A stretch of DNA of 64,000 nt from Jaminaea rosea (Eukaryota; Basidiomycota; Exobasidiomycetes; Microstromatales): contig NW_020289984.1 of NCBI RefSeq assembly GCF_003144245.1, forward strand, positions 434,001 to 498,000. The letters are read 5' to 3'. Of the stretch, positions 1 to 64,000 are shown piece after piece. The stretch's first letter is position 1. The number at the start of each line of letters is the position of its first letter. Both the position numbers and the translations under genes were made by a program. The notes beneath the pieces were generated by a model that was given only the letters and a program-made list of their open reading frames with translations, ran no database searches and was not told the DNA's origin.

Positions 1-676
1 CTCACCATTCTGCGCCCCTGGCGCGCCATGCAGGTCGATGAGGACGCCGATGTCATATTTGGCGGCCGTCTGAATAGCGGCAACGACGCGCTGCCAGGCT
101 GCAGTGTAGGCAGGGGCGTACTTCTCGTACTCGGTGCGCGACATGAGGGAGGAGGAGGAGGGGGAGCCGGGAAGGAGGTGATAGTAGGCGAGTGGGAGAC
201 GCACCGTATTGATGCCTTGAGCGGACATCCACTGCGAGCGGGAGCAGAATGTCAGCCCATCGTGATGCGGCTCTCATCCTTCTTCTCCCTCACGGCTCAC
301 CTTCCAATCCCCTTCATTCACCCACCCATCCCAATGCTTCTCCAGTACCTCTCTCGCCTTCTCCGGTCCAAGCTTCTCGAGCAAATCCATCTCGCTTCCC
401 TTTGGTGCCCCATTCTGGTCAAAGATGGATGGAGAGAGCCATCCTTCTAGACTGAACCATGATCCGAGGTTGACGCCTGCCTGCTCTCGGTAGCGATAGA
501 GCTGGGTGCAGGAGGGTGGGGAGGAGAGGGAGGGAGGAGGAGCGCCGGAAGACGCTGAGGGAGAGGAGCTGGAGCTGTCCAGCTTGGACTCGAGTTTGCC
601 TAGGAACTGCGGAAGGAAGGTGTGATCAGCTGACGCGGCGATAGGGATACAGCAGGCGTACTCTTACCTTCTTCAT
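1..676 (-). CDS. GH5 exo-beta-1,3-glucanase-like protein, 5' part only
   Basis: Glycoside hydrolase family 5, glucan 1,3-beta-glucosidase type, expected to act on beta-1,3-glucan. Exons read on the minus strand are 676-668 (Met-Lys-Lys), 606-301 and 231 to the window edge, with GTAAG/CAG and GTGAGC/CAG introns. Visible family motifs are GVNLGSWFSLEGW, LSPSIFD, LEKHWDGWVNEGDWKWM, GINTVRLPLAYYHL and LIDLHGAPGAQNG. The catalytic glutamates lie beyond the window. GTGAG at 5-1 could be a further donor, or coding. No signal peptide follows the start. The N-terminus is short and Ser/Pro-rich, which fits the intracellular YBR056W-like branch better than secreted Exg1 (inference). It is tandem with the ABC transporter gene downstream on the same strand order. 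Confidence 0.85.
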
Positions 677-954
677 GGTTGAGAGTTGTTCCAGGGAAGG
701 ATACTGTACAATGAGGGCGAAGCGGTCACTTCTTCTATTCTTGTCCCGGCGTAGCCCCGCACCGCCATGTGGAGGCCGGGCAGGACCCTTGCCGCCGTTT
801 CTCACGCACCGCCCTCGTAAATCCCAGGAGCTCAATGGTGAGCGATGACGATGAATAGCAAGACAAGTGAGGCTGAGAGGATGATACAATGTGCACGAGT
901 ACAGAGAGTCAGTGTCTTCTTGCGTTGCGAGCTGCTGCCCGACTTCTTGCCCGC
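677..954. promoter_or_regulatory. Short intergenic region upstream of the GH5 gene
   Basis: This stretch separates the start of the GH5 gene from the stop of the ABC transporter gene, both on the minus strand. It should hold the glucanase promoter and the transporter 3' end. No convincing motif was recognised. Confidence 0.4.
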
Positions 955-3900
955 TCAGAGCTGAGCAGCAACCAAATCTCGATACCTTCCCCCGCGCTTA
1001 AGCAGCTCCTCATGCCCCCCACTTTCGACGATGTCCCCCTCCTCGACCACATGAATCACGTCCGCATTCCGAATCGTACTGAGGCGATGCGCAATAGTCA
1101 CCGTTGTTCTCCCCACGCTCGCCCTGTCCAATGCCCGTTGGACGCTCTTCTCGCTCGTGGCATCGAGCGCACTGGTAGCCTCGTCGAGCAACAGCAGCGG
1201 TGCATCGCGCAGGATAGCACGGGCGATGCACAGCCTCTGCTTCTGACCGCCACTCAATTGCGCCCCCTTCATGCCAATATCCGTCTCCAGGCCCTGCGGG
1301 AGAGTGCGGACAAAGTCCAGTATGCACGCCTGCTCCAAGGCGCTCTCAATGGCTTCATCGCTCACGCTCGTCGGGTCTTGCGCTCCCAGCGCAATATTCC
1401 ACCTCAGCGGGCCCTCGAACAAGACCGGGTCCTGCGAGACGTATGCGATGCCCGCTCGGAGGCTCTCGATGGACATGGAGCGCGAGTCCACCCCACCGAA
1501 GGTAATCGTTCCGCGCGTGGGATCGTAGAAGCGCTCGATGAGCGAGAGGATCGAGGACTTGCCGCTGCCTGATGTACCGCAGAATGCTACGTTGGTCCCG
1601 CTTTGGATAGTGAGGTCCAGAGAGCGGAGCGCTGCGTGCTGCGGACGTTGTGGGTAGCGCATCTCTACGCGAGAGAAGACGATGTCCCCGCGTGTGGCGG
1701 AAGTGGCCACATCGGATTCCGACTGCTTCTCTGTCGTGGTGCTCGTGACTGTGGTTGGCTCGATCATAGCCACCTTGGGCTTACGTACGAGCCAAGCCTG
1801 AATTTGTCCAAAGGATGAGTACGCTCTCGAATAATCGCCGATGTACGTGAAGAGCCTACCAGCACTGAAGGCTCCAATAATGACCGCCTCGAACACAGCG
1901 TAGAGCTGCGAGATGCCCAGCTCATCTTCGCTCAGCAGCTTGCCGCCCCAGTAGAAGACGAGCGCACTCAAGAAGAGCACCATCGCCTGCCCCGTCGCAA
2001 AGCCCAGTGCTCCCAGAGCGAGAAATTTGTAACGATGTGGGTCCGACCGTGACTCGGAGTCAAACGTGCGCATCACCTCCGACTCCCGGCCAAGTGCTGA
2101 TACCGTACGAACTCCATCCATCACCTCGCTGATGTACGCCGCAGCCTTGCCAGAGGGCTTGGACGCCATAGTCTCGTACCGCTCGAGCGCTGCCACCTCT
2201 GCAAAGCCGGCGACGAAGAGTACGAAGACGGGAGCGAGGCAGACCAGCGTCGCCTTCCAGCTCAGCACCAGTCCAAGTATGAGGGAGCCGAGCAGATTCG
2301 TCAAGCTTAGGATGACCTGAGAAAGAATGAGACCGGTGGCTGCTCCAACATTGGAGGGGTGAGAGGAGACGGCGGACGTGAGAGCGCCGCTGGCTGACTC
2401 CTCCTGGTCGAAGAAGCCGATCTCCTGGCGCAATAAAGCGCGCAGCCCATCCACTTTGAGCTTGCGTACCACGCTCTCGCTGGCCAGCTCCAGGAAGAAG
2501 GCGTTCACCAGGAAGATGACTAGATCGGCGAGGGCAAGGATGAAGAAGTAGAGCGCCCAGGCGTCACTCTGTCTGCGCAGCTCTCTGTTGTTTCCTTCGA
2601 TGCTAAGGCTGTCGACCGCTCGGCCCGTCAAGTAGCCAGCGACGGGAAAGGAGCCGCCGCCTATGATGGCGCCGAGGATACCGACCAGGAAGAACCACTT
2701 GCGGTGCGCCAAAATTCGGAAGAGGGCCCGCATTCGTGGTCGAGGGGCAGGTTCTTTCTTGTCGCCTCCGAGGGCCTCCTCCTCTTGTGCTGCTGCACCA
2801 TCTTGCTCCTTTGCTGAGAGGACGCGAGTGATACCGGCCGCATCCTGTGCGGTGGAAGGGCCAGCAATAGCTTGTGCGTCGGCTGCGACAGCTTTGGCGG
2901 TGTGCTCTGGGTGGCTTGCCCCTCGTCCGGAGAAGGAAGACGGGAGACGCTTGAGCGGATTTGACGAAGACGCTGTCGACGTGAGTGACGGCTTTCGTGC
3001 GTCTAGCGTACCCCTGCCGTGACGCCCCTCTCCCCGCCCATCGATGGCAGTCGACGTCGCTAGCGTGGAGACCGACGTGCGCCTCTTTGGGGACGGGTCG
3101 TCCACCTCAGTCACCGCAGCTTGCTGGGCAAGCGCCATCTCGCGGAAGGTCTGATCGTCTCTTTCCTCGCGCATCAACTCGTCGTACGTGCCCTGGTCGC
3201 GAACTTCCCCTTTCGCCATGACAACAATCTTGTCCGCCTCCCTGATGGTTGACAAGCGATGCGCAATGAGCACAAGCGTCATGCCGCGCTTCTTCTGCTC
3301 CTCTTGTAGCATCACCTTGATCCTATCCTCAGTCGCCGAGTCGAGCGCAGATGTCCCCTCATCCAGAATCAAGACCTCCGGCTCCCTGACAAGGGCACGA
3401 GCGATTGCGACTCTTTGCCTCTGCCCGCCGGAAAGCAATCCCACCCTTCCACCAGAAACGACCGTATCAATCCCCTGCGGCAGCTTTTCGACGAAATGCC
3501 ACGCATCGGCCTTCTTGAGCGCCTCGATGCAGCGCGGACGTGCTTCGTCTGGTGAGATGCCCTCGCGTAGGCCGGCAGCGACGTTCTCAAAAATGCTGGC
3601 GGTGAAAAGTTGCGGGTGCTGCGAGACCACGGCTACCTGAGAGCGGAGCCAGCGGAGGTTATAGGAGCGAAGGTCTGCTCCTTGGTAGGTGACTAGACCT
3701 GAGCCTACGACGCGTGAGCGTTTGGCTTCGAGGTCGGCGCTTCCTGCGCCCTTCTCTGCGCCTGTTGATGACGCTCCTGACTCTGTGCTCTTTTCCCTCT
3801 TGATGAGCGGCAGGCGTCCCCTCTTCCTCTTCGCGGCCTTCTTCTCCTCGTCGGCCTCGCGCTGCTCGACCTCCGGCAGAGGGTCGACAGGGTTGCGCCA

Positions 3901-5253
3901 ATTGCACGTCTCTGGATCGTACTCGCGCATCAGCAGGCTGGCAATCGTCGTCTTGCCACTTCCTGAAGGGCCGACAAAGGCCGTCACCTGGCCTCGCTGT
4001 ACGGTTGCGCTGACATGGTTCAGGCTCTTGCTAAAGGGGCGGGAGGGGTAGGCGAAGGTGATGTCGTGCAGCTCGAATGCGGGAGCGTCTAGCTTGGCAG
4101 CCTCCTTGCGGCCGGATTGGTCGCGCACGTCGATGACTGGTACGCGCTCAATTTGCTTACGCAGCGAGCCTAGCGCCACGTATCCTTCAAAGAGGATGGC
4201 GAGGTGTGGCACGGCATTGGCTAGGGCGAAGAGGGCATTGAGGATGTTGAAAAAGGTGGTGAGGACTGCTCCAACGGACGTGGTTCCTCTGGCGATCTGG
4301 ATACTACCGAACCAGAAGGAGGTCGAGTAGGAGAGGTTGAGGATCGTGTAGATAGTAGACTGCTCGATTCCACGAATCAAGGAGCGTCCCAGCCCGAGGC
4401 GCTCCAGGCGCTCCAGCATCCCTTCATTCAGACGGCGGATGAGGTGCTGAGCCATGCCGAATGCCTGGACGATGCGGACCGAGGAGAGTGTCTGCTCGAC
4501 GAGAGAGGCAGCTTTCCCCTCTACGGCAAGGGCCGGCGTGCTGACAAGGTCCGTCGCCCAGCCAAGAACGGCAAAGACGAGGACAGTGAATGGGATGAGG
4601 GCGAACAAGACGCCGGCAAGGCGTGGAGCATTGATGAATGCAGAGATGAGGCCCGTAACCAGCGTGGCGAGCGCCCAGATGATGAAGGCCATCTTCTCGC
4701 CCAGAGCGGTGCGTACAGTGGAGACGTCTTTGCTCGCGCGCGAGGCGATCTCTCCAGGTCCGACGACGTCGAAGAAGGCCTGGTCCTGTACAATGATGGA
4801 TGCGACGTATGTGTGGCGCAGCCTGACGGTCAAATTGTGCGAGGCTGAAGCAAAGCAGGTGAGAAAGAGCCAATTGAGCCCCAGGCTGACGACACCGATA
4901 ACTGTCATGATCCATGCGACCTGCGAACTACGAGCGAGAATTCCGCTGGACGTGGAAGTGCCGGGCGTGATGCCGTTGGTCCAGTAGCCGTACAAGAGGT
5001 CGAGGGATGGCATGCTTACGCCCGCCGCCAGAGCAGTGACGAAGCCAATAAAGTAGAGGACTAGAGGGTGCGTGACGAAGCCGCGTGGGTCCCGCCAGAT
5101 TGCAGGACATGGTGGTGCAAATGAGAGGAGGTAGAAGAATGTCGGGAGGCGCGAGCGATGTGGTCGTAGCTGCGTCACGTCGACGATGTCGCCGCGAGAG
5201 CGACAAGGACTGATGACCTCAGCCTCGTCGACATCCTTGCGAGGGGACGCCAT
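955..5253 (-). CDS. Full-size ABCB (MDR/Ste6-type) ABC transporter
   Basis: Single-exon gene for about 1432 residues with the order TMD1-NBD1-TMD2-NBD2. It is an ABCB exporter of the plasma membrane (or an endomembrane) that moves hydrophobic compounds or lipopeptides. NBD1 has Walker A GPSGSGKTT (about 428-436), signature LSGGQRQR (about 607) and Walker B LILDEGTSALD. NBD2 has GTSGSGKSS, LSGGQKQR and LLLLDEATSALD, so both sites look competent. A charged Lys/Glu/Ser-rich insert of about 65-70 residues (about 447-515) interrupts NBD1 after Walker A. The codon nine bases upstream of the chosen ATG (5253) is TTG, so ATG 5253 is preferred. A role as mating-pheromone exporter (Ste6) is possible, but sequence reading alone cannot separate it from a multidrug pump. 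Confidence 0.9.
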   Translation of the reverse strand: MASPRKDVDEAEVISPCRSRGDIVDVTQLRPHRSRLPTFFYLLSFAPPCPAIWRDPRGFVTHPLVLYFIGFVTALAAGVSMPSLDLLYGYWTNGITPGTSTSSGILARSSQVAWIMTVIGVVSLGLNWLFLTCFASASHNLTVRLRHTYVASIIVQDQAFFDVVGPGEIASRASKDVSTVRTALGEKMAFIIWALATLVTGLISAFINAPRLAGVLFALIPFTVLVFAVLGWATDLVSTPALAVEGKAASLVEQTLSSVRIVQAFGMAQHLIRRLNEGMLERLERLGLGRSLIRGIEQSTIYTILNLSYSTSFWFGSIQIARGTTSVGAVLTTFFNILNALFALANAVPHLAILFEGYVALGSLRKQIERVPVIDVRDQSGRKEAAKLDAPAFELHDITFAYPSRPFSKSLNHVSATVQRGQVTAFVGPSGSGKTTIASLLMREYDPETCNWRNPVDPLPEVEQREADEEKKAAKRKRGRLPLIKREKSTESGASSTGAEKGAGSADLEAKRSRVVGSGLVTYQGADLRSYNLRWLRSQVAVVSQHPQLFTASIFENVAAGLREGISPDEARPRCIEALKKADAWHFVEKLPQGIDTVVSGGRVGLLSGGQRQRVAIARALVREPEVLILDEGTSALDSATEDRIKVMLQEEQKKRGMTLVLIAHRLSTIREADKIVVMAKGEVRDQGTYDELMREERDDQTFREMALAQQAAVTEVDDPSPKRRTSVSTLATSTAIDGRGEGRHGRGTLDARKPSLTSTASSSNPLKRLPSSFSGRGASHPEHTAKAVAADAQAIAGPSTAQDAAGITRVLSAKEQDGAAAQEEEALGGDKKEPAPRPRMRALFRILAHRKWFFLVGILGAIIGGGSFPVAGYLTGRAVDSLSIEGNNRELRRQSDAWALYFFILALADLVIFLVNAFFLELASESVVRKLKVDGLRALLRQEIGFFDQEESASGALTSAVSSHPSNVGAATGLILSQVILSLTNLLGSLILGLVLSWKATLVCLAPVFVLFVAGFAEVAALERYETMASKPSGKAAAYISEVMDGVRTVSALGRESEVMRTFDSESRSDPHRYKFLALGALGFATGQAMVLFLSALVFYWGGKLLSEDELGISQLYAVFEAVIIGAFSAGRLFTYIGDYSRAYSSFGQIQAWLVRKPKVAMIEPTTVTSTTTEKQSESDVATSATRGDIVFSRVEMRYPQRPQHAALRSLDLTIQSGTNVAFCGTSGSGKSSILSLIERFYDPTRGTITFGGVDSRSMSIESLRAGIAYVSQDPVLFEGPLRWNIALGAQDPTSVSDEAIESALEQACILDFVRTLPQGLETDIGMKGAQLSGGQKQRLCIARAILRDAPLLLLDEATSALDATSEKSVQRALDRASVGRTTVTIAHRLSTIRNADVIHVVEEGDIVESGGHEELLKRGGRYRDLVAAQL

Positions 5254-5355
5254 CGCAGCCAATGTTGAAGATGATGCTAGTGAGGAAGAAAGGGGAACGT
5301 CGTTTGCGCTACGCTCGCTGCACTAAGCGGCGGCGCTCAGCATGGCCAAGAGATT

Positions 5356-5381
5356 AACGAGTCAACGGTCAACGAGTCAAC
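5356..5381. repeat. Two direct copies of AACGAGTCAAC
   Basis: Copies at 5356-5366 and 5371-5381 with a 15-bp period. Each holds a GAGTCA/TGACTC core of the kind bound by bZIP factors. They sit in the ABCB/SmF divergent promoter. Confidence 0.55.
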
Positions 5382-5512
5382 CAAGAGCAGCACGAGCAGC
5401 TGATTCATTTCCTTGAAGCTCGGAGTAATCGGCGCCTTTCCCCGCTTGCGCTTCCCGTTTCCGCTGCGTAGACGACTCAGCACGACGGGCCGGCCCGCTC
5501 GAAATTGCCAAG

Positions 5513-5527
5513 GTCGAGTCGAGTCGA
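5513..5527. repeat. (GTCGA)3 pentamer run
   Basis: Three perfect tandem GTCGA units followed by CGAC. The same pentamer run recurs at 51706-51724 upstream of the NADH dehydrogenase gene. Confidence 0.6.
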
Positions 5528-5646
5528 CGACTCCCTCGACGGACGGAGCGAGGCCGCGGCTGCACTTTGGACGTCGACGCTGCCGTCGTCCATCGTCGTG
5601 AATCTCCATCCGCTCTCAACACCTTCCAACACGTCGTAGCGCGAAG

Positions 5647-6148
5647 ATGTCGTCCTTTGCGCCGGTGAACCCGAAGGTGAGGCAATGGAAGCAGGCACGT
5701 GATACGAAGGGTGTCACGGGACTGACCTCTACCCCCCCACCTCGTCGCGCCTCCAGCCTTTCCTCCAACAATTGACGGGCAAGCAGGTCATCGTCAAGCT
5801 CAAGTGGGGTGGCTTGTCGTACAAGGGCTTCCTCGTCAGCACGGACAACTACATGAACTTCCAGGTGAGCGTCCAAGCAATCTGCAGAAAGACAGGAAAG
5901 CTCCATACTCACCGTCGCTCCCCCCTCCTCGCCCTCGCACTCGCAGCTCGCAAACACAGAAGAGATTAGGGAAGATGGCGGGTCAAATGGGAGCTTGGGA
6001 GAGGTCATGATTCGTGAGTCTACACGTCTTTCCTACTCAGAGAGAGGCACAACACTAACACGGCAGCCTCTATACCGCTCGCTCTTCAGGCTGCAACAAT
6101 GTCCTCTACCTCCGGGAGCTGACCGAGGGCCAGGCTATGGAGTCATAG
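5647..6148 (+). CDS. SMX3: Small nuclear ribonucleoprotein SmF
   Basis: SmF is one of the seven Sm proteins that form the ring on U1, U2, U4 and U5 snRNAs in the nucleus. Exons are 5647-5676, 5757-5864, 5947-6013 and 6090-6148, giving 87 residues, the usual SmF length. The reading is continuous through all splice junctions. Motifs are [38 protein letters not shown] (Sm1), ANTEEI and [16 protein letters not shown] (Sm2 with the RNA-contacting RCNN). Three introns of about 75-82 bp split this small gene. It is convergent with the Swa2 gene, whose stop lies about 145 bp away. The identification is firm because SmF-specific residues around KLKWG and the final exon match the family. Confidence 0.95.
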
Positions 6149-6293
6149 GCGCATCAGGCGTTGTTCTGCTGATCCCTTTTCTCTTTGTATCCATACCGTG
6201 ACAAGTCGAGCACATTGCATCTCTACAACACCGTCTATATCGCCTCGCTCGCCCGGTGGCAGCCAGTCCCTTCCCCGCACATCTCCGGCGCAG

Positions 6294-8972
6294 CTACTTC
6301 CCGCCGTTCAGGTGCGCCGCGTAGGCCTCATTCAGCACGCTGAACACCTCCTTCCCCACCAGCCTCATCTCCAAACTCGCTCGACCGGGAGTCAGCTTGT
6401 CAGGATGCAATCGGGCGATAGCCTTTGTGTATACCTTCTTGACCTGTGGCTCGGTGAGCACCTCGTGCATCCCGACTTTCTTCCACCCTACTTCTGGCGG
6501 AACGACGGTTTCCAGGGAAGAGAGAAGAGCGCGAATGTTGTTCGCTTTGCCGCCTGACGTCCAAGCAGAGATGCGAGAGTCAATACTGTCCTTGAGGGCA
6601 TGAGCGGCAGATTCCTCTGCAGCGGCGGCCGCATTCGCTGCTCGTACGCGTTGCCTGCCCGCTTCGCCTGCTCGAATGGCTGCTGCTGATGTGCGAGCCG
6701 GCGTTGCAGCTGGCTTTGGCGCAGGCTGCTTCTTGTCCTTGCGCATCGCCCCCTCGACCCTCTTTACCCCCTCTTGTGCCGCTCGCAGGTTTTTGACTCC
6801 ATTAGCAGCCCCGCTTCCCTCACTCTTCTCGTAGCGCTGGAGGAGCTCCCAGTCCTTGTACGCGGGCAGGTAGCGCTCCAACATCTCGTACGCTTGCGCA
6901 CGACGCAGAAGGGCTTTGCCGTACGAGTCGCGCAGGTTGACCTCACCAGCCAGAGGAGGAGGAAGCGGGGCTTCATGTGAGGGCAAGAAATGCTGCTGCC
7001 CTTTACCCCCGTCTCTCCCCACCACGAGCTCAAGCACTTGCGTACAGTCTCTCGCCGCGGCACTCGCGTCTCCATTCTTCAGCCTTGCTTGGGCGCGATT
7101 GTTCAGCAGCGGAATGCGACGCAATGACTCTGCTTCTGCGCCCAAGGCATCGAGAGCAGAGGTGTATTGCGCTTCAGCTTCACCGTACGAGCCGAGCTTG
7201 AATGCGTCGTTGCCCTTTGTCTTGAGTGTGAGGGCAGCCGAGGGGTAGCCCTGGGTGTCGCTCGCGCAGAGGTGGCGAGCGCGACGCTGTACTGGCGCTG
7301 CTACGGGTGCAGGAGCGGGCGTGGGTGAGGGAGAGATGGATGGAGTGGAAGGCTTGGAGCGTCCCCATCGTGCGGAGGAGGCGTATCCTTTGCTAGCTGA
7401 TGATGCTGCCTCGGGGGCAGCTGCTTTGAAGCGGGCAGAGGGCGGGAGATCATCGACTACCGGCGCAGCTTTCGGTGTCGCTGCTTTTTGTCTCGCTGCT
7501 GGCGTCGCGCGGGGTATGAAAGACGGCGCGGGGTCGTCCTCGGTGTCCGAGTCCTTGAAAGCTCCTGACGAGGATGGCTGCGGCGCATCCTGAGACTCGT
7601 CGGCCCCGCCTCGCGCCTCTTGCTCTTCGGCCTCAACCATCCATTTCGGCTTGCCAGATGCGGCCGTCCACTCCTTTTTGCCGCTCGACGACGAAGTTCC
7701 TCCAGTGCTAGGGCCCGCTCCCCCGAGCTTCCTAGCCCAAGCCGCCGGGCTTGCCCTCCCCTCCGGCGTTCCCCTGCCACTGCCAGCTGCACTGCTACCT
7801 GCAGCCGCCGCGCTCCTCTCTTCGAGCGTCTTCTGCGCCTGTGCTTTGGCCTGAGACCAGAAGGCGTTTGCTCTGCTGAAGACATTAGCTCCCAGCTCGG
7901 AGGCCTGGGCGTAGAGCTGATCGGCCTGCTTCTGCCAGTCTGTGCCGTCTGTCTGATTAGAAGACGATCGGTCTTCCGGAGGAGCTTCTCTTCTGCCTCT
8001 TCTTGCCTCACGTCGACGTCTCTCCTTCGCTTCGTACTCGTCCATCTCAGTGTCACGGCCCTCCTGGTTCTGCAGACGTCTAGCCAGTTGCTCGTCTCCG
8101 TCCACATCGTGCTTCTGTCGGCTGCCCAGGAGCGACTCGAGGGCTGCTTGTACATCGAGTCCATCCTGTGTCTGTGCAAGAGCTTGACGAGCTTCTTGCG
8201 GCGAGAAGCCCATCTCCACAATTTGGCCTACGAGATGAAGTGGGGGTGAGGCAGCCCGTTTCAGACGAGATGGAGCAGGAGCGGGCTGCTTTGGCTGGGC
8301 TGCGGGTTTGGCTACAGGTCGGCCGAGCGCGCCGAGGAAGTCGTCGTCGTCATCATGATCCACAGCTGCCTTCGATGCCGTCTGACCATTCCTGTGGCTC
8401 CGAGCAGGCGCAGAGTCGAAGGCAGACGTCTGCTGATCTCCCGGATCCTCGAAGTCGGAGAAGTCAAAGGGGTCACGAGGCTGCGCTGGCTGTGATTGCG
8501 GCTTACTAGGCTTCGTCACCTTGGCAGGGCTGAAGCCGGCTAGAAAGTCATCTTCTTTGCCGGGTGCCTTCGACTCAGGTTTCTTAGAAGAGGCTTGCTC
8601 GAACGCGTCCCATCCTGCTGAGGATGATGACCAGCCAGCGTCTGGCCGTGATGAAGGAGCGGGCGCTGCTTTCAGCTGTTGCTGAGCGAGAGACAGTGTT
8701 GATGGGGATGACGAACCTGACGGCGAGGATGCTGAGCCATTGCCGAGATCAAACAGGCCGGAGAAGGCGTCACGACTTGACGCAGCTGGCTTGGCTGCCT
8801 GCTGTTGTGGTGTCGTCGAGCGTTGAGGTTGAAGGATGTTGGGCGACAACCGTTGCTGCGTTGACGATGGCTGCGCTCTGGTCAGTGAATCGAATGCATA
8901 AGACGATGACGGTGCTGTTTGCTTGGCGTTTGGGGACTTCTTGCCCCAGTCTAGGTCTAGTAAGTCGTCCAT
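6294..8972 (-). CDS. SWA2: Auxilin-like clathrin uncoating co-chaperone (UBA-TPR-J)
   Basis: Single-exon gene for 892 residues with the Swa2/auxilin architecture. The N-terminal half is low-complexity and Ser/Ala-rich, with DLLDLDWG and several DPF/DFSDF-like short motifs suited to clathrin and adaptor binding. A UBA domain lies at about 244-283 ([18 protein letters not shown]). A TPR block starts at about 577 ([20 protein letters not shown]). A C-terminal J domain of about 70 residues carries the HPDKL signature. It would recruit Hsc70/Ssa to strip clathrin from vesicles at the Golgi and plasma membrane. Start ATG 8972 is the first in frame. It is divergent with NOG1 across 321 bp. Order and length agree with the fungal family. 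Confidence 0.93.
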
Positions 8973-9293
8973 GATAATGCTGAGGGAGCGATGAGTTGGA
9001 CAAGGAGATGCGAGCCAGTGCCGAGTGCCGTCTCGCCTGAGTGTTGGTTGCTCTCGTTGAGCTCGCGTGGCTTGCGTGTGGCTGCTTCATTGCATCGCTC
9101 GCGTGGCAAGATGAGCCGAACTCTGTCTCCTCTCTCCGCTCGCTCAGCTGCCGCCGCCGCCTCTCATTTTGAGAATTTCGATTCAAGCTTGCACCTCGGA
9201 CTCGCAGCAGCAGCAGCTTTCCGCTTTCTCTCGTGTGCTCCTCATCATCACCACCACCACCACCACTCTCTCCCTCCCTCAATCGCCGTCATC
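8973..9293. promoter_or_regulatory. Divergent promoter/leader between SWA2 and NOG1
   Basis: A 321-bp region. On the NOG1 side it is fully open in the NOG1 frame from an ATG at 8991. It holds a CAT/CAC run at 9243-9266 that would encode eight histidines if translated. The conserved Nog1 start is at 9294, so this is read as leader. Confidence 0.45.
9243..9266. repeat. CAT/CAC triplet run upstream of NOG1
   Basis: Eight consecutive CAY triplets in the NOG1 leader, in frame with the NOG1 coding sequence. Confidence 0.6.
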
Positions 9294-11508
9294 ATGTCGG
9301 TGCTCAAGCCGAGCATCGCTCCCGTGCCCTCGGCGGCCGACTTCCTCGACATCGTCTTGAGCAAGACGCAGAGGAAGACGCCCACTGTCATCCACCCGGG
9401 CTACAAGATCACCCGTATCAGAGCATTCTATATGCGCAAGGTCATGTTCACAAAGGACACGATCAACGAGAAGCTCGATGCCATGATTCAGGAGTTCCCC
9501 ATCCTCGACGATGTGCACCCATTCACCTCGTCGCTCATGAATGTCCTCTACGACAAGAATCATTACAAGCTTGCGTTGGGCCAAATCAATACTGCTCGCC
9601 ACTTGGTCGAGCAAGTCGCAAAGGACTACGTCCGCCTGATCAAGTTCGGAGACTCCCTCTATAGATGCAAGCAGCTTAAACGCTCTGCCATGGGTCGCAT
9701 GGCTACCATCATCCGCCGTCAAAAGGACCCCCTCGCCTACCTCGAGCAAGTCCGTCAGCACATCTCGCGTCTCCCCTCCATTGACCCCTCGACCCGCACG
9801 CTCCTCATCTGCGGTTACCCCAATGTCGGCAAGTCATCCTTCATCAACAAGGTGACTCGTGCAGACGTCGATGTGCAGCCGTACGCCTTCACAACCAAGT
9901 CTCTCTTCGTGGGTCACATGGACTACAAGTACCTGAGATGGCAGGTAGTCGACACGCCTGGTATCTTGGACCACCCTCTCGAAGAGATGAACACCATTGA
10001 GATGCAGTCCATTACTGCGCTTGCTCACTTGCGAGCTGCTATTCTCTATTTCATGGATCTGTCCGAGCAGTGTGGCTACACGGTCGAGGCCCAGGTACAG
10101 CTCTTCAATTCCATCAAGCCCCTCTTCGCCAACAAGCCCACGATTCTCGCCCTCAACAAGTCGGATGCTATGCGTTTGAGCGATCTTGACGACTCGAGGG
10201 CGGCACTTGTGCGCAGCATCGTTGATGACCCGAGCAGCAACGTCATCTTGTGTGAAATGAGCACCTACAGTGAAGAGGGTGAGTAGAGCGGCACAGTGAG
10301 CCGAGACAACGCAAGCATGAAGCTGACATTACCCTTACCTGGCCCTTCTCTCGTCAGGTGTCATCGAGGCCCGAGACAAAGCCTGTGATGCCCTTCTGGA
10401 GATGCGCGTGGAGCAAAAGACCCGTGGCCCCAAAGGCAATGCCATTCTCTCCCGCCTACATGTTGCCCAGCCGCAAAAGCGAGACGACGTGGAGCGCAAG
10501 CCCTTCGTCCCCGCCGGCCATGCCGACCGCAAGAAGTACGACCGCAATGACCCGGAGCGCCGCCACACGGAGCGCGACATTCAGGAGGCGCATGGCGGTG
10601 CGGGCGTGCACAGCATCGACTTCAAAAAGAACTACATCCTCGACGACGACTCATGGAAGTACGACGTCATGCCTGAGATCCAAGGAGGAAAGAACATTGC
10701 CGACTTTGTCGATCCGGACATTCTGGAGCGTCTGGACGCCCTCGAGCGCGAAGAGGAGAAATTGGAGGCCGACGGATTCTACGACGATCTGGAGGGACCC
10801 GAGGAGCCGGAAGACGAAGAGGATCGTGAGATTCGTGAAGCGGCAGAGGCCATTCGTGCTCGTCAGTTGAGGGCGAAGGCGTTGAGTCAGGACAAGAACA
10901 AGCAGAAGAACTTGAGCAGGCTGCCGAGGAAGATGCAGACTAGAACCATGAGCGAGATGAGCGAAAAGCTCAAGGCGATCGGGATTGATCCGAGCTCCAT
11001 TGAGGCGAGGGCGCAGCTGCTTGCCAAGGCCAAGGGGATGCCGTCTGCTACAGGCAAGCGCGGGCGTGGCGGGGACGAGGATGAAGAGATGGACGACGAT
11101 GAGGAGGACGAGGAAGCGCAGTGGGAGGACGAGGACGGCTCAATGGAGGTGGATGACCCCGACGCCTCGACCTCTTCCCGCCACAAGAAGCTCAAGTCCT
11201 CTTCTGGCACACCGATCACCCGCGCAATCATCGCCCGCAATGCTGCCTCTGGGCTTGGCAGCACGACTAAGTCCGGCGGCCACCCATCAGCGCGTGCAGG
11301 CCCCGTCAGGCGTCCGACTCGCAATCGTCAGACGGAGGGCTTGCCCACGCAAGAGGTGCAGGACAAGGTCAGGTCACTCAATGATCTCTCGTTGCGTGAC
11401 AGGAACAGGAACGCAAAGGCGGGAGAGAGTGACAGGGCGATCAAGGAGAAGAAGCCAAAGTGGTTGTTGGCAGGGAAGCGCAAGCAAGGCACGACGAGGA
11501 GCCGCTAA
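9294..11508 (+). CDS. NOG1: Nucleolar GTPase Nog1, 60S ribosome assembly factor
   Basis: Nog1 is an Obg-family GTPase that binds pre-60S particles from nucleolus to cytoplasm. Exons 9294-10278 and 10358-11508 join across a GAAGAGG/GT...AG junction to give 711 residues. The N-terminal helical bundle carries the near-invariant stretches [16 protein letters not shown] and [16 protein letters not shown]1 is GYPNVGKSS (about 173), G3 is [10 protein letters not shown] (about 220) and G4 is NKSD. The C-terminal half is acidic, then basic ([26 protein letters not shown]), as in the family. The start at 9294 was chosen because homology begins right after it. The frame is open a further 101 codons upstream. 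Confidence 0.96.
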
Positions 11509-12163
11509 GCTTGAGCGTCACGACTTGGGTTCGTTTCATTCTCTTGTATGCACGCGCGTCGATTCAATCGCATTCAGATTCCCTCAAGCGCCACTCTCGC
11601 TGCATTGTAGCCACCGAAGTCATCAGTCCGCTGCGGCTTGCTGGGCTTTTTGTGAGCTTCGCCACTGCCTCTTCCCTTTGCATCCTTTCCGTGACTCCTA
11701 CTCCTCCCTTTATCCCTTGTCAAGATGGGAGTTAGTCATCTTCCGCCATCGGCAGTGAGGAGTATACCCTGCGACATCCGGAAGACAGCCTCGGAGGTTT
11801 GTTGAAGCCGGCAGAAGTAAGACCAACCGAAAAGTCTTTGCCGCAGCGAGGGACAGATCAGCAGAACCTGCCACCGCCCGACTCCGCCGAAAGGACGGCC
11901 GATAATCGAGGGAGCAAGCGGTCGTGGGCACAGACTCCTCGACCCTTCCGCTTCCACCTTTCAGCCGCGACGCGTACCTGTCCTCGATGTGCTGCAGGCG
12001 TTCAAGAGCAATCGAGCAATCCAATGACCCTGGCGCTCTTGTGAGTGCCGTCAAAGGCATCGAGACAGCCAACGCATTGCGAACGGCATTGATATGTCTT
12101 ATCCTCACCATCAGCACTATCGCCGCCGCCGCCGCCGCCACCACCACCACTACACTTCTAGCC
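11509..12163. other. Intergenic region between NOG1 and an unknown gene
   Basis: A 655-bp tandem gap holding the NOG1 3' end and the promoter/leader of the next gene. No conserved ORF or RNA gene is visible. A trinucleotide run lies just before the next start. Confidence 0.4.
12121..12150. repeat. Trinucleotide run (CGC)n then (CAC)n
   Basis: A perfect CGC run passes into a CAC run, ending 14 bases before the start codon at 12164. It lies in the predicted 5' leader. Confidence 0.7.
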
Positions 12164-14653
12164 ATGTCGCCCTCGCCGCAAGCTCCACCACGCATTGTCC
12201 TCGTACTCAACGCTAGTGAGTCGACGCAGTAGCATTGCAAGGGCAATGTATTCCCAGCGCTGCTGAACGACCTACCTTCACTTGCCTCGCCCTCCGTCCA
12301 GCCTCCCCCGCCTCGCAAAGCGTAATCGACACTCTCCTGCGCCGCAACCGAGAAGAACGCCAACGCGTACGAAACGAGGTGGCTGCAGAGCTCCTCACAA
12401 TCTATGATTCTGCTCCCCCTCCCCCTCCCACCGCAGGCATCGCTCCCACAACTGCTCGCACGCTGCTCTCTCCGATCTCCCCCCTTCCACCCCTGAGCAG
12501 CAACGCCGCCGCTACCAGTGGGCCTCTGATTCCCGCGATACCCCCACCTTCGCTCGCCGTAGCAGACGAGATCTGGCCTGCAGCGACTGCCATGTCCAAT
12601 CTTCCGAGGCACGACCCGAACACGCATATGGCGTATGTGGACTCTGAAGGTAAGGTGAGGCATGTGGGCTTGAATGACCCAATTTGTGAGAGGTTGAGGC
12701 AAGTCGTGAGGCAGAATGGGGAGGCTCTGAGGATTTGGAAGATGGAGCAAGGTGAGCGCGATATACAAGAGGGGAAGGGCGAGAATGGTCTTGGTGAGGC
12801 AACCCAGAAGAGCCGCGCGACCGGTGATGGGAAGGAGAGTGAGCCTTCGGAGAGCTCAACTGCTTCGAACCGTGGCAGCGGAGGAACGGCAAGCAAAGGA
12901 GGCGACAACATCAGCAGCATCGACTCTGCCCTTCTCCTGCAAGCTGTGGCTACATCCAAGCGAAGGGACAGCGACAGCAGTGGGAGTGACTCCACCACCA
13001 CCACCACGGCCCTCTCTGCCTCCAGAAGCAGTGTAGTCAGTTCAGCACGACGCGCCTTGACCCTTCCTCTCCATCTGGGCAAGCACAGCGTCTTCTCACC
13101 GCGGCAAAGCGTGTCCAGTGCCTCTCTCACTCCTTGGGATGAGGAAGGAGAGGAAGCAACCAATCTAGGTCAAGGCTTGAAGCGGGTCTTGACGCAAGAA
13201 GAGGTGGAAGTCGAGCTGGAGATGGGTGTGGAAGCAGCCTACGTGCAGCCATGGGTGGTGAGGGTGATCGGAGATGAGCTGAGCAAGACTGCCGCCACGG
13301 TGCTGCAGGTGAGAGGAGTGGAGATCTTTCACGATCAGAGCAAGGCTTGGAAAGGGGCCTGGGCTGCTTTTGTACGTATTGCGAGGACACTGTTGCGGCA
13401 GACAGCTGACCATGACTGGTCCTTTCCAGGCGGCTCTCTTCGACGACAAGGGTCTGCCAGACGTCAAAGAAGATGCCGACGCGTACGCCAGCGACCTATG
13501 CAGCAAGACAAGGCAGGCGGGCGTTCAGCATCTTCTCATCTGGTGAGACACCTTCTTGGGCCTCCATACGAATTGCTCATCACCATCTTGCCGTCCATAG
13601 CTCCATGGTCGACTTTCTCCCGAATACGCCCTCCTCGGCCACCCCTTCCTCGATTCTCCAAACGCGCACTCTCCATAGGCACCTCTCCTCTCACGCTGCC
13701 ACGGCTGCCTCACCTCTCCAGGTGACTCTCCTCTCGCTCTCCCTGACCTTCGAGCTCGCGCTCTCTCAACAATACATCTCCATCACGCGAGGCAACACCC
13801 CAGCCACGTCCACCCGCTACGTCCTCAAGTCGCGCTTCGCCACTCATAAGCCGCTGCCGTGGAGCTCATCAGACGACGTAGGGCAAGCCGTGCTCTCAGT
13901 ACTTTGCGACAGCAATGCCACATTCTCAGCTACCTCGGGGCTGGGGGAGGTCAGCCTGGTATCCGACCTCATCTCGGCACATGAGGCCAGGGCGCAATGC
14001 TCCCAGATCGTGTATGTGACCGACAAGCGCATCACCACCAAGGAGAGCAAGATGACGACGCTAGAGACGCCCAAAACGGTAAGGGCTCTGGTGGACTATT
14101 GGCTCGATCACGATGTTGAAGTGAGGAGGGCGATGATGGCCATAGACAGGGAGAGGGGCAAGTTGCCACTGACGGGATGGAGGGAGTTTGCTTCTGAGCG
14201 AAGTGAGTGCGTCAAGTGGGCGAGCGAGTAGGCAGGAGCTGACCGGCTGCATTGCTGCGCTATCCAGTCGATATGCTTGTCCCAGGTTGGAAGGAGGGCA
14301 TTGAGCCAGTCCCGCAGTCCTCTACCACTTCCTCCTCACCCTTCCAGCCCGCCATTCCTCCGCGCATCCACGGTACACCCGGAGCCTTACCCACGGCAGC
14401 CGTCTTGGCAGCTGCGGCAGACGCAGCAGAGGCAGCCGCAACGCGGGGACTGGTATCCGCGCCAAGCAGATCTCCCGACCGCTTCGCCAGCACGGGAATG
14501 ACGCCACGCCAGCCGGGTGGGAGCCCATTGGGCACGGACACGCTCAACTACGTGACTGGGCGTGAGTGGAGGCCTGATGGAGGGGCGGTAGGTGAGGCGA
14601 TAGGGAGGCCGAGCGCGAGCGATGGCTCTTACTTTGAGGGAGCGAATAAGTAG
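12164..14653 (+). CDS. Unrecognised conserved-looking protein, five exons
   Basis: Exons 12164-12215, 12302-13371, 13430-13542, 13601-14202 and 14268-14653 join in frame to 740 residues. The junctions use consensus GTGAGT/GTACGT donors. I do not recognise the family. The protein begins APPRIVLVLNAT, then has a charged helix (LLRRNREERQRVRNEV). A long Ser/Thr/Gly-rich middle is probably disordered. A better-structured part follows (VEVELEMGVEAAYVQPWVVRVIGDEL; later QIVYVTDKRITTKESK, TVRALVDYWLDHDVEVRRAM and MLVPGWKEGIEPVPQ). No signal peptide or membrane span is evident. The frame crosses all four introns without a stop, so it is a genuine gene. Function is unknown. Confidence 0.75.
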
Positions 14654-14739
14654 CGCTCAAGACATCAGATGGTACTAGATGATGATTTTGTGAATACTGT
14701 ACATGTGATCTCTCTACTTGGTCCTTCCTGCGTCATCGA

Positions 14740-15345
14740 TCAGTCACTCGATGCACATCCTCTACAGCCTGGCGCGATTCAAGCCAAAGTACATGGGGGA
14801 GTCAGCTAGCTGGACGTGAGCAGTCAGCGCCACTCGCCCTCCTACTCACCACAATGCACACACTCTACGACGGTCCCCGGCCTGAGTTGCGCCTTGGGCA
14901 CTCTGCAGATGCACGTCGACCCTTGATTGTTCATATCCCTCGACTGGATGCATCGCACGCAGCAGAGCTTCTCGTATCCCTGTCGTTTCCACTTGGCGAT
15001 GAGGCTGCGCGGCGAGAGCAAAGGGGAACGAGGATCAGCCAAAAGGTGCATACAGTCAGCTACCTTGTCTGAGTATACTCACTTCGCATCCGCATATCCC
15101 TCCTTGAGCAACCAGTCGTAGAGCTCTCGGCTGATGGCCTCTCTCTTGTAGTATAGATCGTAGATGTAACGCGACCTCGTATGAGATATGCGCATGATGG
15201 GCCAAAGAGCCTCAGCCTTGCGCTTTCCCTCGTGTGACTCAGACTCTGCGTCGCGCATCTGCCGTGTGTAGTCATCTAAGATCTCTTCGATGTCTTCGAA
15301 GCCCTCCGGTGGGGGCTTTGAGCGCGAAGTGCGGATCTTGGGCAT
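14740..15345 (-). CDS. BUD31: Bud31/G10 pre-mRNA splicing factor
   Basis: Bud31 is a core component of the activated spliceosome (Bact/NTC-related). Exons on the minus strand are 15345-15083, 15004-14850 and 14768-14740, giving 148 residues, the usual size. Diagnostic stretches are [76 protein letters not shown] and the zinc-binding tail CICRVPK...[13 protein letters not shown]. The last exon encodes only the CRGC tail and would be missed without splice reading. All cysteines of the family are present. It is divergent with OGG1. Confidence 0.96.
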
Positions 15346-15646
15346 TGCAGTCTGCAGGGGAAGGAGGAGGGAGGAGGAGGGATGGGTGAACGGGCCGACT
15401 GGGTTAGAGGCTTGGCCCTGCTGTTGCTGAATCTGGCGGCCTGCTGATCAGGGACTGTGTGCGATCGAAGGTTGATCCTTGTTCTTGCTCTATTGGCGAA
15501 CAGAGGTTGACGAGGTGATGCTTCGCGAGGATGAAGAATGGAGAGAAGAATGCAAGGCTGCGCTTCCGCCCTCGACGACCTCGTTTCCAAGTCTGAGCGC
15601 GAAGGCGTGGGCGACTCCACTCCTTGGCTTCCTGTCCGTCTGTCCC
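15346..15646. promoter_or_regulatory. Divergent promoter between BUD31 and OGG1
   Basis: About 300 bp between head-to-head genes. The OGG1 frame is open through part of it, with a further in-frame ATG at 15518, but the translated sequence there is acidic and unlike the family. No specific element was recognised. Confidence 0.35.
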
Positions 15647-17356
15647 ATGCCTTTGTGCATGCTTCTCGTCCGACCACCCACTTCACATCTGGCCCGCTTC
15701 TCCCGCTGCATCTCCAACATGGCCTCGTCATCATCATCATCATCCGCCCCTCGGCCCCCACCAGGCTACTCCTTCATCCCGGCGACGCCCGCCTCGATCC
15801 TCCTGCCGCTCACTATCTCCAATAAGTGCGGGCAGAGCTTCCGGTGGAGGAGCGTGAGGGTGCCGCGATGGGTGGGGGAGGGTGCAGCGCAACAGGGAGA
15901 GCCGGCAGAGACGCCTCTGGCAGTCAAAGAAGAGAGAAACAATCCTTTCATGTCTGTCAAGGAGGAGCCGGAGTCATCGTCAAGCCTGCCGCCGGTCAAG
16001 CAGGAGGAGGAGGAGAAACCGGCTCTCGATGTCGAGGACGACAACAGCATGGACACGGAATATTCCATCTGCCTCTCAGATCGAGTCGTCTTCCTCCGTC
16101 AAGACGCTTCACGCGGCTACCTGTATCATCGGACCCTTGCACCCGACCCGCAAGCCGCCTCGACATCTTCCAGCCTCGCCACCTCCACTGCAGCCTGGCT
16201 CCACTCCTACCTCTCCCTCACCGTCCCCCTCGAGTCCCTCTACAGCGAATGGTCAGCCCGTGACCCCGTCTTTGCTAAAACGGCGCCTCGATTCAAGGGG
16301 ATCAGGATGCTACGACAAGACCCTTGGGAGACTCTGTGCGCTTTCATCTGCTCGAGCAACAACAATATTGCGAGGATAGGAGGGATGGTGCAGAATCTTT
16401 GCAGTCATTACTCGCCGAAGCTGTTGAGCCACGAGTATGAGGGCGTAGGGGAGGATCCCGATGTGAGAATGACGGTGGACTACCATCCATTTCCCTCGCC
16501 TGCTAGTCTGGCGGGGAAAGGGGTAGAGGCGCATCTGAGGCAGATTGGGTTCGGGTATCGCGCAAGGTATATTGCGGAGACGGCTAGGATGCTTTGTGAT
16601 GCTCATGGGGGCGTGGAGGTCAATGATGCGCTCTTCAATAGTGTCGCAGAAGCCCTCAAGGGAGAGCAAGCTACCGTCAAGGGCGACACACCCTCTCCCT
16701 CTTCCACAGTCTACACCCACCTCCTCTCACTCCGTACCCTCTCCTATACTGCAGCGCGCGAGGCCCTCCTACCCCACCCAGGTATAGGCCCCAAAGTAGC
16801 GGATTGCATCCTCCTCATGTCTCTTGACCAGCCGGCTTCCATCCCAGTGGACAGGCACGTCTTCCAGTTCGCGGCAAAGCAGTACGGCCTCCGCGGCAAG
16901 AAGGCAGCAAAGTACGAGGACCTGGCAGATTTCTTTAGAGAGCTCTGGGGAGAGTGGGCGGGATGGGCGCACAGTGTCTTGTTCATGGCGGATTTGAGGG
17001 CTTTCCAGGATTACGGAAATGGGGTGAAGAAGGAGGAGAAGAAAGAGGAGGGGCTGGAAGTCAAGATAGATGGAGCGGAGGAGGGACAAGAAGAGGCAAA
17101 GGAGCCGGCGCAGTCAGAGGAAAGCGTGAAGAGGGCGGAGAGAGCTGCAAAGAGGGGAGCGATGGCCTTGACGACGCCATCTTCTGCGATGAAGAAGAAC
17201 AGGAGGGCGAGTGGCAAAGGCGCAGACAAGCGGCTAGACGAGACGTACGATGGTGTCAAGGTGTCGCCAACGTCGAATGGCGTCAAGATCAAGGCGGAGG
17301 ACAGCAGAGGTAGCAGCGTGGAGAATCATCTCAACGCCTCACTCCGAGACGAGTAG
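15647..17356 (+). CDS. OGG1: 8-oxoguanine DNA glycosylase/AP lyase
   Basis: Ogg1 removes 8-oxoguanine opposite cytosine in base-excision repair. It is a single exon of 569 residues from ATG 15647, or 545 from ATG 15719. Family motifs are GQSFRW, RQDPWETLCAFICSSNNNIARI, IGFGYRARYI and the HhH-GPD segment GIGPKVADCILLMSLD...IPVDRHV. Catalytic Lys (383, or 359 from the inner start) and Asp (402, or 378) are both present. The stretch 15647-15718 encodes MPLCMLLVRPPTSHLARFSRC, basic with no acidic residue, like a mitochondrial presequence. The inner ATG would give a nuclear form. An acidic insert (about 85-125) and a basic KKNRR-containing C-terminal tail, possibly a nuclear signal, extend the protein beyond the roughly 375 residues of yeast Ogg1. 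Confidence 0.93.
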   Translation: MPLCMLLVRPPTSHLARFSRCISNMASSSSSSSAPRPPPGYSFIPATPASILLPLTISNKCGQSFRWRSVRVPRWVGEGAAQQGEPAETPLAVKEERNNPFMSVKEEPESSSSLPPVKQEEEEKPALDVEDDNSMDTEYSICLSDRVVFLRQDASRGYLYHRTLAPDPQAASTSSSLATSTAAWLHSYLSLTVPLESLYSEWSARDPVFAKTAPRFKGIRMLRQDPWETLCAFICSSNNNIARIGGMVQNLCSHYSPKLLSHEYEGVGEDPDVRMTVDYHPFPSPASLAGKGVEAHLRQIGFGYRARYIAETARMLCDAHGGVEVNDALFNSVAEALKGEQATVKGDTPSPSSTVYTHLLSLRTLSYTAAREALLPHPGIGPKVADCILLMSLDQPASIPVDRHVFQFAAKQYGLRGKKAAKYEDLADFFRELWGEWAGWAHSVLFMADLRAFQDYGNGVKKEEKKEEGLEVKIDGAEEGQEEAKEPAQSEESVKRAERAAKRGAMALTTPSSAMKKNRRASGKGADKRLDETYDGVKVSPTSNGVKIKAEDSRGSSVENHLNASLRDE

Positions 17357-17417
17357 ACAGCCCAGATCACCTGTCGTAATCGTGCGCAATTGCGTTTTCG
17401 TATACCCTTCTGCTCCT

Positions 17418-18371
17418 CTACATCACAACCAGCGGATCGCGATCACTTTCGCTAACGGTCACTGTAAGCGTCGGGTCCACCTCCTCAAGTCTGCCCTTGA
17501 GCACGCTCTTGAGGTACCCTCTCTCCGTGTTGGTATGGTTCGCCAGAATGACCGTCTTGCCAGCAGCATTGGCGGCGAGGATGGCATGGTGTGACATCTC
17601 TCCAGAGAGCCAGCAGTCGGCGTCGTTCTCGCCCTCGAGGACCGACGAGCCTGAGCCGGCACAGACTGCTATGCGGGAGATGATCGATGGCCTGGAGGCA
17701 GGTGTAGCGACCTGAAGGTGCTCGACGCCAAGCCCTTTCTTGAGCCGTTGCACCAGCGTGTCAAGGGTAACGGGCTCCGCAAGCTGGAAAGAGCGGCCCA
17801 TTCCGACTGCGGCACCCGCCGGCAACTTAAAGTCGTCAGGAATGGAGGTAGCCTTGCTGGGCTGGCAAGCGCGTGGTTTGGACGCAAAAGCCGCTGCGTC
17901 GCTACGCCCTGCACAAGCTGTCGCCAGCCAATCATTGATGCCTTGAGGTGCAGCATCCAGACTGGTATGCGCTGAGTAAATGCTGATTCCGGCTGCAGCG
18001 CACCTTAGCAAACTCCTCTGCTGCGAGTCGCCCAACGTGAGGCTCTTCCATCCCCTGAAGATCAGAGGATGATAGCACATGATCACCCCGACCTCCTTGT
18101 CTTGCAGTGCCTCCTCACATACAGAGGTGGTGAGGTCGATACAGAGGTGCACTCCACGCGCACTTGAGTCTGAGCGCGGCATAGGCGCCTCGAGAAGAAT
18201 GCCGACATTGTCCCACGATTCGGCGAGAGAGAGCGGCGCGAGCTTGTGCATCGCTGAGACGAGCGAAGGCAGCACCGGACGGGGCGTTGACGATGATGCT
18301 GATGCTGTGGAGGACATGCTGCGCGTGAAATAGGGAAGGGTACGAAGGACTGTCGTTGGTCTTGGAAGCAT
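17418..18371 (-). CDS. NIF3: Nif3 family metal-binding protein
   Basis: Nif3/DUF34 proteins are conserved dinuclear-metal-binding hydrolase-like proteins, often mitochondrial, with no settled biochemical role. The gene is a single exon of 317 residues. Typical segments are LAESWDNVGILLE, VIMCYHPLIFRGWKSL, IYSAHTSLDAAPQGINDWLA, RIAVCAGSGSSVL and the C-terminal SGEMSHHAILAA...VILANHTNTERGYL. The histidines and glutamate expected to bind metal are all visible. The N-terminus from ATG 18371 (LPRPTTVLRTLPYFTRS) looks like a mitochondrial presequence; a second in-frame ATG at 18317 would remove it. It is convergent with OGG1 (61 bp) and divergent with the carotenoid gene. Confidence 0.93.
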   Translation of the reverse strand: MLPRPTTVLRTLPYFTRSMSSTASASSSTPRPVLPSLVSAMHKLAPLSLAESWDNVGILLEAPMPRSDSSARGVHLCIDLTTSVCEEALQDKEVGVIMCYHPLIFRGWKSLTLGDSQQRSLLRCAAAGISIYSAHTSLDAAPQGINDWLATACAGRSDAAAFASKPRACQPSKATSIPDDFKLPAGAAVGMGRSFQLAEPVTLDTLVQRLKKGLGVEHLQVATPASRPSIISRIAVCAGSGSSVLEGENDADCWLSGEMSHHAILAANAAGKTVILANHTNTERGYLKSVLKGRLEEVDPTLTVTVSESDRDPLVVM

Positions 18372-18673
18372 GCGAAGAAGTTGGGATGGAAGGGGACGGG
18401 ATGTCGTCTGCCAAAAATCTCCACGAGGCGGTGGATGACGCGCACGGACGGAGCACACGCACCTCGACGTCGAGTGGACCGAATGAATCAATGCGGGCGG
18501 CCAAGCCACTTCAGTCAGGCCCTGAGCAATCGGGCCGGCGTTCCGCCCGTCCGCTGCCTGCCGCCCTGTGAACCCTGAATCGATAGATTGAATCGGCCGC
18601 CTTTCTTCCTTCCCTTCCACCACCGTCCTCAACGCCGTCCCCGAGGTCGATCAGATCAAGCGCTTCGCCCCGC
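18372..18673. promoter_or_regulatory. Divergent promoter between NIF3 and the carotenoid gene
   Basis: A 302-bp head-to-head spacer. No light-response or other element could be assigned by eye. Confidence 0.35.
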
Positions 18674-21096
18674 ATGTCCCTGAGCCATCGGGGCCGTCAG
18701 CTGGCCTTGCCCTTGCTAACGGCCGGACTGGCCGTCCTCGCCGTCCTCTATGCGCCTTCACGGACACCACGGGTCGGCTGGACTCAAGCGCTCGCGTCAC
18801 TTGCTATGCCCAATGACTCGTGGACGAATGAAGCCTGTCGCTTCTCCTATGCGCGGTTCCACCTCTATTTCACCCTGCCTCCTACAGCGATCTTGTATGC
18901 GGTGTATCGCCCATTCATGACGCCGGTGGATTATGCGAAGCTGCTCCTCTTGCCGGGGATTGCTTTCGTGTGGACGACGCTGTGGGATAATGAGCTCGTG
19001 AGGCAGAGGGCGTGGAGCTACCCGCGCTCCTGTGTGATGGGAGTTGTGGGATATGTGCCTGTCGAGGAGTATTTCTTCGTGAGTAGCGAAGCCGATGAGG
19101 AGGCGCTGTCTCAGCGGCTAACATCTGCATTCGACCGCGCCTGCAGTTCCTCATCCAATCAGTCATGACTACCCTCCTCACCTCGTGCTTCACTCGTTGG
19201 CTCCTCCCGACACTCTACATCGCCGAGCCACGCGCGCCGTCAATAGCCAGGCGGCTGCTTCGCCCCTCCTTCCTCTGCCTTGCTTTCTGCAGCATAGCAC
19301 TCTATTACGGTCTGCTCCTCTCACGACCCGGCGCCCACAGCTACTACATCGGCATGATCGCTTGGTGGGCCTCGATACCCCTCGCCTTGCTCCTTTGGGG
19401 CTCCTCCAACTTCATCTCACGCATGCCTTGGAGAGCGCTCGTTCTCAGCGTGGCTATACCCACCTTCTACCTTTGGGGAACGGACATCTTTGCACTGAGG
19501 AGAGGGACGTGGCACATCAGTGAGAGGACTAGCTTGGGGATCTTTCCTCTGCCGAATCTACCGGTCGAGGAGGCAGTCTTCTTCACAGTGACGAACGCTC
19601 TGCTCGTCGTGGCGTCGTACACCTTCGACCGCTGTCTGGTCATCAGCAAGCTCGACGCAAAGCTGCCCTATGCGCCGAGCTACTTGCCACTGAATTCGGC
19701 TTCGATCTCCTCGCTGTGGCGCACATTCATTGCGAGAGATCCGGTCACTGCCTCCGCGGGCGAGAGGGACGGCGTCATGGACGATGAAGACGACACCGCT
19801 GCCTACCTGGCCAACCTTCGCACCTCCCTATCCATCCTCTCGAAAGCCTCAAGGTCGTTCAGCATGGCCTCCCTTCTCCTTCCCTGGGATCTACGCTCCG
19901 ACCTCTGCATCCTCTACGCTTTCTGCCGAGCGGCAGATGACTGCGTTGACGAAGTGAGAGAGCATGCCGTCCCGAACACGACTGGAGGGAGCAGCCCAGC
20001 CCTTGCGCAACATCAGCTGCACCACCGCAGGAGGTCAAGTAGCCTGATCTCGACCTCACGACTCCGCCTCTTATCAGATCTAGTCGCCCTCATCTACCGC
20101 ATGGACCTGCCTCCGCATCTCGTTCGCAAACAAATCCGTGACACCCTCACCACCCGCAACCTGGAGCTCAGCACCCAGTCTCGCGAGAATCTTCGCGCCT
20201 CTGCCTCCGCCGTGGTGCACCTGCGGCATCTCGTCCCCAAGTCCTTGTGGGACGAGCTGCTTCGAGGGTACGAGCGCGACCTTGACCTCGATCTGGGCGG
20301 GAGTAGCGCACGTTTGCGCAGTATGGACGATCTAGTCGAGTATGCACAATGTGTTGCGGGTAGTGTCGGGGAGATGTGCGTGCGGGTCGTGCTGGGTAGG
20401 TGCGCCCCGGGAGAGTGGGAGGGCCTACCTAGCAGCGGAGAGTGGGGACTCAAGAGGTCGATACGATATGACGCGAAAAGGGGATTCGAGGGATGCGCAC
20501 CTGATCTGGCGCAAAGACCGGAGGATGCGGCCTTGCTGCCACGATACTTGATTTATCATGCGAGGAGGATGGGCGTAGCGCTGCAGCTGGTCAATGTAGC
20601 CAGGGATGTGATCGATGACGCTGTCAGGCTGAGACGGTGCTATCTGCCGATCGATGTCATCATGGGTGGTGGCAAGGGCGGTGAGGAGGAGGCAGAGCTG
20701 ATCCAGTCAGCCTTGTTTGCGGGAAAGGTCAGCGTGGCGAACACGGCAACAGCGACAGGGAAGACGAACGGAAACTCGACTCCCACGCTCCCTTCGACAC
20801 CTAAATCCTCCCGCCTCCCCGCCATCTCACCTGCAGCGCTGCGGCCCACCACGCTGCACCTCGTTCACCTCGCAACACAACTGTACAGCACCTCCTTTCC
20901 GGCCCTAACCGCCCTCGGGAGCATCTCTCCTCCCACCCGCTCGGGGCTGCGGGCGGCGTGTAGCGTCTACTTCGGGATAGCGGAGAGCATCATATCGCAG
21001 GATGCGGAGCAGGTCGAGAGGGGAGAGAGGGCGACGATGAGTTCGTCGGAAAGGGCGAGAAGAGCTGGAAGAGCCGTCTGGTTTGGGTGGGGTTAA
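18674..21096 (+). CDS. crtYB: Bifunctional lycopene cyclase/phytoene synthase
   Basis: Fused enzyme of fungal carotenoid synthesis. The N-terminal integral-membrane cyclase closes lycopene ends; the C-terminal phytoene synthase condenses two GGPP. Exons 18674-19078 and 19147-21096 join in phase 0 (EYFF/FLIQ) to 784 residues. The cyclase part has repeated membrane helices with the motif pairs TTLWDNELV...YVPVEEYFFFLIQS and WGTDIFALRRGTW...LPNLPVEEAVFF. The synthase part has ASRSFSMAS, the first aspartate motif ADDCVDE (399-404), NLELSTQSRENL and the second motif NVARDVIDDAV (about 619-629). All catalytic aspartates are present. No desaturase, cleavage oxygenase or opsin gene lies nearby, so the pathway is not clustered here. 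Confidence 0.96.
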
Positions 21097-21378
21097 GGCG
21101 AAGATACCTTTTCTTCTGATTGTTCTCGAGGAGGCTGCAATCCGCAACTTCGTTTCGCACCGCTCGATATTGTGCGCTTGATCGGCGAAAGAGGTGGTAT
21201 CGATTGAGTCAAGAAAGGGGTGGTGGCGAGCAGCTCGTCAGAGAGGAGCGAAAGAAGATAGGTACAGTGAAATGCAAAGCGAACGTGAGTGTGTAGGATA
21301 GCAGTAATGGGAAGAGCAGAGAAGAGCGAGGAGCAGATGGGCAAGATTTGAAGGATGGAGCACTCAAGACATCGACTT
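21097..21378. other. Convergent intergenic region, carotenoid gene/PDR transporter
   Basis: A 282-bp tail-to-tail spacer that should hold both 3' UTRs. No gene or repeat was seen. Confidence 0.4.
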
Positions 21379-24300
21379 CTAGTCCGTCTCTTTGACTTCC
21401 CTCGCCTCATTACGTGGTGTCGTGGTAGCCGTAGCGTTGGCCGCAGCATGCCCGTTACTACCTGCGAGCACAGCCTCCGCCTCGCCCGGCGCCTCAGGAT
21501 GAGAAGCAGTCAAAGCCGCAGCTCTCGTCGTAGCATCAACTGCATCCTCCTTCTCCTGCTCGACCTTGTCGTCTTGCGTGCCTGCAGCAGCTGGCATCTT
21601 GCTTGCCTTCATGCTTCCCGCATTCTTGGGGCGAACCCGCAACCAAAAGAGTCCGCCGAGAAGAGCCAGGTTGAAGAGGCAGTACGCGGCCAGAATCCCG
21701 ACATTGCGGAAGCGGTGTGACGCATCAAAGTGGGTCGGTCCTGCGCTCAAGCCGGAGAGGAAGGTGATGCCCTCCCTGTACTGGCAGTACGAGCACGACA
21801 TCCCGTCAGGCGCTGTCTGGTAGTATCCTGGGCCGAGGGGTGGTTGGTCGAGCGTCGATGAGAAGTTGCTCAAGAAGGCCTCACAGCTTTGTCCCTGCGG
21901 CGGTACGAGGGTAGAGAACTCTGCCGGCTCGCAGCGCACTGGCTGGTCGATGAGCGTGTTGGCCAGTAGGGACTCGAGGAGGTACGTGAAGGGCGAGAGG
22001 GGCGGCAGCCACTGACGCCAGAAGTACGGCATGAGCGCCGGTGGCTGGACGACTCCACAGAAGACGACGACGAAGCTGAAGAAGAAGCTGAACGCTACAC
22101 TGGCAATCATCGCGTTAGCCGATACCGTGGCCACGGCGGCGGCGAATGCTGTCCAGTAGATTTGGAAGATGACGCAGATCAGGAACCAGGAGAAGGCAGC
22201 CCGCGCTGAATTGTCTGGGTTGAAGCGGGTCATGAAGAACCAGGGGAGCCAGAAGGTCGTCGAGGCGACGATGTTCCACGGTACTTCGACTAGGATGTAG
22301 GTCAGGGGGAGGACGGTCCAGTGATAGAGTTTGGAAGGGGATTCGCGCGCTTCGTATAGGGAGCGGAATAAGAGGAAGACGCTGCGGGCAAAGATGAACG
22401 GTTACGGAAGTCAGTCTATGCAAAGCTTTGTACTGTTGCTTGCCCTCGTCCCGCCTACTCACGGCTGCATCTGCTGAGCGAGTGACACCGAGAGCACCAG
22501 TGACATGAAGATGGCGAACAGCTTATTCTGCAGCGAGGCGACGCTGACCTTGGCTCCTTGATGCCAGAAGCTCGACCCGATGAAGAGCCCTGCGAACAAG
22601 CAGAGCCCGATCTTGCTGCCTAAGTAGGTTGGGTCGCGCCAGTAGTGCACGGCCGTACGCCAAAAGACTGACCTAAGCTGAGTCATGTAGCTTGCGGCGT
22701 ATTCACGGTTGCCTCTCGCCTCCTCCTCAGGCGAGAGAACAAGACCCTCAGAGGACGACTCGATGTCAATGAGATCGCGTTGCAACTGCTGGTGCATGTC
22801 CGAAGCGACGAAGAGCGCATGCCAATCCTGCCCCTTTGCGTTTCCTCCCGATGCTCCAGCACCAATGACGTCGAGCATGTACTCGGCAACATTGTCGTTC
22901 TCCTTGCACACTTGCCCAGAGCGACTCTCAAAATAGTCAGCCACTGTGTTGCCGTTTGGGCCAATGTCCCCAAAGTAGACGGTACGGCCGCCGCGCTGCA
23001 GGAGGAGCAGGCGATCGAAGACGCAGAAAAGCTCTCCACTAGGCTGGTGGATTGTGCACACGATTGCTTGCCCGGCATCGGCGAGCTTGCGCAGGAGGCG
23101 GACGATGGACCAGGCTGCTTGCCCATCCAGACCGGAGGTAGGCTCGTCGAGGAAGAGCAGGAGGGAAGGCTTGGCGGCCAACTCCACACCGATCGTCAAG
23201 CGCTTGCGCTGTTCCACACTCAAGCCTTGTCCCACCTCGCCAACGATCGCGTCGGCCCATTCGTTCATCTCAAGCATGCTCAACACTTGCTCAACATAGG
23301 CATGCTTATCAGCCAGTGAGACCTCTGCAGGCTGACGAAGCTCAGCAGAGAAGCGGAGTGCCTCACGCACGGAGGTTGTGGCGAGGTGAACGTCCATCTG
23401 TTGGCAGTATGAGGTACCGGCTTGGAAGGAAGCAGGAACGGGACGGCCAGAGAGCTTGAGGTCGCCTGTCACCACGCCCGTGCTCGTGCGGTGAGCCAAG
23501 ACGTTCAGGAGGGTCGTCTTGCCTGCACCGCTCGCGCCCATGAGAGCGACGAGAGACCCTGGCTTCACATAGCCGCTGACGTTGCAAAGCAGCTGGCGGG
23601 GTTTGCCCTTGACTAATACCTCGTAGTTGAGATGGTGCCAGGAGAACGTAGCCTTGGATGTCTCAATTTCTGCAATAGCTGCATCGCGGTCCGCAGACAT
23701 TGTCTCGGGCGTACCACCCTTTCCCGACTCGACATCTCCACCGTCTGCGCCAGTCTTCTGCTTGGTCGCTGCGGCCGCAGCTGCAGTTCCCTTCTTGAAG
23801 ACCATTACCCCGCCGGCGGAGCTCGGGTCGCTCTGAAATTCCGTGGCGACTGCATAGACCGTCACTGAGAAGACGAACATGGCGAGAATGATACCGGCAT
23901 TCCTCTTTCTGTTCTCCCACAGGTAACCGAAAGAAAATTGCGCATACTCTAATCCGTTGATTACAGTCTGGCCCGGCCTGGCGCCCGAGATGGCGCATAC
24001 CTGGTTCGCCGGATTCACGTTGGCGTAGCTAGGGCCCGCAGGGATAAGCGAAGCGCAGGGCACGTTCAGATTGCGGAACTCGTTGGTGATCAAGATCTCG
24101 AAGGCGAAACTGAGCGGATTCGCATAGGAGATCCATCGCCACCAGTCCACCATGGAGGGACGCGGGACAACGTAGCCCGCGTACAGCGAAAGGGCAATGA
24201 TGATCAAGCCGCTGAAGAGGGTTGCCGTAGCTTCTGCGCGGAAGATGGCCGCCAGAGCTCGGAAGGTCGCCGTCATTGCGAGTGTCGAGGCGATGACGAC

Positions 24301-26109
24301 GCTGTAGAAGATGAAGAATGCGGAGCCCGAGGCGTGCAGTCCAGTGAGGAAGTAGAGGATGAGCGAGAAGCAGGTGATGGAGATGCAGCGCACGGGAATG
24401 TCCAGCAGCGTGTTGGCTAGACTATCGGCCGCTGGACTACAGAACCCAAAACGGTGGTGTCGAATGACGATAGGTCGTTGTGCGTAGCTGTTGGGGATCT
24501 CTGCCGCGGACAGGAAAGCGAAGTAGAGCAAGCTAAAAAAGAGGACACCTCCTCGTGAGAAGAAGCCCGCAGACGTGGTTGGCATGTCGTAAAATGTTGA
24601 GCCAATGATCAAGGCTTGCATAGTACAGGCGACGCTGATAATGATGGTTGTGAGCTTGTCACCCCACATGATCTGAGCACGACGCTTGATGCTCAAGGTG
24701 ATTTGCTGACGCCAAGAGAGGACGAAGCGCGACGAGTCGGGCACGCGCTTGGCCTTGTCCTGCTGTGCAAGATCGCGGTACTTCTGCGTCGCCTCGTCCT
24801 CGCTGCGGGCGCGTGCAAGCTCGGCGATGTACTCATCTACTTGCTCGCGACACTTCTGGCCTTGTGCTGACTGCTGGAAGGCGAGAGCTTGTTCACCCGG
24901 TGTCTTAGGGACTCGCCCCTCGTAGCCAGGTCGAATGCGTCTGCCGAGAGAGTCGGTGCAGGCAACGAGGAAGTCAGCCGTCGTCTGACGTGGCTGCGGC
25001 TCAAAGCCTAGACTGTAGAAGTATTCGTGAGCTTCGCTCATCTTGCCACCGAAGAAGACCATCCGTCCCTCGTTGAGGACGATGACCTTGTCGAAGAGAT
25101 CGGTGAGAGCTTGACCTGGCTGATACATAGAGCAGAGTGTTGCGAGCTGTCCGACATCGGTGGCGGTGCGCATGGCTTGGACGAACTCGAGCGCCGTACT
25201 CGAGTCGAGACCGCGGCTGGAGTTGTCGAAGCAGGCCACTCGACAGCGTGAGGCCAGGATCTCAGCGATGGAGACTCGCTTCTTCTCGCCGCCTGAGATA
25301 CCCCTGATCAGCTCGTTGCCCACGGGTGTGTTGTACGTATGGCTCAGCCCGAGCGTTGTAGCAATGACCTCCTTGTTCAGTCTGATATATTCCTTGCGCG
25401 ATGCCTCTGCTTGCTCCAGATCCATCCTACGCTTGGCCTGCGGGGCACGAGATGCGATAGCGAAGTCGAGCGTGTCGCCTACCTGAAGCGTGGGAAAGTG
25501 AATGTCGTCCTCTGGACAGTAAACGACATCCGGTCGCAAGGGACCGTTGAGCTCCTTCGGACCGAAGCCTTCCCAACTGACATCCCCGCGCACATCCTTG
25601 TACCCTTCCCACAACTTGGCCAATGTCTTGAGCAAGGTGGTGCAGCCCGACCCTGGCCTGCCGAGAACGAGAAGCATTTCCCCTGGCCTGACGCATCCTG
25701 TCACATCTTGAAGGATGTGCCTGATAGGTGGCGAGTGGAAGAGATTGGCAACGTGATGATGAATCTTGGTCGCCTCAGTCACGAGAGAGCCCATCGTCGC
25801 CTGCTGCGTCAGACCGGCGCCGACCCCGTCGACACTGAGGCCGCGAAACGCCACACCCATCGTGCGCTGCTCGAGTCCAATATCCTCTGCCTTCTCCCTC
25901 AAGCGACGCAGGTGAAGATCTAAGTCGAATTTGGCTGATTCGTCAAAGGGGTCGTACGTCGGTGGACGCTCATGTTCGCGCTGCGCGGCCGCACCCTTTT
26001 CGATGTCGGGCGACTGTTGCTCCTTTGCCGTTGCGATGCCGTCGTCGCCATGATTTGAGGCAGCAGGCGTGGCAGCAGCGCTAACTGGGCTGGAAGATGG
26101 AGATGTCAT
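21379..26109 (-). CDS. Pdr5-type full ABCG multidrug transporter
   Basis: Pleiotropic drug resistance transporter of the plasma membrane that exports drugs, sterol-like compounds or lipids. Exons 26109-22463 and 22381-21379 give about 1549 residues in reverse order NBD1-TMD1-NBD2-TMD2. NBD1 has the fungal PDR variants GRPGSGCTT and RGISGGEKKRVSIAE with CFDNSSRGLD. NBD2 has GASGAGKTTLLNVLAHR and the degenerate signature LSVEQRKRLTIGVEL with LLFLDEPTSGLD. This asymmetry is normal for the family. TMD2 ends with the conserved LPPLSPFTYLLESLL and a Cys-containing extracellular loop. The single 81-bp intron lies in TMD2 just after AQQMQP. The frame continues upstream of ATG 26109 only to a GTG, so 26109 is the best start. 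Confidence 0.95.
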
Positions 26110-26770
26110 GGCTGTCTGTGGCTGCGGAGGCGACGTGTCGTCGTCCACACCCCGTGTGCGAAAGGAGCGAGTGTAAGTGTCAGGGAGTGTCTGAGGAAAA
26201 GAAGAGAGAGGGAAGAAGGGCGATCAAGGGCGGCTGGAAGCGAGGGCTTTGACCCTTATCTGGATCTTCGAATGCCGTCGTCAATATAGGGCCACATTCA
26301 TCGTCGCTCGTCGTCGTCGGTCGCGGGTCGTTAGGCAAGCTTTATTCTCATTCACATCTCGCCCACGTCCGGCTTTGGCTGCTCCGTCCGGACCTCGACT
26401 TCCCCCTCGCTTGGCCGACTTTTTCCGTCCGCCTGCCTGCTCCTCTCCCCCGCATTGCATTAGACTACCTTGACTCTCCCACGCTTCTTCTGCTAAACGA
26501 AGCTGTCCGACCTCGGCGTCGGTCAATTCACGCCAGGAAGGGTCCGGCCCTCATGGCGCGATGCGACGAGAGCAAGGCCGTGCCCTGAGTGATCACTACG
26601 CCGTGCGACAAACGCGTGCGGATCTCAGGTCCCGAATGCAGTTCGCTGCGGGGGTGCCTTTCAGCGTGCTTTGAGCTCGTACGGATGGAGAGTAAAAGTT
26701 GATGACAATTGATAGATTGTCCGAGAATTGAGCGGCCCGTATACCCTCTTGCTCCTCCTCCTCTCGCGCA
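26110..26770. promoter_or_regulatory. Intergenic region upstream of the PDR transporter
   Basis: 661 bp between the PDR start and the stop of MDM31, both on the minus strand. It should contain the PDR promoter and the MDM31 3' UTR. A GATA-type CTTATC lies near 26256. No ORF with family resemblance was found. Confidence 0.4.
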
Positions 26771-29643
26771 TCATTCCAACGCATCCCTCAGCTGTCTCGC
26801 CAATCCCAACAGCCCCCAAAGTGCACTCTTCAAACTCCAAACGCTCACTCTCTTCCACCTCTTACTGTTCTCGGCCTCCGACTCTACATGACTCGCCAAC
26901 GCCTCGTACATCTGCTCGCTTACCAGCGGCAGTAGTCCCGTTTGAGCTAGGTCGATGCTACCGTCGAACTCACCCAGATCCATGACGATGCGGGCCGTCA
27001 AAGGGATGAGGGTTCGGTTGGCGTTCATGAATGCTACAATGGGTCGGACAAAGGCTTGACGCGAGTATGGGAGGTCCGAATGCAGGAGCGGAACAGCTGC
27101 TTTGATGTCTTTGAATCGAACGTCGAGGTCTATCACGACGGAGGGTGGTGGAGTAGCTGGCGGTTCGTCTTGATGTGCGGATGAAGAAGCCTCGTCCTGA
27201 TCGCTGCCCTCGTGGTGGTGATGATGATGGAGACGCTGCGAGTCCTCAGGTAGCTCGGGCTCTTCCATAGGAGGCGGGTCCTCCCCCGATGAAGAGAAGA
27301 TTGCCGCCTTCAGCCGTCGTCGCCAGCTCCTCCTGCGCATCTCTTCACGCTCGTGGCGGAGAGCGCCATCGCTGCCTTCATCGCCATCGCTACCTCCCGC
27401 GTGCAGCCCGGTACCCTTGATGCTCTCCCTCCAAGCCTTTTCGGCAGCGGGACCCACGGCCGTGAGAGGGGCAGAGATGGCCGGCTTATCGAGCTTGTGC
27501 TGCCCGGGAATGGGTGAGTCAGGGTCCACATTCGTTACGCCGTCCAGATCCAGATCCTCATCGGACACGGGGCGTCGCCTATTCTTGCCGCTGGACCTCT
27601 TGCCATTCCCATTGCCGTTGCCGCTGACAGCGTTTGCGAGGTTGTCGACAATCTCGTTGATAATGGTGTTGATATCCACATCCTCTGCCGAGTCCCGCGG
27701 GAAGCGAATATCCGCAACCACGTCGAAGCGCCCGCTCAGGATCCAGGAAAGCGGCCCCGTCCGGCCGGCTTGGCTTTGCGATTGGATGTGGTCCTGGGAA
27801 GAGGGTAGCAGTGTCAATCAGAAGGGTCAGCTTACGCTGACCAGAGGGCCGCCTGGGCCTCTGCCGTTTCGTGCTCACAATATTGACACCATCGATGCGC
27901 ATGCGCGAGATTGTGCGCCATCGGCCCGTGCTCTCGCTCATCTGTCGTTCCTTCTCGTGCGTGCGACCGATGCTCTGTGGCTTATGTAGACTGAAGAGAC
28001 AGCCGTCTACCTGACCCGTGATGCTGTCAGCGCCCAGTAAGTCGTAGAAGAGCCATCTAGACGCCGGGAGAGAGTGCATTAGTCCGGCAGCTCTTCTCCG
28101 TTCACTACACGACGCGCCTACTCACTGTTTCCTCAGCTTGGGAATCGACGCATTGAATACTGAGAAATTGAACGGCCGGAAATTTCCCGGCTGGTAGATT
28201 GTGACCAGCACATCGGCCACTGCCAGGCTCTCGATCTCAAAGTCGCCTGGGCTGGCCTGCCTTCTCGCAGCCTTAGGGTCGTAGGGCTTATTTGGGTCCC
28301 AGTGGACATTTCGTCGATCAATGATGCCTCTCACCCCTTTGACTACCGCGTCTTCTACCAACCCTTTACCCTCAAACCACCGTGATATGCTCAATGTCAC
28401 CTCAATGGTGTCGACGTTTAAGTCGAACATAGTAAAGTTTGTGTTGACGCCCTCACGCTCCTCTTGACTCAGATGCTCTCCTGTCGCGCTCGGATGTAGC
28501 GGTGGAGCGACTTCGTCTCCGATTTCTTCCCAGGATCCGCCTTCCCAGGGCATGCCCTGCGAAGCACTCTGTGCCGCCGCTCCTCTGCGTTGCTCACCGC
28601 TCTCCCTCCTGAGGCGGGCTTTGCGCTTCTTGGCCCTCTCCAAGCGTAGCGACTCGGGATCATTTCCCTGTGCGCGACGAGTCATGAAGACATTTTGAAA
28701 GCAGATGCGGCTGTCCTTCCATTTCGGGAGGATGGCTGACTCGAAGACAACGGTGATGCCTGTGGAGGAGGTGAGGTAGTCGGCGATTTTGCGGCCGATC
28801 CAGTCTGAGCATGGCGAGATGGAAAGGGGAGGTTCAGCGGGTAGACCAGATTTGTCCAAGGCCTGGCGCTTACTCACGCTGCATATTGAGCATATCAAGG
28901 CCCCACAGTACAATGCTGACAGCCGTCGTGGTCCCCACGACGATGAGGATGATGGTGCCCAGTCCACCGAGCGTGAGAAAGGCAGAGAAGTCGTCTGCGT
29001 TAAAGCGACGGAAGCTGCGGATTGTGAACCACTTGAAACGAATACCGAAGCGTGTCCAGAATCCATGCGCGTAGCGTAAGAGCTCTTCTTTCGTCGGTCG
29101 ACGGTAGGGTAGAGGGGAAAGGCTGTGCTGCTGAGAAGGTGGAGGTGTCGATGGGTCGCCTTGCTGATCCGCAGTGGATGAAGATGAGGCCGAGTCGCTC
29201 TGTGGTGATGCGGATGAGGATAGCTTTGATGCTCGATGCGATATCGACCGCATTGCTAGCTCTCTGAGGTTGCGAGGGTAGTTTGCGAAAGGGCCTCGTT
29301 CATCATCGTGCCTCGACTGAGACGGCTGAGATGGTTGAGCGTCATCTGCATGCTGCGGATCTCGGCCCTTGTCGCCATCATGACTGCTGTTTGATGCAGC
29401 TGAGGTTGAGAATGAGGAGCGAGAGAGGTGGCCCTTGGCGGCAAGTGGTCGTATCGGCCTGGGCAAGGTCATCGCTCCTTGCGCAGCAAAGAAGGAGCGA
29501 ATCGAGGCATATCGTTGGCTGCAAGAGGAGAAGCGATGAGCAAGCTGCGGCGATGCTTTATGACGGACCATATAGACTCACATGTCTGCCTGTGACGCAG
29601 CTTGCTGTCGCACGAGGGCGATGGCGCCCCTGCTCAGGGCCAT
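26771..29643 (-). CDS. MDM31: Mdm31-family mitochondrial inner-membrane protein
   Basis: Mdm31 is an inner-membrane protein needed for mitochondrial morphology, inheritance and cardiolipin/phospholipid handling. Exons on the minus strand are 29643-29582, 29518-28878, 28804-28126, 28056-27879 and 27793-26771; all phases match and give 860 residues. The N-terminus MALSRGAIALVRQQAASQ, continuing IQRYASIRSFF, is a mitochondrial presequence. The first membrane segment is LTLGGLGTIILIVVGTTTAV. Conserved segments include IADYLTSSTGITVVFESAILPKW, FDLNVDTIEVTLS, FEIESLAVADVLVTIYQP, QWLFYDLLGADSITGQ, SRMRIDGVNIDHI and, near the end, the IVMDLGEFDGSIDL region. An unconserved charged insert with a His run (HHHHHH) lies in the last exon. 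It is divergent with a PPR gene over 247 bp. Confidence 0.92.
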
Positions 29644-29890
29644 GACGAGCTTGAGAGTAGTGGAGATGAAGTCAAAGCAGATTAAGTCCCTTGTCCCGCT
29701 CGTGGCCCCGCGTTCACTCAGTCTTATGAGATGTCGTCTCCGTCTCCGCTTTCCGACAGTGTCGCTGACGTAAGCAAGGAAAGTGTGAGCCACTCCCGTC
29801 TCGCGTCCACAAGTCGAGATTTTGTGGACGGGACTTGAGCTTTGTCACGATATGCTCATCGTCACCATCATCTAGTGAACAGCGTTCGCC
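29644..29890. promoter_or_regulatory. Divergent promoter shared by MDM31 and a PPR gene
   Basis: A 247-bp spacer between two genes that both encode proteins with mitochondrial-type N-termini, so co-regulation is plausible. No specific element was identified. Confidence 0.4.
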
Positions 29891-32872
29891 ATGGCTTCGA
29901 CTCGTGCAGCTAGAGCAGCTCAATGCATCCAGTCCACAGCGGGCCCATCCAATTACTGGATGCGCTCCGCCTCGACGTCGACTGTCAAGAGGACTATGAC
30001 CAACCAGCAGGAGCGTGCCATTCGTTTGAGGTCCATGGCAAAGAGACAAGGTCAAGACTCGGATTCACCTACGCCTACGCCTCCTTCGTCATCTGCTAGC
30101 AACCCTCCAAGAGGTTCTCGTGCCCGCGAACGTCACTTTGAAGCCCATCGTCACCTTCGCCATTCCGATCGTGAAGATGTGTTCCTCCTCTCGCAAGACC
30201 TCTTTAAGCTCAAACGCCAAGTGCTGCGCTTCGATGATGATCGCAAGGGAATGTCCCCTCTCGACGCCTACTCAAAAGCCTCAGCACTCATAGAGGAAGT
30301 AGCATCGAAGGTGACTATGCACACCATCATCTACAACCAGATCATCGACTTGGCTGCACGAGCGGGAAAGGGCCAGCTCGTTATGGATCTGTGGACAGAT
30401 ATGAAGAAGAGGGGCGTGTGGCCAAATGTGGCTACCTTTACCACCATCTTCAGCGGCTTCTATCGTAACGATATTGATCCGCGTAAAGCAACGTCCCTCG
30501 TGAGACGGCTGGACGCCATCTTCGCAGAGTTCGATAGTCTCAGGGAGGAAGCCCTTGGCGGTATGCCCACGCCGGCGACGCCAATTGCCCAACGCCATAG
30601 ACGTCGGGCGAAGGGCAGCGAGGAGCAGGCAGAGAACGACGAAGACAACGACGAAGAAAGGTCTGATAACCGTATCGGGTACCGTCGTGCCCTCATTCGC
30701 AAACTGCGAGAACACCCCACGGACATCAATGCCGTCCTCGCCACCTACATCCGCCTCATGGTCAAGATCGATCGCCCCGAGGCAGCGTGGTCTATCCTCG
30801 ATCGCATGTCACGCTCGTGGGACATTAACTCGGACGGCTATCCACGCATGACCAAACAGGTAGCCGGAGCATGGATGAACGCCATCGCCACGACGCATTC
30901 CAAGCTCTTGACTGGGGATAAGGAGCTACCCCCCGTCGAGGCGGAGAGGGTCGTTACGCTCTGGACGCGCTGGCGCGAGATGATCATGGGGCATGCGGAC
31001 GAGGTCGTCGAGAGATATACGACTGCCTTCAGCAAGCAGGAGAAGGAAGCAATTGTAGCAGAGTGGAGATTGACCATCCCCTCCAGCCGGCAGATCGTCG
31101 ACGTCATGGAGCTGGCAGCCAAGTCTCGCTCACCACGGCTATGTGACGTGGCCATGCAGGCCTTGATAGACTTTACCAACCTGCCCCTACCCGAAAGCAT
31201 GGAGACCCGTCGTCGCCTGCCGCAAGGCCCGCAGTCACCGCAATTGCGTGACCCGGAGCATCCGCTCTACATGCTCTGCAACTTTCCCGTCGAAAGTCCA
31301 CAGGCGGACATAGACCGGAACAAGGGGCGCACCGACCAGGAGCGGGCGAGACGGGCCAAGACCAGTCAGTGGCGAGAGGAGCCCGAGGTGTGGGATCACG
31401 AAGCTGGCTGGCTGGCCGAAACGCAAAAGCTCTTCACGGGCTCTACCAATTTTGAGTGGTCTAACATCAATCTAGGCTGGTTGCTCATTCATTTGCAGAA
31501 GGCGATGCATCGCAGCACTATGCCAGATGCAGAGCAGGTGGTCTACACGATCCTCAGCTCTGCGGCCGAGTCCAGCCTGGCAGCTCTGCCCGCCTCGGTA
31601 CGCGAGAAAGCTGCGGCCACCCCCCTCGGATACGGGGGGCTCTACAACCGCATCAATCGTCGACTCCTGGACCGCACCTGCCTTACCTCCCACGCCGCCT
31701 GGGGTGCAGCCCTGCATGGCGTCTCTCTCCTCCCCTCACCACTCTCCGTGGTACGCTCAACCCGCTCCACCTTGGTCACAATGCGACGCCTCTACCAATG
31801 CGGGCTCACCCCGACCCCGCCAGACGAGCTTCACTACAAGCGGGCAATGATGGCTGTAAGCCGACAGGCGCGTTACGTAGGCGGGCAAGAGACGCTTGCG
31901 AACCAGGGACAAATTGGACAGTGGTGGCTTGAGGATCGATTGGAGGCTGCAAAGACAACAAGCGTCGATGCGAGACACGGCTGGATGCCGTGGGCGGAGA
32001 CGAATGGCGCTCTCTTCGCTGATGCAGTCAGGAGAGTGCACGCCATCGTGGCAGGGGCGGAGCGTAGAGCTGCGGCGCTCAATAAGCACGACCGCGCTCG
32101 TCGCGACACGCGAAAGCAGGATGACTTCTCGCGCCGCCTCTCTTCGGACGGAATCATTCGATCAGAAGGTGGCGAACCTCGTCCACGCATCGAAACCCTC
32201 TTCTCCTCTCCATCCTGCAGCCTCTCCTCCCCTCTTCCTCCGGGAAATGAAGCAAAGACCCTCGTCGTCAACGCGCTCAAACTGTGGCGCTCCTCCTTGA
32301 CGCAGAAGCCGGAAGATGCGTACAACCCCTATCCTTATTTGGACGAGGTGCCCTTCCCCAAGGCGAGCATGTTGGCAGACCCTGCGCCCTCAGAGGCCAA
32401 CTATCGTAGCACGACCACGTCCATCTCCCAGGCTGGGGCGGAGGCTCGCGGAGCGGGGGAGAGGGACCGCAAGCCCCGATTTGTGATGCCTGATGTTCGA
32501 GTCTGGACCAAGATGGCACGCGACTTTGATGCTTTGCTGCGCATTGCGCTTGATACTGGGGCGCAGGGCGTGCAGGTGTTGCCGCGCGAGGAGGTCGAGT
32601 GGTTGAAGGAGATGAAGGTCCGCGTAAGAGAGTTTATGGATGCTGTTGAGAAGGCGCAAGGTGTTCAGAAGAGTGAAGCGGAAGTGCAAGAGGAGAAGGC
32701 CTTCATACAGCGACAGCGTAGGGCTGGTGTGCCGCTTGTGAGAGATCATGATAGGGAGCGAAGGGTGAGGAAGGAAGGGAGGAGGCGAAGCCAGTCGAAA
32801 ACGCTTGCTCCGGCTTGGAGGAAGGCGCAGGGTTCGATGAAAGAGGGGCAGGCGAGGGAGACAAGGAGATGA
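29891..32872 (+). CDS. Pentatricopeptide-repeat protein, probably mitochondrial
   Basis: Single-exon gene for 993 residues. The N-terminus (MASTRAARAAQCI...YWMRSASTSTVKR) is rich in Arg/Ser/Ala and lacks acids, like a mitochondrial presequence. A clear PPR helix pair is TIIYNQIIDLAARAGK then LVMDLWTDMKKRGVWPNVATFTTIFSGF (about 140-190). A further possible repeat is NAVLATYIRLMVKIDRPEAAWSILDRM. The rest is helical with basic C-terminal coiled-coil-like segments. Fungal PPR proteins usually bind organellar RNA for maturation, translation or mitoribosome assembly; the specific target cannot be read here. Its last about 170 bases lie antisense to the predicted 3' end of the neighbouring peptidase gene. 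Confidence 0.8.
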   Translation: MASTRAARAAQCIQSTAGPSNYWMRSASTSTVKRTMTNQQERAIRLRSMAKRQGQDSDSPTPTPPSSSASNPPRGSRARERHFEAHRHLRHSDREDVFLLSQDLFKLKRQVLRFDDDRKGMSPLDAYSKASALIEEVASKVTMHTIIYNQIIDLAARAGKGQLVMDLWTDMKKRGVWPNVATFTTIFSGFYRNDIDPRKATSLVRRLDAIFAEFDSLREEALGGMPTPATPIAQRHRRRAKGSEEQAENDEDNDEERSDNRIGYRRALIRKLREHPTDINAVLATYIRLMVKIDRPEAAWSILDRMSRSWDINSDGYPRMTKQVAGAWMNAIATTHSKLLTGDKELPPVEAERVVTLWTRWREMIMGHADEVVERYTTAFSKQEKEAIVAEWRLTIPSSRQIVDVMELAAKSRSPRLCDVAMQALIDFTNLPLPESMETRRRLPQGPQSPQLRDPEHPLYMLCNFPVESPQADIDRNKGRTDQERARRAKTSQWREEPEVWDHEAGWLAETQKLFTGSTNFEWSNINLGWLLIHLQKAMHRSTMPDAEQVVYTILSSAAESSLAALPASVREKAAATPLGYGGLYNRINRRLLDRTCLTSHAAWGAALHGVSLLPSPLSVVRSTRSTLVTMRRLYQCGLTPTPPDELHYKRAMMAVSRQARYVGGQETLANQGQIGQWWLEDRLEAAKTTSVDARHGWMPWAETNGALFADAVRRVHAIVAGAERRAAALNKHDRARRDTRKQDDFSRRLSSDGIIRSEGGEPRPRIETLFSSPSCSLSSPLPPGNEAKTLVVNALKLWRSSLTQKPEDAYNPYPYLDEVPFPKASMLADPAPSEANYRSTTTSISQAGAEARGAGERDRKPRFVMPDVRVWTKMARDFDALLRIALDTGAQGVQVLPREEVEWLKEMKVRVREFMDAVEKAQGVQKSEAEVQEEKAFIQRQRRAGVPLVRDHDRERRVRKEGRRRSQSKTLAPAWRKAQGSMKEGQARETRR

Positions 32873-35282
32873 TACGATGCGGGTGCATGGAAAGCATATA
32901 ATACCATTCAGCTCTACGAGCCATTTTAAGCAAGCACAAATTGCCCAGCATCGGGCTGTACCCCTCTCTGCACCTGCTCCTCCCCTGATCGGCTTCGGCC
33001 TTGCTCGCTCCCTTGCCGATCCACTTGTCCACCCAACCGAACACCTCGCGATGCCACCTCAGACTGGATCGCGCATCCAGGACCCAATGTCCCTCCCTCT
33101 CCATGGACACCAACCTCGTGGGCACACCCTTGCGTCTCAGTGCATTGAATACGCTTACGCCATTATCAGGCGTCAATCGCCAATCCTTGGCCCCATGCAC
33201 GATCAGCTGCGGCGTCTTCCAATTTGCGATATGGTTCGAAGGTGACCACTGATCATAGCTAGTCTGACTTGCTCCAGTAGACCAAGGCAAGCCCCCAAAT
33301 TCGGATTCGGGGAAATAGAGCTCGTCTCCCGAGTACCAGCTGGCCGTAGTGTCAAAGACACCGTCGTGGCATACGAGGGCCTTGAACAATTCGTCATTGT
33401 TGTGGCCCTGCAGCCAATTGATCATGTACCCTCCATAGCTCGCACCTGCGGCTGCCACGCGCGATGCGTCGATCTTGTGCGCTTCACGATGCAGAACGTG
33501 GTGCACACCCGCCAGAATGTCACGGTAGGCTTGCCCACCCCAGTCTCCTAGGATTCCGCGGGTCAGCTTGGCGCCAAACCCGCTCGAGCCGGTGGGGTTG
33601 AGCGTTGCGACTAGGTAGCCTTGAGCGGCGAATACCTCGGGATTCCAGCGAGTCGACCAGCTGTCAACCCAAGCACCCTCGGGACCGCCGTGGATGAGGA
33701 TCAGGACGGGCCACTTGGCGTCCTTGCCTTTGAGGGAGGAGTCGTCATAGCCGGGTGGCGTGTGGATCCAACCCCATCTCTGCTCCCCTTCGACGTCAGG
33801 CGCAGGATAGTGAAATGCCTCAGGCTCCTTGCTTGGCCATGCTACATCGCTCAGCGACCCTTGCGTGCTGTACGTCGTCAAGCGGTAGGATGAACCTCTA
33901 TCATGGGAGTGCACGTACACCTCCGACACGCTGCGGAGCGAAGAGGCCACAAATAGGGACATGTCCCCATCCTCAGTGGCTGACTCAAAGTGGGATATAG
34001 AGCCGGTCTTCAGGTCGGGCGTCTTGATCAGTGACGGTTCAGATGGAAGCGGCGAGGCAAATGGGTCCACTTCGTAGACCTTGTCGCGTTGGTAGTCTTC
34101 GGTAAGAAGGTAGATCTTTGAGCCTGTGGCAGACCATGAGAGGCCGGAGGGAGACCGGTCCCAATTGGCCAAGATGGAACGCTGCTTCTTCGCGGCAACG
34201 TCGTAGATCTGTAAGACGTTGCGGTCGCTCTCGTACCCATCCTCTGCCATCTGTAGCCAGGCAATGTGGGCTCCATCAGGGGAGAAGCGAGGAGAAGTGA
34301 CAGCGCCGTGCTCCTCATCTGGAGTGAGCTTGTGCAGCTCACCAGGCGATTCGAAGTTGACTGCGAAGACTTCGCCGCGCGTATGCCATGCTTCGGGCAG
34401 GTCTGGGGACTTTGTGACGAAGACGACGCCCGATTCGTGGAGGTCCCAGTGGTCTGAACCGCCAGAGGGGGCAATGGGTGTGGAGACCTTCGTACCTTCG
34501 AGAAGGTTGACAGGGGCAGCAGTGTCCTTGCTGAGCATCCAGCCTGGGGCTTCAGCCTTGGAGAGGGTGAGAGAGAACAGATTGGAGCGTTTTCCAGGTC
34601 GCTCCCACGAGTCCCAGTGACGGAAGAAGGCGCTGCAGCGATAGCGAAGGGCAGTGAGACATGAGCTTGTGCTGCTCGCTGATCACGACGATGCGGCGCT
34701 CACTCACCCATTGTCCCCATCATAAGCCTTGACTCGCTCCCACTCCTCTTCATGCTCCTGACTCTCCACCTTCTTGACCCCCTCAAGCGTTCCATCGCTG
34801 TACACCTCGGCGGCGAAGACGAGTTTACGCTCCCTCCCACTCGCAACCACGCGCAAGGAGTCATCAGCAATTGGAGCGGGAAGGTCGAGTAGCTTGTCTG
34901 GCTTGTCGAGGTTGGAAAGACTTGCTGCATACAGAGCAGAGTCATTGGCGTAGACGAGATGTTCATCATCGATCCACGCCGCATGCGCTATACCAGACAG
35001 GATGGCAGCTGGTTTGGTTTGTGGCTGATAGGTTGCGTCTTGGAGTTGAGCTGCAGCCGGGACCTTGATGATGTGCACCTCCTTCTTGGACTTGGCCCCC
35101 TGGTCCAGACTCGAGTAAGCGACAGGGAAGGTCAAGTGCTTCTTGCCCGGCGAGAGGGAGAAGTCATGCGCCGTCTTAGGGGCGAGGATGAGCGCCTCGG
35201 GAGTGAGGGGATGCTGTTTCGCCGCCATGACGGTGGTAGCTGCGGTAGCCGCGAGAGCGGCTGTCGCGGCCAAGAGCCTCAT
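32703..35282 (-). CDS. Secreted S9 prolyl-oligopeptidase (dipeptidyl-peptidase 5-like)
   Basis: Serine peptidase of clan SC, family S9C. Exons 35282-34708 and 34632-32703 give 834 residues. The N-terminus MRLLAATAALAATAATTVMA is a secretion signal. A beta-propeller region (repeats such as SPRFSPDGAHIAWLQ, GLSWSATGSKIYLLTEDY) precedes the alpha/beta-hydrolase domain. That domain has LILIHGGPEGAW, nucleophile GASYGGY (Ser590), acid HGAKDWRLTP (Asp675) and REGHWV (His707). The hydrolase domain should end near residue 733 (FGWVDKWIGK). About 100 further residues are low-complexity and unlike the family, and overlap the PPR gene antisense. A missed intron or an earlier stop in the real transcript is likely there. 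Confidence 0.9.
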
Positions 35283-35606
35283 GATGGCTTAGTGGGAAAG
35301 CGAAGGGGGCCGGTGAGGATGAGGAGAGCAAGAAGAGGGAGAATGGAAAGCAACCTGAGGCCAGTCAGTCAGTCAGTCACCAAGGGCCGAGAGTCCATCG
35401 ATCGACTAATTGCCCGCTCTTGCCGCTTCGTGGTGGCCTGTGCGCCAGCGAGCCAGAGCCACGCGACCCGTCGTGGTCCGCTCGTCCAACAGTCAACTCC
35501 ACACTCGGGCCCAGGAGCAGCAAGGCACAAGGCACACACAGCCCCAGATCCGCATCTCGCTCCGCTTCTCGTCCTTCCTTTCCTTACCATCACACCCGAC
35601 ACTACC
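35283..35606. promoter_or_regulatory. Divergent promoter between S9 peptidase and GST-like gene
   Basis: A 324-bp head-to-head spacer. It contains a (CAGT)4 microsatellite at 35362-35379. Nothing else was recognised. Confidence 0.4.
35362..35379. repeat. (CAGT)n tetranucleotide run
   Basis: Four tandem CAGT units plus a partial copy in the divergent promoter. Confidence 0.65.
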
Positions 35607-36752
35607 ATGACCTCTGCCACTCCGCAAAGCAAAGCAGTCCTCTACTCCTTTCCCGGCAGCGTCTGGGCCTCAGTCCCTCGCCTCTGTCTAGTAGAAAAGG
35701 GCTACGAGGCTCACGACGTCGAAATCAAGACGGTCAATCTCCTTCTGGGCGAGAACTTCTCCCCGGCCTACCTTCGTATCAACCCTAAAGCCACTCTGCC
35801 CACCTTGGTCGTCCCGCTCGCAGAGACCATGTCCAGCGAAATGGATACCAAGTTCCGCGCAATCACCAGCACGAGGGAGGTGCTCAAGTTCCTCGACCAG
35901 AGCCGCAGCGCGCATATTCTCGATCAACGCGGGGAGAATGCTACGGCTAACCCCGCGCCTGTGCTCGCGCCTGCCACGGTCGAGGGGAATGCCATTGCGG
36001 AGAAGTTCTTGGAGATGGTTCATGGCATGGAAGCGGACCCCAACTTCTTGCTGCTGGCGGCAAAGAGTCCCGAAGATGTCAAGAAGCAAGCGGGCGCGAT
36101 GCAGGGGACTTTTGTGAAGAATCGGTGAGCACACGACGAATGGACTCCGTATCTCGCACTGAGCTCCAACTGATTCATAGTCGCCCCTTTCCTCCCTCGC
36201 CGCCGCAGCCATGCCGCCCTTCAGAAGTACCGCAGCGAAGCAGCCTCCTCTTCCTCATCAACAGAGAACCCGCGCACGCAACAACAGTCGGCCGCCCTCA
36301 TCAAGTGGTACGACGACAAGCTTGCCGAGGAGAAGCCTCTCGTCGATGCATACATTCGCGGTGATGCACAAGCCATCGCTGGGCTGGCCGCAGCAGGGCA
36401 AAAGGCATGGCAACACGTCCCCGTCGTCCTGGATGCGATTGAGGCCGAGCTGGCGGGGCAGGGCGCCGCTGCTGGAGACTCAGCAGCAGCCGCAGCGAGT
36501 GGAAGTGCCGGTGGTCCCTACCTGCTGGGTGGGCAGCTGAGCCTCGTCGATTTGCATGTGGGCGCGTGGCTGGCACGCATCCTCGCTGTTGCTGAGGGCA
36601 TGGCTGGCGGAGCAAAGGGCATCGACGCACTGAAGCAGATCTTGGCGCAGGAGAGCGGCAACAAGGGTGTGGGGGCGAGAACAGAGGCATACTGGAAGGC
36701 ATTGATGGGTCGACCTTCCTTCCAGGAGGTATACAAGGATGGGCTGCACTGA
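35607..36752 (+). CDS. Glutathione S-transferase-like protein
   Basis: Exons 35607-36124 and 36209-36752 join through CG/C to give 353 residues. The N-terminal half reads as a thioredoxin fold (VLYSFPGSVWASVPRLCLVEKGYEAHDVEIKTV, then INPKATLPTLVVPL). The C-terminal half is helical and ends with the GST-C pattern GGPYLLGGQLSLVDLHVGAWLARIL. GSTs conjugate glutathione or act as cytosolic thiol-dependent isomerases; the substrate cannot be inferred. It is longer than a standard 210-250 residue GST because of inserts near 100-130, a Ser/Gln linker at the splice site and an Ala-rich loop. The conserved cis-Pro (TLPTL) is present. Divergence from classic GSTs leaves the enzymatic role uncertain. Confidence 0.8.
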
Positions 36753-36860
36753 AGCAGAGCGAGGGTACTTTGACTCAGAGGAAGACGGAGGGGTGTACGT
36801 GAACATGAAGAGGGAAAAGTAATGAAGGATATTATACATGCCGCCGCGGATCCAGCTCGT

Positions 36861-39154
36861 CTAGTCCTCGGACGTCATGTCGATGAACCAGTCTTCCTCT
36901 CCCCCAGGTCTCATCCAGGAGCGACGCCGAGCAGGGCGAACGGGCCCAGACTCGGTAGAGTCCCCGTCTTCGTCCGCGTCCCTCATCTTCGCGTCTTCCT
37001 CGCCCTCCCCCTGCATCTCCATCACGCCAGCAGACGTATCCCTACTGCTCGCCTCCCCACTTCCCGACGCTCCACGACTACTGCCCGCAATCCCGCTCCC
37101 TGTACCACTAGCGCTTCCACTCGCCCCCTCGCCTCCCCTCGACTCCAGCGCAGCCTTACTCTCACTCTCGGCCGCCTCCTGCTTAGCAGCAGCATATTGC
37201 GCGGCTCCCTCCGTCTGAGCCTCATCGAACATGATCCCCACACATCCCGCTTCACCACAGTAGCATCTCTGGTAGATGACCTTGCCCTCCACCAGCGTGC
37301 TCCGTCTCATGTCCTCCAGTCGCCCCTTGATGCGCTCCGCCTCCTCTGCGTCGGGCGTCTCTTGATAGGAGAAACGCAGCTCCTCCCCCGCGGCTACGTC
37401 GCGGTTGGTGAAGAAACAGGCGCGCGGTCGCGCGAAGTCCAGGTCGGAGGAGAGCCAGACGTACTCCTGGTTGAGGTTGGGGGAGCAGGAGTGATTCAGG
37501 AAACGGGCAATGTTCCCGTAGAGACCGGCGTCGACGCTGAGGTAGGATTGTCTGGGCGGGCGAGCGAGAGGGAGAGGGTCAGCTTCATGGGGCTCATCAT
37601 GATGCGGTGGAAGACATATGCTCACCTCCCCTCATCAGTCTTCTCCCACAGCTTCATTACCGCCTCACGTTGCTCCTCGGTCTCCTGCGGCATGTCTGGG
37701 AAGGCACGCATTGCCATCCTCTTGGTCGCCACATCTTCGTGCCAGTAGTGCTCCAGATCGAGCACGTACGTCGTGCCTACCGTGCGCTCGTACACTTTGC
37801 CCCGTTGGTCCGCCTCGTCGTTTGTGCAGAGCTCACCGCCGTAGGCTGTAATGAACGTGCCCGCCGGTATGAAGTTGCGTGCACGCAGACCCCAGCCACA
37901 TTTTTGGGTCTTGAAGATTTCGAGGGGGACTGCAGGCGCGCGAGACGAGGAAGAAGAGGATGTGGTGAGCGGCTGCTTTGATGGAGTCGCGAGCCGCAGC
38001 GCACCTACCCTTGCGACCCTTCTGAGCGACGCGATTCGGGCAGTCCTCGCTACAGCCGCAGGCGTCTGTACACTCGAAGATGGAGAGGGCGTTGAAGCTG
38101 CGCACGAAGAGACGAGGTTCATCAAGTGTGAGCATGTCGCAGCAGCTGACAATCCTCCGCCTCCGCAGCGAAGCGCCACTCACCCGAGACACTCAGGCTT
38201 CAATCTTCCATCCTCGCCATACGCCATACTAGGTCCTTGCAGACCCAGATCAGGCTGGTCCCATGTCTGATCCACGAATAGATGCAACTTGGCACACTCG
38301 CACGTCTCGGGCCTACACTCCCCTCCGTCCACCCCACAGGAGCAACCCCTCCTCGTACCCTGCAAGTCTTCCACCTGCTTGTCCTCCCACCCATCATACG
38401 TGGATCGTTGACACCACCCACTGCCTGGTTGAGCACGTTTCGCGTCGATAGCAGCTACCTCACGTGAGGGTACGTAGGAGTCGCAATAGGCGAAATCCCA
38501 GGAGGGGGCCGGCTCATAGTCGACTTCGTTGCAGAGGGAGATATCCGTGCTGGAGGTGTCGTGCTCGTGGATGTAGGCGAGGAACATGCTAGCGTGACGG
38601 GCATCGGGAACAGTATTTGGCTTGGGAGCTTTGGGAGGTCGACGGCGTTGCTGCACTGTGGGGTCGGTGTGCTGTTCAACATTATTGGCCACTCCGCTGG
38701 CGTCATCTTCATCGTCGCTGCTTGCATAGGCTACAACTCCCCTCCCCCTCGACTTGGGAATACGAATACGATTCTCCAGAGCATCAATGTGGGCCAGATC
38801 TGGCATTCGACGAGCCGATGAGCGAACATGGGAGAGCTGAATGACCTCCTTGGAGTTGAAGCTGTACTCTTGCCTGCCTGGCTTGGGAGGTATAGGCACG
38901 GTAGGGGAGGATGAGGTCGAGGTCGAAGCAAACGCGCCGCTCATACCACCAGCAGCACGATCAGCAGCCTCAGCGTCTAGCTGTTGTACAGCAGCGGCCA
39001 ATCGTTGGTTTGCCTCAGCCGCATGACGCTTGGCGCGTCGACCGGTACCACTCCCTGGAGATGCTCCAGATGCTGACGCTCGAGGCATATTCGAGGGTCC
39101 AGCGAGGGAGACGAAGGAGAAGGAGGGAGGAGGAGTTGAAGGTGGGGCGGCCAT
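36861..39154 (-). CDS. SET-domain histone H3K9-type methyltransferase (Clr4/SUV39-like)
   Basis: Likely nuclear lysine methyltransferase for heterochromatic H3K9 methylation. Exons on the minus strand are 39154-38184, 38097-38009, 37929-37626 and 37551-36861, giving 684 residues. A cysteine-rich pre-SET spans GCSCGVDGGECRPETCECAK to FECTDACGCSEDC. The SET core has KCGWGLRARNFIPAGTFITAYGGEL, GLYGNIARFLNHSCSPNL and EELRFSYQ. Post-SET is CYCGEAGC. The SAM-binding NHS and catalytic Tyr are present. No chromodomain is visible in the Ser/Pro-rich N-terminal 200 residues, unlike Clr4. A Ser/Gly/Glu-rich C-terminal tail of about 120 residues follows post-SET. It is convergent with the GST-like gene (108 bp) and divergent with an MFS gene. 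Confidence 0.9.
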
Positions 39155-39442
39155 GTTGACGATCTGCGGCCCCTCGTCCCTAATGTGATCGGCAGAGAGG
39201 CAACAGCGGCTCGATATGGGGACAAAGAAGGTCTATTCCAGCTTGAGCGGCAGGGACGGAAAGGGAATCGAGGCCGACATTGGACAGGCGAGGACGAGCG
39301 GCAGATGCGGCGCAGGTGAGTGGATGTCGGGTGGAGAAGAGGGGCGGACGACGGAGATTTGGCATCAAGACCCTCGTCTTTCCACCTTTGCTTCACTCAT
39401 CCGCTCATCAAAGTGCGCAGCTCAGCATCAGCGCAAGATTGG
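39155..39442. promoter_or_regulatory. Divergent promoter between SET and MFS genes
   Basis: 288 bp. The MFS frame is open upstream to a further ATG at 39320, but the added 41 residues resemble no transporter N-terminus. Confidence 0.35.
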
Positions 39443-41850
39443 ATGACATCGAGGCAAGATCCATCTGGGAGTGGAGAGGGAAGCACTCAAGGCGCGCAAG
39501 GCAGCAGCATGGCGCAAGGTCCTCCCTCGCCCACGCGTAGACAACCAAATCGACGTCGCTCCTCTCTTATGCGATGGCAGCAAGCAACAGCCTCCTCCTC
39601 TTCGCCCACCTCCCCCTCGAACGACCCAAATGCCCCTCGCTCGCACGACTTTGCCACCCAGTCGCGTCCTCCCTCTTATCCCTCCCGCCCTTCCTACCTA
39701 CAACGTCTCTCCTCACGCGCCTCCAGTGGAGCCCCATCCGAAGCATCCTTCGCCGGTGGAGCAGGAGAGGTGTACCACGAGGCCCGCAGAGTCTTCGGGC
39801 GCGGCACTCCCTCGCCGTACTTTATGGCGGCGGTCTCTTTTCTCACAAGTCTGGTGCAAGGTCTCCCTCTCGCGAGTATGTTCAAGGTCTACACCTACCT
39901 GGTGTGCGAGGTGTACGAGGGCGGAAGAATAGAAGCAGACGAGGCCAAGGGTAGGCTCACACTGCTGGGCATCAACATTCCCAATCCGCCCACATTGCCT
40001 CACCCGCCGCAGTGTAATGATCCTCAAGTCGCCAAGACGACTTCGGCTTACGCGGCAGCGATGGCGACCGGTGGGGCGCTGGTTGCCCTCGTGCTGCTCA
40101 ACCGCGTCACCCGCTTGTCACGCCGAGTGGGAAGGAAGCCCATGCTCCTCATCCCCTGCTTAGGGCTGGCGCTGGGCTTTGCCTCCTTTCGACTGGCAGT
40201 CGCCCTCCCCTCCCCATATGCCGGCGCAGCCGTGCTGGCAATCGCCATTGTCTGCCTCGAGGCAAGCGCGGCAGGCCCACTTAAGGTAGGACTGCAGAGC
40301 TACGTAGTAGACACGACGACGGAGTCACAACGCGCGGCTGCGTTAGGCTTCATAGATGGAGCAGGCCAGCTCGGCGCCTTCCCCTCCTCTACACTCGGTG
40401 GATTCCTTGCTGCGATCACGGGCCAATTCTTTGCACCCTTCTACGTCGCTGTGGGTCTTGCGGCGCTCACGTTCTTCTATGTTCTCGTGCTGGTGCCGGA
40501 GAGTAAGCGCCATCGGATGCATACCTTCATTGACGATTGGGAGCACAGCGCTGAAACGGAGGGAAGAGAGGCGCGGGGCCATGGGGATGCGGGCCAGAGG
40601 CAGGCGGAGGAGAGCCAGCAGCAGCAGCAGCAAGACGGCCCCGCAGCAGACGGCGACGAGGAGCAAGCACGCCAGCCCGCTTCTCGACGGGCAAGCTACC
40701 AACCCAGCGACACGGGCGGCTCAGACGACCAGTCAGCCTGGACGGCCACTGACCTTGGCACAGAACCCATCAGTCGCAGCAGGGCTTGGTTGCGTCGCCT
40801 CAACTTCCTCGCACCTCTCGCCATCTTCGCCCCTCGCCGCTCCCACCCAAACGCACGCCTGGACTGGCGTTTACCCAATCTTGCCCTCATCGTCGTGCTG
40901 GAGGAAATCTATCAAGTCTTCCTCGTCCCCATGCTCCTGCTGTACAACTCCGACGTACTGGGCTTCGACGTCCTTTCCAATGGCTACCTCGTCTCCCTCC
41001 TGCAGGGCTGTAGAGCCCTCTTCCTCACAGCCGTCTTCCCGCCAGCGGTTGCAGCCGCGAGACGGTGGGTGTCTGCGCATGTGCAGAGGCGGAGGAGTGA
41101 ACAGAAGAGACGGAGGAAGGAGAGGGCGAGGAAGAAGGCGAATGGGAGTCAGGCAAGGGGGGAGGAAGAGCCGCTGCTAGGTGGGGCGGCCCAAGAGAAC
41201 GAAAGCAATGGCGTGGCCAATGGCGCGCCGCGCGAAGAGGACGCTAGCTCTGAGTTCACGTCAACGACTGCTGTGGCCAAGGCAGAGGAGCGCGGAAAGC
41301 TCGACATCTTCCTGATGGTTGGTGAGTCACGGCGCGCTGCTTCGTAAGCCTGTCGATCACGCCAAGCTGACTAGTCTTCCCCTACTCACCCATGACAGGC
41401 TCCTACGCCCTCGCCACGGGCTCATTCCTTACCCTAGCCCTCTCCAACCGCCTCTCCTCCTCGAACAGCAGCACCCCAGCCCGATTCTCTCCCTGGCTCT
41501 TCCTTTGCCTGGGCATCGTGGGCATTCAACTCGCCTCCGGAGCAACATCAGTTCGAACAGCCCTCATCGTCAATTCGGTCTCCTCTCCCCAGTCGGCCCA
41601 CTCGAACCACGATCAATCTCGCGCCCTGGCAGCGAATCAGGTCCTCTGCAGTGCAGTGTACGCCACCATGCCGCTCATCACTAGTCTGGTGTATGGTGCG
41701 GGTCTGGCGAGGAAATGGCCTGAGGCGGTCTGGCTCTTCAAGGCTGGGTTTGCAGGGATGGCTTGTGTGGCGAGTCTGGGGTTGTTCGTTACGCATCGGG
41801 CGCCGAGGGAGGGGACAACAGGGCATAGTGAGGAGCAGCAGGAGGATTAG
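39443..41850 (+). CDS. Major facilitator superfamily transporter
   Basis: Exons 39443-41321 and 41399-41850 join through G/GC (MVG/SYAL) to 776 residues. After a Ser/Arg-rich cytosolic N-terminus of about 120 residues comes the first membrane half. It includes PYFMAAVSFLTSLVQGLPLA, the loop motif RLSRRVGRKPMLL between TM2 and TM3, and an EA/GPLKVGLQSYVVD region. A long hydrophilic central loop (about 365-470, with Glu/Gln runs) separates it from the second half (LALIVVLEEIYQVFLVPMLLLY; ASGATSVRTALIV; MPLITSLVYGAGLA). Twelve spans are plausible. The substrate is unknown. The last two or three spans are encoded by exon 2. It is convergent with the proteasome beta1 gene at 121 bp. Confidence 0.85.
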
Positions 41851-41971
41851 CATGGTGCGCTTTGTCTTGCAATCAGAAAATCAAGTCAGCATGTCAGGCG
41901 AAGGGATGAGCGACCGGTCCTGCGTGCGTAAATGTGTGGCTCTGTATTTGATCTCCGGAGACGGCGCAAGT

Positions 41972-42823
41972 CTATACCAGCTTGGCCGAGAGCTCCGGCA
42001 GCTCGTTCTGTATGGGCGGGGCATGGAGGCGGGGTAAGATCATGTCAGTCAAACGCCGCCTCTTGTACTTCACTCCAGTGATCTCCTCTCGCGCCCACTT
42101 ACGCCAGGAATGAAATGCCTCGTCACCCCCTCCTCGGTAATATCCACCATCCTAATCGTACCCCCCGAACTCCCATCACGACTCATAGCCAGGCTCAAAG
42201 CATTCTTGACAAACTCGAGCGTCTGTTCCTTTCCCCATCCGGGCTGCCAGGTGGAGTCGCAATATCCATAGATATAGCTTGACCCTGACCCTCCGATAGC
42301 CCAAGGTTGCTGGAAGACACCCCCACCGAGTGGGACATTGAAGACTGTCCCTCCCTTCTTTTTGTCCCATCCGGCCACAATGATGCCCGCACTCAGACGA
42401 TCCTTATTACCGTAGACGAGCTGAGAGAACAAGTTGGCAGCCATCTCCGTACCCACGTGTCCAGACTCGGACTCGACGCCGTACATGTCTAGGTAGTAGG
42501 TGATTACGTCCGCTACGGCCTGGGTATCGGCCGCTGAGCCGGAGCGACAGCAGTAGATCCTGTCGGAGATGTGGGTGAGCTTGTCTGTTACACGGTTGGC
42601 AATGTAGCTGCCCATTGTTGTGCGAGAGTCGGCCCCGAGGACTACGCCGCCGTTGTAGGAGACTGCCATGATTGAGGTCTGCAGCGGAGGCGATTGACGA
42701 AGAGGTCAGTATATGCAGTCAAGGAGAGGCCGAGGAAGAGCTGCTACTGCTATTGCAGACGGTCCTACTCACTCCAAGGTTGACCTCGCCCTCCTTGAGG
42801 CGAGAAACGTCGACTGGGTCCAT
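41972..42823 (-). CDS. PRE3: 20S proteasome subunit beta1 (caspase-like active site)
   Basis: Catalytic beta1 subunit of the 20S core. Exons on the minus strand are 42823-42773, 42678-42103 and 42007-41972, giving 220 residues. The 17-residue propeptide ends NLG and the mature chain starts with the catalytic Thr ([19 protein letters not shown]), so autocleavage is expected at Gly-Thr. Asp and Lys of the active site are in VVLGADSR and the following [30 protein letters not shown] and [13 protein letters not shown] identify beta1 specifically. The exon 1/exon 2 border falls exactly at the Gly/Thr cleavage site. The final exon encodes only [11 protein letters not shown]. It is divergent with LSM3. 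Confidence 0.96.
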
Positions 42824-43048
42824 CTTGTCTAGAGTTGCGATGGTAAGGTAGAGAGAGACGAAGGTGAGCCGCTTGAGCATGGGCCACGCGTATTTCGAGT
42901 CGTCGTCGAGTGACGGCCTGCCTCGGAACCGCGTGCCACACACGATCGCCTCTCCGTCCGTCTGTCCGCTCGCTCCGCTGCTCCAACATCGAGGATCAAC
43001 TTCGCTCTCCCATCCCAGCTCGACTCCACTCCACTCCACATCACTACC
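42824..43048. promoter_or_regulatory. Divergent promoter between PRE3 and LSM3
   Basis: 225-bp spacer between two housekeeping genes. I looked for a yeast-type proteasome element (GGTGGCAAA) and did not see one. Confidence 0.35.
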
Positions 43049-43410
43049 ATGGCTACCACCTCCTCCCTTACTCAACCAATCAGCGAGCCCTTCGACCTGC
43101 TTCGCCTCTCCCTCTCGGAGCGAGTCTACGTCAAGCTCCGTGGAGACCGAGAGCTGCGCGGTACCCTCCACGCGTACGATGGACACGGCAATCTCGTCCT
43201 CGCCAACGTCGACGAGACGGTTTGGTACCTTGAGCAGGGGACGGAACAGCTCAGAAGCGTCAAGCGTAGTAGCGAGATGCTCTATGTCAGGGGTGATGGA
43301 GTTATCCTGGTGGGTTGGCGTGGCGTGATGATGATGGGCGGCAAAATGGAAGGTGGCTCACGCTCATGCCTTGCTCTCTCTTCCAGATTTCACCGCCTTC
43401 GAGGACATAG
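43049..43410 (+). CDS. LSM3: LSM3, U6 snRNA/mRNA-decay Lsm ring subunit
   Basis: LSM3 is shared by the nuclear Lsm2-8 ring on U6 snRNA and the cytoplasmic Lsm1-7 ring in mRNA decay. Exons 43049-43309 and 43387-43410 give 94 residues. Motifs are [27 protein letters not shown] (Sm1 start), [17 protein letters not shown] and [17 protein letters not shown] (Sm2; the RGD-containing form is LSM3-like). The second exon codes just eight codons including the stop, joined phase 0 after VIL. Length agrees with the family. Its 3' end is convergent with the metacaspase gene, 133 bp apart. Confidence 0.94.
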
Positions 43411-43543
43411 GATGGCTCAGCACCACAGACGAGTTTTCACATAGCGACATCAGCAGCAGTGACAGTCCACGCGATAACATCACGGCAAGGGTACATTGAG
43501 AGGCGCATATAGATGGACAGGAGACGGAGGGGAGCTGGCGCCT

Positions 43544-45219
43544 TCAGATAGTGAAGGCAAGATTGAGATCGATGGGATGCGAGCTCGACACTGAGAAAGA
43601 GGCGCGTAAAAGGAGGCTAGTCAGTCATCACGATACGGAAAGCATTGCCCTTGATCCACTCACTCTGCGGCTTCTGTGAGTACTTTGCCGCCAGGACATC
43701 TCGACAAGCATTGAGCAGTTGGATGTAGCTCAGCTGCGGGTATTCGCTGAGCACCTGTGCGGCACAACGACGAACGGTGTATCACCTTTGTCAGCTTCCA
43801 ATGCAGCTCAAATACCTCCTATTCCGCTCTGCGTGCCGCTCACCTTGATGAAGGCCCAGCTCATCGCTCCCGTAGCCTTGCCCGCTTCGACGGCATCCGC
43901 CGACGTTTGCGAGTCTTTGCATCCCGACAGCATGATGACGTCCGAAGGGGCGCTGCGGTTCTGCTTGGTGAAGGCTTCGGCTGACTCTGAGTTGCGGGCT
44001 TCGTTGAATGTGCCCATGAGGCTGTGCGGCGTAGAAGCAGTTAAACAAGCGTCAGCTCTCGATCTTGCTCGGCCTGATTATGTCTTCTCGCCATTGGCGG
44101 GCTCACCCCTTGAGCATTCCTCCCACATTACCCTGCGCATAGCTCATTGCAGCGCCCATCAATCCCTTGCCCACTCCGGCAACGACATTGGGCTCCTTGA
44201 TGTTTCCTGACGTCGAGTACACGTAGGGGAGATCGAGGGCCGTGCCCGAGTGGCACGAGTCGAAGATGGCCGTCAACCTACAGCCCATGGGCAAGGGGCG
44301 TACCATGATAGCATGTAGCTCATCGTCCTCCATCTGGCCTGCCCTCTGGAAGTCCAGCGGCAGGATAGTCTCGTTCATACCATCTGCCTCGTCCCCCTGA
44401 CTCGCCTTGGCCTGCCCACCATGCCCCGAGTACTCGAAGAAAAGCGCATCACCCGGCTGGGCTCCGCGTACCAGCCAGTGCATCGCAGCCGTCATGTTCT
44501 GACGGGTGGGGATGGAGCGTGGGTCGTTGCTGTTGTCGGTCAGGATGACCATGTCCTCCTCCTTGTAGCCGCGCGACATGATGAAGCGCTTGACATTCTC
44601 GACATCATTCCAGCAGCCACGCAGCTCGGCGGATGTGCCGCGATAGTTGATGCCGATGAGGAGGGCTTTACGCTTGCCTGTCATGGATGAGTATCTGTGC
44701 GTGGAAGATCGAGGTGTCAGAGGAGGGTCAGCCGGCGGGCCGAAACCAGTTGCTCTCAAGCCCTCGATGTGAGGACGCACTGGTATTGCTGGCCCTGGTG
44801 CATCTGTGTGCCCTGCGGGATATGAGAGTTGATTTGCATGTTGGCATATGCGGGAGGAGGGCCGCCCCCGCCTGGGGCACGGCCGCCGCCCCCGTACCCT
44901 CCACCACCGTAGCCTTGAGGGGGGCCAGGTGGGGCACCATACTGCTGGGGAGGGGCTCCTTGAGGTGGACCATAGCCGCCCCCACCGTAGCCTCCACCAC
45001 TGCGAGGCAGAGGGGGGGAGTAAATTCAGTTTGAGATCAAGAGCTCAGCACTCAGCGAGTCGCCTCTCACTATCCAGGCTGCGCATAGCCCTGGGGAGGT
45101 TGAGGGAATCCTCCTCCTCCACCATATCCTCCTCCACCAGGATATCCTCCGCCTCCTCCATAGCCTCCTCCACCATGTGTGGACTGGTAGTGATGTCCGC
45201 CTTGGCCTGGATATGACAT
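43544..45219 (-). CDS. MCA1: Type I metacaspase with Gly/Tyr/Pro/Gln-rich prodomain
   Basis: Ca2+-dependent cysteine peptidase cleaving after Arg/Lys; in fungi linked to stress, ageing and protein quality control. Exons on the minus strand are 45219-45071, 44999-44781, 44694-44107, 44021-43844, 43754-43664 and 43590-43544, giving 423 residues. The prodomain (1-120) is built of GGGGY, GYGGGG, PPQG and QQY repeats. The p20 core begins KRKALLIGINY, with catalytic His in EYSGHGGQ (His214) and Cys in DSCHSG (Cys270). The C-terminus is KPQMSSSHPIDLNLAFTI, close to the family end. Five introns are all supported by phase. The last exon encodes 15 codons plus stop. Start ATG 45219 opens the repeat prodomain. 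Confidence 0.94.
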
Positions 45220-45594
45220 GACTAGCTGAGCTGCTCGCGAGTCGATTCGAGGCTGATGAAGATTGGGATATTGAGATGCGAAAGCAAGGGAAGCAAGTAA
45301 TGAAGCAATGCACGCTCGGCCGTCCCGGAGGCTGTGTGCGTCTGCGCCAACGATCGATGCCCGCCCGCACTGGCCCTCTCTGAGAGCGGACTGGCGGCTC
45401 GCTCACGTGGCGCGGGCAAAGGGCGGATTCGTAGGCAAAGGCGCTCGTCCACTCACCCTCGCTCTGTCATGGACAGCTGCTATTGTACATCTCTACGTAG
45501 CACTTTGTATTTTGGGACGGTGAAAATTCTATCAGACTGTTGATGTTGAAATGGCTTTCGCCTTGTATCTATCTGTGCCGTCTACCTCGCCCGC
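45220..45594. promoter_or_regulatory. Metacaspase upstream region
   Basis: 375 bp between the metacaspase start and the stop of an MFS gene on the same strand. It contains a perfect E-box CACGTG at 45404-45409 (a bHLH-type site; regulatory role inferred). No ORF of note. Confidence 0.4.
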
Positions 45595-47451
45595 CTAGGC
45601 GACCTGCTTCGCCCCCTGCTCAGCTGCCTTCTTCTCCTCCTCCTCCCTAGCCAAGCGAGTGCAAACCCTCGATCGCTTCCGAATCTGAGGTCCGAACATA
45701 TACAGTACAAAGGGCGCTGCGCCCAGACCCGCCGCGATAGCACCCAACATGGTGTGCGCCTTATCCACTCCCAAGTTCAAGTAGAGCGGGTCACTCGCTA
45801 CGGCCAGTACGCCCGCAGTGGCATTACGCATCAGAGCCTGGCAGGCAATAGCGCTACTGCTGTACGTCTCGAAGCAGTCGGCCAAGTATACGAGCACCGA
45901 GGTGTAGATGATGTAGTTGCCCCAGGCGAATCCGATGAATCCGATGATGGGTACGGCGATACTGATACTCTCCCTGGCCGTCCAGCCCATCCAGAAGAGG
46001 CCGGCCGCGGTAAGTACCGCGGCGGGCATGGACCAGATCAAGCGGGTTTCGGGACGGGCTTTACCCTTGGCGAGGGCTCGACTGTAGATGCGAGCGCCGT
46101 GCAGGTTGGAGAAGAAGCCGAGCAGACCGCCAGCAGCGTAGGCCATGAGTGTCGTGGACTTGAGGGCCGCGGAGAGGCCGTAGGGGGCAAAGACGTACTT
46201 GACGCCGCGGAGCGAGAGGAAGACGACGGCCCATACAAAGCTGTGCGCAAGTCAAGGAGGAGGGTGAGGAAGTTGTCAGGGACCATGATTCTCCACATCG
46301 ATTTTGTGGCACCGCGGCACTCACCCTCCCCAAAGCGAAAGCGACGTTACGATGGGCTCCGTGGTGAAGAACAAGACCGGCCTCGAGCAGTTGTGCTTGA
46401 TGGTCTGCAGCATGCTCACGTGTTCATCGTGGCCCTTGGCAAAGTGCGTCCTGCCCGTCTCCTTGGTCAACTTCTTCGCCTTCCAAGCCAACAGCACATC
46501 TGCCCTGGTTTCGGGCAGCCAGATGCACATGACTCCAAAGGTAGCAAGAGCGACGGCCGCCTGCCACCAGAAGATGATCCGCCAGCTATGGTACTGCACC
46601 GTCCATGCGCATGCGGTCGAGCCGATGCCTTGTGAGGTCATCACCATCAGGACGAAGAAGCTCATGGGGACGGAGCGCTTGCTCTTGGGCCAGAGGTCAG
46701 CCACGAAGCCTCCCACCATGGTGTTGCCCACACTCCCCGCCACGCCTTGGATGATGCGGCCCACGATGATGGAGGCGAAGTTGGGTGCCAGGGCTTGAGG
46801 GAGATACATCATCGTGTAGATGAAGATGGTAATGAGGCAGAGATTGCGTCGTCCAAAGACCTCAGAGAGCGGAGAGAGGAAGAGGGGGGCGAGGGCCACA
46901 GGGACCATGTAGGCCGTAGTGCCTGTGAGCCACTCAATGTCGTCCAGCCCAAATTCGCGGGTGCCTTGCTCGGTAGTGGTCGAGTAGCCTGTGGCATTCA
47001 TTGCTGTCGATGAGTTGAAGAGAATGGCAACGCCCAGGCCAAACCATTTGCTTCGCTCAGGCCAGGACCAGGGATGCTCCCCCTCGTACTCGGCCCAGTC
47101 TATGTACGTGGGCTTCTGTCCGTCGTCGCCCTTTCCACTCAAGGCCTCATGGTGGTCGTACATCTTCTCACTGATGCTCCCCTTACGCGGCGTGTCTACT
47201 GGAGAGGGGGGGGCCTTCGTGTTGACCATGGTGGCGCAGGGAGTCTCGGTCATTGTGGTAGTGTCACTTCCTCTTCGGTCTGAGGGTAGCACAGGAATGT
47301 GTTGTGGCGAGGGAGAAGAAGAGGAGGGAGAGATCTCATCGCCGCCATATGTAGGTGTCGTGAAGCCTGAATACGGGTCGGGAGTGCCCTCTCCGGATTG
47401 CGGCGGCGACGGTACGGCTGCGGCCCCTGTCTCGGCTTGGCGCGGCGTCAT
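45595..47451 (-). CDS. Major facilitator superfamily transporter (DHA1-like)
   Basis: Exons 47451-46325 and 46240-45595 join through GG/C to 590 residues. A hydrophilic Ser/Pro-rich N-terminus of about 130 residues precedes WSWPERSKWFGLGVAILFNS, the first span. Segment SPLSEVFGRRNLCLITIFIYT is the TM2-3 loop motif (G-x-x-x-D/E-x-x-G-R-R). IVGRIIQGVAGSVGNTMVGGFVADLW and ERGRAM-like features of drug:H+ antiporters are visible. WRIIFWWQAAVALATFGVMCIWLPETR is the usual end of span 6. The second exon carries spans 7/8 to 12. The substrate is unknown; the closest pattern is fungal DHA1 multidrug/polyamine carriers. The codon opening the frame at 47472 is GTG, so the ATG at 47451 was chosen. Confidence 0.86.
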
Positions 47452-48201
47452 TGCGGATCGTGAGCGACGCACTTGGGCTTGCAGTGGGTTAGCGTCTTAT
47501 CTTGGTACCTTGGCGTTTACTCGAACGAGAGTGGCTGGGTCGTGAGAAGGTCGTGGCGTCGTTGCGGTGATGAGCGGAGGTCCGACAAATCCGTTGCGAT
47601 TGCGAGGTGTTGTGGGGTGCGAGCCAAGACGACGATGGTGGTGAGGATCAGAGATGCGGCGAGAACGATGAGATTCTCGTACCATTTTATCCAATCTTGC
47701 CATTCAACGCCAAGAAACAAGAGGGAGCTTGGCGCAAAAATTGCCATCTGGACGCTATCTTTCCCCTCCGTGCCGTGAAAAGTGTTGTGTTTGCTCACCC
47801 TCATCGTGCAAGGAGGAGGGAGGGGGCTCCACCCTCTCTACGATTCCCAATCTCAGACTTGTTGCTGCTGGTCAACCGTGAGAGACCTGGATCTCCGTTG
47901 CATCAGCACGCAAGGTCGGGACGCCAAGTCGGATCAGTACCACGTACCACCCTACACTGCCTACGGTGCCTCGCCTTTGTCGGGAAACAGGTCTGCCCGC
48001 CTGCTCTCACGTTTGCTCCTTGCAACTCGCTGCATCTCCTTGAAGCCTGAGGCTCTGCGATAAGGTGGAAGAACTGCGATGAGAGATTCATCATCTTGGA
48101 GGTCTGGACGCACTTTTGCCCTTCCCGAGTGGTAATGCGTTTCACAATTTCCGGGTAGCGACCCTCCCTCCCTTCCTGATTGCTCTGCCTTCGCTTCGCA
48201 C

Positions 48202-48232
<31 letters not shown>

Positions 48233-48650
48233 ACGCAATCCGCCCGTCCGTCCGATACGGCGTCTTGGCGGACAATTTAATGACGCCTGCTGCTTTTGCA
48301 GATTGGATCTTGGCAAACCATGCTATCCATTGCGAGGTAGGCAGGGGGAGAAGGGGACTGTGCTGCTGTTATTTCGAGAATCGAGATTGACGTACTTCGC
48401 CTAACCCAGGTTGAGAGGTTGGACAGTGGATTGGCAGCAAGTCGCCGTGATTGTGGCATAGACGAACAGGCGGGCGATAAGGATGAGCGGAGGTTGAGAG
48501 CTCGGTGAGTGGAGGAGGAAGGAGCGCGCCCCACGTGGTGAGCTGCAGCCTCGGACGCTCGATGTCAGCTCCGGCCTGAGGTGAGCTCAGTCCGCCATCT
48601 CTGGCTGCCCTCATCGCTCATCTTCCCCCATCAAGCGAGCGCCACCAGCC
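47452..48650. other. Largest gene-free gap, with (CCG)10 run
   Basis: About 1.2 kb between divergent MFS and MIX23 genes. Short open frames here have no family-like composition. The only distinct element is the (CCG)10 run at 48202-48231. It probably holds two promoters and long leaders; a noncoding RNA or 5' UTR intron cannot be excluded. Confidence 0.45.
48202..48231. repeat. (CCG)10 trinucleotide microsatellite
   Basis: Ten perfect CCG units in the 1.2-kb gap, about 420 bp upstream of the MIX23 start. Confidence 0.85.
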
Positions 48651-49590
48651 ATGTCTTGGTACTCGCCCCGCATGAGCGTTTCTTCCTCCTCATCAGCTCA
48701 CACGCTCGATGCTCAGCAGACGCCAGCAGCACCGCAGCAGCCGATAGCGCCGAGGCAGCCCGTGCCACAGACGCCGGAGAGCGTCAAGGACTTGGGACCT
48801 GAAGTCTGCTACGATGTGGGCGCATTTCGAGGTAAGCCGAGAGCAATGCATGCCCGGAGAAGGTACACAGAGAGTGCTAATCATTTCCCCTTGTTTGCCC
48901 TCGCCAGAGCTCATGCGTCAATATCGCCAACTAGACGACGGGGTCACAACTCGCCTCAACAGAGCCTTGGCGCGCTCACGTTCCTCAGGGTTGACTCACT
49001 CCCCAAGCCTGCTGTATGACCCCCACTCCTCTTCCTCGCCTTACCTCTCCCCGTCGAACGACAAAGCCCAAGCTCAAGCCTCTCAACCACCCGCACGTCC
49101 CTCTGACCTAGGTACCTCGACATACGGCTCCCTGCCCCCTGCAGCGTGCCTCGAGCTGTGGCGCGAGCTCACGGGATACTGGCGTGGCAGGCAGGAAGTA
49201 ATTCGCTTCTGTACCGCGACCGTAGATGCGAATGCCGACCTGCAGAGGGTGAGGGAGGCAGCGGAGGATGTGCAGAGGCAGAGAAGGGAAGCAGACGATT
49301 CCTCGCTATTGGACGCCGATGCCGCCAGAGTAGCAGGCTCGTCCCAATCAGCAGGCGGCCGCAGGCTTCAGGTCAGCTCCTCCCCAACTGAGCCCCCATC
49401 ACGTTCACGGGCAGAGACGAGCGAAGAGGCGCTGCGTCGTATGCTGCACAACGAGGAGACGGTCGACTCCATCGTGCGACAGCGCAGTTTGCAGGCATTC
49501 AAGGCTAGATGTAACCTCTTCCGTCTGCCGGAGGGGGCGAGTGGGGAGGAGAGGGAATTCTGGAACAACGGAGGGACGGCGAGGAGATGA
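48651..49590 (+). CDS. MIX23: MIX23/Cid2 family protein (CCDC58-like)
   Basis: MIX23 is a twin-Cys protein of the mitochondrial intermembrane space that supports TIM-dependent import; the S. pombe family member is Cid2. Exons 48651-48831 and 48908-49590 join through G/AG (FRELMRQ) to 287 residues. The family pattern is CYDVGAFRELMRQYRQLDDGVTTRLN, then CLELWRELTGYWRGRQEVIRFC, a coiled-coil LQRVREAAEDVQRQRREAD and the end SLQAFKARCNLFRLP. The two spaced cysteine positions (one in the LELW helix, one after the IRF) are present. It is longer than animal CCDC58 (about 144) through Ser-rich inserts. It is convergent with the NADH dehydrogenase gene at 78 bp. Confidence 0.82.
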
Positions 49591-49668
49591 TGCATGTGTA
49601 GCGCGCAGAGGAAACCAATCTATTGAGGAAAGCAGTACAAGAGGAAAGAGAAGGGGGAGGCCAAGAGC

Positions 49669-51558
49669 CTACTCTCGTGTGACACAGCGCCCAAAGACCT
49701 TGACATGGAGCCAGTCGGCGCCTACTTGAACGCGATTCCTCAGCGAGAAGAGTTTCTGTGCAGGACGGGACGAAAAGAGATGGGTCAGCGAATGGCGGCG
49801 AGAGAAAGGGGAGAAAGCGGAGCGCTCCACCTACTCACGCTGAAATACACTCCTCTCCAAGCAACGAATGTCGCCACACCACCAATGGAGACCTCTCCGT
49901 TCATGAACGGCAGATCCGCAATCGCCTTGTCCCCACCAATGTACGCCAGCGCACCCGCGTGCGAGTAGTGGAAGGGCTTGAGCTTCTCGGCCTTCTTGAG
50001 CATCTTTTGGTAGGTGGGCACCTCATCCCACCTGCCCTCCTTCTGCGCCAGCGCAACCGCCTCATTAAGATCATCAATGCGAGCCATCTGGTTGAAGCGC
50101 TTGCCCAGCCACTTGCCCTGCTGGCTCGCCGATTGAGCGGTAGCCGCGTACGGGGTAGCCGTGCAATCGCCGAGGGCGAAGATGGTCTCCTCCATCCCCT
50201 TGAGACGCATATGGTCGTCCACCTCCAGTCCTCGTCGGTTCTTCTGGCTCTCAGGCAGCTGAGCCATCAAGTCCCTCGTGATCTCCCTCTGCCCATTGCC
50301 CGCCGCCATGACGAACAGGCCGTACGGCATCTTGTCCATCGTCCCATCTGGCTTCTGGACAGTCACGTGCGTCTCGTCGACGTCCTTGAGCATGTGCTTG
50401 GTGAGGACAGAGATCTCCTGCTGGGAGAACTCGTGCTCCGTGTACTCGACGAGCTTCTTGCTGAACATGGGCAAAATGCTCGGCAGGCCCTCGACGAGAG
50501 TGACTTTCACCCTATTTGCGATCTCCGGATACCACTTGCTCAGATCCTCGACCACAAAGTCGCGCAACTCTGCTGCGAACTCTACACCGGTGGGACCACC
50601 GCCGACGACGACTGTGTGGAGCAGACGATCCACCTCAGACTGCGGCTGGCCGGTAATGCAGGCAGACTCGACACAGTCCATGAGACGGTTGCGAATCTTC
50701 TCGGCATCGCGGAGCTCCTTGAGGAAACATCCGTGCTTGCGGACACCGTCGATGCCGAAGGTCTGGGGAGCCGTTCCAACCGAGTAGACGAGGTAGTCAA
50801 AGGGTATCGTGACCGTTCCGAGGGAGCCGTGGATTCTGTGTGGCCAAGCAGGGTGGGTCAGCTTTTGTCCTTCGGAAACTACGCTTCATGCTTCTCCGCC
50901 GCACGCACTCAGACTTGTCCTCAAAGGTGACCGTCTTGGCCTTGACATCGACATGGGTAGCCTCAGCTTCGAGACACTGTACCTCCCTAGCACCGAAGCG
51001 AACCGTCTGCCTAGTAGGCTGAGCGATGGATCGCCCATTGATAGTCCCTACTGTAACAGAGGGAAGCAGCGGCGTGAATAGGAAGTAGTCGGCAGGCGAG
51101 ATGACGATGACATTGTAGTTCCTCGTGTCAATGTTCTGCAGCATCGACGTGGCCGCCCATCCCGAGCCGAGGACGACGATCGTCTTGAGCTTGGGATCTT
51201 GCGGCAGCTGGTCGGGCGGGTTGTTCGCCTCGTACGCATAGTAGCCAAAGGCTCCCAATGACAATGCAGTAGTGGCGTAGATGCCTCGCTTGACCCGCGT
51301 GAAGAAGCCACGACGGGGGCGACCGCCGCCATTGCTGCCGCCGCTGGAGGAGGAGGACGATGAAGAGGAAGGGTTGACAGAAGCTACACCTTGAGCTCCA
51401 GCGACAGCACCGCTGCTGACGGTAGGGGCGGCCCTCCATCGAGACGAGAAGAACAAGGTTCGCGACTGCGAGGCAGAGCCAACCGCGGGCGCGGCGATAA
51501 GGCTGCGCCTGACGAGGGCCGTCGACGATGCCGTCGATCGAGCAGCGGCCATAGCCAT
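49669..51558 (-). CDS. NDE1: Rotenone-insensitive type II NADH dehydrogenase
   Basis: Single-subunit mitochondrial NADH:ubiquinone oxidoreductase that passes electrons to quinone without proton pumping. Exons on the minus strand are 51558-50909, 50835-49839 and 49755-49669, giving 577 residues. The N-terminus (MAMAAARSTASSTALVRRSL) is a presequence. A membrane anchor near GIYATTALSLGAFGYYAY suggests an inner-membrane, space-facing (external) enzyme. FAD site: TIVVLGSGWAATSML. NADH site: TVVVGGGPTGVEFAAEL. The C-terminal GVYFSKLFSLRNR...WLHVKVFGRCVTRE is typical and depends on the short last exon. No EF-hand insert is present. The first donor was set at GTGCGT to keep phase. Confidence 0.94.
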
Positions 51559-52245
51559 GATGGGCGAGGAAGAAGTAGGGAGAGAGGGTTGAGTGGTGGT
51601 TGGTGATGAAGAAGAAAGGGCGGACTGACGATGATGCTGCGATTTCGATTCGGCCTCCTTGATTGGCCCGTCGTCGTCGCCTCGTCTGTTCCTGGGCTTT
51701 GGTCTGTCGAGTCGAGTCGAGTCGTGCGATTCCCAATTGCCCAACAGTTCAAAAAAATCGACCCGCCGCTGCGAGGCGCAGGTGCGGCAACGCGAGGCAA
51801 AGCAGGGCAATGAGCGGCGGCGATCCGTCGAAGGGGCTGCAGGGCTCAAGGCGAGGCAAGGAAGCTCAACCACTGCTGGGCGATCAATGTCATGCTTTCT
51901 TCCTCGCGGCTAGGCTAAGATGTGGCATACGGCAATCTCAATCGTCGACGGGGAACCGGGAATCGACAGCGAAGGCGAGTGTAACCCCAGCGAGTGGGCT
52001 TTGGCCAACAGCCCCTCCATCGGGTGTTGAGAATTCATCGACATGTCGTCGCGGTTCATCGGCGTGTTCGCTTCGCCATCGGCGTTCGTTTCAGGGTGAA
52101 GGAGGGCCACTCGGCCAGGTAAATTGATGAGATTCGGCGTCAAAATGAGGTGACGAGAAGACGGCAATTGAAGGTGAGGTGAGGGCGAAGCTGGGCGTGG
52201 GGTTTGTGGGGTACAGGAGAAAGATGAACAGTCGAAGCTGCAGCT
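51559..52245. other. Intergenic region between NDE gene and WBP2-PEX11 gene
   Basis: 687 bp between two minus-strand genes, holding the NDE promoter/leader and the 3' region of the next gene. A (GTCGA)3 run plus a partial unit lies at 51706-51724. No further gene was seen. Confidence 0.4.
51706..51724. repeat. (GTCGA)3 plus GTCG
   Basis: Tandem pentamer about 150 bp upstream of the NDE start. The same unit occurs at 5513-5527. Confidence 0.6.
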
Positions 52246-54724
52246 CTACGACATCTCCTCGCGCCAGCTCTTGAGCATTCCCGCACCCCCAGCCAACAGG
52301 GCAGTCCAAGCCTCCAGCCCCTCCTTTTCACTGTTCGGCAACAGCAGCTCCGCACCAGCAAAGACAGCCTCACAAGCAGCCACGCGCGTCTCGAGCAGCA
52401 TTTGACTGATCGAGTGGCGTACCCGCTGGAAGCACGACTCGGCGGAGTCGAGGTCTTGCATGGCTGTTTCGACCGGGGATGAGGAGGGGCGACTGGAGGT
52501 GTGGCGATGTAGACGCAATTGTGGGGGATGAAGGTGAGAGAGGTGCGGTGAGGAGGAAATGAGGGGTTGAGGAGCACCCGTGCGGGGATGTGCTGACGCA
52601 AGTGCTGCTGCTGCTTGTTGGGCATCTGCTAGCTTATCGGTGAGGAGGAGTGATTGACGATGAATGCGCCCCAGCGCTCTTCTGCATCTCTTGCGAGCCA
52701 TGGACAGGGTGTAGAGTTGAAGGAGCAGGGCGACGAGCTCGAAGCTGCGCAGAAAGGGGCATTCAGGTCAGCGCCAATCGTACGCTTGCTCGCACCGCCG
52801 CTGCTCACCCTAGCGCTAATCGCTCGAGACCTCTCCTTTGTCTTGCTCTCAATGCTTTGTGGCCCGCTTCGGTGTATCCTGCTCTCGCTATTCTCCAGAC
52901 GACGCTCGATCCGCCAAGGAAAGCGGCCACGTCCGCCGCTTCGCCACAGACCGTGAGGACCTCGACTGCTCCCTCAAGTCGATGGTGCCAAAGTGTCGGT
53001 TCTTGTATCGCATCGACCTCCAGCTGATTGAAACCGTCAGGGCCTGACCGTGACGTGTGTCCCGCTTCTGCTTGCTTGCCCTTCACTTCTTCTCCCTGGT
53101 CACTCTTTCCCTGCTCCGCAATCCTTCCAGCTGCCTCCATGATCCACTTTGAGAGGAGCAGCACCTTCCTCAGATTCTCCGCCGCTTCCCCACCGATATA
53201 TACCCGCCTAAGCGTCTCGCGCCTGAGGTAGCGAGGGAAGAGGAGGAAGAGAACGTGAGGAACAGGCCAGAGACCCCAGAAGCGCGGGCGGCGCACTGAG
53301 CCAAAGGAGCGGTGCGTCAGGAGGGCGAGACCGTGAATGAGTTGCTGGATCGAGCAAGCGGGAGTGACCGAACGGGGCAAGTCAGTACGGGAGCATGAGA
53401 TGAAGCTGTCGTCATTCGCTACCCTCGTGGGACTCACCAGTGCTCGATCACGGCCCTCGGCCGACCTTAGCAGGAGAATGACCGCTTCTCTGGCTCGTGC
53501 TCCGTTGAAACCGCTGCCACTGCCGCTTCCTCTCACCTGATTGCCGTCGGCCGCTGAATTACCGTGCTCGCTACGTTGAGAGGATGAGGAAGATCGGACA
53601 AAGGTCGTGACAGCAGGCGAGGTGGCGCCGTATGCTGGGGGCAGGTCATGCTCCTCAGCACGCTCTCGCTCAAGGTGACCTTGAGTCTGAGTAGAATACG
53701 AAGCCTCGACGCCCGGAGCCATATCGTCTCTCTCAGCTTGACGTCGAATAGCCTCACGCTCCGCCTCCTCATGCTGCAGTGCTACCTTGGCCGCTTCGAG
53801 CTCCTCGGGGTCAAGCTGAGAGACACCGGCGCGCGTAGAGGCCCGGCCTGCGAGGGCAGCGGAACCTGCACCAGTGAGGGTGTCCGCTGAAGAGCCGGAG
53901 CCACCTACGGTGCGGCCGCCTAGAGAGGAGGTGGCCGTTGCAGCGCCACTTGCGACACTTCCCACACTCTCCGCATAGTTGCTTGACTGCTGCAGGGCTG
54001 CTACGCCGCCTGCGGACGGGCGAGCTTGGTAGGCGGCTGTGCGTGCAAGGTAGGGATTGAGGAGCGAGGGGTGTGAGGGTGCATACATTCAACCCATCTC
54101 GCCTCACCCAACTCACGCAGCTGCTCTCCGTGTTGCCCTCCCTTGGCCAGGTTGCGTACCTCCTCAACTGCATCTCGAAACGAGTTTCCGCCGCCCTCCA
54201 AAAACCAGATCTTGAGGATGCCCTTGTTGACGCCAGGTCCCTCGTTCGGCAGGTTGCCGCCGGGCACGGGCAGCACTCCGGCCTCGTAGTAAGGTGCGGC
54301 GAAGACGGGAATCATGTAGCGACAGTCGACGAGATTGCTCAGAGGGACATTGAGGGAGCGCAGATGCTCGGATGCCCTGTCGTTCTCTGCCGGAGCGGGC
54401 AGCATTGGTTGGCGAAGGAAGACGACTCGCTGGTTTGTCACGAAGGCGGTGCCCTTTGCTTCCCATCTGAGCGCAATTCAGTGGTGTCAGCAGGCCGCAA
54501 GATATCTGACCGCTTGTCTCGATCACTCACTTGGCCTTCTTGTCCTTAAAGTCGAGGCTGTGAGGGCGGAGTGGCGGCTGGTGAGCATGCATATATGCAC
54601 TCGCACACGCGCTGCCTCAGACTCACCTCATCTGGCACTTGATGACGGTGTGCCAGATCTTCTCCTCTGGCAAGGGCACAGGCTTGCTGCCATCAGCGTC
54701 TACCATTGCCCAGTTGAGAGCCAT
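52246..54724 (-). CDS. Predicted fusion: WBP2/GRAM-like protein plus PEX11-like peroxin
   Basis: Exons on the minus strand are 54724-54627, 54557-54531, 54466-54108, 54036-53438, 53344-52809 and 52744-52246; every phase matches and gives 705 residues. Residues 1 to about 165 are a WBP2/GRAM-type domain (SLDFKDKKAKWEAKGTAFVTNQRVVFL, NLVDCRYMIPVFAAPYYEAGV). A low-complexity region with the WW ligand PPAY (294-297) follows, as in WBP2. Residues about 341-705 resemble PEX11, gamma/C type: AVILLLRSAEGRDRAL, helix LRKVLLLSKWIMEAAGRI, LERLALGFELVALLLQLYTLSMARKRCRRAL and a C-terminal hydrophobic segment. PEX11 proteins elongate and divide peroxisomes. No stop or obvious ATG lies between the two parts. 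Two separate genes with an unrecognised start is the alternative. Confidence 0.7.
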
Positions 54725-54950
54725 GTTGGGCAAAGATGATGCTGAGATGGTGGGATTGGAGCGGAGTGAAGGGAGCTAAGGAGCGGCGGATGGGCGGGCC
54801 TCACTCGCTCACTTCACGCACGCTTCCTCTCGCTCGGGCCAGTCCAACACGCAGGCTCAGGCACGGCGACGAAGACGGCTTCTTCGCATTCACGCCTCAT
54901 CAAAGCGACTCCTCATCTCACTCTAGGGCGGGTGGAGATAAAGATGCAGC
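54725..54950. promoter_or_regulatory. Divergent promoter between WBP2-PEX11 and AlkB-like genes
   Basis: 226-bp head-to-head spacer; no element recognised. Confidence 0.35.
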
Positions 54951-55736
54951 ATGGTCAACGACTCATTGCGGCACTCTACGTCGCACGACTCCCTCTTCTC
55001 AGCATCGAGCGATGACGGGCAGCAAGCCAGCGGCAAAGTGGCAGCCCTGACACCGCCTCCCATCTCAGGCCTTCTCTTCCTACCCGATCTCCTGTCGTCA
55101 GCAACAGAGCAGCGTCTCATCTCCCAGCTGGACAGCTGTTACCCGCTGGATCGATCAACAGCAGACACATCCAACCAATTCATGCTCTTTGGACGCGCTA
55201 AAGAAGGGCACGACGGCAGCGCCTCATCAGGCTTACCAGGCTGGGCAGACGAGCTCGTGTGTGAGCTCGAGTGCCTCCTGGAGGGCAAGCTTGACGAGAA
55301 GACGATGAGCCTTTTCTTCCCTCTGCGATCGCAAAGGTCTTCTGCACTGCAGCCTTGTCGCTCACGCCAGCTTATCATCAACCATTATCTCCCCTCGCAA
55401 GGCATTACGCCACACATCGACTTGCCCGCCCGTTTTGGTGACGGTATCCTGCTCTGCTCGCTGCGAAGTGGGATTGCGATGGACTTCCAGCGAAAAGACG
55501 AGAAGTTCACTCTTTGGTTGCCGCCGCGTAGTGTGGTGATCCTGTCAGGAGAGGCAAGGTGGGACTGGGAGCATGGGATCGCGGCAAGGGAAGGGGACTG
55601 GGTTGCGTGCGATGAAGGGCCTGAGTGGGTTGCGAGGCAGACTAGAACGAGCGTGACCATCCGTTGGCTTCTACCAGGAGCAGACGTGGTCGGTAGCATG
55701 GAAATTGACGATGACGATGAAGGTTCAATAGCATAG
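54951..55736 (+). CDS. AlkB-like 2-oxoglutarate/Fe(II) dioxygenase
   Basis: Single-exon gene of 261 residues. AlkB homologues oxidatively demethylate DNA, RNA or protein using Fe(II) and 2-oxoglutarate. The iron ligands are His155 and Asp157 (GITPHIDLPARFGD) and a distal His near 209 (GEARWDWEHGI). The 2-oxoglutarate-binding Arg lies in TRTSVTIRWL. The preceding LIINHYLPSQG is the usual nucleotide-recognition-side strand. The acidic C-terminal tail (MEIDDDDEGS) is not conserved. The pattern is nearest to the ALKBH6/7/8-like branch, but the substrate cannot be decided. It is convergent with the coiled-coil gene at only 31 bp between stops. Confidence 0.88.
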   Translation: MVNDSLRHSTSHDSLFSASSDDGQQASGKVAALTPPPISGLLFLPDLLSSATEQRLISQLDSCYPLDRSTADTSNQFMLFGRAKEGHDGSASSGLPGWADELVCELECLLEGKLDEKTMSLFFPLRSQRSSALQPCRSRQLIINHYLPSQGITPHIDLPARFGDGILLCSLRSGIAMDFQRKDEKFTLWLPPRSVVILSGEARWDWEHGIAAREGDWVACDEGPEWVARQTRTSVTIRWLLPGADVVGSMEIDDDDEGSIA

Positions 55737-55767
55737 CATACCACATTGACGTTGCAACTCATCGCAG

Positions 55768-56346
55768 CTACTCAGCCTCCTCCCTCCGAATCTCCTCCCT
55801 CAACTCTCGCTCCTCCAATCTCGCGTTCTCAAGTTTAAGTCGGGCCTCATCGACTACCTGCTTCATCTCTGCTACTTTGTTCTTTTCAGCCTCCTTGTGG
55901 TCCGCTAGGGCGTGAGACAGCCAGCGGAGGCAGGCGAGGTCTGTTGAGATGGAGCGCAGCAGAGATGAGTTTGGTGCGGCGCCTTGCTGTTGTTGAGCTG
56001 ACAGGGTGCTTATGAGAGATTGAAGGAGTGAAGAAGGATTCTGGTGGGATAGAAGACCCAGGTCATGTAAGCTTGAAGCAACGAATCTCCTCTGAACTGT
56101 GCAACGCACCTTGACTTCCGCGGGACCTTCCTGTTGGGCGGCCCCATTTTGCCGCAGGTATTCCTGAATGAGCGACGGTGGCGGGTCCGCCGAATCGATG
56201 CTGCTCCTGATTGTGCAGCTTTCAGTCAGAACCAGCCTGATCAATGGCAAAGTCTCCCACTTACATCTCATCTGCAGAGCCTGAGCGAGAGGGAGGAAGT
56301 GAAAGCAGCTCTCACCGTCAATTCTCAACGAGGGCGGCCCGTGCAT
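55768..56346 (-). CDS. Small coiled-coil protein of unknown function
   Basis: The frame is open from ATG 56346 to the stop at 55768 (192 residues) without splicing. Consensus introns also fit: GTGCGT at 56109 to CAG at 56041, and in the 5' part GTGAG at 56315 and GTAAGT at 56264. The shortest fully spliced form is about 139 residues. The C-terminal half is a strong charged coiled coil (ALADHKEAEKNKVAEMKQVV, then ARLEERELREEIRREEAE). Residues PPPSLIQEYLRQNG and SSLLQSLISTLSAQQQQ lie before it. I do not recognise the family. A subunit of a nuclear or kinetochore assembly is conceivable from size and coiled coil alone, but that is speculation. It is divergent with PRE5 (110 bp). Confidence 0.6.
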   Translation of the reverse strand: MHGPPSLRIDGESCFHFLPLAQALQMRCKWETLPLIRLVLTESCTIRSSIDSADPPPSLIQEYLRQNGAAQQEGPAEVKVRCTVQRRFVASSLHDLGLLSHQNPSSLLQSLISTLSAQQQQGAAPNSSLLRSISTDLACLRWLSHALADHKEAEKNKVAEMKQVVDEARLKLENARLEERELREEIRREEAE

Positions 56347-56456
56347 CGGAGCCGTGGCTCATCTCGCCTGAGGGTTGAGACGCTCGGTCAAGGGCCGCGT
56401 TGGCTCGTCCGTCGACGTTGGTTCTCACCTACTCCACCACCACCCTCGTCACCACC

Positions 56457-57675
56457 ATGTACCGCCAGACGTACGACCAGGATCAGGTCACCTTCTCGCC
56501 CAATGGGAGACTGTTTCAGGTCGAGTATGCTACGGTGAGTACCACTCTAGCACGCTGACCAGCATCGCGAGCGAGCCCGAAGTGACTCTCTGACTCTGAC
56601 CCTCGATGATCCTCCTCCTTCTCGCCTCGCCTCGCCTCGCAGGAAGCTGTCAAGCAAGGCTCCGCCGTCGTAGGACTGCGCAGCAAGACCCACTCAGTCC
56701 TCGTAGCCTTGAAGCGTGCACCCTCTGAGCTGGCCGAACATCAGCAGAAGCTCCTCACCATCGACAGCCACATGGGCATCGGATTCGCCGGACTCACAAA
56801 CGATGCAAGGGTACTCAGTAATTGGATGCGACAGCTCGCTCTCTCCTCGCGCATGACTTATTCGAGGCCTTTGCCCTTGTCAAGGGTGGCGGGAGCCTTG
56901 GCGGACAGGGCGCAGCTGAACACTATGGAGTATGGGAGGAGGCCGTACGGTGTTGGGTTCCTTGTGGCGGGCTATGATGCGTTGGGACCGCACCTCTACG
57001 TGAGCACCAGCTCACAGTGCATTCCAACATCACGGTGAGATCATACGCTGACATTACCCTTCTATTGCCGTGCCGCCGCTTTGCCAGGAATTCTCCCCCG
57101 TCGGCACCTGCTTCGAATACTACGCAATGTCCCTGGGCGCGCGCAGTCAATCCGCAAAGACGTACCTGGAGCGCCGGATCGATGAGTACAAGGAGGAGAC
57201 GGACCTAGACAAGGTGGTCATGCATGGGCTGTACGCGCTGAGGGAGACACTGCAGCAGGGCAAGGAGGTGAGTCGGTGTGGCCCCCAGGACTCAAGATAC
57301 TGACGGAAAGGAATCTTTGCTGACATTGGGATTGCTGCACCGCACCAACAGCTTGAGCCAGCAAGCGTATCAGTCGCCGTCGTTGGACCCGGCTCGGATG
57401 GTGACGTCGCCCCTGGCACCAAGCCGCAGAAGTTCCGACTTGTCGAAGGCGAAGAACTCAAGCGCTACCTGGACAAGATGGAGAAGAGGAGGAACGCAGC
57501 CAATGTCAATGCGCCCGCTACTGCAGCTGCCGCGACTGCTGCTACAGGCCAGCCTTCAGCAGCTGAGACTGGCGCGGCGGGAGACAGTGCTGGTACGGCG
57601 ACGCAGGGGGAGAGTGGGGCACAGCCGGGCCAGCAACCGGGAGACGGGAGTGGGGGGGATAGGATGGAGGAGTGA
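56457..57675 (+). CDS. PRE5: 20S proteasome subunit alpha6
   Basis: Non-catalytic alpha-ring subunit (PSMA1/Pre5). Exons 56457-56534, 56643-56999, 57088-57267 and 57352-57675 all join in phase 0 to give 312 residues. The N-terminal proteasome-alpha signature is [20 protein letters not shown]. Subunit-specific stretches are [42 protein letters not shown] and [22 protein letters not shown]. The Ala/Gly/Gln-rich tail of about 60 residues extends the subunit past the human length and ends in acidic residues. It is divergent with a small coiled-coil gene and convergent with the Grn1-like gene. Confidence 0.95.
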
Positions 57676-57801
57676 CGAGGCGACTGAATGACATTGGTCT
57701 GTCGACTTCAGTTCAATCACTAGTCATTCGATCGCACAGTCCGTCGTCTATGCTGTTCTGAAAAAGTCTACATTGCATATGCTGCCGGTACGTCGATCAT
57801 C

Positions 57802-59996
57802 TTACGCCCTCCTACCGCGCTTCTCAGCCTTTGTGGGCTCCACGAGACGGACGCGCTTCTTCTCCTTCGTCCCAGCAGCATTGGCCTTGGCCTTAGCCTT
57901 GAGCTTCGGCGTCGAGACGAGGGCAGGCGTTGGTGCCGGCACTGACTTGCCTTGCTTGGCGGCCTTGCGACGATCCTTGTGCGACACGACAGGGGTGCTT
58001 TCCTCTTCGACGTCCTCCTCATCCTCGAGCTCCTCTTCGTCGTCGTCGTCGTCGTCTTCCTCATCGATGTCCTCGTCGCCTGAGGGAACGAGAGCGTCCG
58101 AGTCGAGCTCCTCGTCCTCCTCGTCTGAGCCGAGTGCGAAGTCCAGGGCAGAAGGCGTGTCTGAATCGCCTTCGAACTCCTCGTCGTCTTCGTCGTCGTC
58201 TTCGTCCTCATCGTCCTCATCTGCATCGAAGGCGGCCTGCGACACGCGCGGGGCCCAGAGCTGCCACTGCTCTGCTTCCGCCTCAGCATCATCGACTTCC
58301 TGCTCGTCTTCAGCGAAGGGCTGGCCATCGAAAGTAGGCCTACCAAGAGCAATTGCCCCTTCACCGGCGCTCTTCAGTCTAACCTCGCCCACAGCAGGAC
58401 TAGGGTGCAAGTCGCTCCTAGCCTTTTGATGCTCAACAAAAGCCTTCTTCCACTCCCTCCTCGGTAGTGTCACCTCCTCAACCTCCTTCCCCAGCTGCTC
58501 AACAAGCTTGCTCCTCTCATCCTTGGAGAGGTTCATCCACCCTTCCGCATACGAGTAGTACCCTACACACCCGCTGCACCAGTCACGCAGAAGGACGCGT
58601 GCGGCTGCAGACACGTCGGGGAGACCTCCCTTGCGTGCTCGTCCCTGTTGGCGGGCAAGCCCAATCAAGAACTCGTTGGCATCGGCTTGGGCCTTGGCAG
58701 CCTCTGCTGCGAGGAGCTTGTGTTGCACCTCTTCTTCGTCGTCGCCTTCTTCCTCGTCCATCTGAGCGCCAATAGGTGCTCCCGAACCGAAGGCGGGCAC
58801 GTTCCACGTGAACATGAGGTCCTCCCTTGTGTTGTGCTGGACAAGAGGCATGAGTGCCCAGATCAGGGGGACAGGGTCTCCAATCTTTTCTACCTTTCCC
58901 TTGTTGCGGAGTAGGGCGACGAGAGCACGGTTGCGTCTTTGCTGGAAGTCCGAGGGGGAAGAGGCTTGCTCTCGAGACTTCTCGGCGGCTGCAGGGAGGG
59001 ACAGGTCGTCCATATCCTCCTCATCTTCGGCGGAAGCGGCGGGAGCAGATTTCTTGCGACGGGGTGGAAGCAGATGGGTGGTGTCGTACACAGTAGACGC
59101 GGAGGTGGCGTCTCGCTCGCTCAATGCTGAGAGGAGGTGAGAGGCCAGCGAAGAGCGGCCGGAGTGCTCGAGACCGAGGATGGCAATGCCCACCTCGCTG
59201 TTCTTCTTGCTTGCGCCCGCAATACCGTCTGCCAGAGCTGCGACGCTCTCCTTCGAGCTGTCCGAAACGGCAAAGACGCTGGTCGTCGCCTTGGAAGACG
59301 AAGCCCCTTGGCTGTCGCCTTTGAGGGCATGCAGATGCGACGTCAATGCCTCCAGCGGCACAAGGTCAGCCCGCGTGAGGGCGAGGTGAACTTGCTTGCC
59401 TTTGGAAACCGCAAGACGCTCGACGGAGCGGCAGCGCCACGCAGGTGGGTCTCGCGCGTCCAGGGCGAAGACCAGATGTTGGATGCTGTCGTCCTCCAGG
59501 AGGGAGGGCAGAGAGCCCTCGTATTGAGGGGCGGAGCGAGTAGATGCTGAGAGAGCGAGGAGGTTCGCCATATCCTCGTCCTCGTCCTCTTCGCCCTCTA
59601 CCATCTCATCGTCATCCTCGCTGCCCTCACTTTCCTCCTCCTCGGCAACTCCGCCATTCCTCCTCAATTCCGCTCTCCTCTCCTCCTCCAACCGTCTCTG
59701 CTGCTCCCTCTCCCTGTTCTGCTGAATCTGATCAAGTAGCTGTTCCTTGTATGGGAACGAGTTGGGGATTCCAGGATCGGCCTTCTGCTTTGACTTCCAT
59801 TGCGTAGAGCGCTTAGCGTCTCGACGGGACTTGCGGTGGTGCTCGCGCACTTTCTTGGAGATCTTGGCGCGCTGCTTTGTTGATTGGCGCTTAGATGCGC
59901 CTGTGAGTGCGAGATGAGGGGGACTCAAGGTGGTCAGTTGAGAGCTGATAAGGATGAGGTGACGGTGTGGTACGTACGCTTTGGTGGCTTGACCAT
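57802..59996 (-). CDS. GRN1: Nucleostemin/Grn1-like nucleolar protein with degenerate GTPase motifs
   Basis: Exons 59996-59978 and 59900-57802 give 705 residues beginning MVKPPKRASKRQSTKQRAKISKKVREHHRKSRR, the basic nucleolar GN3L/Grn1 domain. A coiled coil follows (QIQQNREREQQRRLEEERRAELR). The circularly permuted GTPase order is kept: G5-like FALDARDPPAWRCRSVERL, then G4-like LTRADLVPL, then G1-like GLEHSGRSS (about 248-256). But G1 lacks the usual PNVGKS lysine and G4 lacks NK, and DTPG is replaced by DTTHLL. GTP binding may be lost. The C-terminus is very acidic (long Asp/Glu runs) then basic. Nug1/Grn1/GNL3 proteins act in 60S assembly. The ATG sits in a 19-base first exon. Confidence 0.85.
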
Positions 59997-60608
59997 GGTT
60001 GCTACACGTCACTTTCGTTTGGTGATGGTGATGTGTTGAGGCGGGAAGCTTCAAGTTGCTTGCCGCCGTTGGAGCGCCTCTTGACCAAAATTCTCAATGG
60101 GACCTCGGAAAAGCAACCAAGCAAGCGGCCTTGCAAGCGGGCGGACCAACGTCGAGAGCAAGTGCAGTCTCCACGTGGACTCGGCGGGGCATCGTGTTTT
60201 CCCCCGACTCGACGGCTGAAGCCCCTCGACAGAGAGACACAGCTCGAGACGGACGCTCGGCGCTTCGACGTCACAAGCGACACTCGTTCGTTGATCAACC
60301 CTCCCCTCAACCCGCTATTGCATCTTACCACCGCAAGCGCGCTTCTCATTTGACCTGGTACTGAGGACTACGGTAGACTGTCTTCCTCTCCTTCGAGCAA
60401 GAGGAGTGTGCTTGACTAGACGTCCATCACTCGTTCCTTCCCTTGGTCAAGACAGCGGATCGACCCCTCCCTCCACCGCCTCGCAGAATCATCAGCAGCA
60501 GCAGCCCCTCATCTCCGGCCTCAAGTTCATAGACAGAGCTCCCCTCTCGTGCCCTCGCCTCCATCTTCGGCCTATCCTTCTCGCCCACTCATACCCTCAT
60601 CTCTCACC
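59997..60608. promoter_or_regulatory. Divergent promoter between GRN1-like and SEC14 genes
   Basis: 612 bp. A CAG-rich stretch lies near 60493. The SEC14 frame is open upstream to an ATG at 60549 but the added residues are not conserved. No RNA gene was found. Confidence 0.4.
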
Positions 60609-62056
60609 ATGTTCGGCTCTTCACGACGCAACTCGCAGTCGTCTATCGCGACTGGCTCGTCCAAGCTCTCCAAGAAGGACATCAAGGCCATGCAAGCAGC
60701 CAAAGAGCGTCAAAGCGGTAGGCCGGGACATTTGGACCCGGGACAGGAGCACAAGCTGAAGCAGTTTAGGGCAAAGATTGAGGAGGCAGGCATCTTTAAT
60801 CCGGAGAGGCATGATGATGCTTGTCGTGAGTGCGGGCGGTGCGATGAGGAGCAGCACAGAGACAGAAACAAGGGGGCGACGACTGACATGCTTTACTCAT
60901 GCCGGCTATGCGACAGTCTGCCGCTTCCTTCGAGCACGCAAATGGGACGTCGAGGCTGCATTGACCATGTTCAAGGATGCGGAGAAGTGGAGAAAGTGAG
61001 GCGGCGCCCACGGACCGGAGAGTAGGAGAAGATCGAATGCTGACCAGCCATCGTCATTTGCTACCCCTGTCATCATTGCAGGGAGTTCAAGGTGGACGAG
61101 CTCTACGAAAATTTTGACTATCCGGAAAAGGAGAAGGTAAGAGGCCAGAGGGAGGTCAGGCGCGTGATCGATAGCCAGTTCACATCTTCGCCCCGCGCCG
61201 CCAGGTCGATGAGATCTACCCGCAGTTCTACCACAAGCAAGACAAGTGAGCAAGTAGTGATAATCATCAACTGGCAGATTGGCAGCTCACAGTCGCATCC
61301 ATTTCTTTGTTCGCTCGCAGAGACGGTCGCCCGGTGTACATCGAACAGCTCGGCAAGCTTGACCTGAGGAAGCTCTACGAGGTCACCACGCCTGAGCGCC
61401 AGCTGCAGAAGCTCGTCGTCGAATACGAGAAGTTCCAAAGAGAACGTCTGCCCGTATGCACGGCGCAAAAGGGCGAGCTCGTCGAGACTTCGTGTACTAT
61501 CATGGATCTGAAGAATGTGGGGCTCAGCCAGTTCTGGAAGGTCTCGGGCTATGTGCAGGAGGCGAGCAAGATTGGGCAGTACTACTATCCGGAGACGATG
61601 GGCAAGGTGAGCTCGAAAGGAAGAGATGGTGGGCTGTGACGGAGATGCTAACGGAATTGCCGCACCTCTTGGTCGCTGCAGCTCTACATCGTCCACCCGC
61701 CTTGGCTCTTCAACACCGTCTGGAACGTGATCAAGGTGAGTCAACGTCCAGAAAATGATCGTGCATCCATCTTGCTGACCATCCTCTCTCCGCGTGCGTA
61801 GGGATACCTCGACCCGGTGACAGTAGACAAGATCCACATTCTCTCTGACGACAAGCAGCTCCTCGAGCAGATCCCGGATGTGGACCTGCCCACCATCGTA
61901 GGCGGCAAGTGCGACTGCGCAGACAAGGGCGGATGCATGTCCTCTGATGCTGGACCGTGGAATACTCCCGATGGCAAGGAGATCATCGAGAAGGTCAAGC
62001 AGGAGGGCGGGGAGAAGAGGGAGAAGCACGAGGCCGGGGCGACGAATGGCAAGTGA
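60609..62056 (+). CDS. SEC14: Sec14-like phosphatidylinositol/phosphatidylcholine transfer protein
   Basis: CRAL-TRIO lipid-transfer protein that supports Golgi secretion by coupling PI and PC metabolism. Seven exons: 60609-60825, 60917-60995, 61082-61136, 61205-61245, 61321-61606, 61682-61735 and 61802-62056; all phases agree and give 328 residues. The CRAL-TRIO N region is KLKQFRAKIEEAGIFN and CRFLRARKWDVEAALTMFKDAEKWRKEF. The lipid-binding domain has [82 protein letters not shown] and PDVDLPTIVGGKCDC. Length is near yeast Sec14 (304). The charged tail is a little longer. Confidence 0.95.
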
Positions 62057-62417
62057 GAGCAAGTGCCTGGGGAGGCAGGTGCGGTTCCATTGTCTGATCT
62101 ATTGCACTTCTGGGCTCTTTGCAAATAAAGAAGAGAGATGAGACGTGACTTTGATGAAAGATGACCGACAAGATGGTGAGGTTGGTGGTAGTGAGCTCGA
62201 TGGTCTGACCTGCAACAAAGATAGAACACCGGCCCTTGCTGCGCTGCTTCGCCCCGTTGGCCCTTGCATCGGATCGCCGTCGGCTCGACAGTGGTCCGAG
62301 CGTGGGACGGGGGCAAAGGACAAGTGACAGCTGCGAGAGAGAGTGAGTGTATGCTCGCTCCCCTCGAGCTGCTGATCATCACCATCATCCACACCCTCAA
62401 AGACTGACGTTTTCAAC
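62057..62417. other. Intergenic region between SEC14 and a dipeptidyl aminopeptidase
   Basis: 361 bp between tandem genes, holding the SEC14 3' end and the next promoter. Nothing distinctive was seen. Confidence 0.4.
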
Positions 62418-64000
62418 ATGGCGCGCTCCGCCAGGTCGGACAGTACGGCCTCCGATGCCTCGTTAGAGGACGACCTGTACGAGAAGAAGGCAGCAGGAGA
62501 GGGAGGATATCACGACGAAGCAGAAGGAGGCGATGACGACTCTCTCGACGAGGAGGAGAGGGTCGGATTGATGAAACAGCATCATCCGAATACCACAAGA
62601 AGAGCAACTTCGCCTTCGCCAGCTCCCTTTCAGCCCCGCCATTCGAGGAAAAGGCTCCTTCTCTACCTCGTCGCTCTCGTCCTCTGCTTGATTCTGGTGG
62701 TGCCCCTCCTAGCCTGGTTGAGCTCCTCCCACCCAACGCACAATCCATGGGCGCATGTCGACGTCCTCATTCCTGGCTTCTCTGCCCCACCGAGTCCCTC
62801 CATCTCTGCGGCAAAGAAGCTGCCACCCTCGAGCAACGACGCCAAGGGCCAGTACGGCCTCGCGAATGCTCCCTCCTTTTCCGTCTCCGAGTACATCCCG
62901 GGCTGGGCTACACCGGAGGAGGCAGACGAGCAATTGTCCTTGTCCAAGGGCACTACGAGGCAGACGTTGGCTAGGCAGGGTTGGCGCAGCCTCAAGCCCG
63001 TGGGACTGGATACCATCTTCAATGGCACGTTGGACTATGCGGATCGCCGCCTGGACTGGAGCTACGAGGACCCAGACGAGGGCGTCTTCATGACTGTTGA
63101 CCCGGTGGAGGGGGACATCGTCTTCGAAGATGTTACTCATGCGCGTCAGAATCAGACCGGCGAGGGGAAAGTAGCCAAGGGAGGAGGCAAGGTCACCTAT
63201 GTCAAGGCGAGGGATGTGGTGGATGAGCACGGCGAGCCAGTCATGTGGGAGGAGTTCCACCCATCGCCTGATTTGGCAATGGTTTTTTTCACCACTGAGC
63301 AGAGAGACGTATGGCGCTACAGCAAGCGCTTCAGGCTTTGGGTGCATGATGTTCGCAAGAAGAAGACCATCCCCCTCGGTGAGGCGACACAGCTGCCCAC
63401 GATCTCTAATGCCCAATGGGTAGGCAATACCAGTCTGGCCTTCGTCCAGAACAATGACCTCTACATCGCCCTGGACATCAATGTTGCCTCCTCCCCTCCT
63501 GCCGCACCTATTCGCATCACCAAGGACGGGACAATCACCACCTTCAATGGCGGAGCTGACTGGGTCTACGAAGAGGAGATCCTCGAGACGGATCACGCCC
63601 TCTGGGTTTCTCCTGGCGGTACCAAGCTCGCCTACCTCCGTTTCGATGAGTCCGACGTGCCCATCTACGAATTCCCCATCTATGCGGGAGGAAACGATAC
63701 AGTTCACCCGGGGCAGGTGACCCCGTATCCGAAGAAGACGCAAATGAAGTATCCTAAGCCTGGTTACCCGAACCCGCGGGTAAGCGCGCATCTTGTCGAT
63801 TTGGAGCGATTAAGGAAGGACCCAAGAGATGTAGAGGGGGCCAAGCTGGATCTTGTTTCCCCCACGAGCGTCACTGACGTGGGTGTGGCAGGTGGCGAAC
63901 CCAATCGCGTCGACCTAGCTCTCGGGTCTATCGACGGGCAGAAGGAGAGTCTGGTGATAGACGTGGCGTGGCTAAGCGACGGGTCGCTCAGTCTAGTGGA
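62418..64000 (+). CDS. Type II membrane dipeptidyl aminopeptidase (S9B), 5' part
   Basis: Open from ATG 62418 to the window edge (527 codons and counting), so the 3' end with the catalytic Ser, Asp and His is outside. A hydrophilic acidic cytosolic tail precedes one membrane span (LLLYLVALVLCLILVVPLLAWL, about residues 76-97). That makes it a type II protein of Golgi or vacuole, like Ste13/Dap2. The beta-propeller carries the S9B hallmark DWVYEEEIL, which lines the substrate N-terminus pocket, plus FTLWDV-like segments (FRLWVHDVRKKK) and KYPKPGYPNP. DPAPs trim X-Pro/X-Ala from pro-pheromones or vacuolar peptides. No intron is seen so far. It is the second S9 peptidase in the window. Confidence 0.92.
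   Translation, partial: MARSARSDSTASDASLEDDLYEKKAAGEGGYHDEAEGGDDDSLDEEERVGLMKQHHPNTTRRATSPSPAPFQPRHSRKRLLLYLVALVLCLILVVPLLAWLSSSHPTHNPWAHVDVLIPGFSAPPSPSISAAKKLPPSSNDAKGQYGLANAPSFSVSEYIPGWATPEEADEQLSLSKGTTRQTLARQGWRSLKPVGLDTIFNGTLDYADRRLDWSYEDPDEGVFMTVDPVEGDIVFEDVTHARQNQTGEGKVAKGGGKVTYVKARDVVDEHGEPVMWEEFHPSPDLAMVFFTTEQRDVWRYSKRFRLWVHDVRKKKTIPLGEATQLPTISNAQWVGNTSLAFVQNNDLYIALDINVASSPPAAPIRITKDGTITTFNGGADWVYEEEILETDHALWVSPGGTKLAYLRFDESDVPIYEFPIYAGGNDTVHPGQVTPYPKKTQMKYPKPGYPNPRVSAHLVDLERLRKDPRDVEGAKLDLVSPTSVTDVGVAGGEPNRVDLALGSIDGQKESLVIDVAWLSDGSLSLV

Follow-up and report, generated by a model that had tools for sequence, protein, structure and literature searches.

The known WBP2 and WBP2-like proteins are stand-alone proteins of about 200-300 amino acids which combine a GRAM domain with PPxY ligands for WW domains, and the natural WW partners in fungi are the Rsp5-type ligases. 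PEX11 proteins act in shaping and dividing peroxisomal membranes. Where two proteins occur fused, the pair often marks partners which cooperate elsewhere as separate chains. WBP2 is described as a partner of WW-domain proteins (PMC5518133), and the Pex11B protein of Penicillium is reported to reside in the endoplasmic reticulum (ER), with its overproduction leading to clustering of peroxisomes (PMC3334907).

The window analysed here is a stretch of 64,000 nucleotides from the basidiomycete Jaminaea rosea (contig NW_020289984.1, positions 434,001 to 498,000), and all coordinates refer to it. Its reverse strand holds a coding path (52246-54724) in which a WBP2-like sequence is followed in the same reading frame by a sequence reminiscent of PEX11. 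The explanation tentatively preferred, at a confidence just short of even, is a single fungal nuclear gene for a two-part protein of 702 residues, composed of a WBP2-like adaptor and a divergent PEX11-like membrane module.

Coding path and WBP2-like front half

The path runs on the reverse strand from an ATG at 54724 to a stop at 52246. It consists of six exons which, when spliced in one frame, give 702 residues with a terminal stop and none internally. Exon 1 (54627-54724, 98 bases) encodes the putative WBP2-like N-terminus starting with MALNWAMVDADGSKPVPLPEE, and a six-frame search of the genome, judged on its best candidates, returned no second copy of the WBP2-like half. The reconstructed exon 2 (54531-54557) has 27 bases, and exon 3 (54117-54466, 350 bases) carries what appears to be the remainder of a GRAM/PH-like domain, including GTAFVTNQRVVFL and PVFAAPYYEAGVLPV. 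Exon 4 (53438-54036), which is open over its 599 bases, comprises a low-complexity linker, the PPAY motif, a Ser/Gly linker and residues 1-19 of a PEX11-like start motif, ending in LLRSAEGRDRAL. Exon 5 (52809-53344, 536 bases) encodes a region which is helical in a low-confidence model and contains the amphipathic-helix-like segment LRKVLLLSKWIMEAAGRIA, while exon 6 (52246-52744, 499 bases) contributes the stretch FELVALLLQLYTLSM, hydrophobic by hydropathy, and a C-terminal GAGMLKSW.

The five introns measure 69, 64, 80, 93 and 64 bases; all have GTGAG(T/C) donors, AG acceptors and a CTNAC site, the stricter CTRAC being present in three. In shuffled versions of introns 1 to 5, CTNAC occurs at frequencies of 0.23, 0.19, 0.31, 0.36 and 0.14, respectively. 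A codon-use score derived from 17 long frames in other parts of the window (9,952 codons) places the gene frame at the top of the six frames in every exon, with scores of 0.10-0.91 bits per codon. One training frame (49704-50927, forward strand) lies opposite a real gene, and the outcome is the same when it is omitted or when the 8 longest frames only are used. The Ser/Gly-rich portions of the exon 4 linker score near zero, and the evidence for the linker therefore lies in its openness to a greater extent than in its codons; exon 4 was matched in openness by 17 of 5000 mononucleotide shuffles. Retention of intron 3 (54001-54116, reverse strand) would yield a GRAM-only product with a stop at 54001.

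The WBP2-like nature of the putative front half is supported by a colinear plant alignment and by two WW-ligand-like motifs. An Arabidopsis WBP2-like protein, the single reference used and a provisional sequence, aligns colinearly with both sequences starting from residue 44, an alignment equalled in 4 of 2000 shuffles. The first motif, LPAY (residues 158-161, 54029-54120, reverse strand), is formed by the splice of intron 3 (54116-54037), and the second, PPAY (residues 291-294, 53630-53641, reverse strand), follows the GRAM-like domain in the splice reconstruction. The Pfam GRAM profile (PF02893, cut-off 23.6 bits) gives the front half 12.4 bits and a trimmed piece of it 14.5 bits, but its silence says little, because the Arabidopsis control also stays below the cut-off at 14.9 bits. 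A search of the genome with the same profile lists four places, the window not being among them; one of the matches, on contig C17 with 27.9 bits, lies at a locus whose open frames, viewed by eye, resemble a TBC-domain protein. Weak protein matches within the genome on contig C9 (E 0.017) and at two places on contig C1 (C1:3063480, E 0.046; C1:1817992, E 0.875) were set aside. The six-exon uninterrupted path proposed in the initial annotation is thus borne out as a 702-residue frame with consensus introns, and its assignment of a GRAM-type domain with PPAY to the first half holds as a WBP2-like one, with the Pfam GRAM score below threshold.

Resemblance of the back half to PEX11

The back half is probably PEX11-like, judging by a motif at its start. 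This putative N-terminal motif (residues 340-368, 53315-53494, reverse strand) is split by intron 4 (53437-53345) into AREAVILLLRSAEGRDRAL and QLIHGLALLT and contains the sequence EGRDR (residues 352-356), which lies in the same exon as PPAY. Its profile score of 19.2 was equalled in none of 5000 shuffles of the end and in 1 of 2000 shuffles of the whole half. Among 57,807 positions in six-frame translations of the window (frames of at least 60 amino acids) none scored as well, the best other position reaching 10.2. The profile was built from six fragments, five of them provisional sequences, and when true start fragments were left out they scored 30.4 to 45.0, so that the motif falls below all six. 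A 60-residue N-terminal scan missed the left-out protein encoded on contig C2 because its motif sits further in. Since the start motif straddles the junction, it also supports the splice of intron 4.

Three further PEX11 motifs are less distinct. The best match to the second amphipathic helix (SRK.FRLGKF type) lies at residue 77 of the half, with 574 of 2000 shuffles as good and a weak profile whose left-out true members score from 26.4 down to -19.0. The best match to the middle membrane-helix segment lies at 192 and was equalled in 241 of 2000 shuffles, left-out true members ranging from 22.2 to -22.2. The hydrophobic C-terminal pattern G..SS..G...W is best placed at 344 of 366 with a score of 5.8, which 366 of 2000 shuffles equalled, against 16.6-26.4 for left-out true members. 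The three matches follow one another in the order of PEX11 proteins, and none is significant.

The Pfam PEX11 profile (PF05648, cut-off 23.8 bits) has no match in the whole protein, in the back half or in pieces of it. A genome-wide search with this profile, up to an E value of 10, lists one gene on contig C16 and another on contig C2, and not the window. Both of these PEX11 genes exceed the cut-off: taken exon by exon, the C16 gene reaches 42.5 and 29.2 bits, and the C2 gene scores 31.9 bits in one exon and 52.9 bits when approximately spliced, with a match running nearly end to end.

Local pairwise comparisons are suggestive for two of the seven PEX11 references, namely yeast, equalled in 3 of 300 shuffles, and Arabidopsis E, equalled in 7 of 300. 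The comparisons are negative for Arabidopsis B (163 of 300), the C2 paralog (229 of 300), the C16 paralog (60 of 300), Arabidopsis A (970 of 1000) and human gamma, a provisional sequence (673 of 1000). In a control with six true PEX11 references, 14 of the 15 pairs were equalled in at most 9 of 300 shuffles. A global alignment with yeast PEX11 did not place EGRDR opposite AGREK. Comparison by hhalign is borderline: in two sets of 100 shuffles, 2 and 1 did equally well, and the probabilities were 1.1 and 1.5 percent. Single-sequence AlphaFold models of individual exons, with pLDDT values of 46.5 and 38.8, are too poor to use. Sequence searches of the PDB returned weak matches of unrelated names only (best E 0.47 and 2.2), and NCBIfam profiles gave no match. 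Relatives of the front half and of exon 5 were not found among viral or bacterial and archaeal contigs, which is expected because the gene is eukaryotic.

The half is called PEX11-like rather than a PEX11 because only the start motif is significant, the other tests being weak or negative. The gamma-type PEX11 proposed in the initial annotation therefore survives in part: its GRDR pattern stands out from shuffled sequence, whereas the gamma subtype is not supported by score and the Pfam profile does not recognise the half. The same results may also be explained by one continuous gene in which the back half forms a helical membrane module with no relation to PEX11, its likeness to GRDR being due to convergence or chance. 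This would agree with the silence of the Pfam profile, with the five pairwise comparisons that are no better than shuffles and with the three motifs that do not reach significance; it is nevertheless considered unlikely, as the start motif stands far above background at the correct end of the domain and the weaker motifs come in the correct order.

One gene or two

It is quite probable that one continuous gene spans both halves. The question of one gene or two turns on exon 4, because PPAY and EGRDR share this exon in a single frame. Splices and starts that would separate the halves were enumerated, using consensus-like introns of 45-250 bases. From an ATG within 54130-53438 the second half can be reached by two direct and 14 spliced open routes, five of the latter losing PPAY. 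Two splices from the same donor end the WBP2 part beyond PPAY: an intron of 47 bases (53536-53490, reverse strand; CAG/GTGAGA...GCCAG) closes a WBP2-only protein at 338 amino acids, and one of 131 bases (53536-53406) does so at 332. The claim of the initial annotation that neither a stop nor a clear start separates the halves accordingly stands for the stop in the gene frame and has exceptions for the start, for which these routes offer alternatives.

Two overlapping genes on the same strand can thus be written, mostly by way of the 47-base intron: the WBP2-like gene would end at 338 or 332 amino acids, and a PEX11-like gene would start inside it at 53722, 53649 or 53772. The donor at 53536 is a good one, and the bases around the three starts count in favour of this reading. 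Exon 4 contains a single in-frame ATG, at 53722 (GACGATATGG), flanked by G at -3 and +4; it lies upstream of PPAY, and a start at this position would therefore give the WBP2 part no stop. The ATGs at 53772 and 53649 are out of frame, both have A at -3, and both reach the second half through the 47-base intron. The +1 frame in which they lie is also open across 53772-53537, but its codon use is below that of the gene frame both there (-0.02 against 0.18 bits per codon) and across 53649-53537 (-0.11 against 0.09); in two sliding windows the frames are about equal (0.17 against 0.14 and 0.05 against 0.07). The 47-base candidate moreover falls below the length range of the five introns of the gene (64-93 bases), both candidates lack the CTNAC site that all five contain, and the promoter and 3' end of the two genes would be forced into coding sequence. 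On this balance two overlapping genes are improbable; if they were real, the locus would be an example of an annotation decided by one short, unlikely intron.

A polycistronic transcript of the kind found in Agaricomycetes was also considered and rejected, because in those cases stops lie between the coding frames and the gene frame here has none; the Agaricomycetes transcripts are described as having multiple stops in all frames between the coding frames (PMC4503453). An assembly or sequencing error that fused two genes through loss of a stop or a frame shift is very improbable, as the gene frame scores highest on either side of the linker and no change of frame is required.

The donor at 53536 can also be joined to the acceptor at 53344 (53536 to 53345, reverse strand), which skips 33 residues in frame, removes GRDR and might give rise to an isoform without the PEX11-like start.

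Proposed role and comparison with known systems

Several recognisable genes surround the locus. A 2OG-Fe(II) oxygenase (PF13532, 38.5 bits; 54951-55736, forward strand) is divergent from the fusion gene, and as the two ATGs are about 226 bases apart, the genes may share a promoter. An alternative NADH dehydrogenase of the NDH2 type, with at least two exons, lies at 49785 to about 51558 on the reverse strand, its Pfam domains Pyr_redox_2 and NDH2_C being found in the frame 49785-50885, and from 56457 onward the forward strand carries the beginning of a gene for a proteasome alpha subunit (Proteasome_A_N, 42.2 bits).

Under the preferred reading of a single two-part protein, the front half would consist of a GRAM/PH-like domain followed by LPAY and PPAY motifs able to bind WW-domain proteins, and the back half of a divergent membrane module of PEX11-like character, which opens with GRD(K/R) and contains hydrophobic helices. 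The back half may seat the protein in the peroxisomal membrane or, as with Penicillium Pex11B, in the ER. The front half may in turn touch a phosphoinositide-bearing membrane and recruit a WW-domain protein, for example a ubiquitin ligase of the Rsp5/NEDD4 type, whereby WW signalling or ubiquitination would be coupled to the membrane on which PEX11 proteins operate. Somewhat more doubtful, though still a serious possibility, is that the protein is a true WBP2-PEX11 fusion, in which a membrane-shaping module of the PEX11 type is equipped with a WW-ligand tail and with a GRAM domain of its own that binds phosphoinositides. A single polypeptide could then hold a peroxisome, or the ER from which peroxisomes form, against a second membrane and recruit an Rsp5-type ligase there. 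A real fusion would raise the question of whether WBP2-like adaptors and PEX11 proteins cooperate in ordinary fungi, and it would offer a way to connect WW-domain ubiquitin ligases directly with the membranes of peroxisomes. If confirmed by transcripts, the product would be an unusual protein uniting two separate jobs.

Among the titles and abstract openings listed for PEX11, WBP2, GRAM and Rsp5, none described a WBP2-PEX11 fusion, a scope that does not prove its absence. Like Pex11B of Penicillium chrysogenum, the protein would be a third Pex11-type member beside two others, a likeness in member count; no front domain is mentioned for Pex11B in the passages considered (PMC3334907). With the PEX11 family (PF05648; fungal Pex11, Pex11B and Pex11C) the back half shares the N-terminal GRD(K/R), the hydrophobic stretches and, weakly and short of significance, a C-terminal GM..W, but it differs in falling below Pfam detection, in its low-complexity inserts and in being preceded by a WBP2-like half. 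The front half resembles WBP2 and WBP2-like proteins in its N-terminal start, its GRAM-like pattern, its LPAY and PPAY motifs and its colinearity with the provisional plant sequence; unlike those proteins, however, the protein encoded in the window continues for about 400 amino acids past PPAY.
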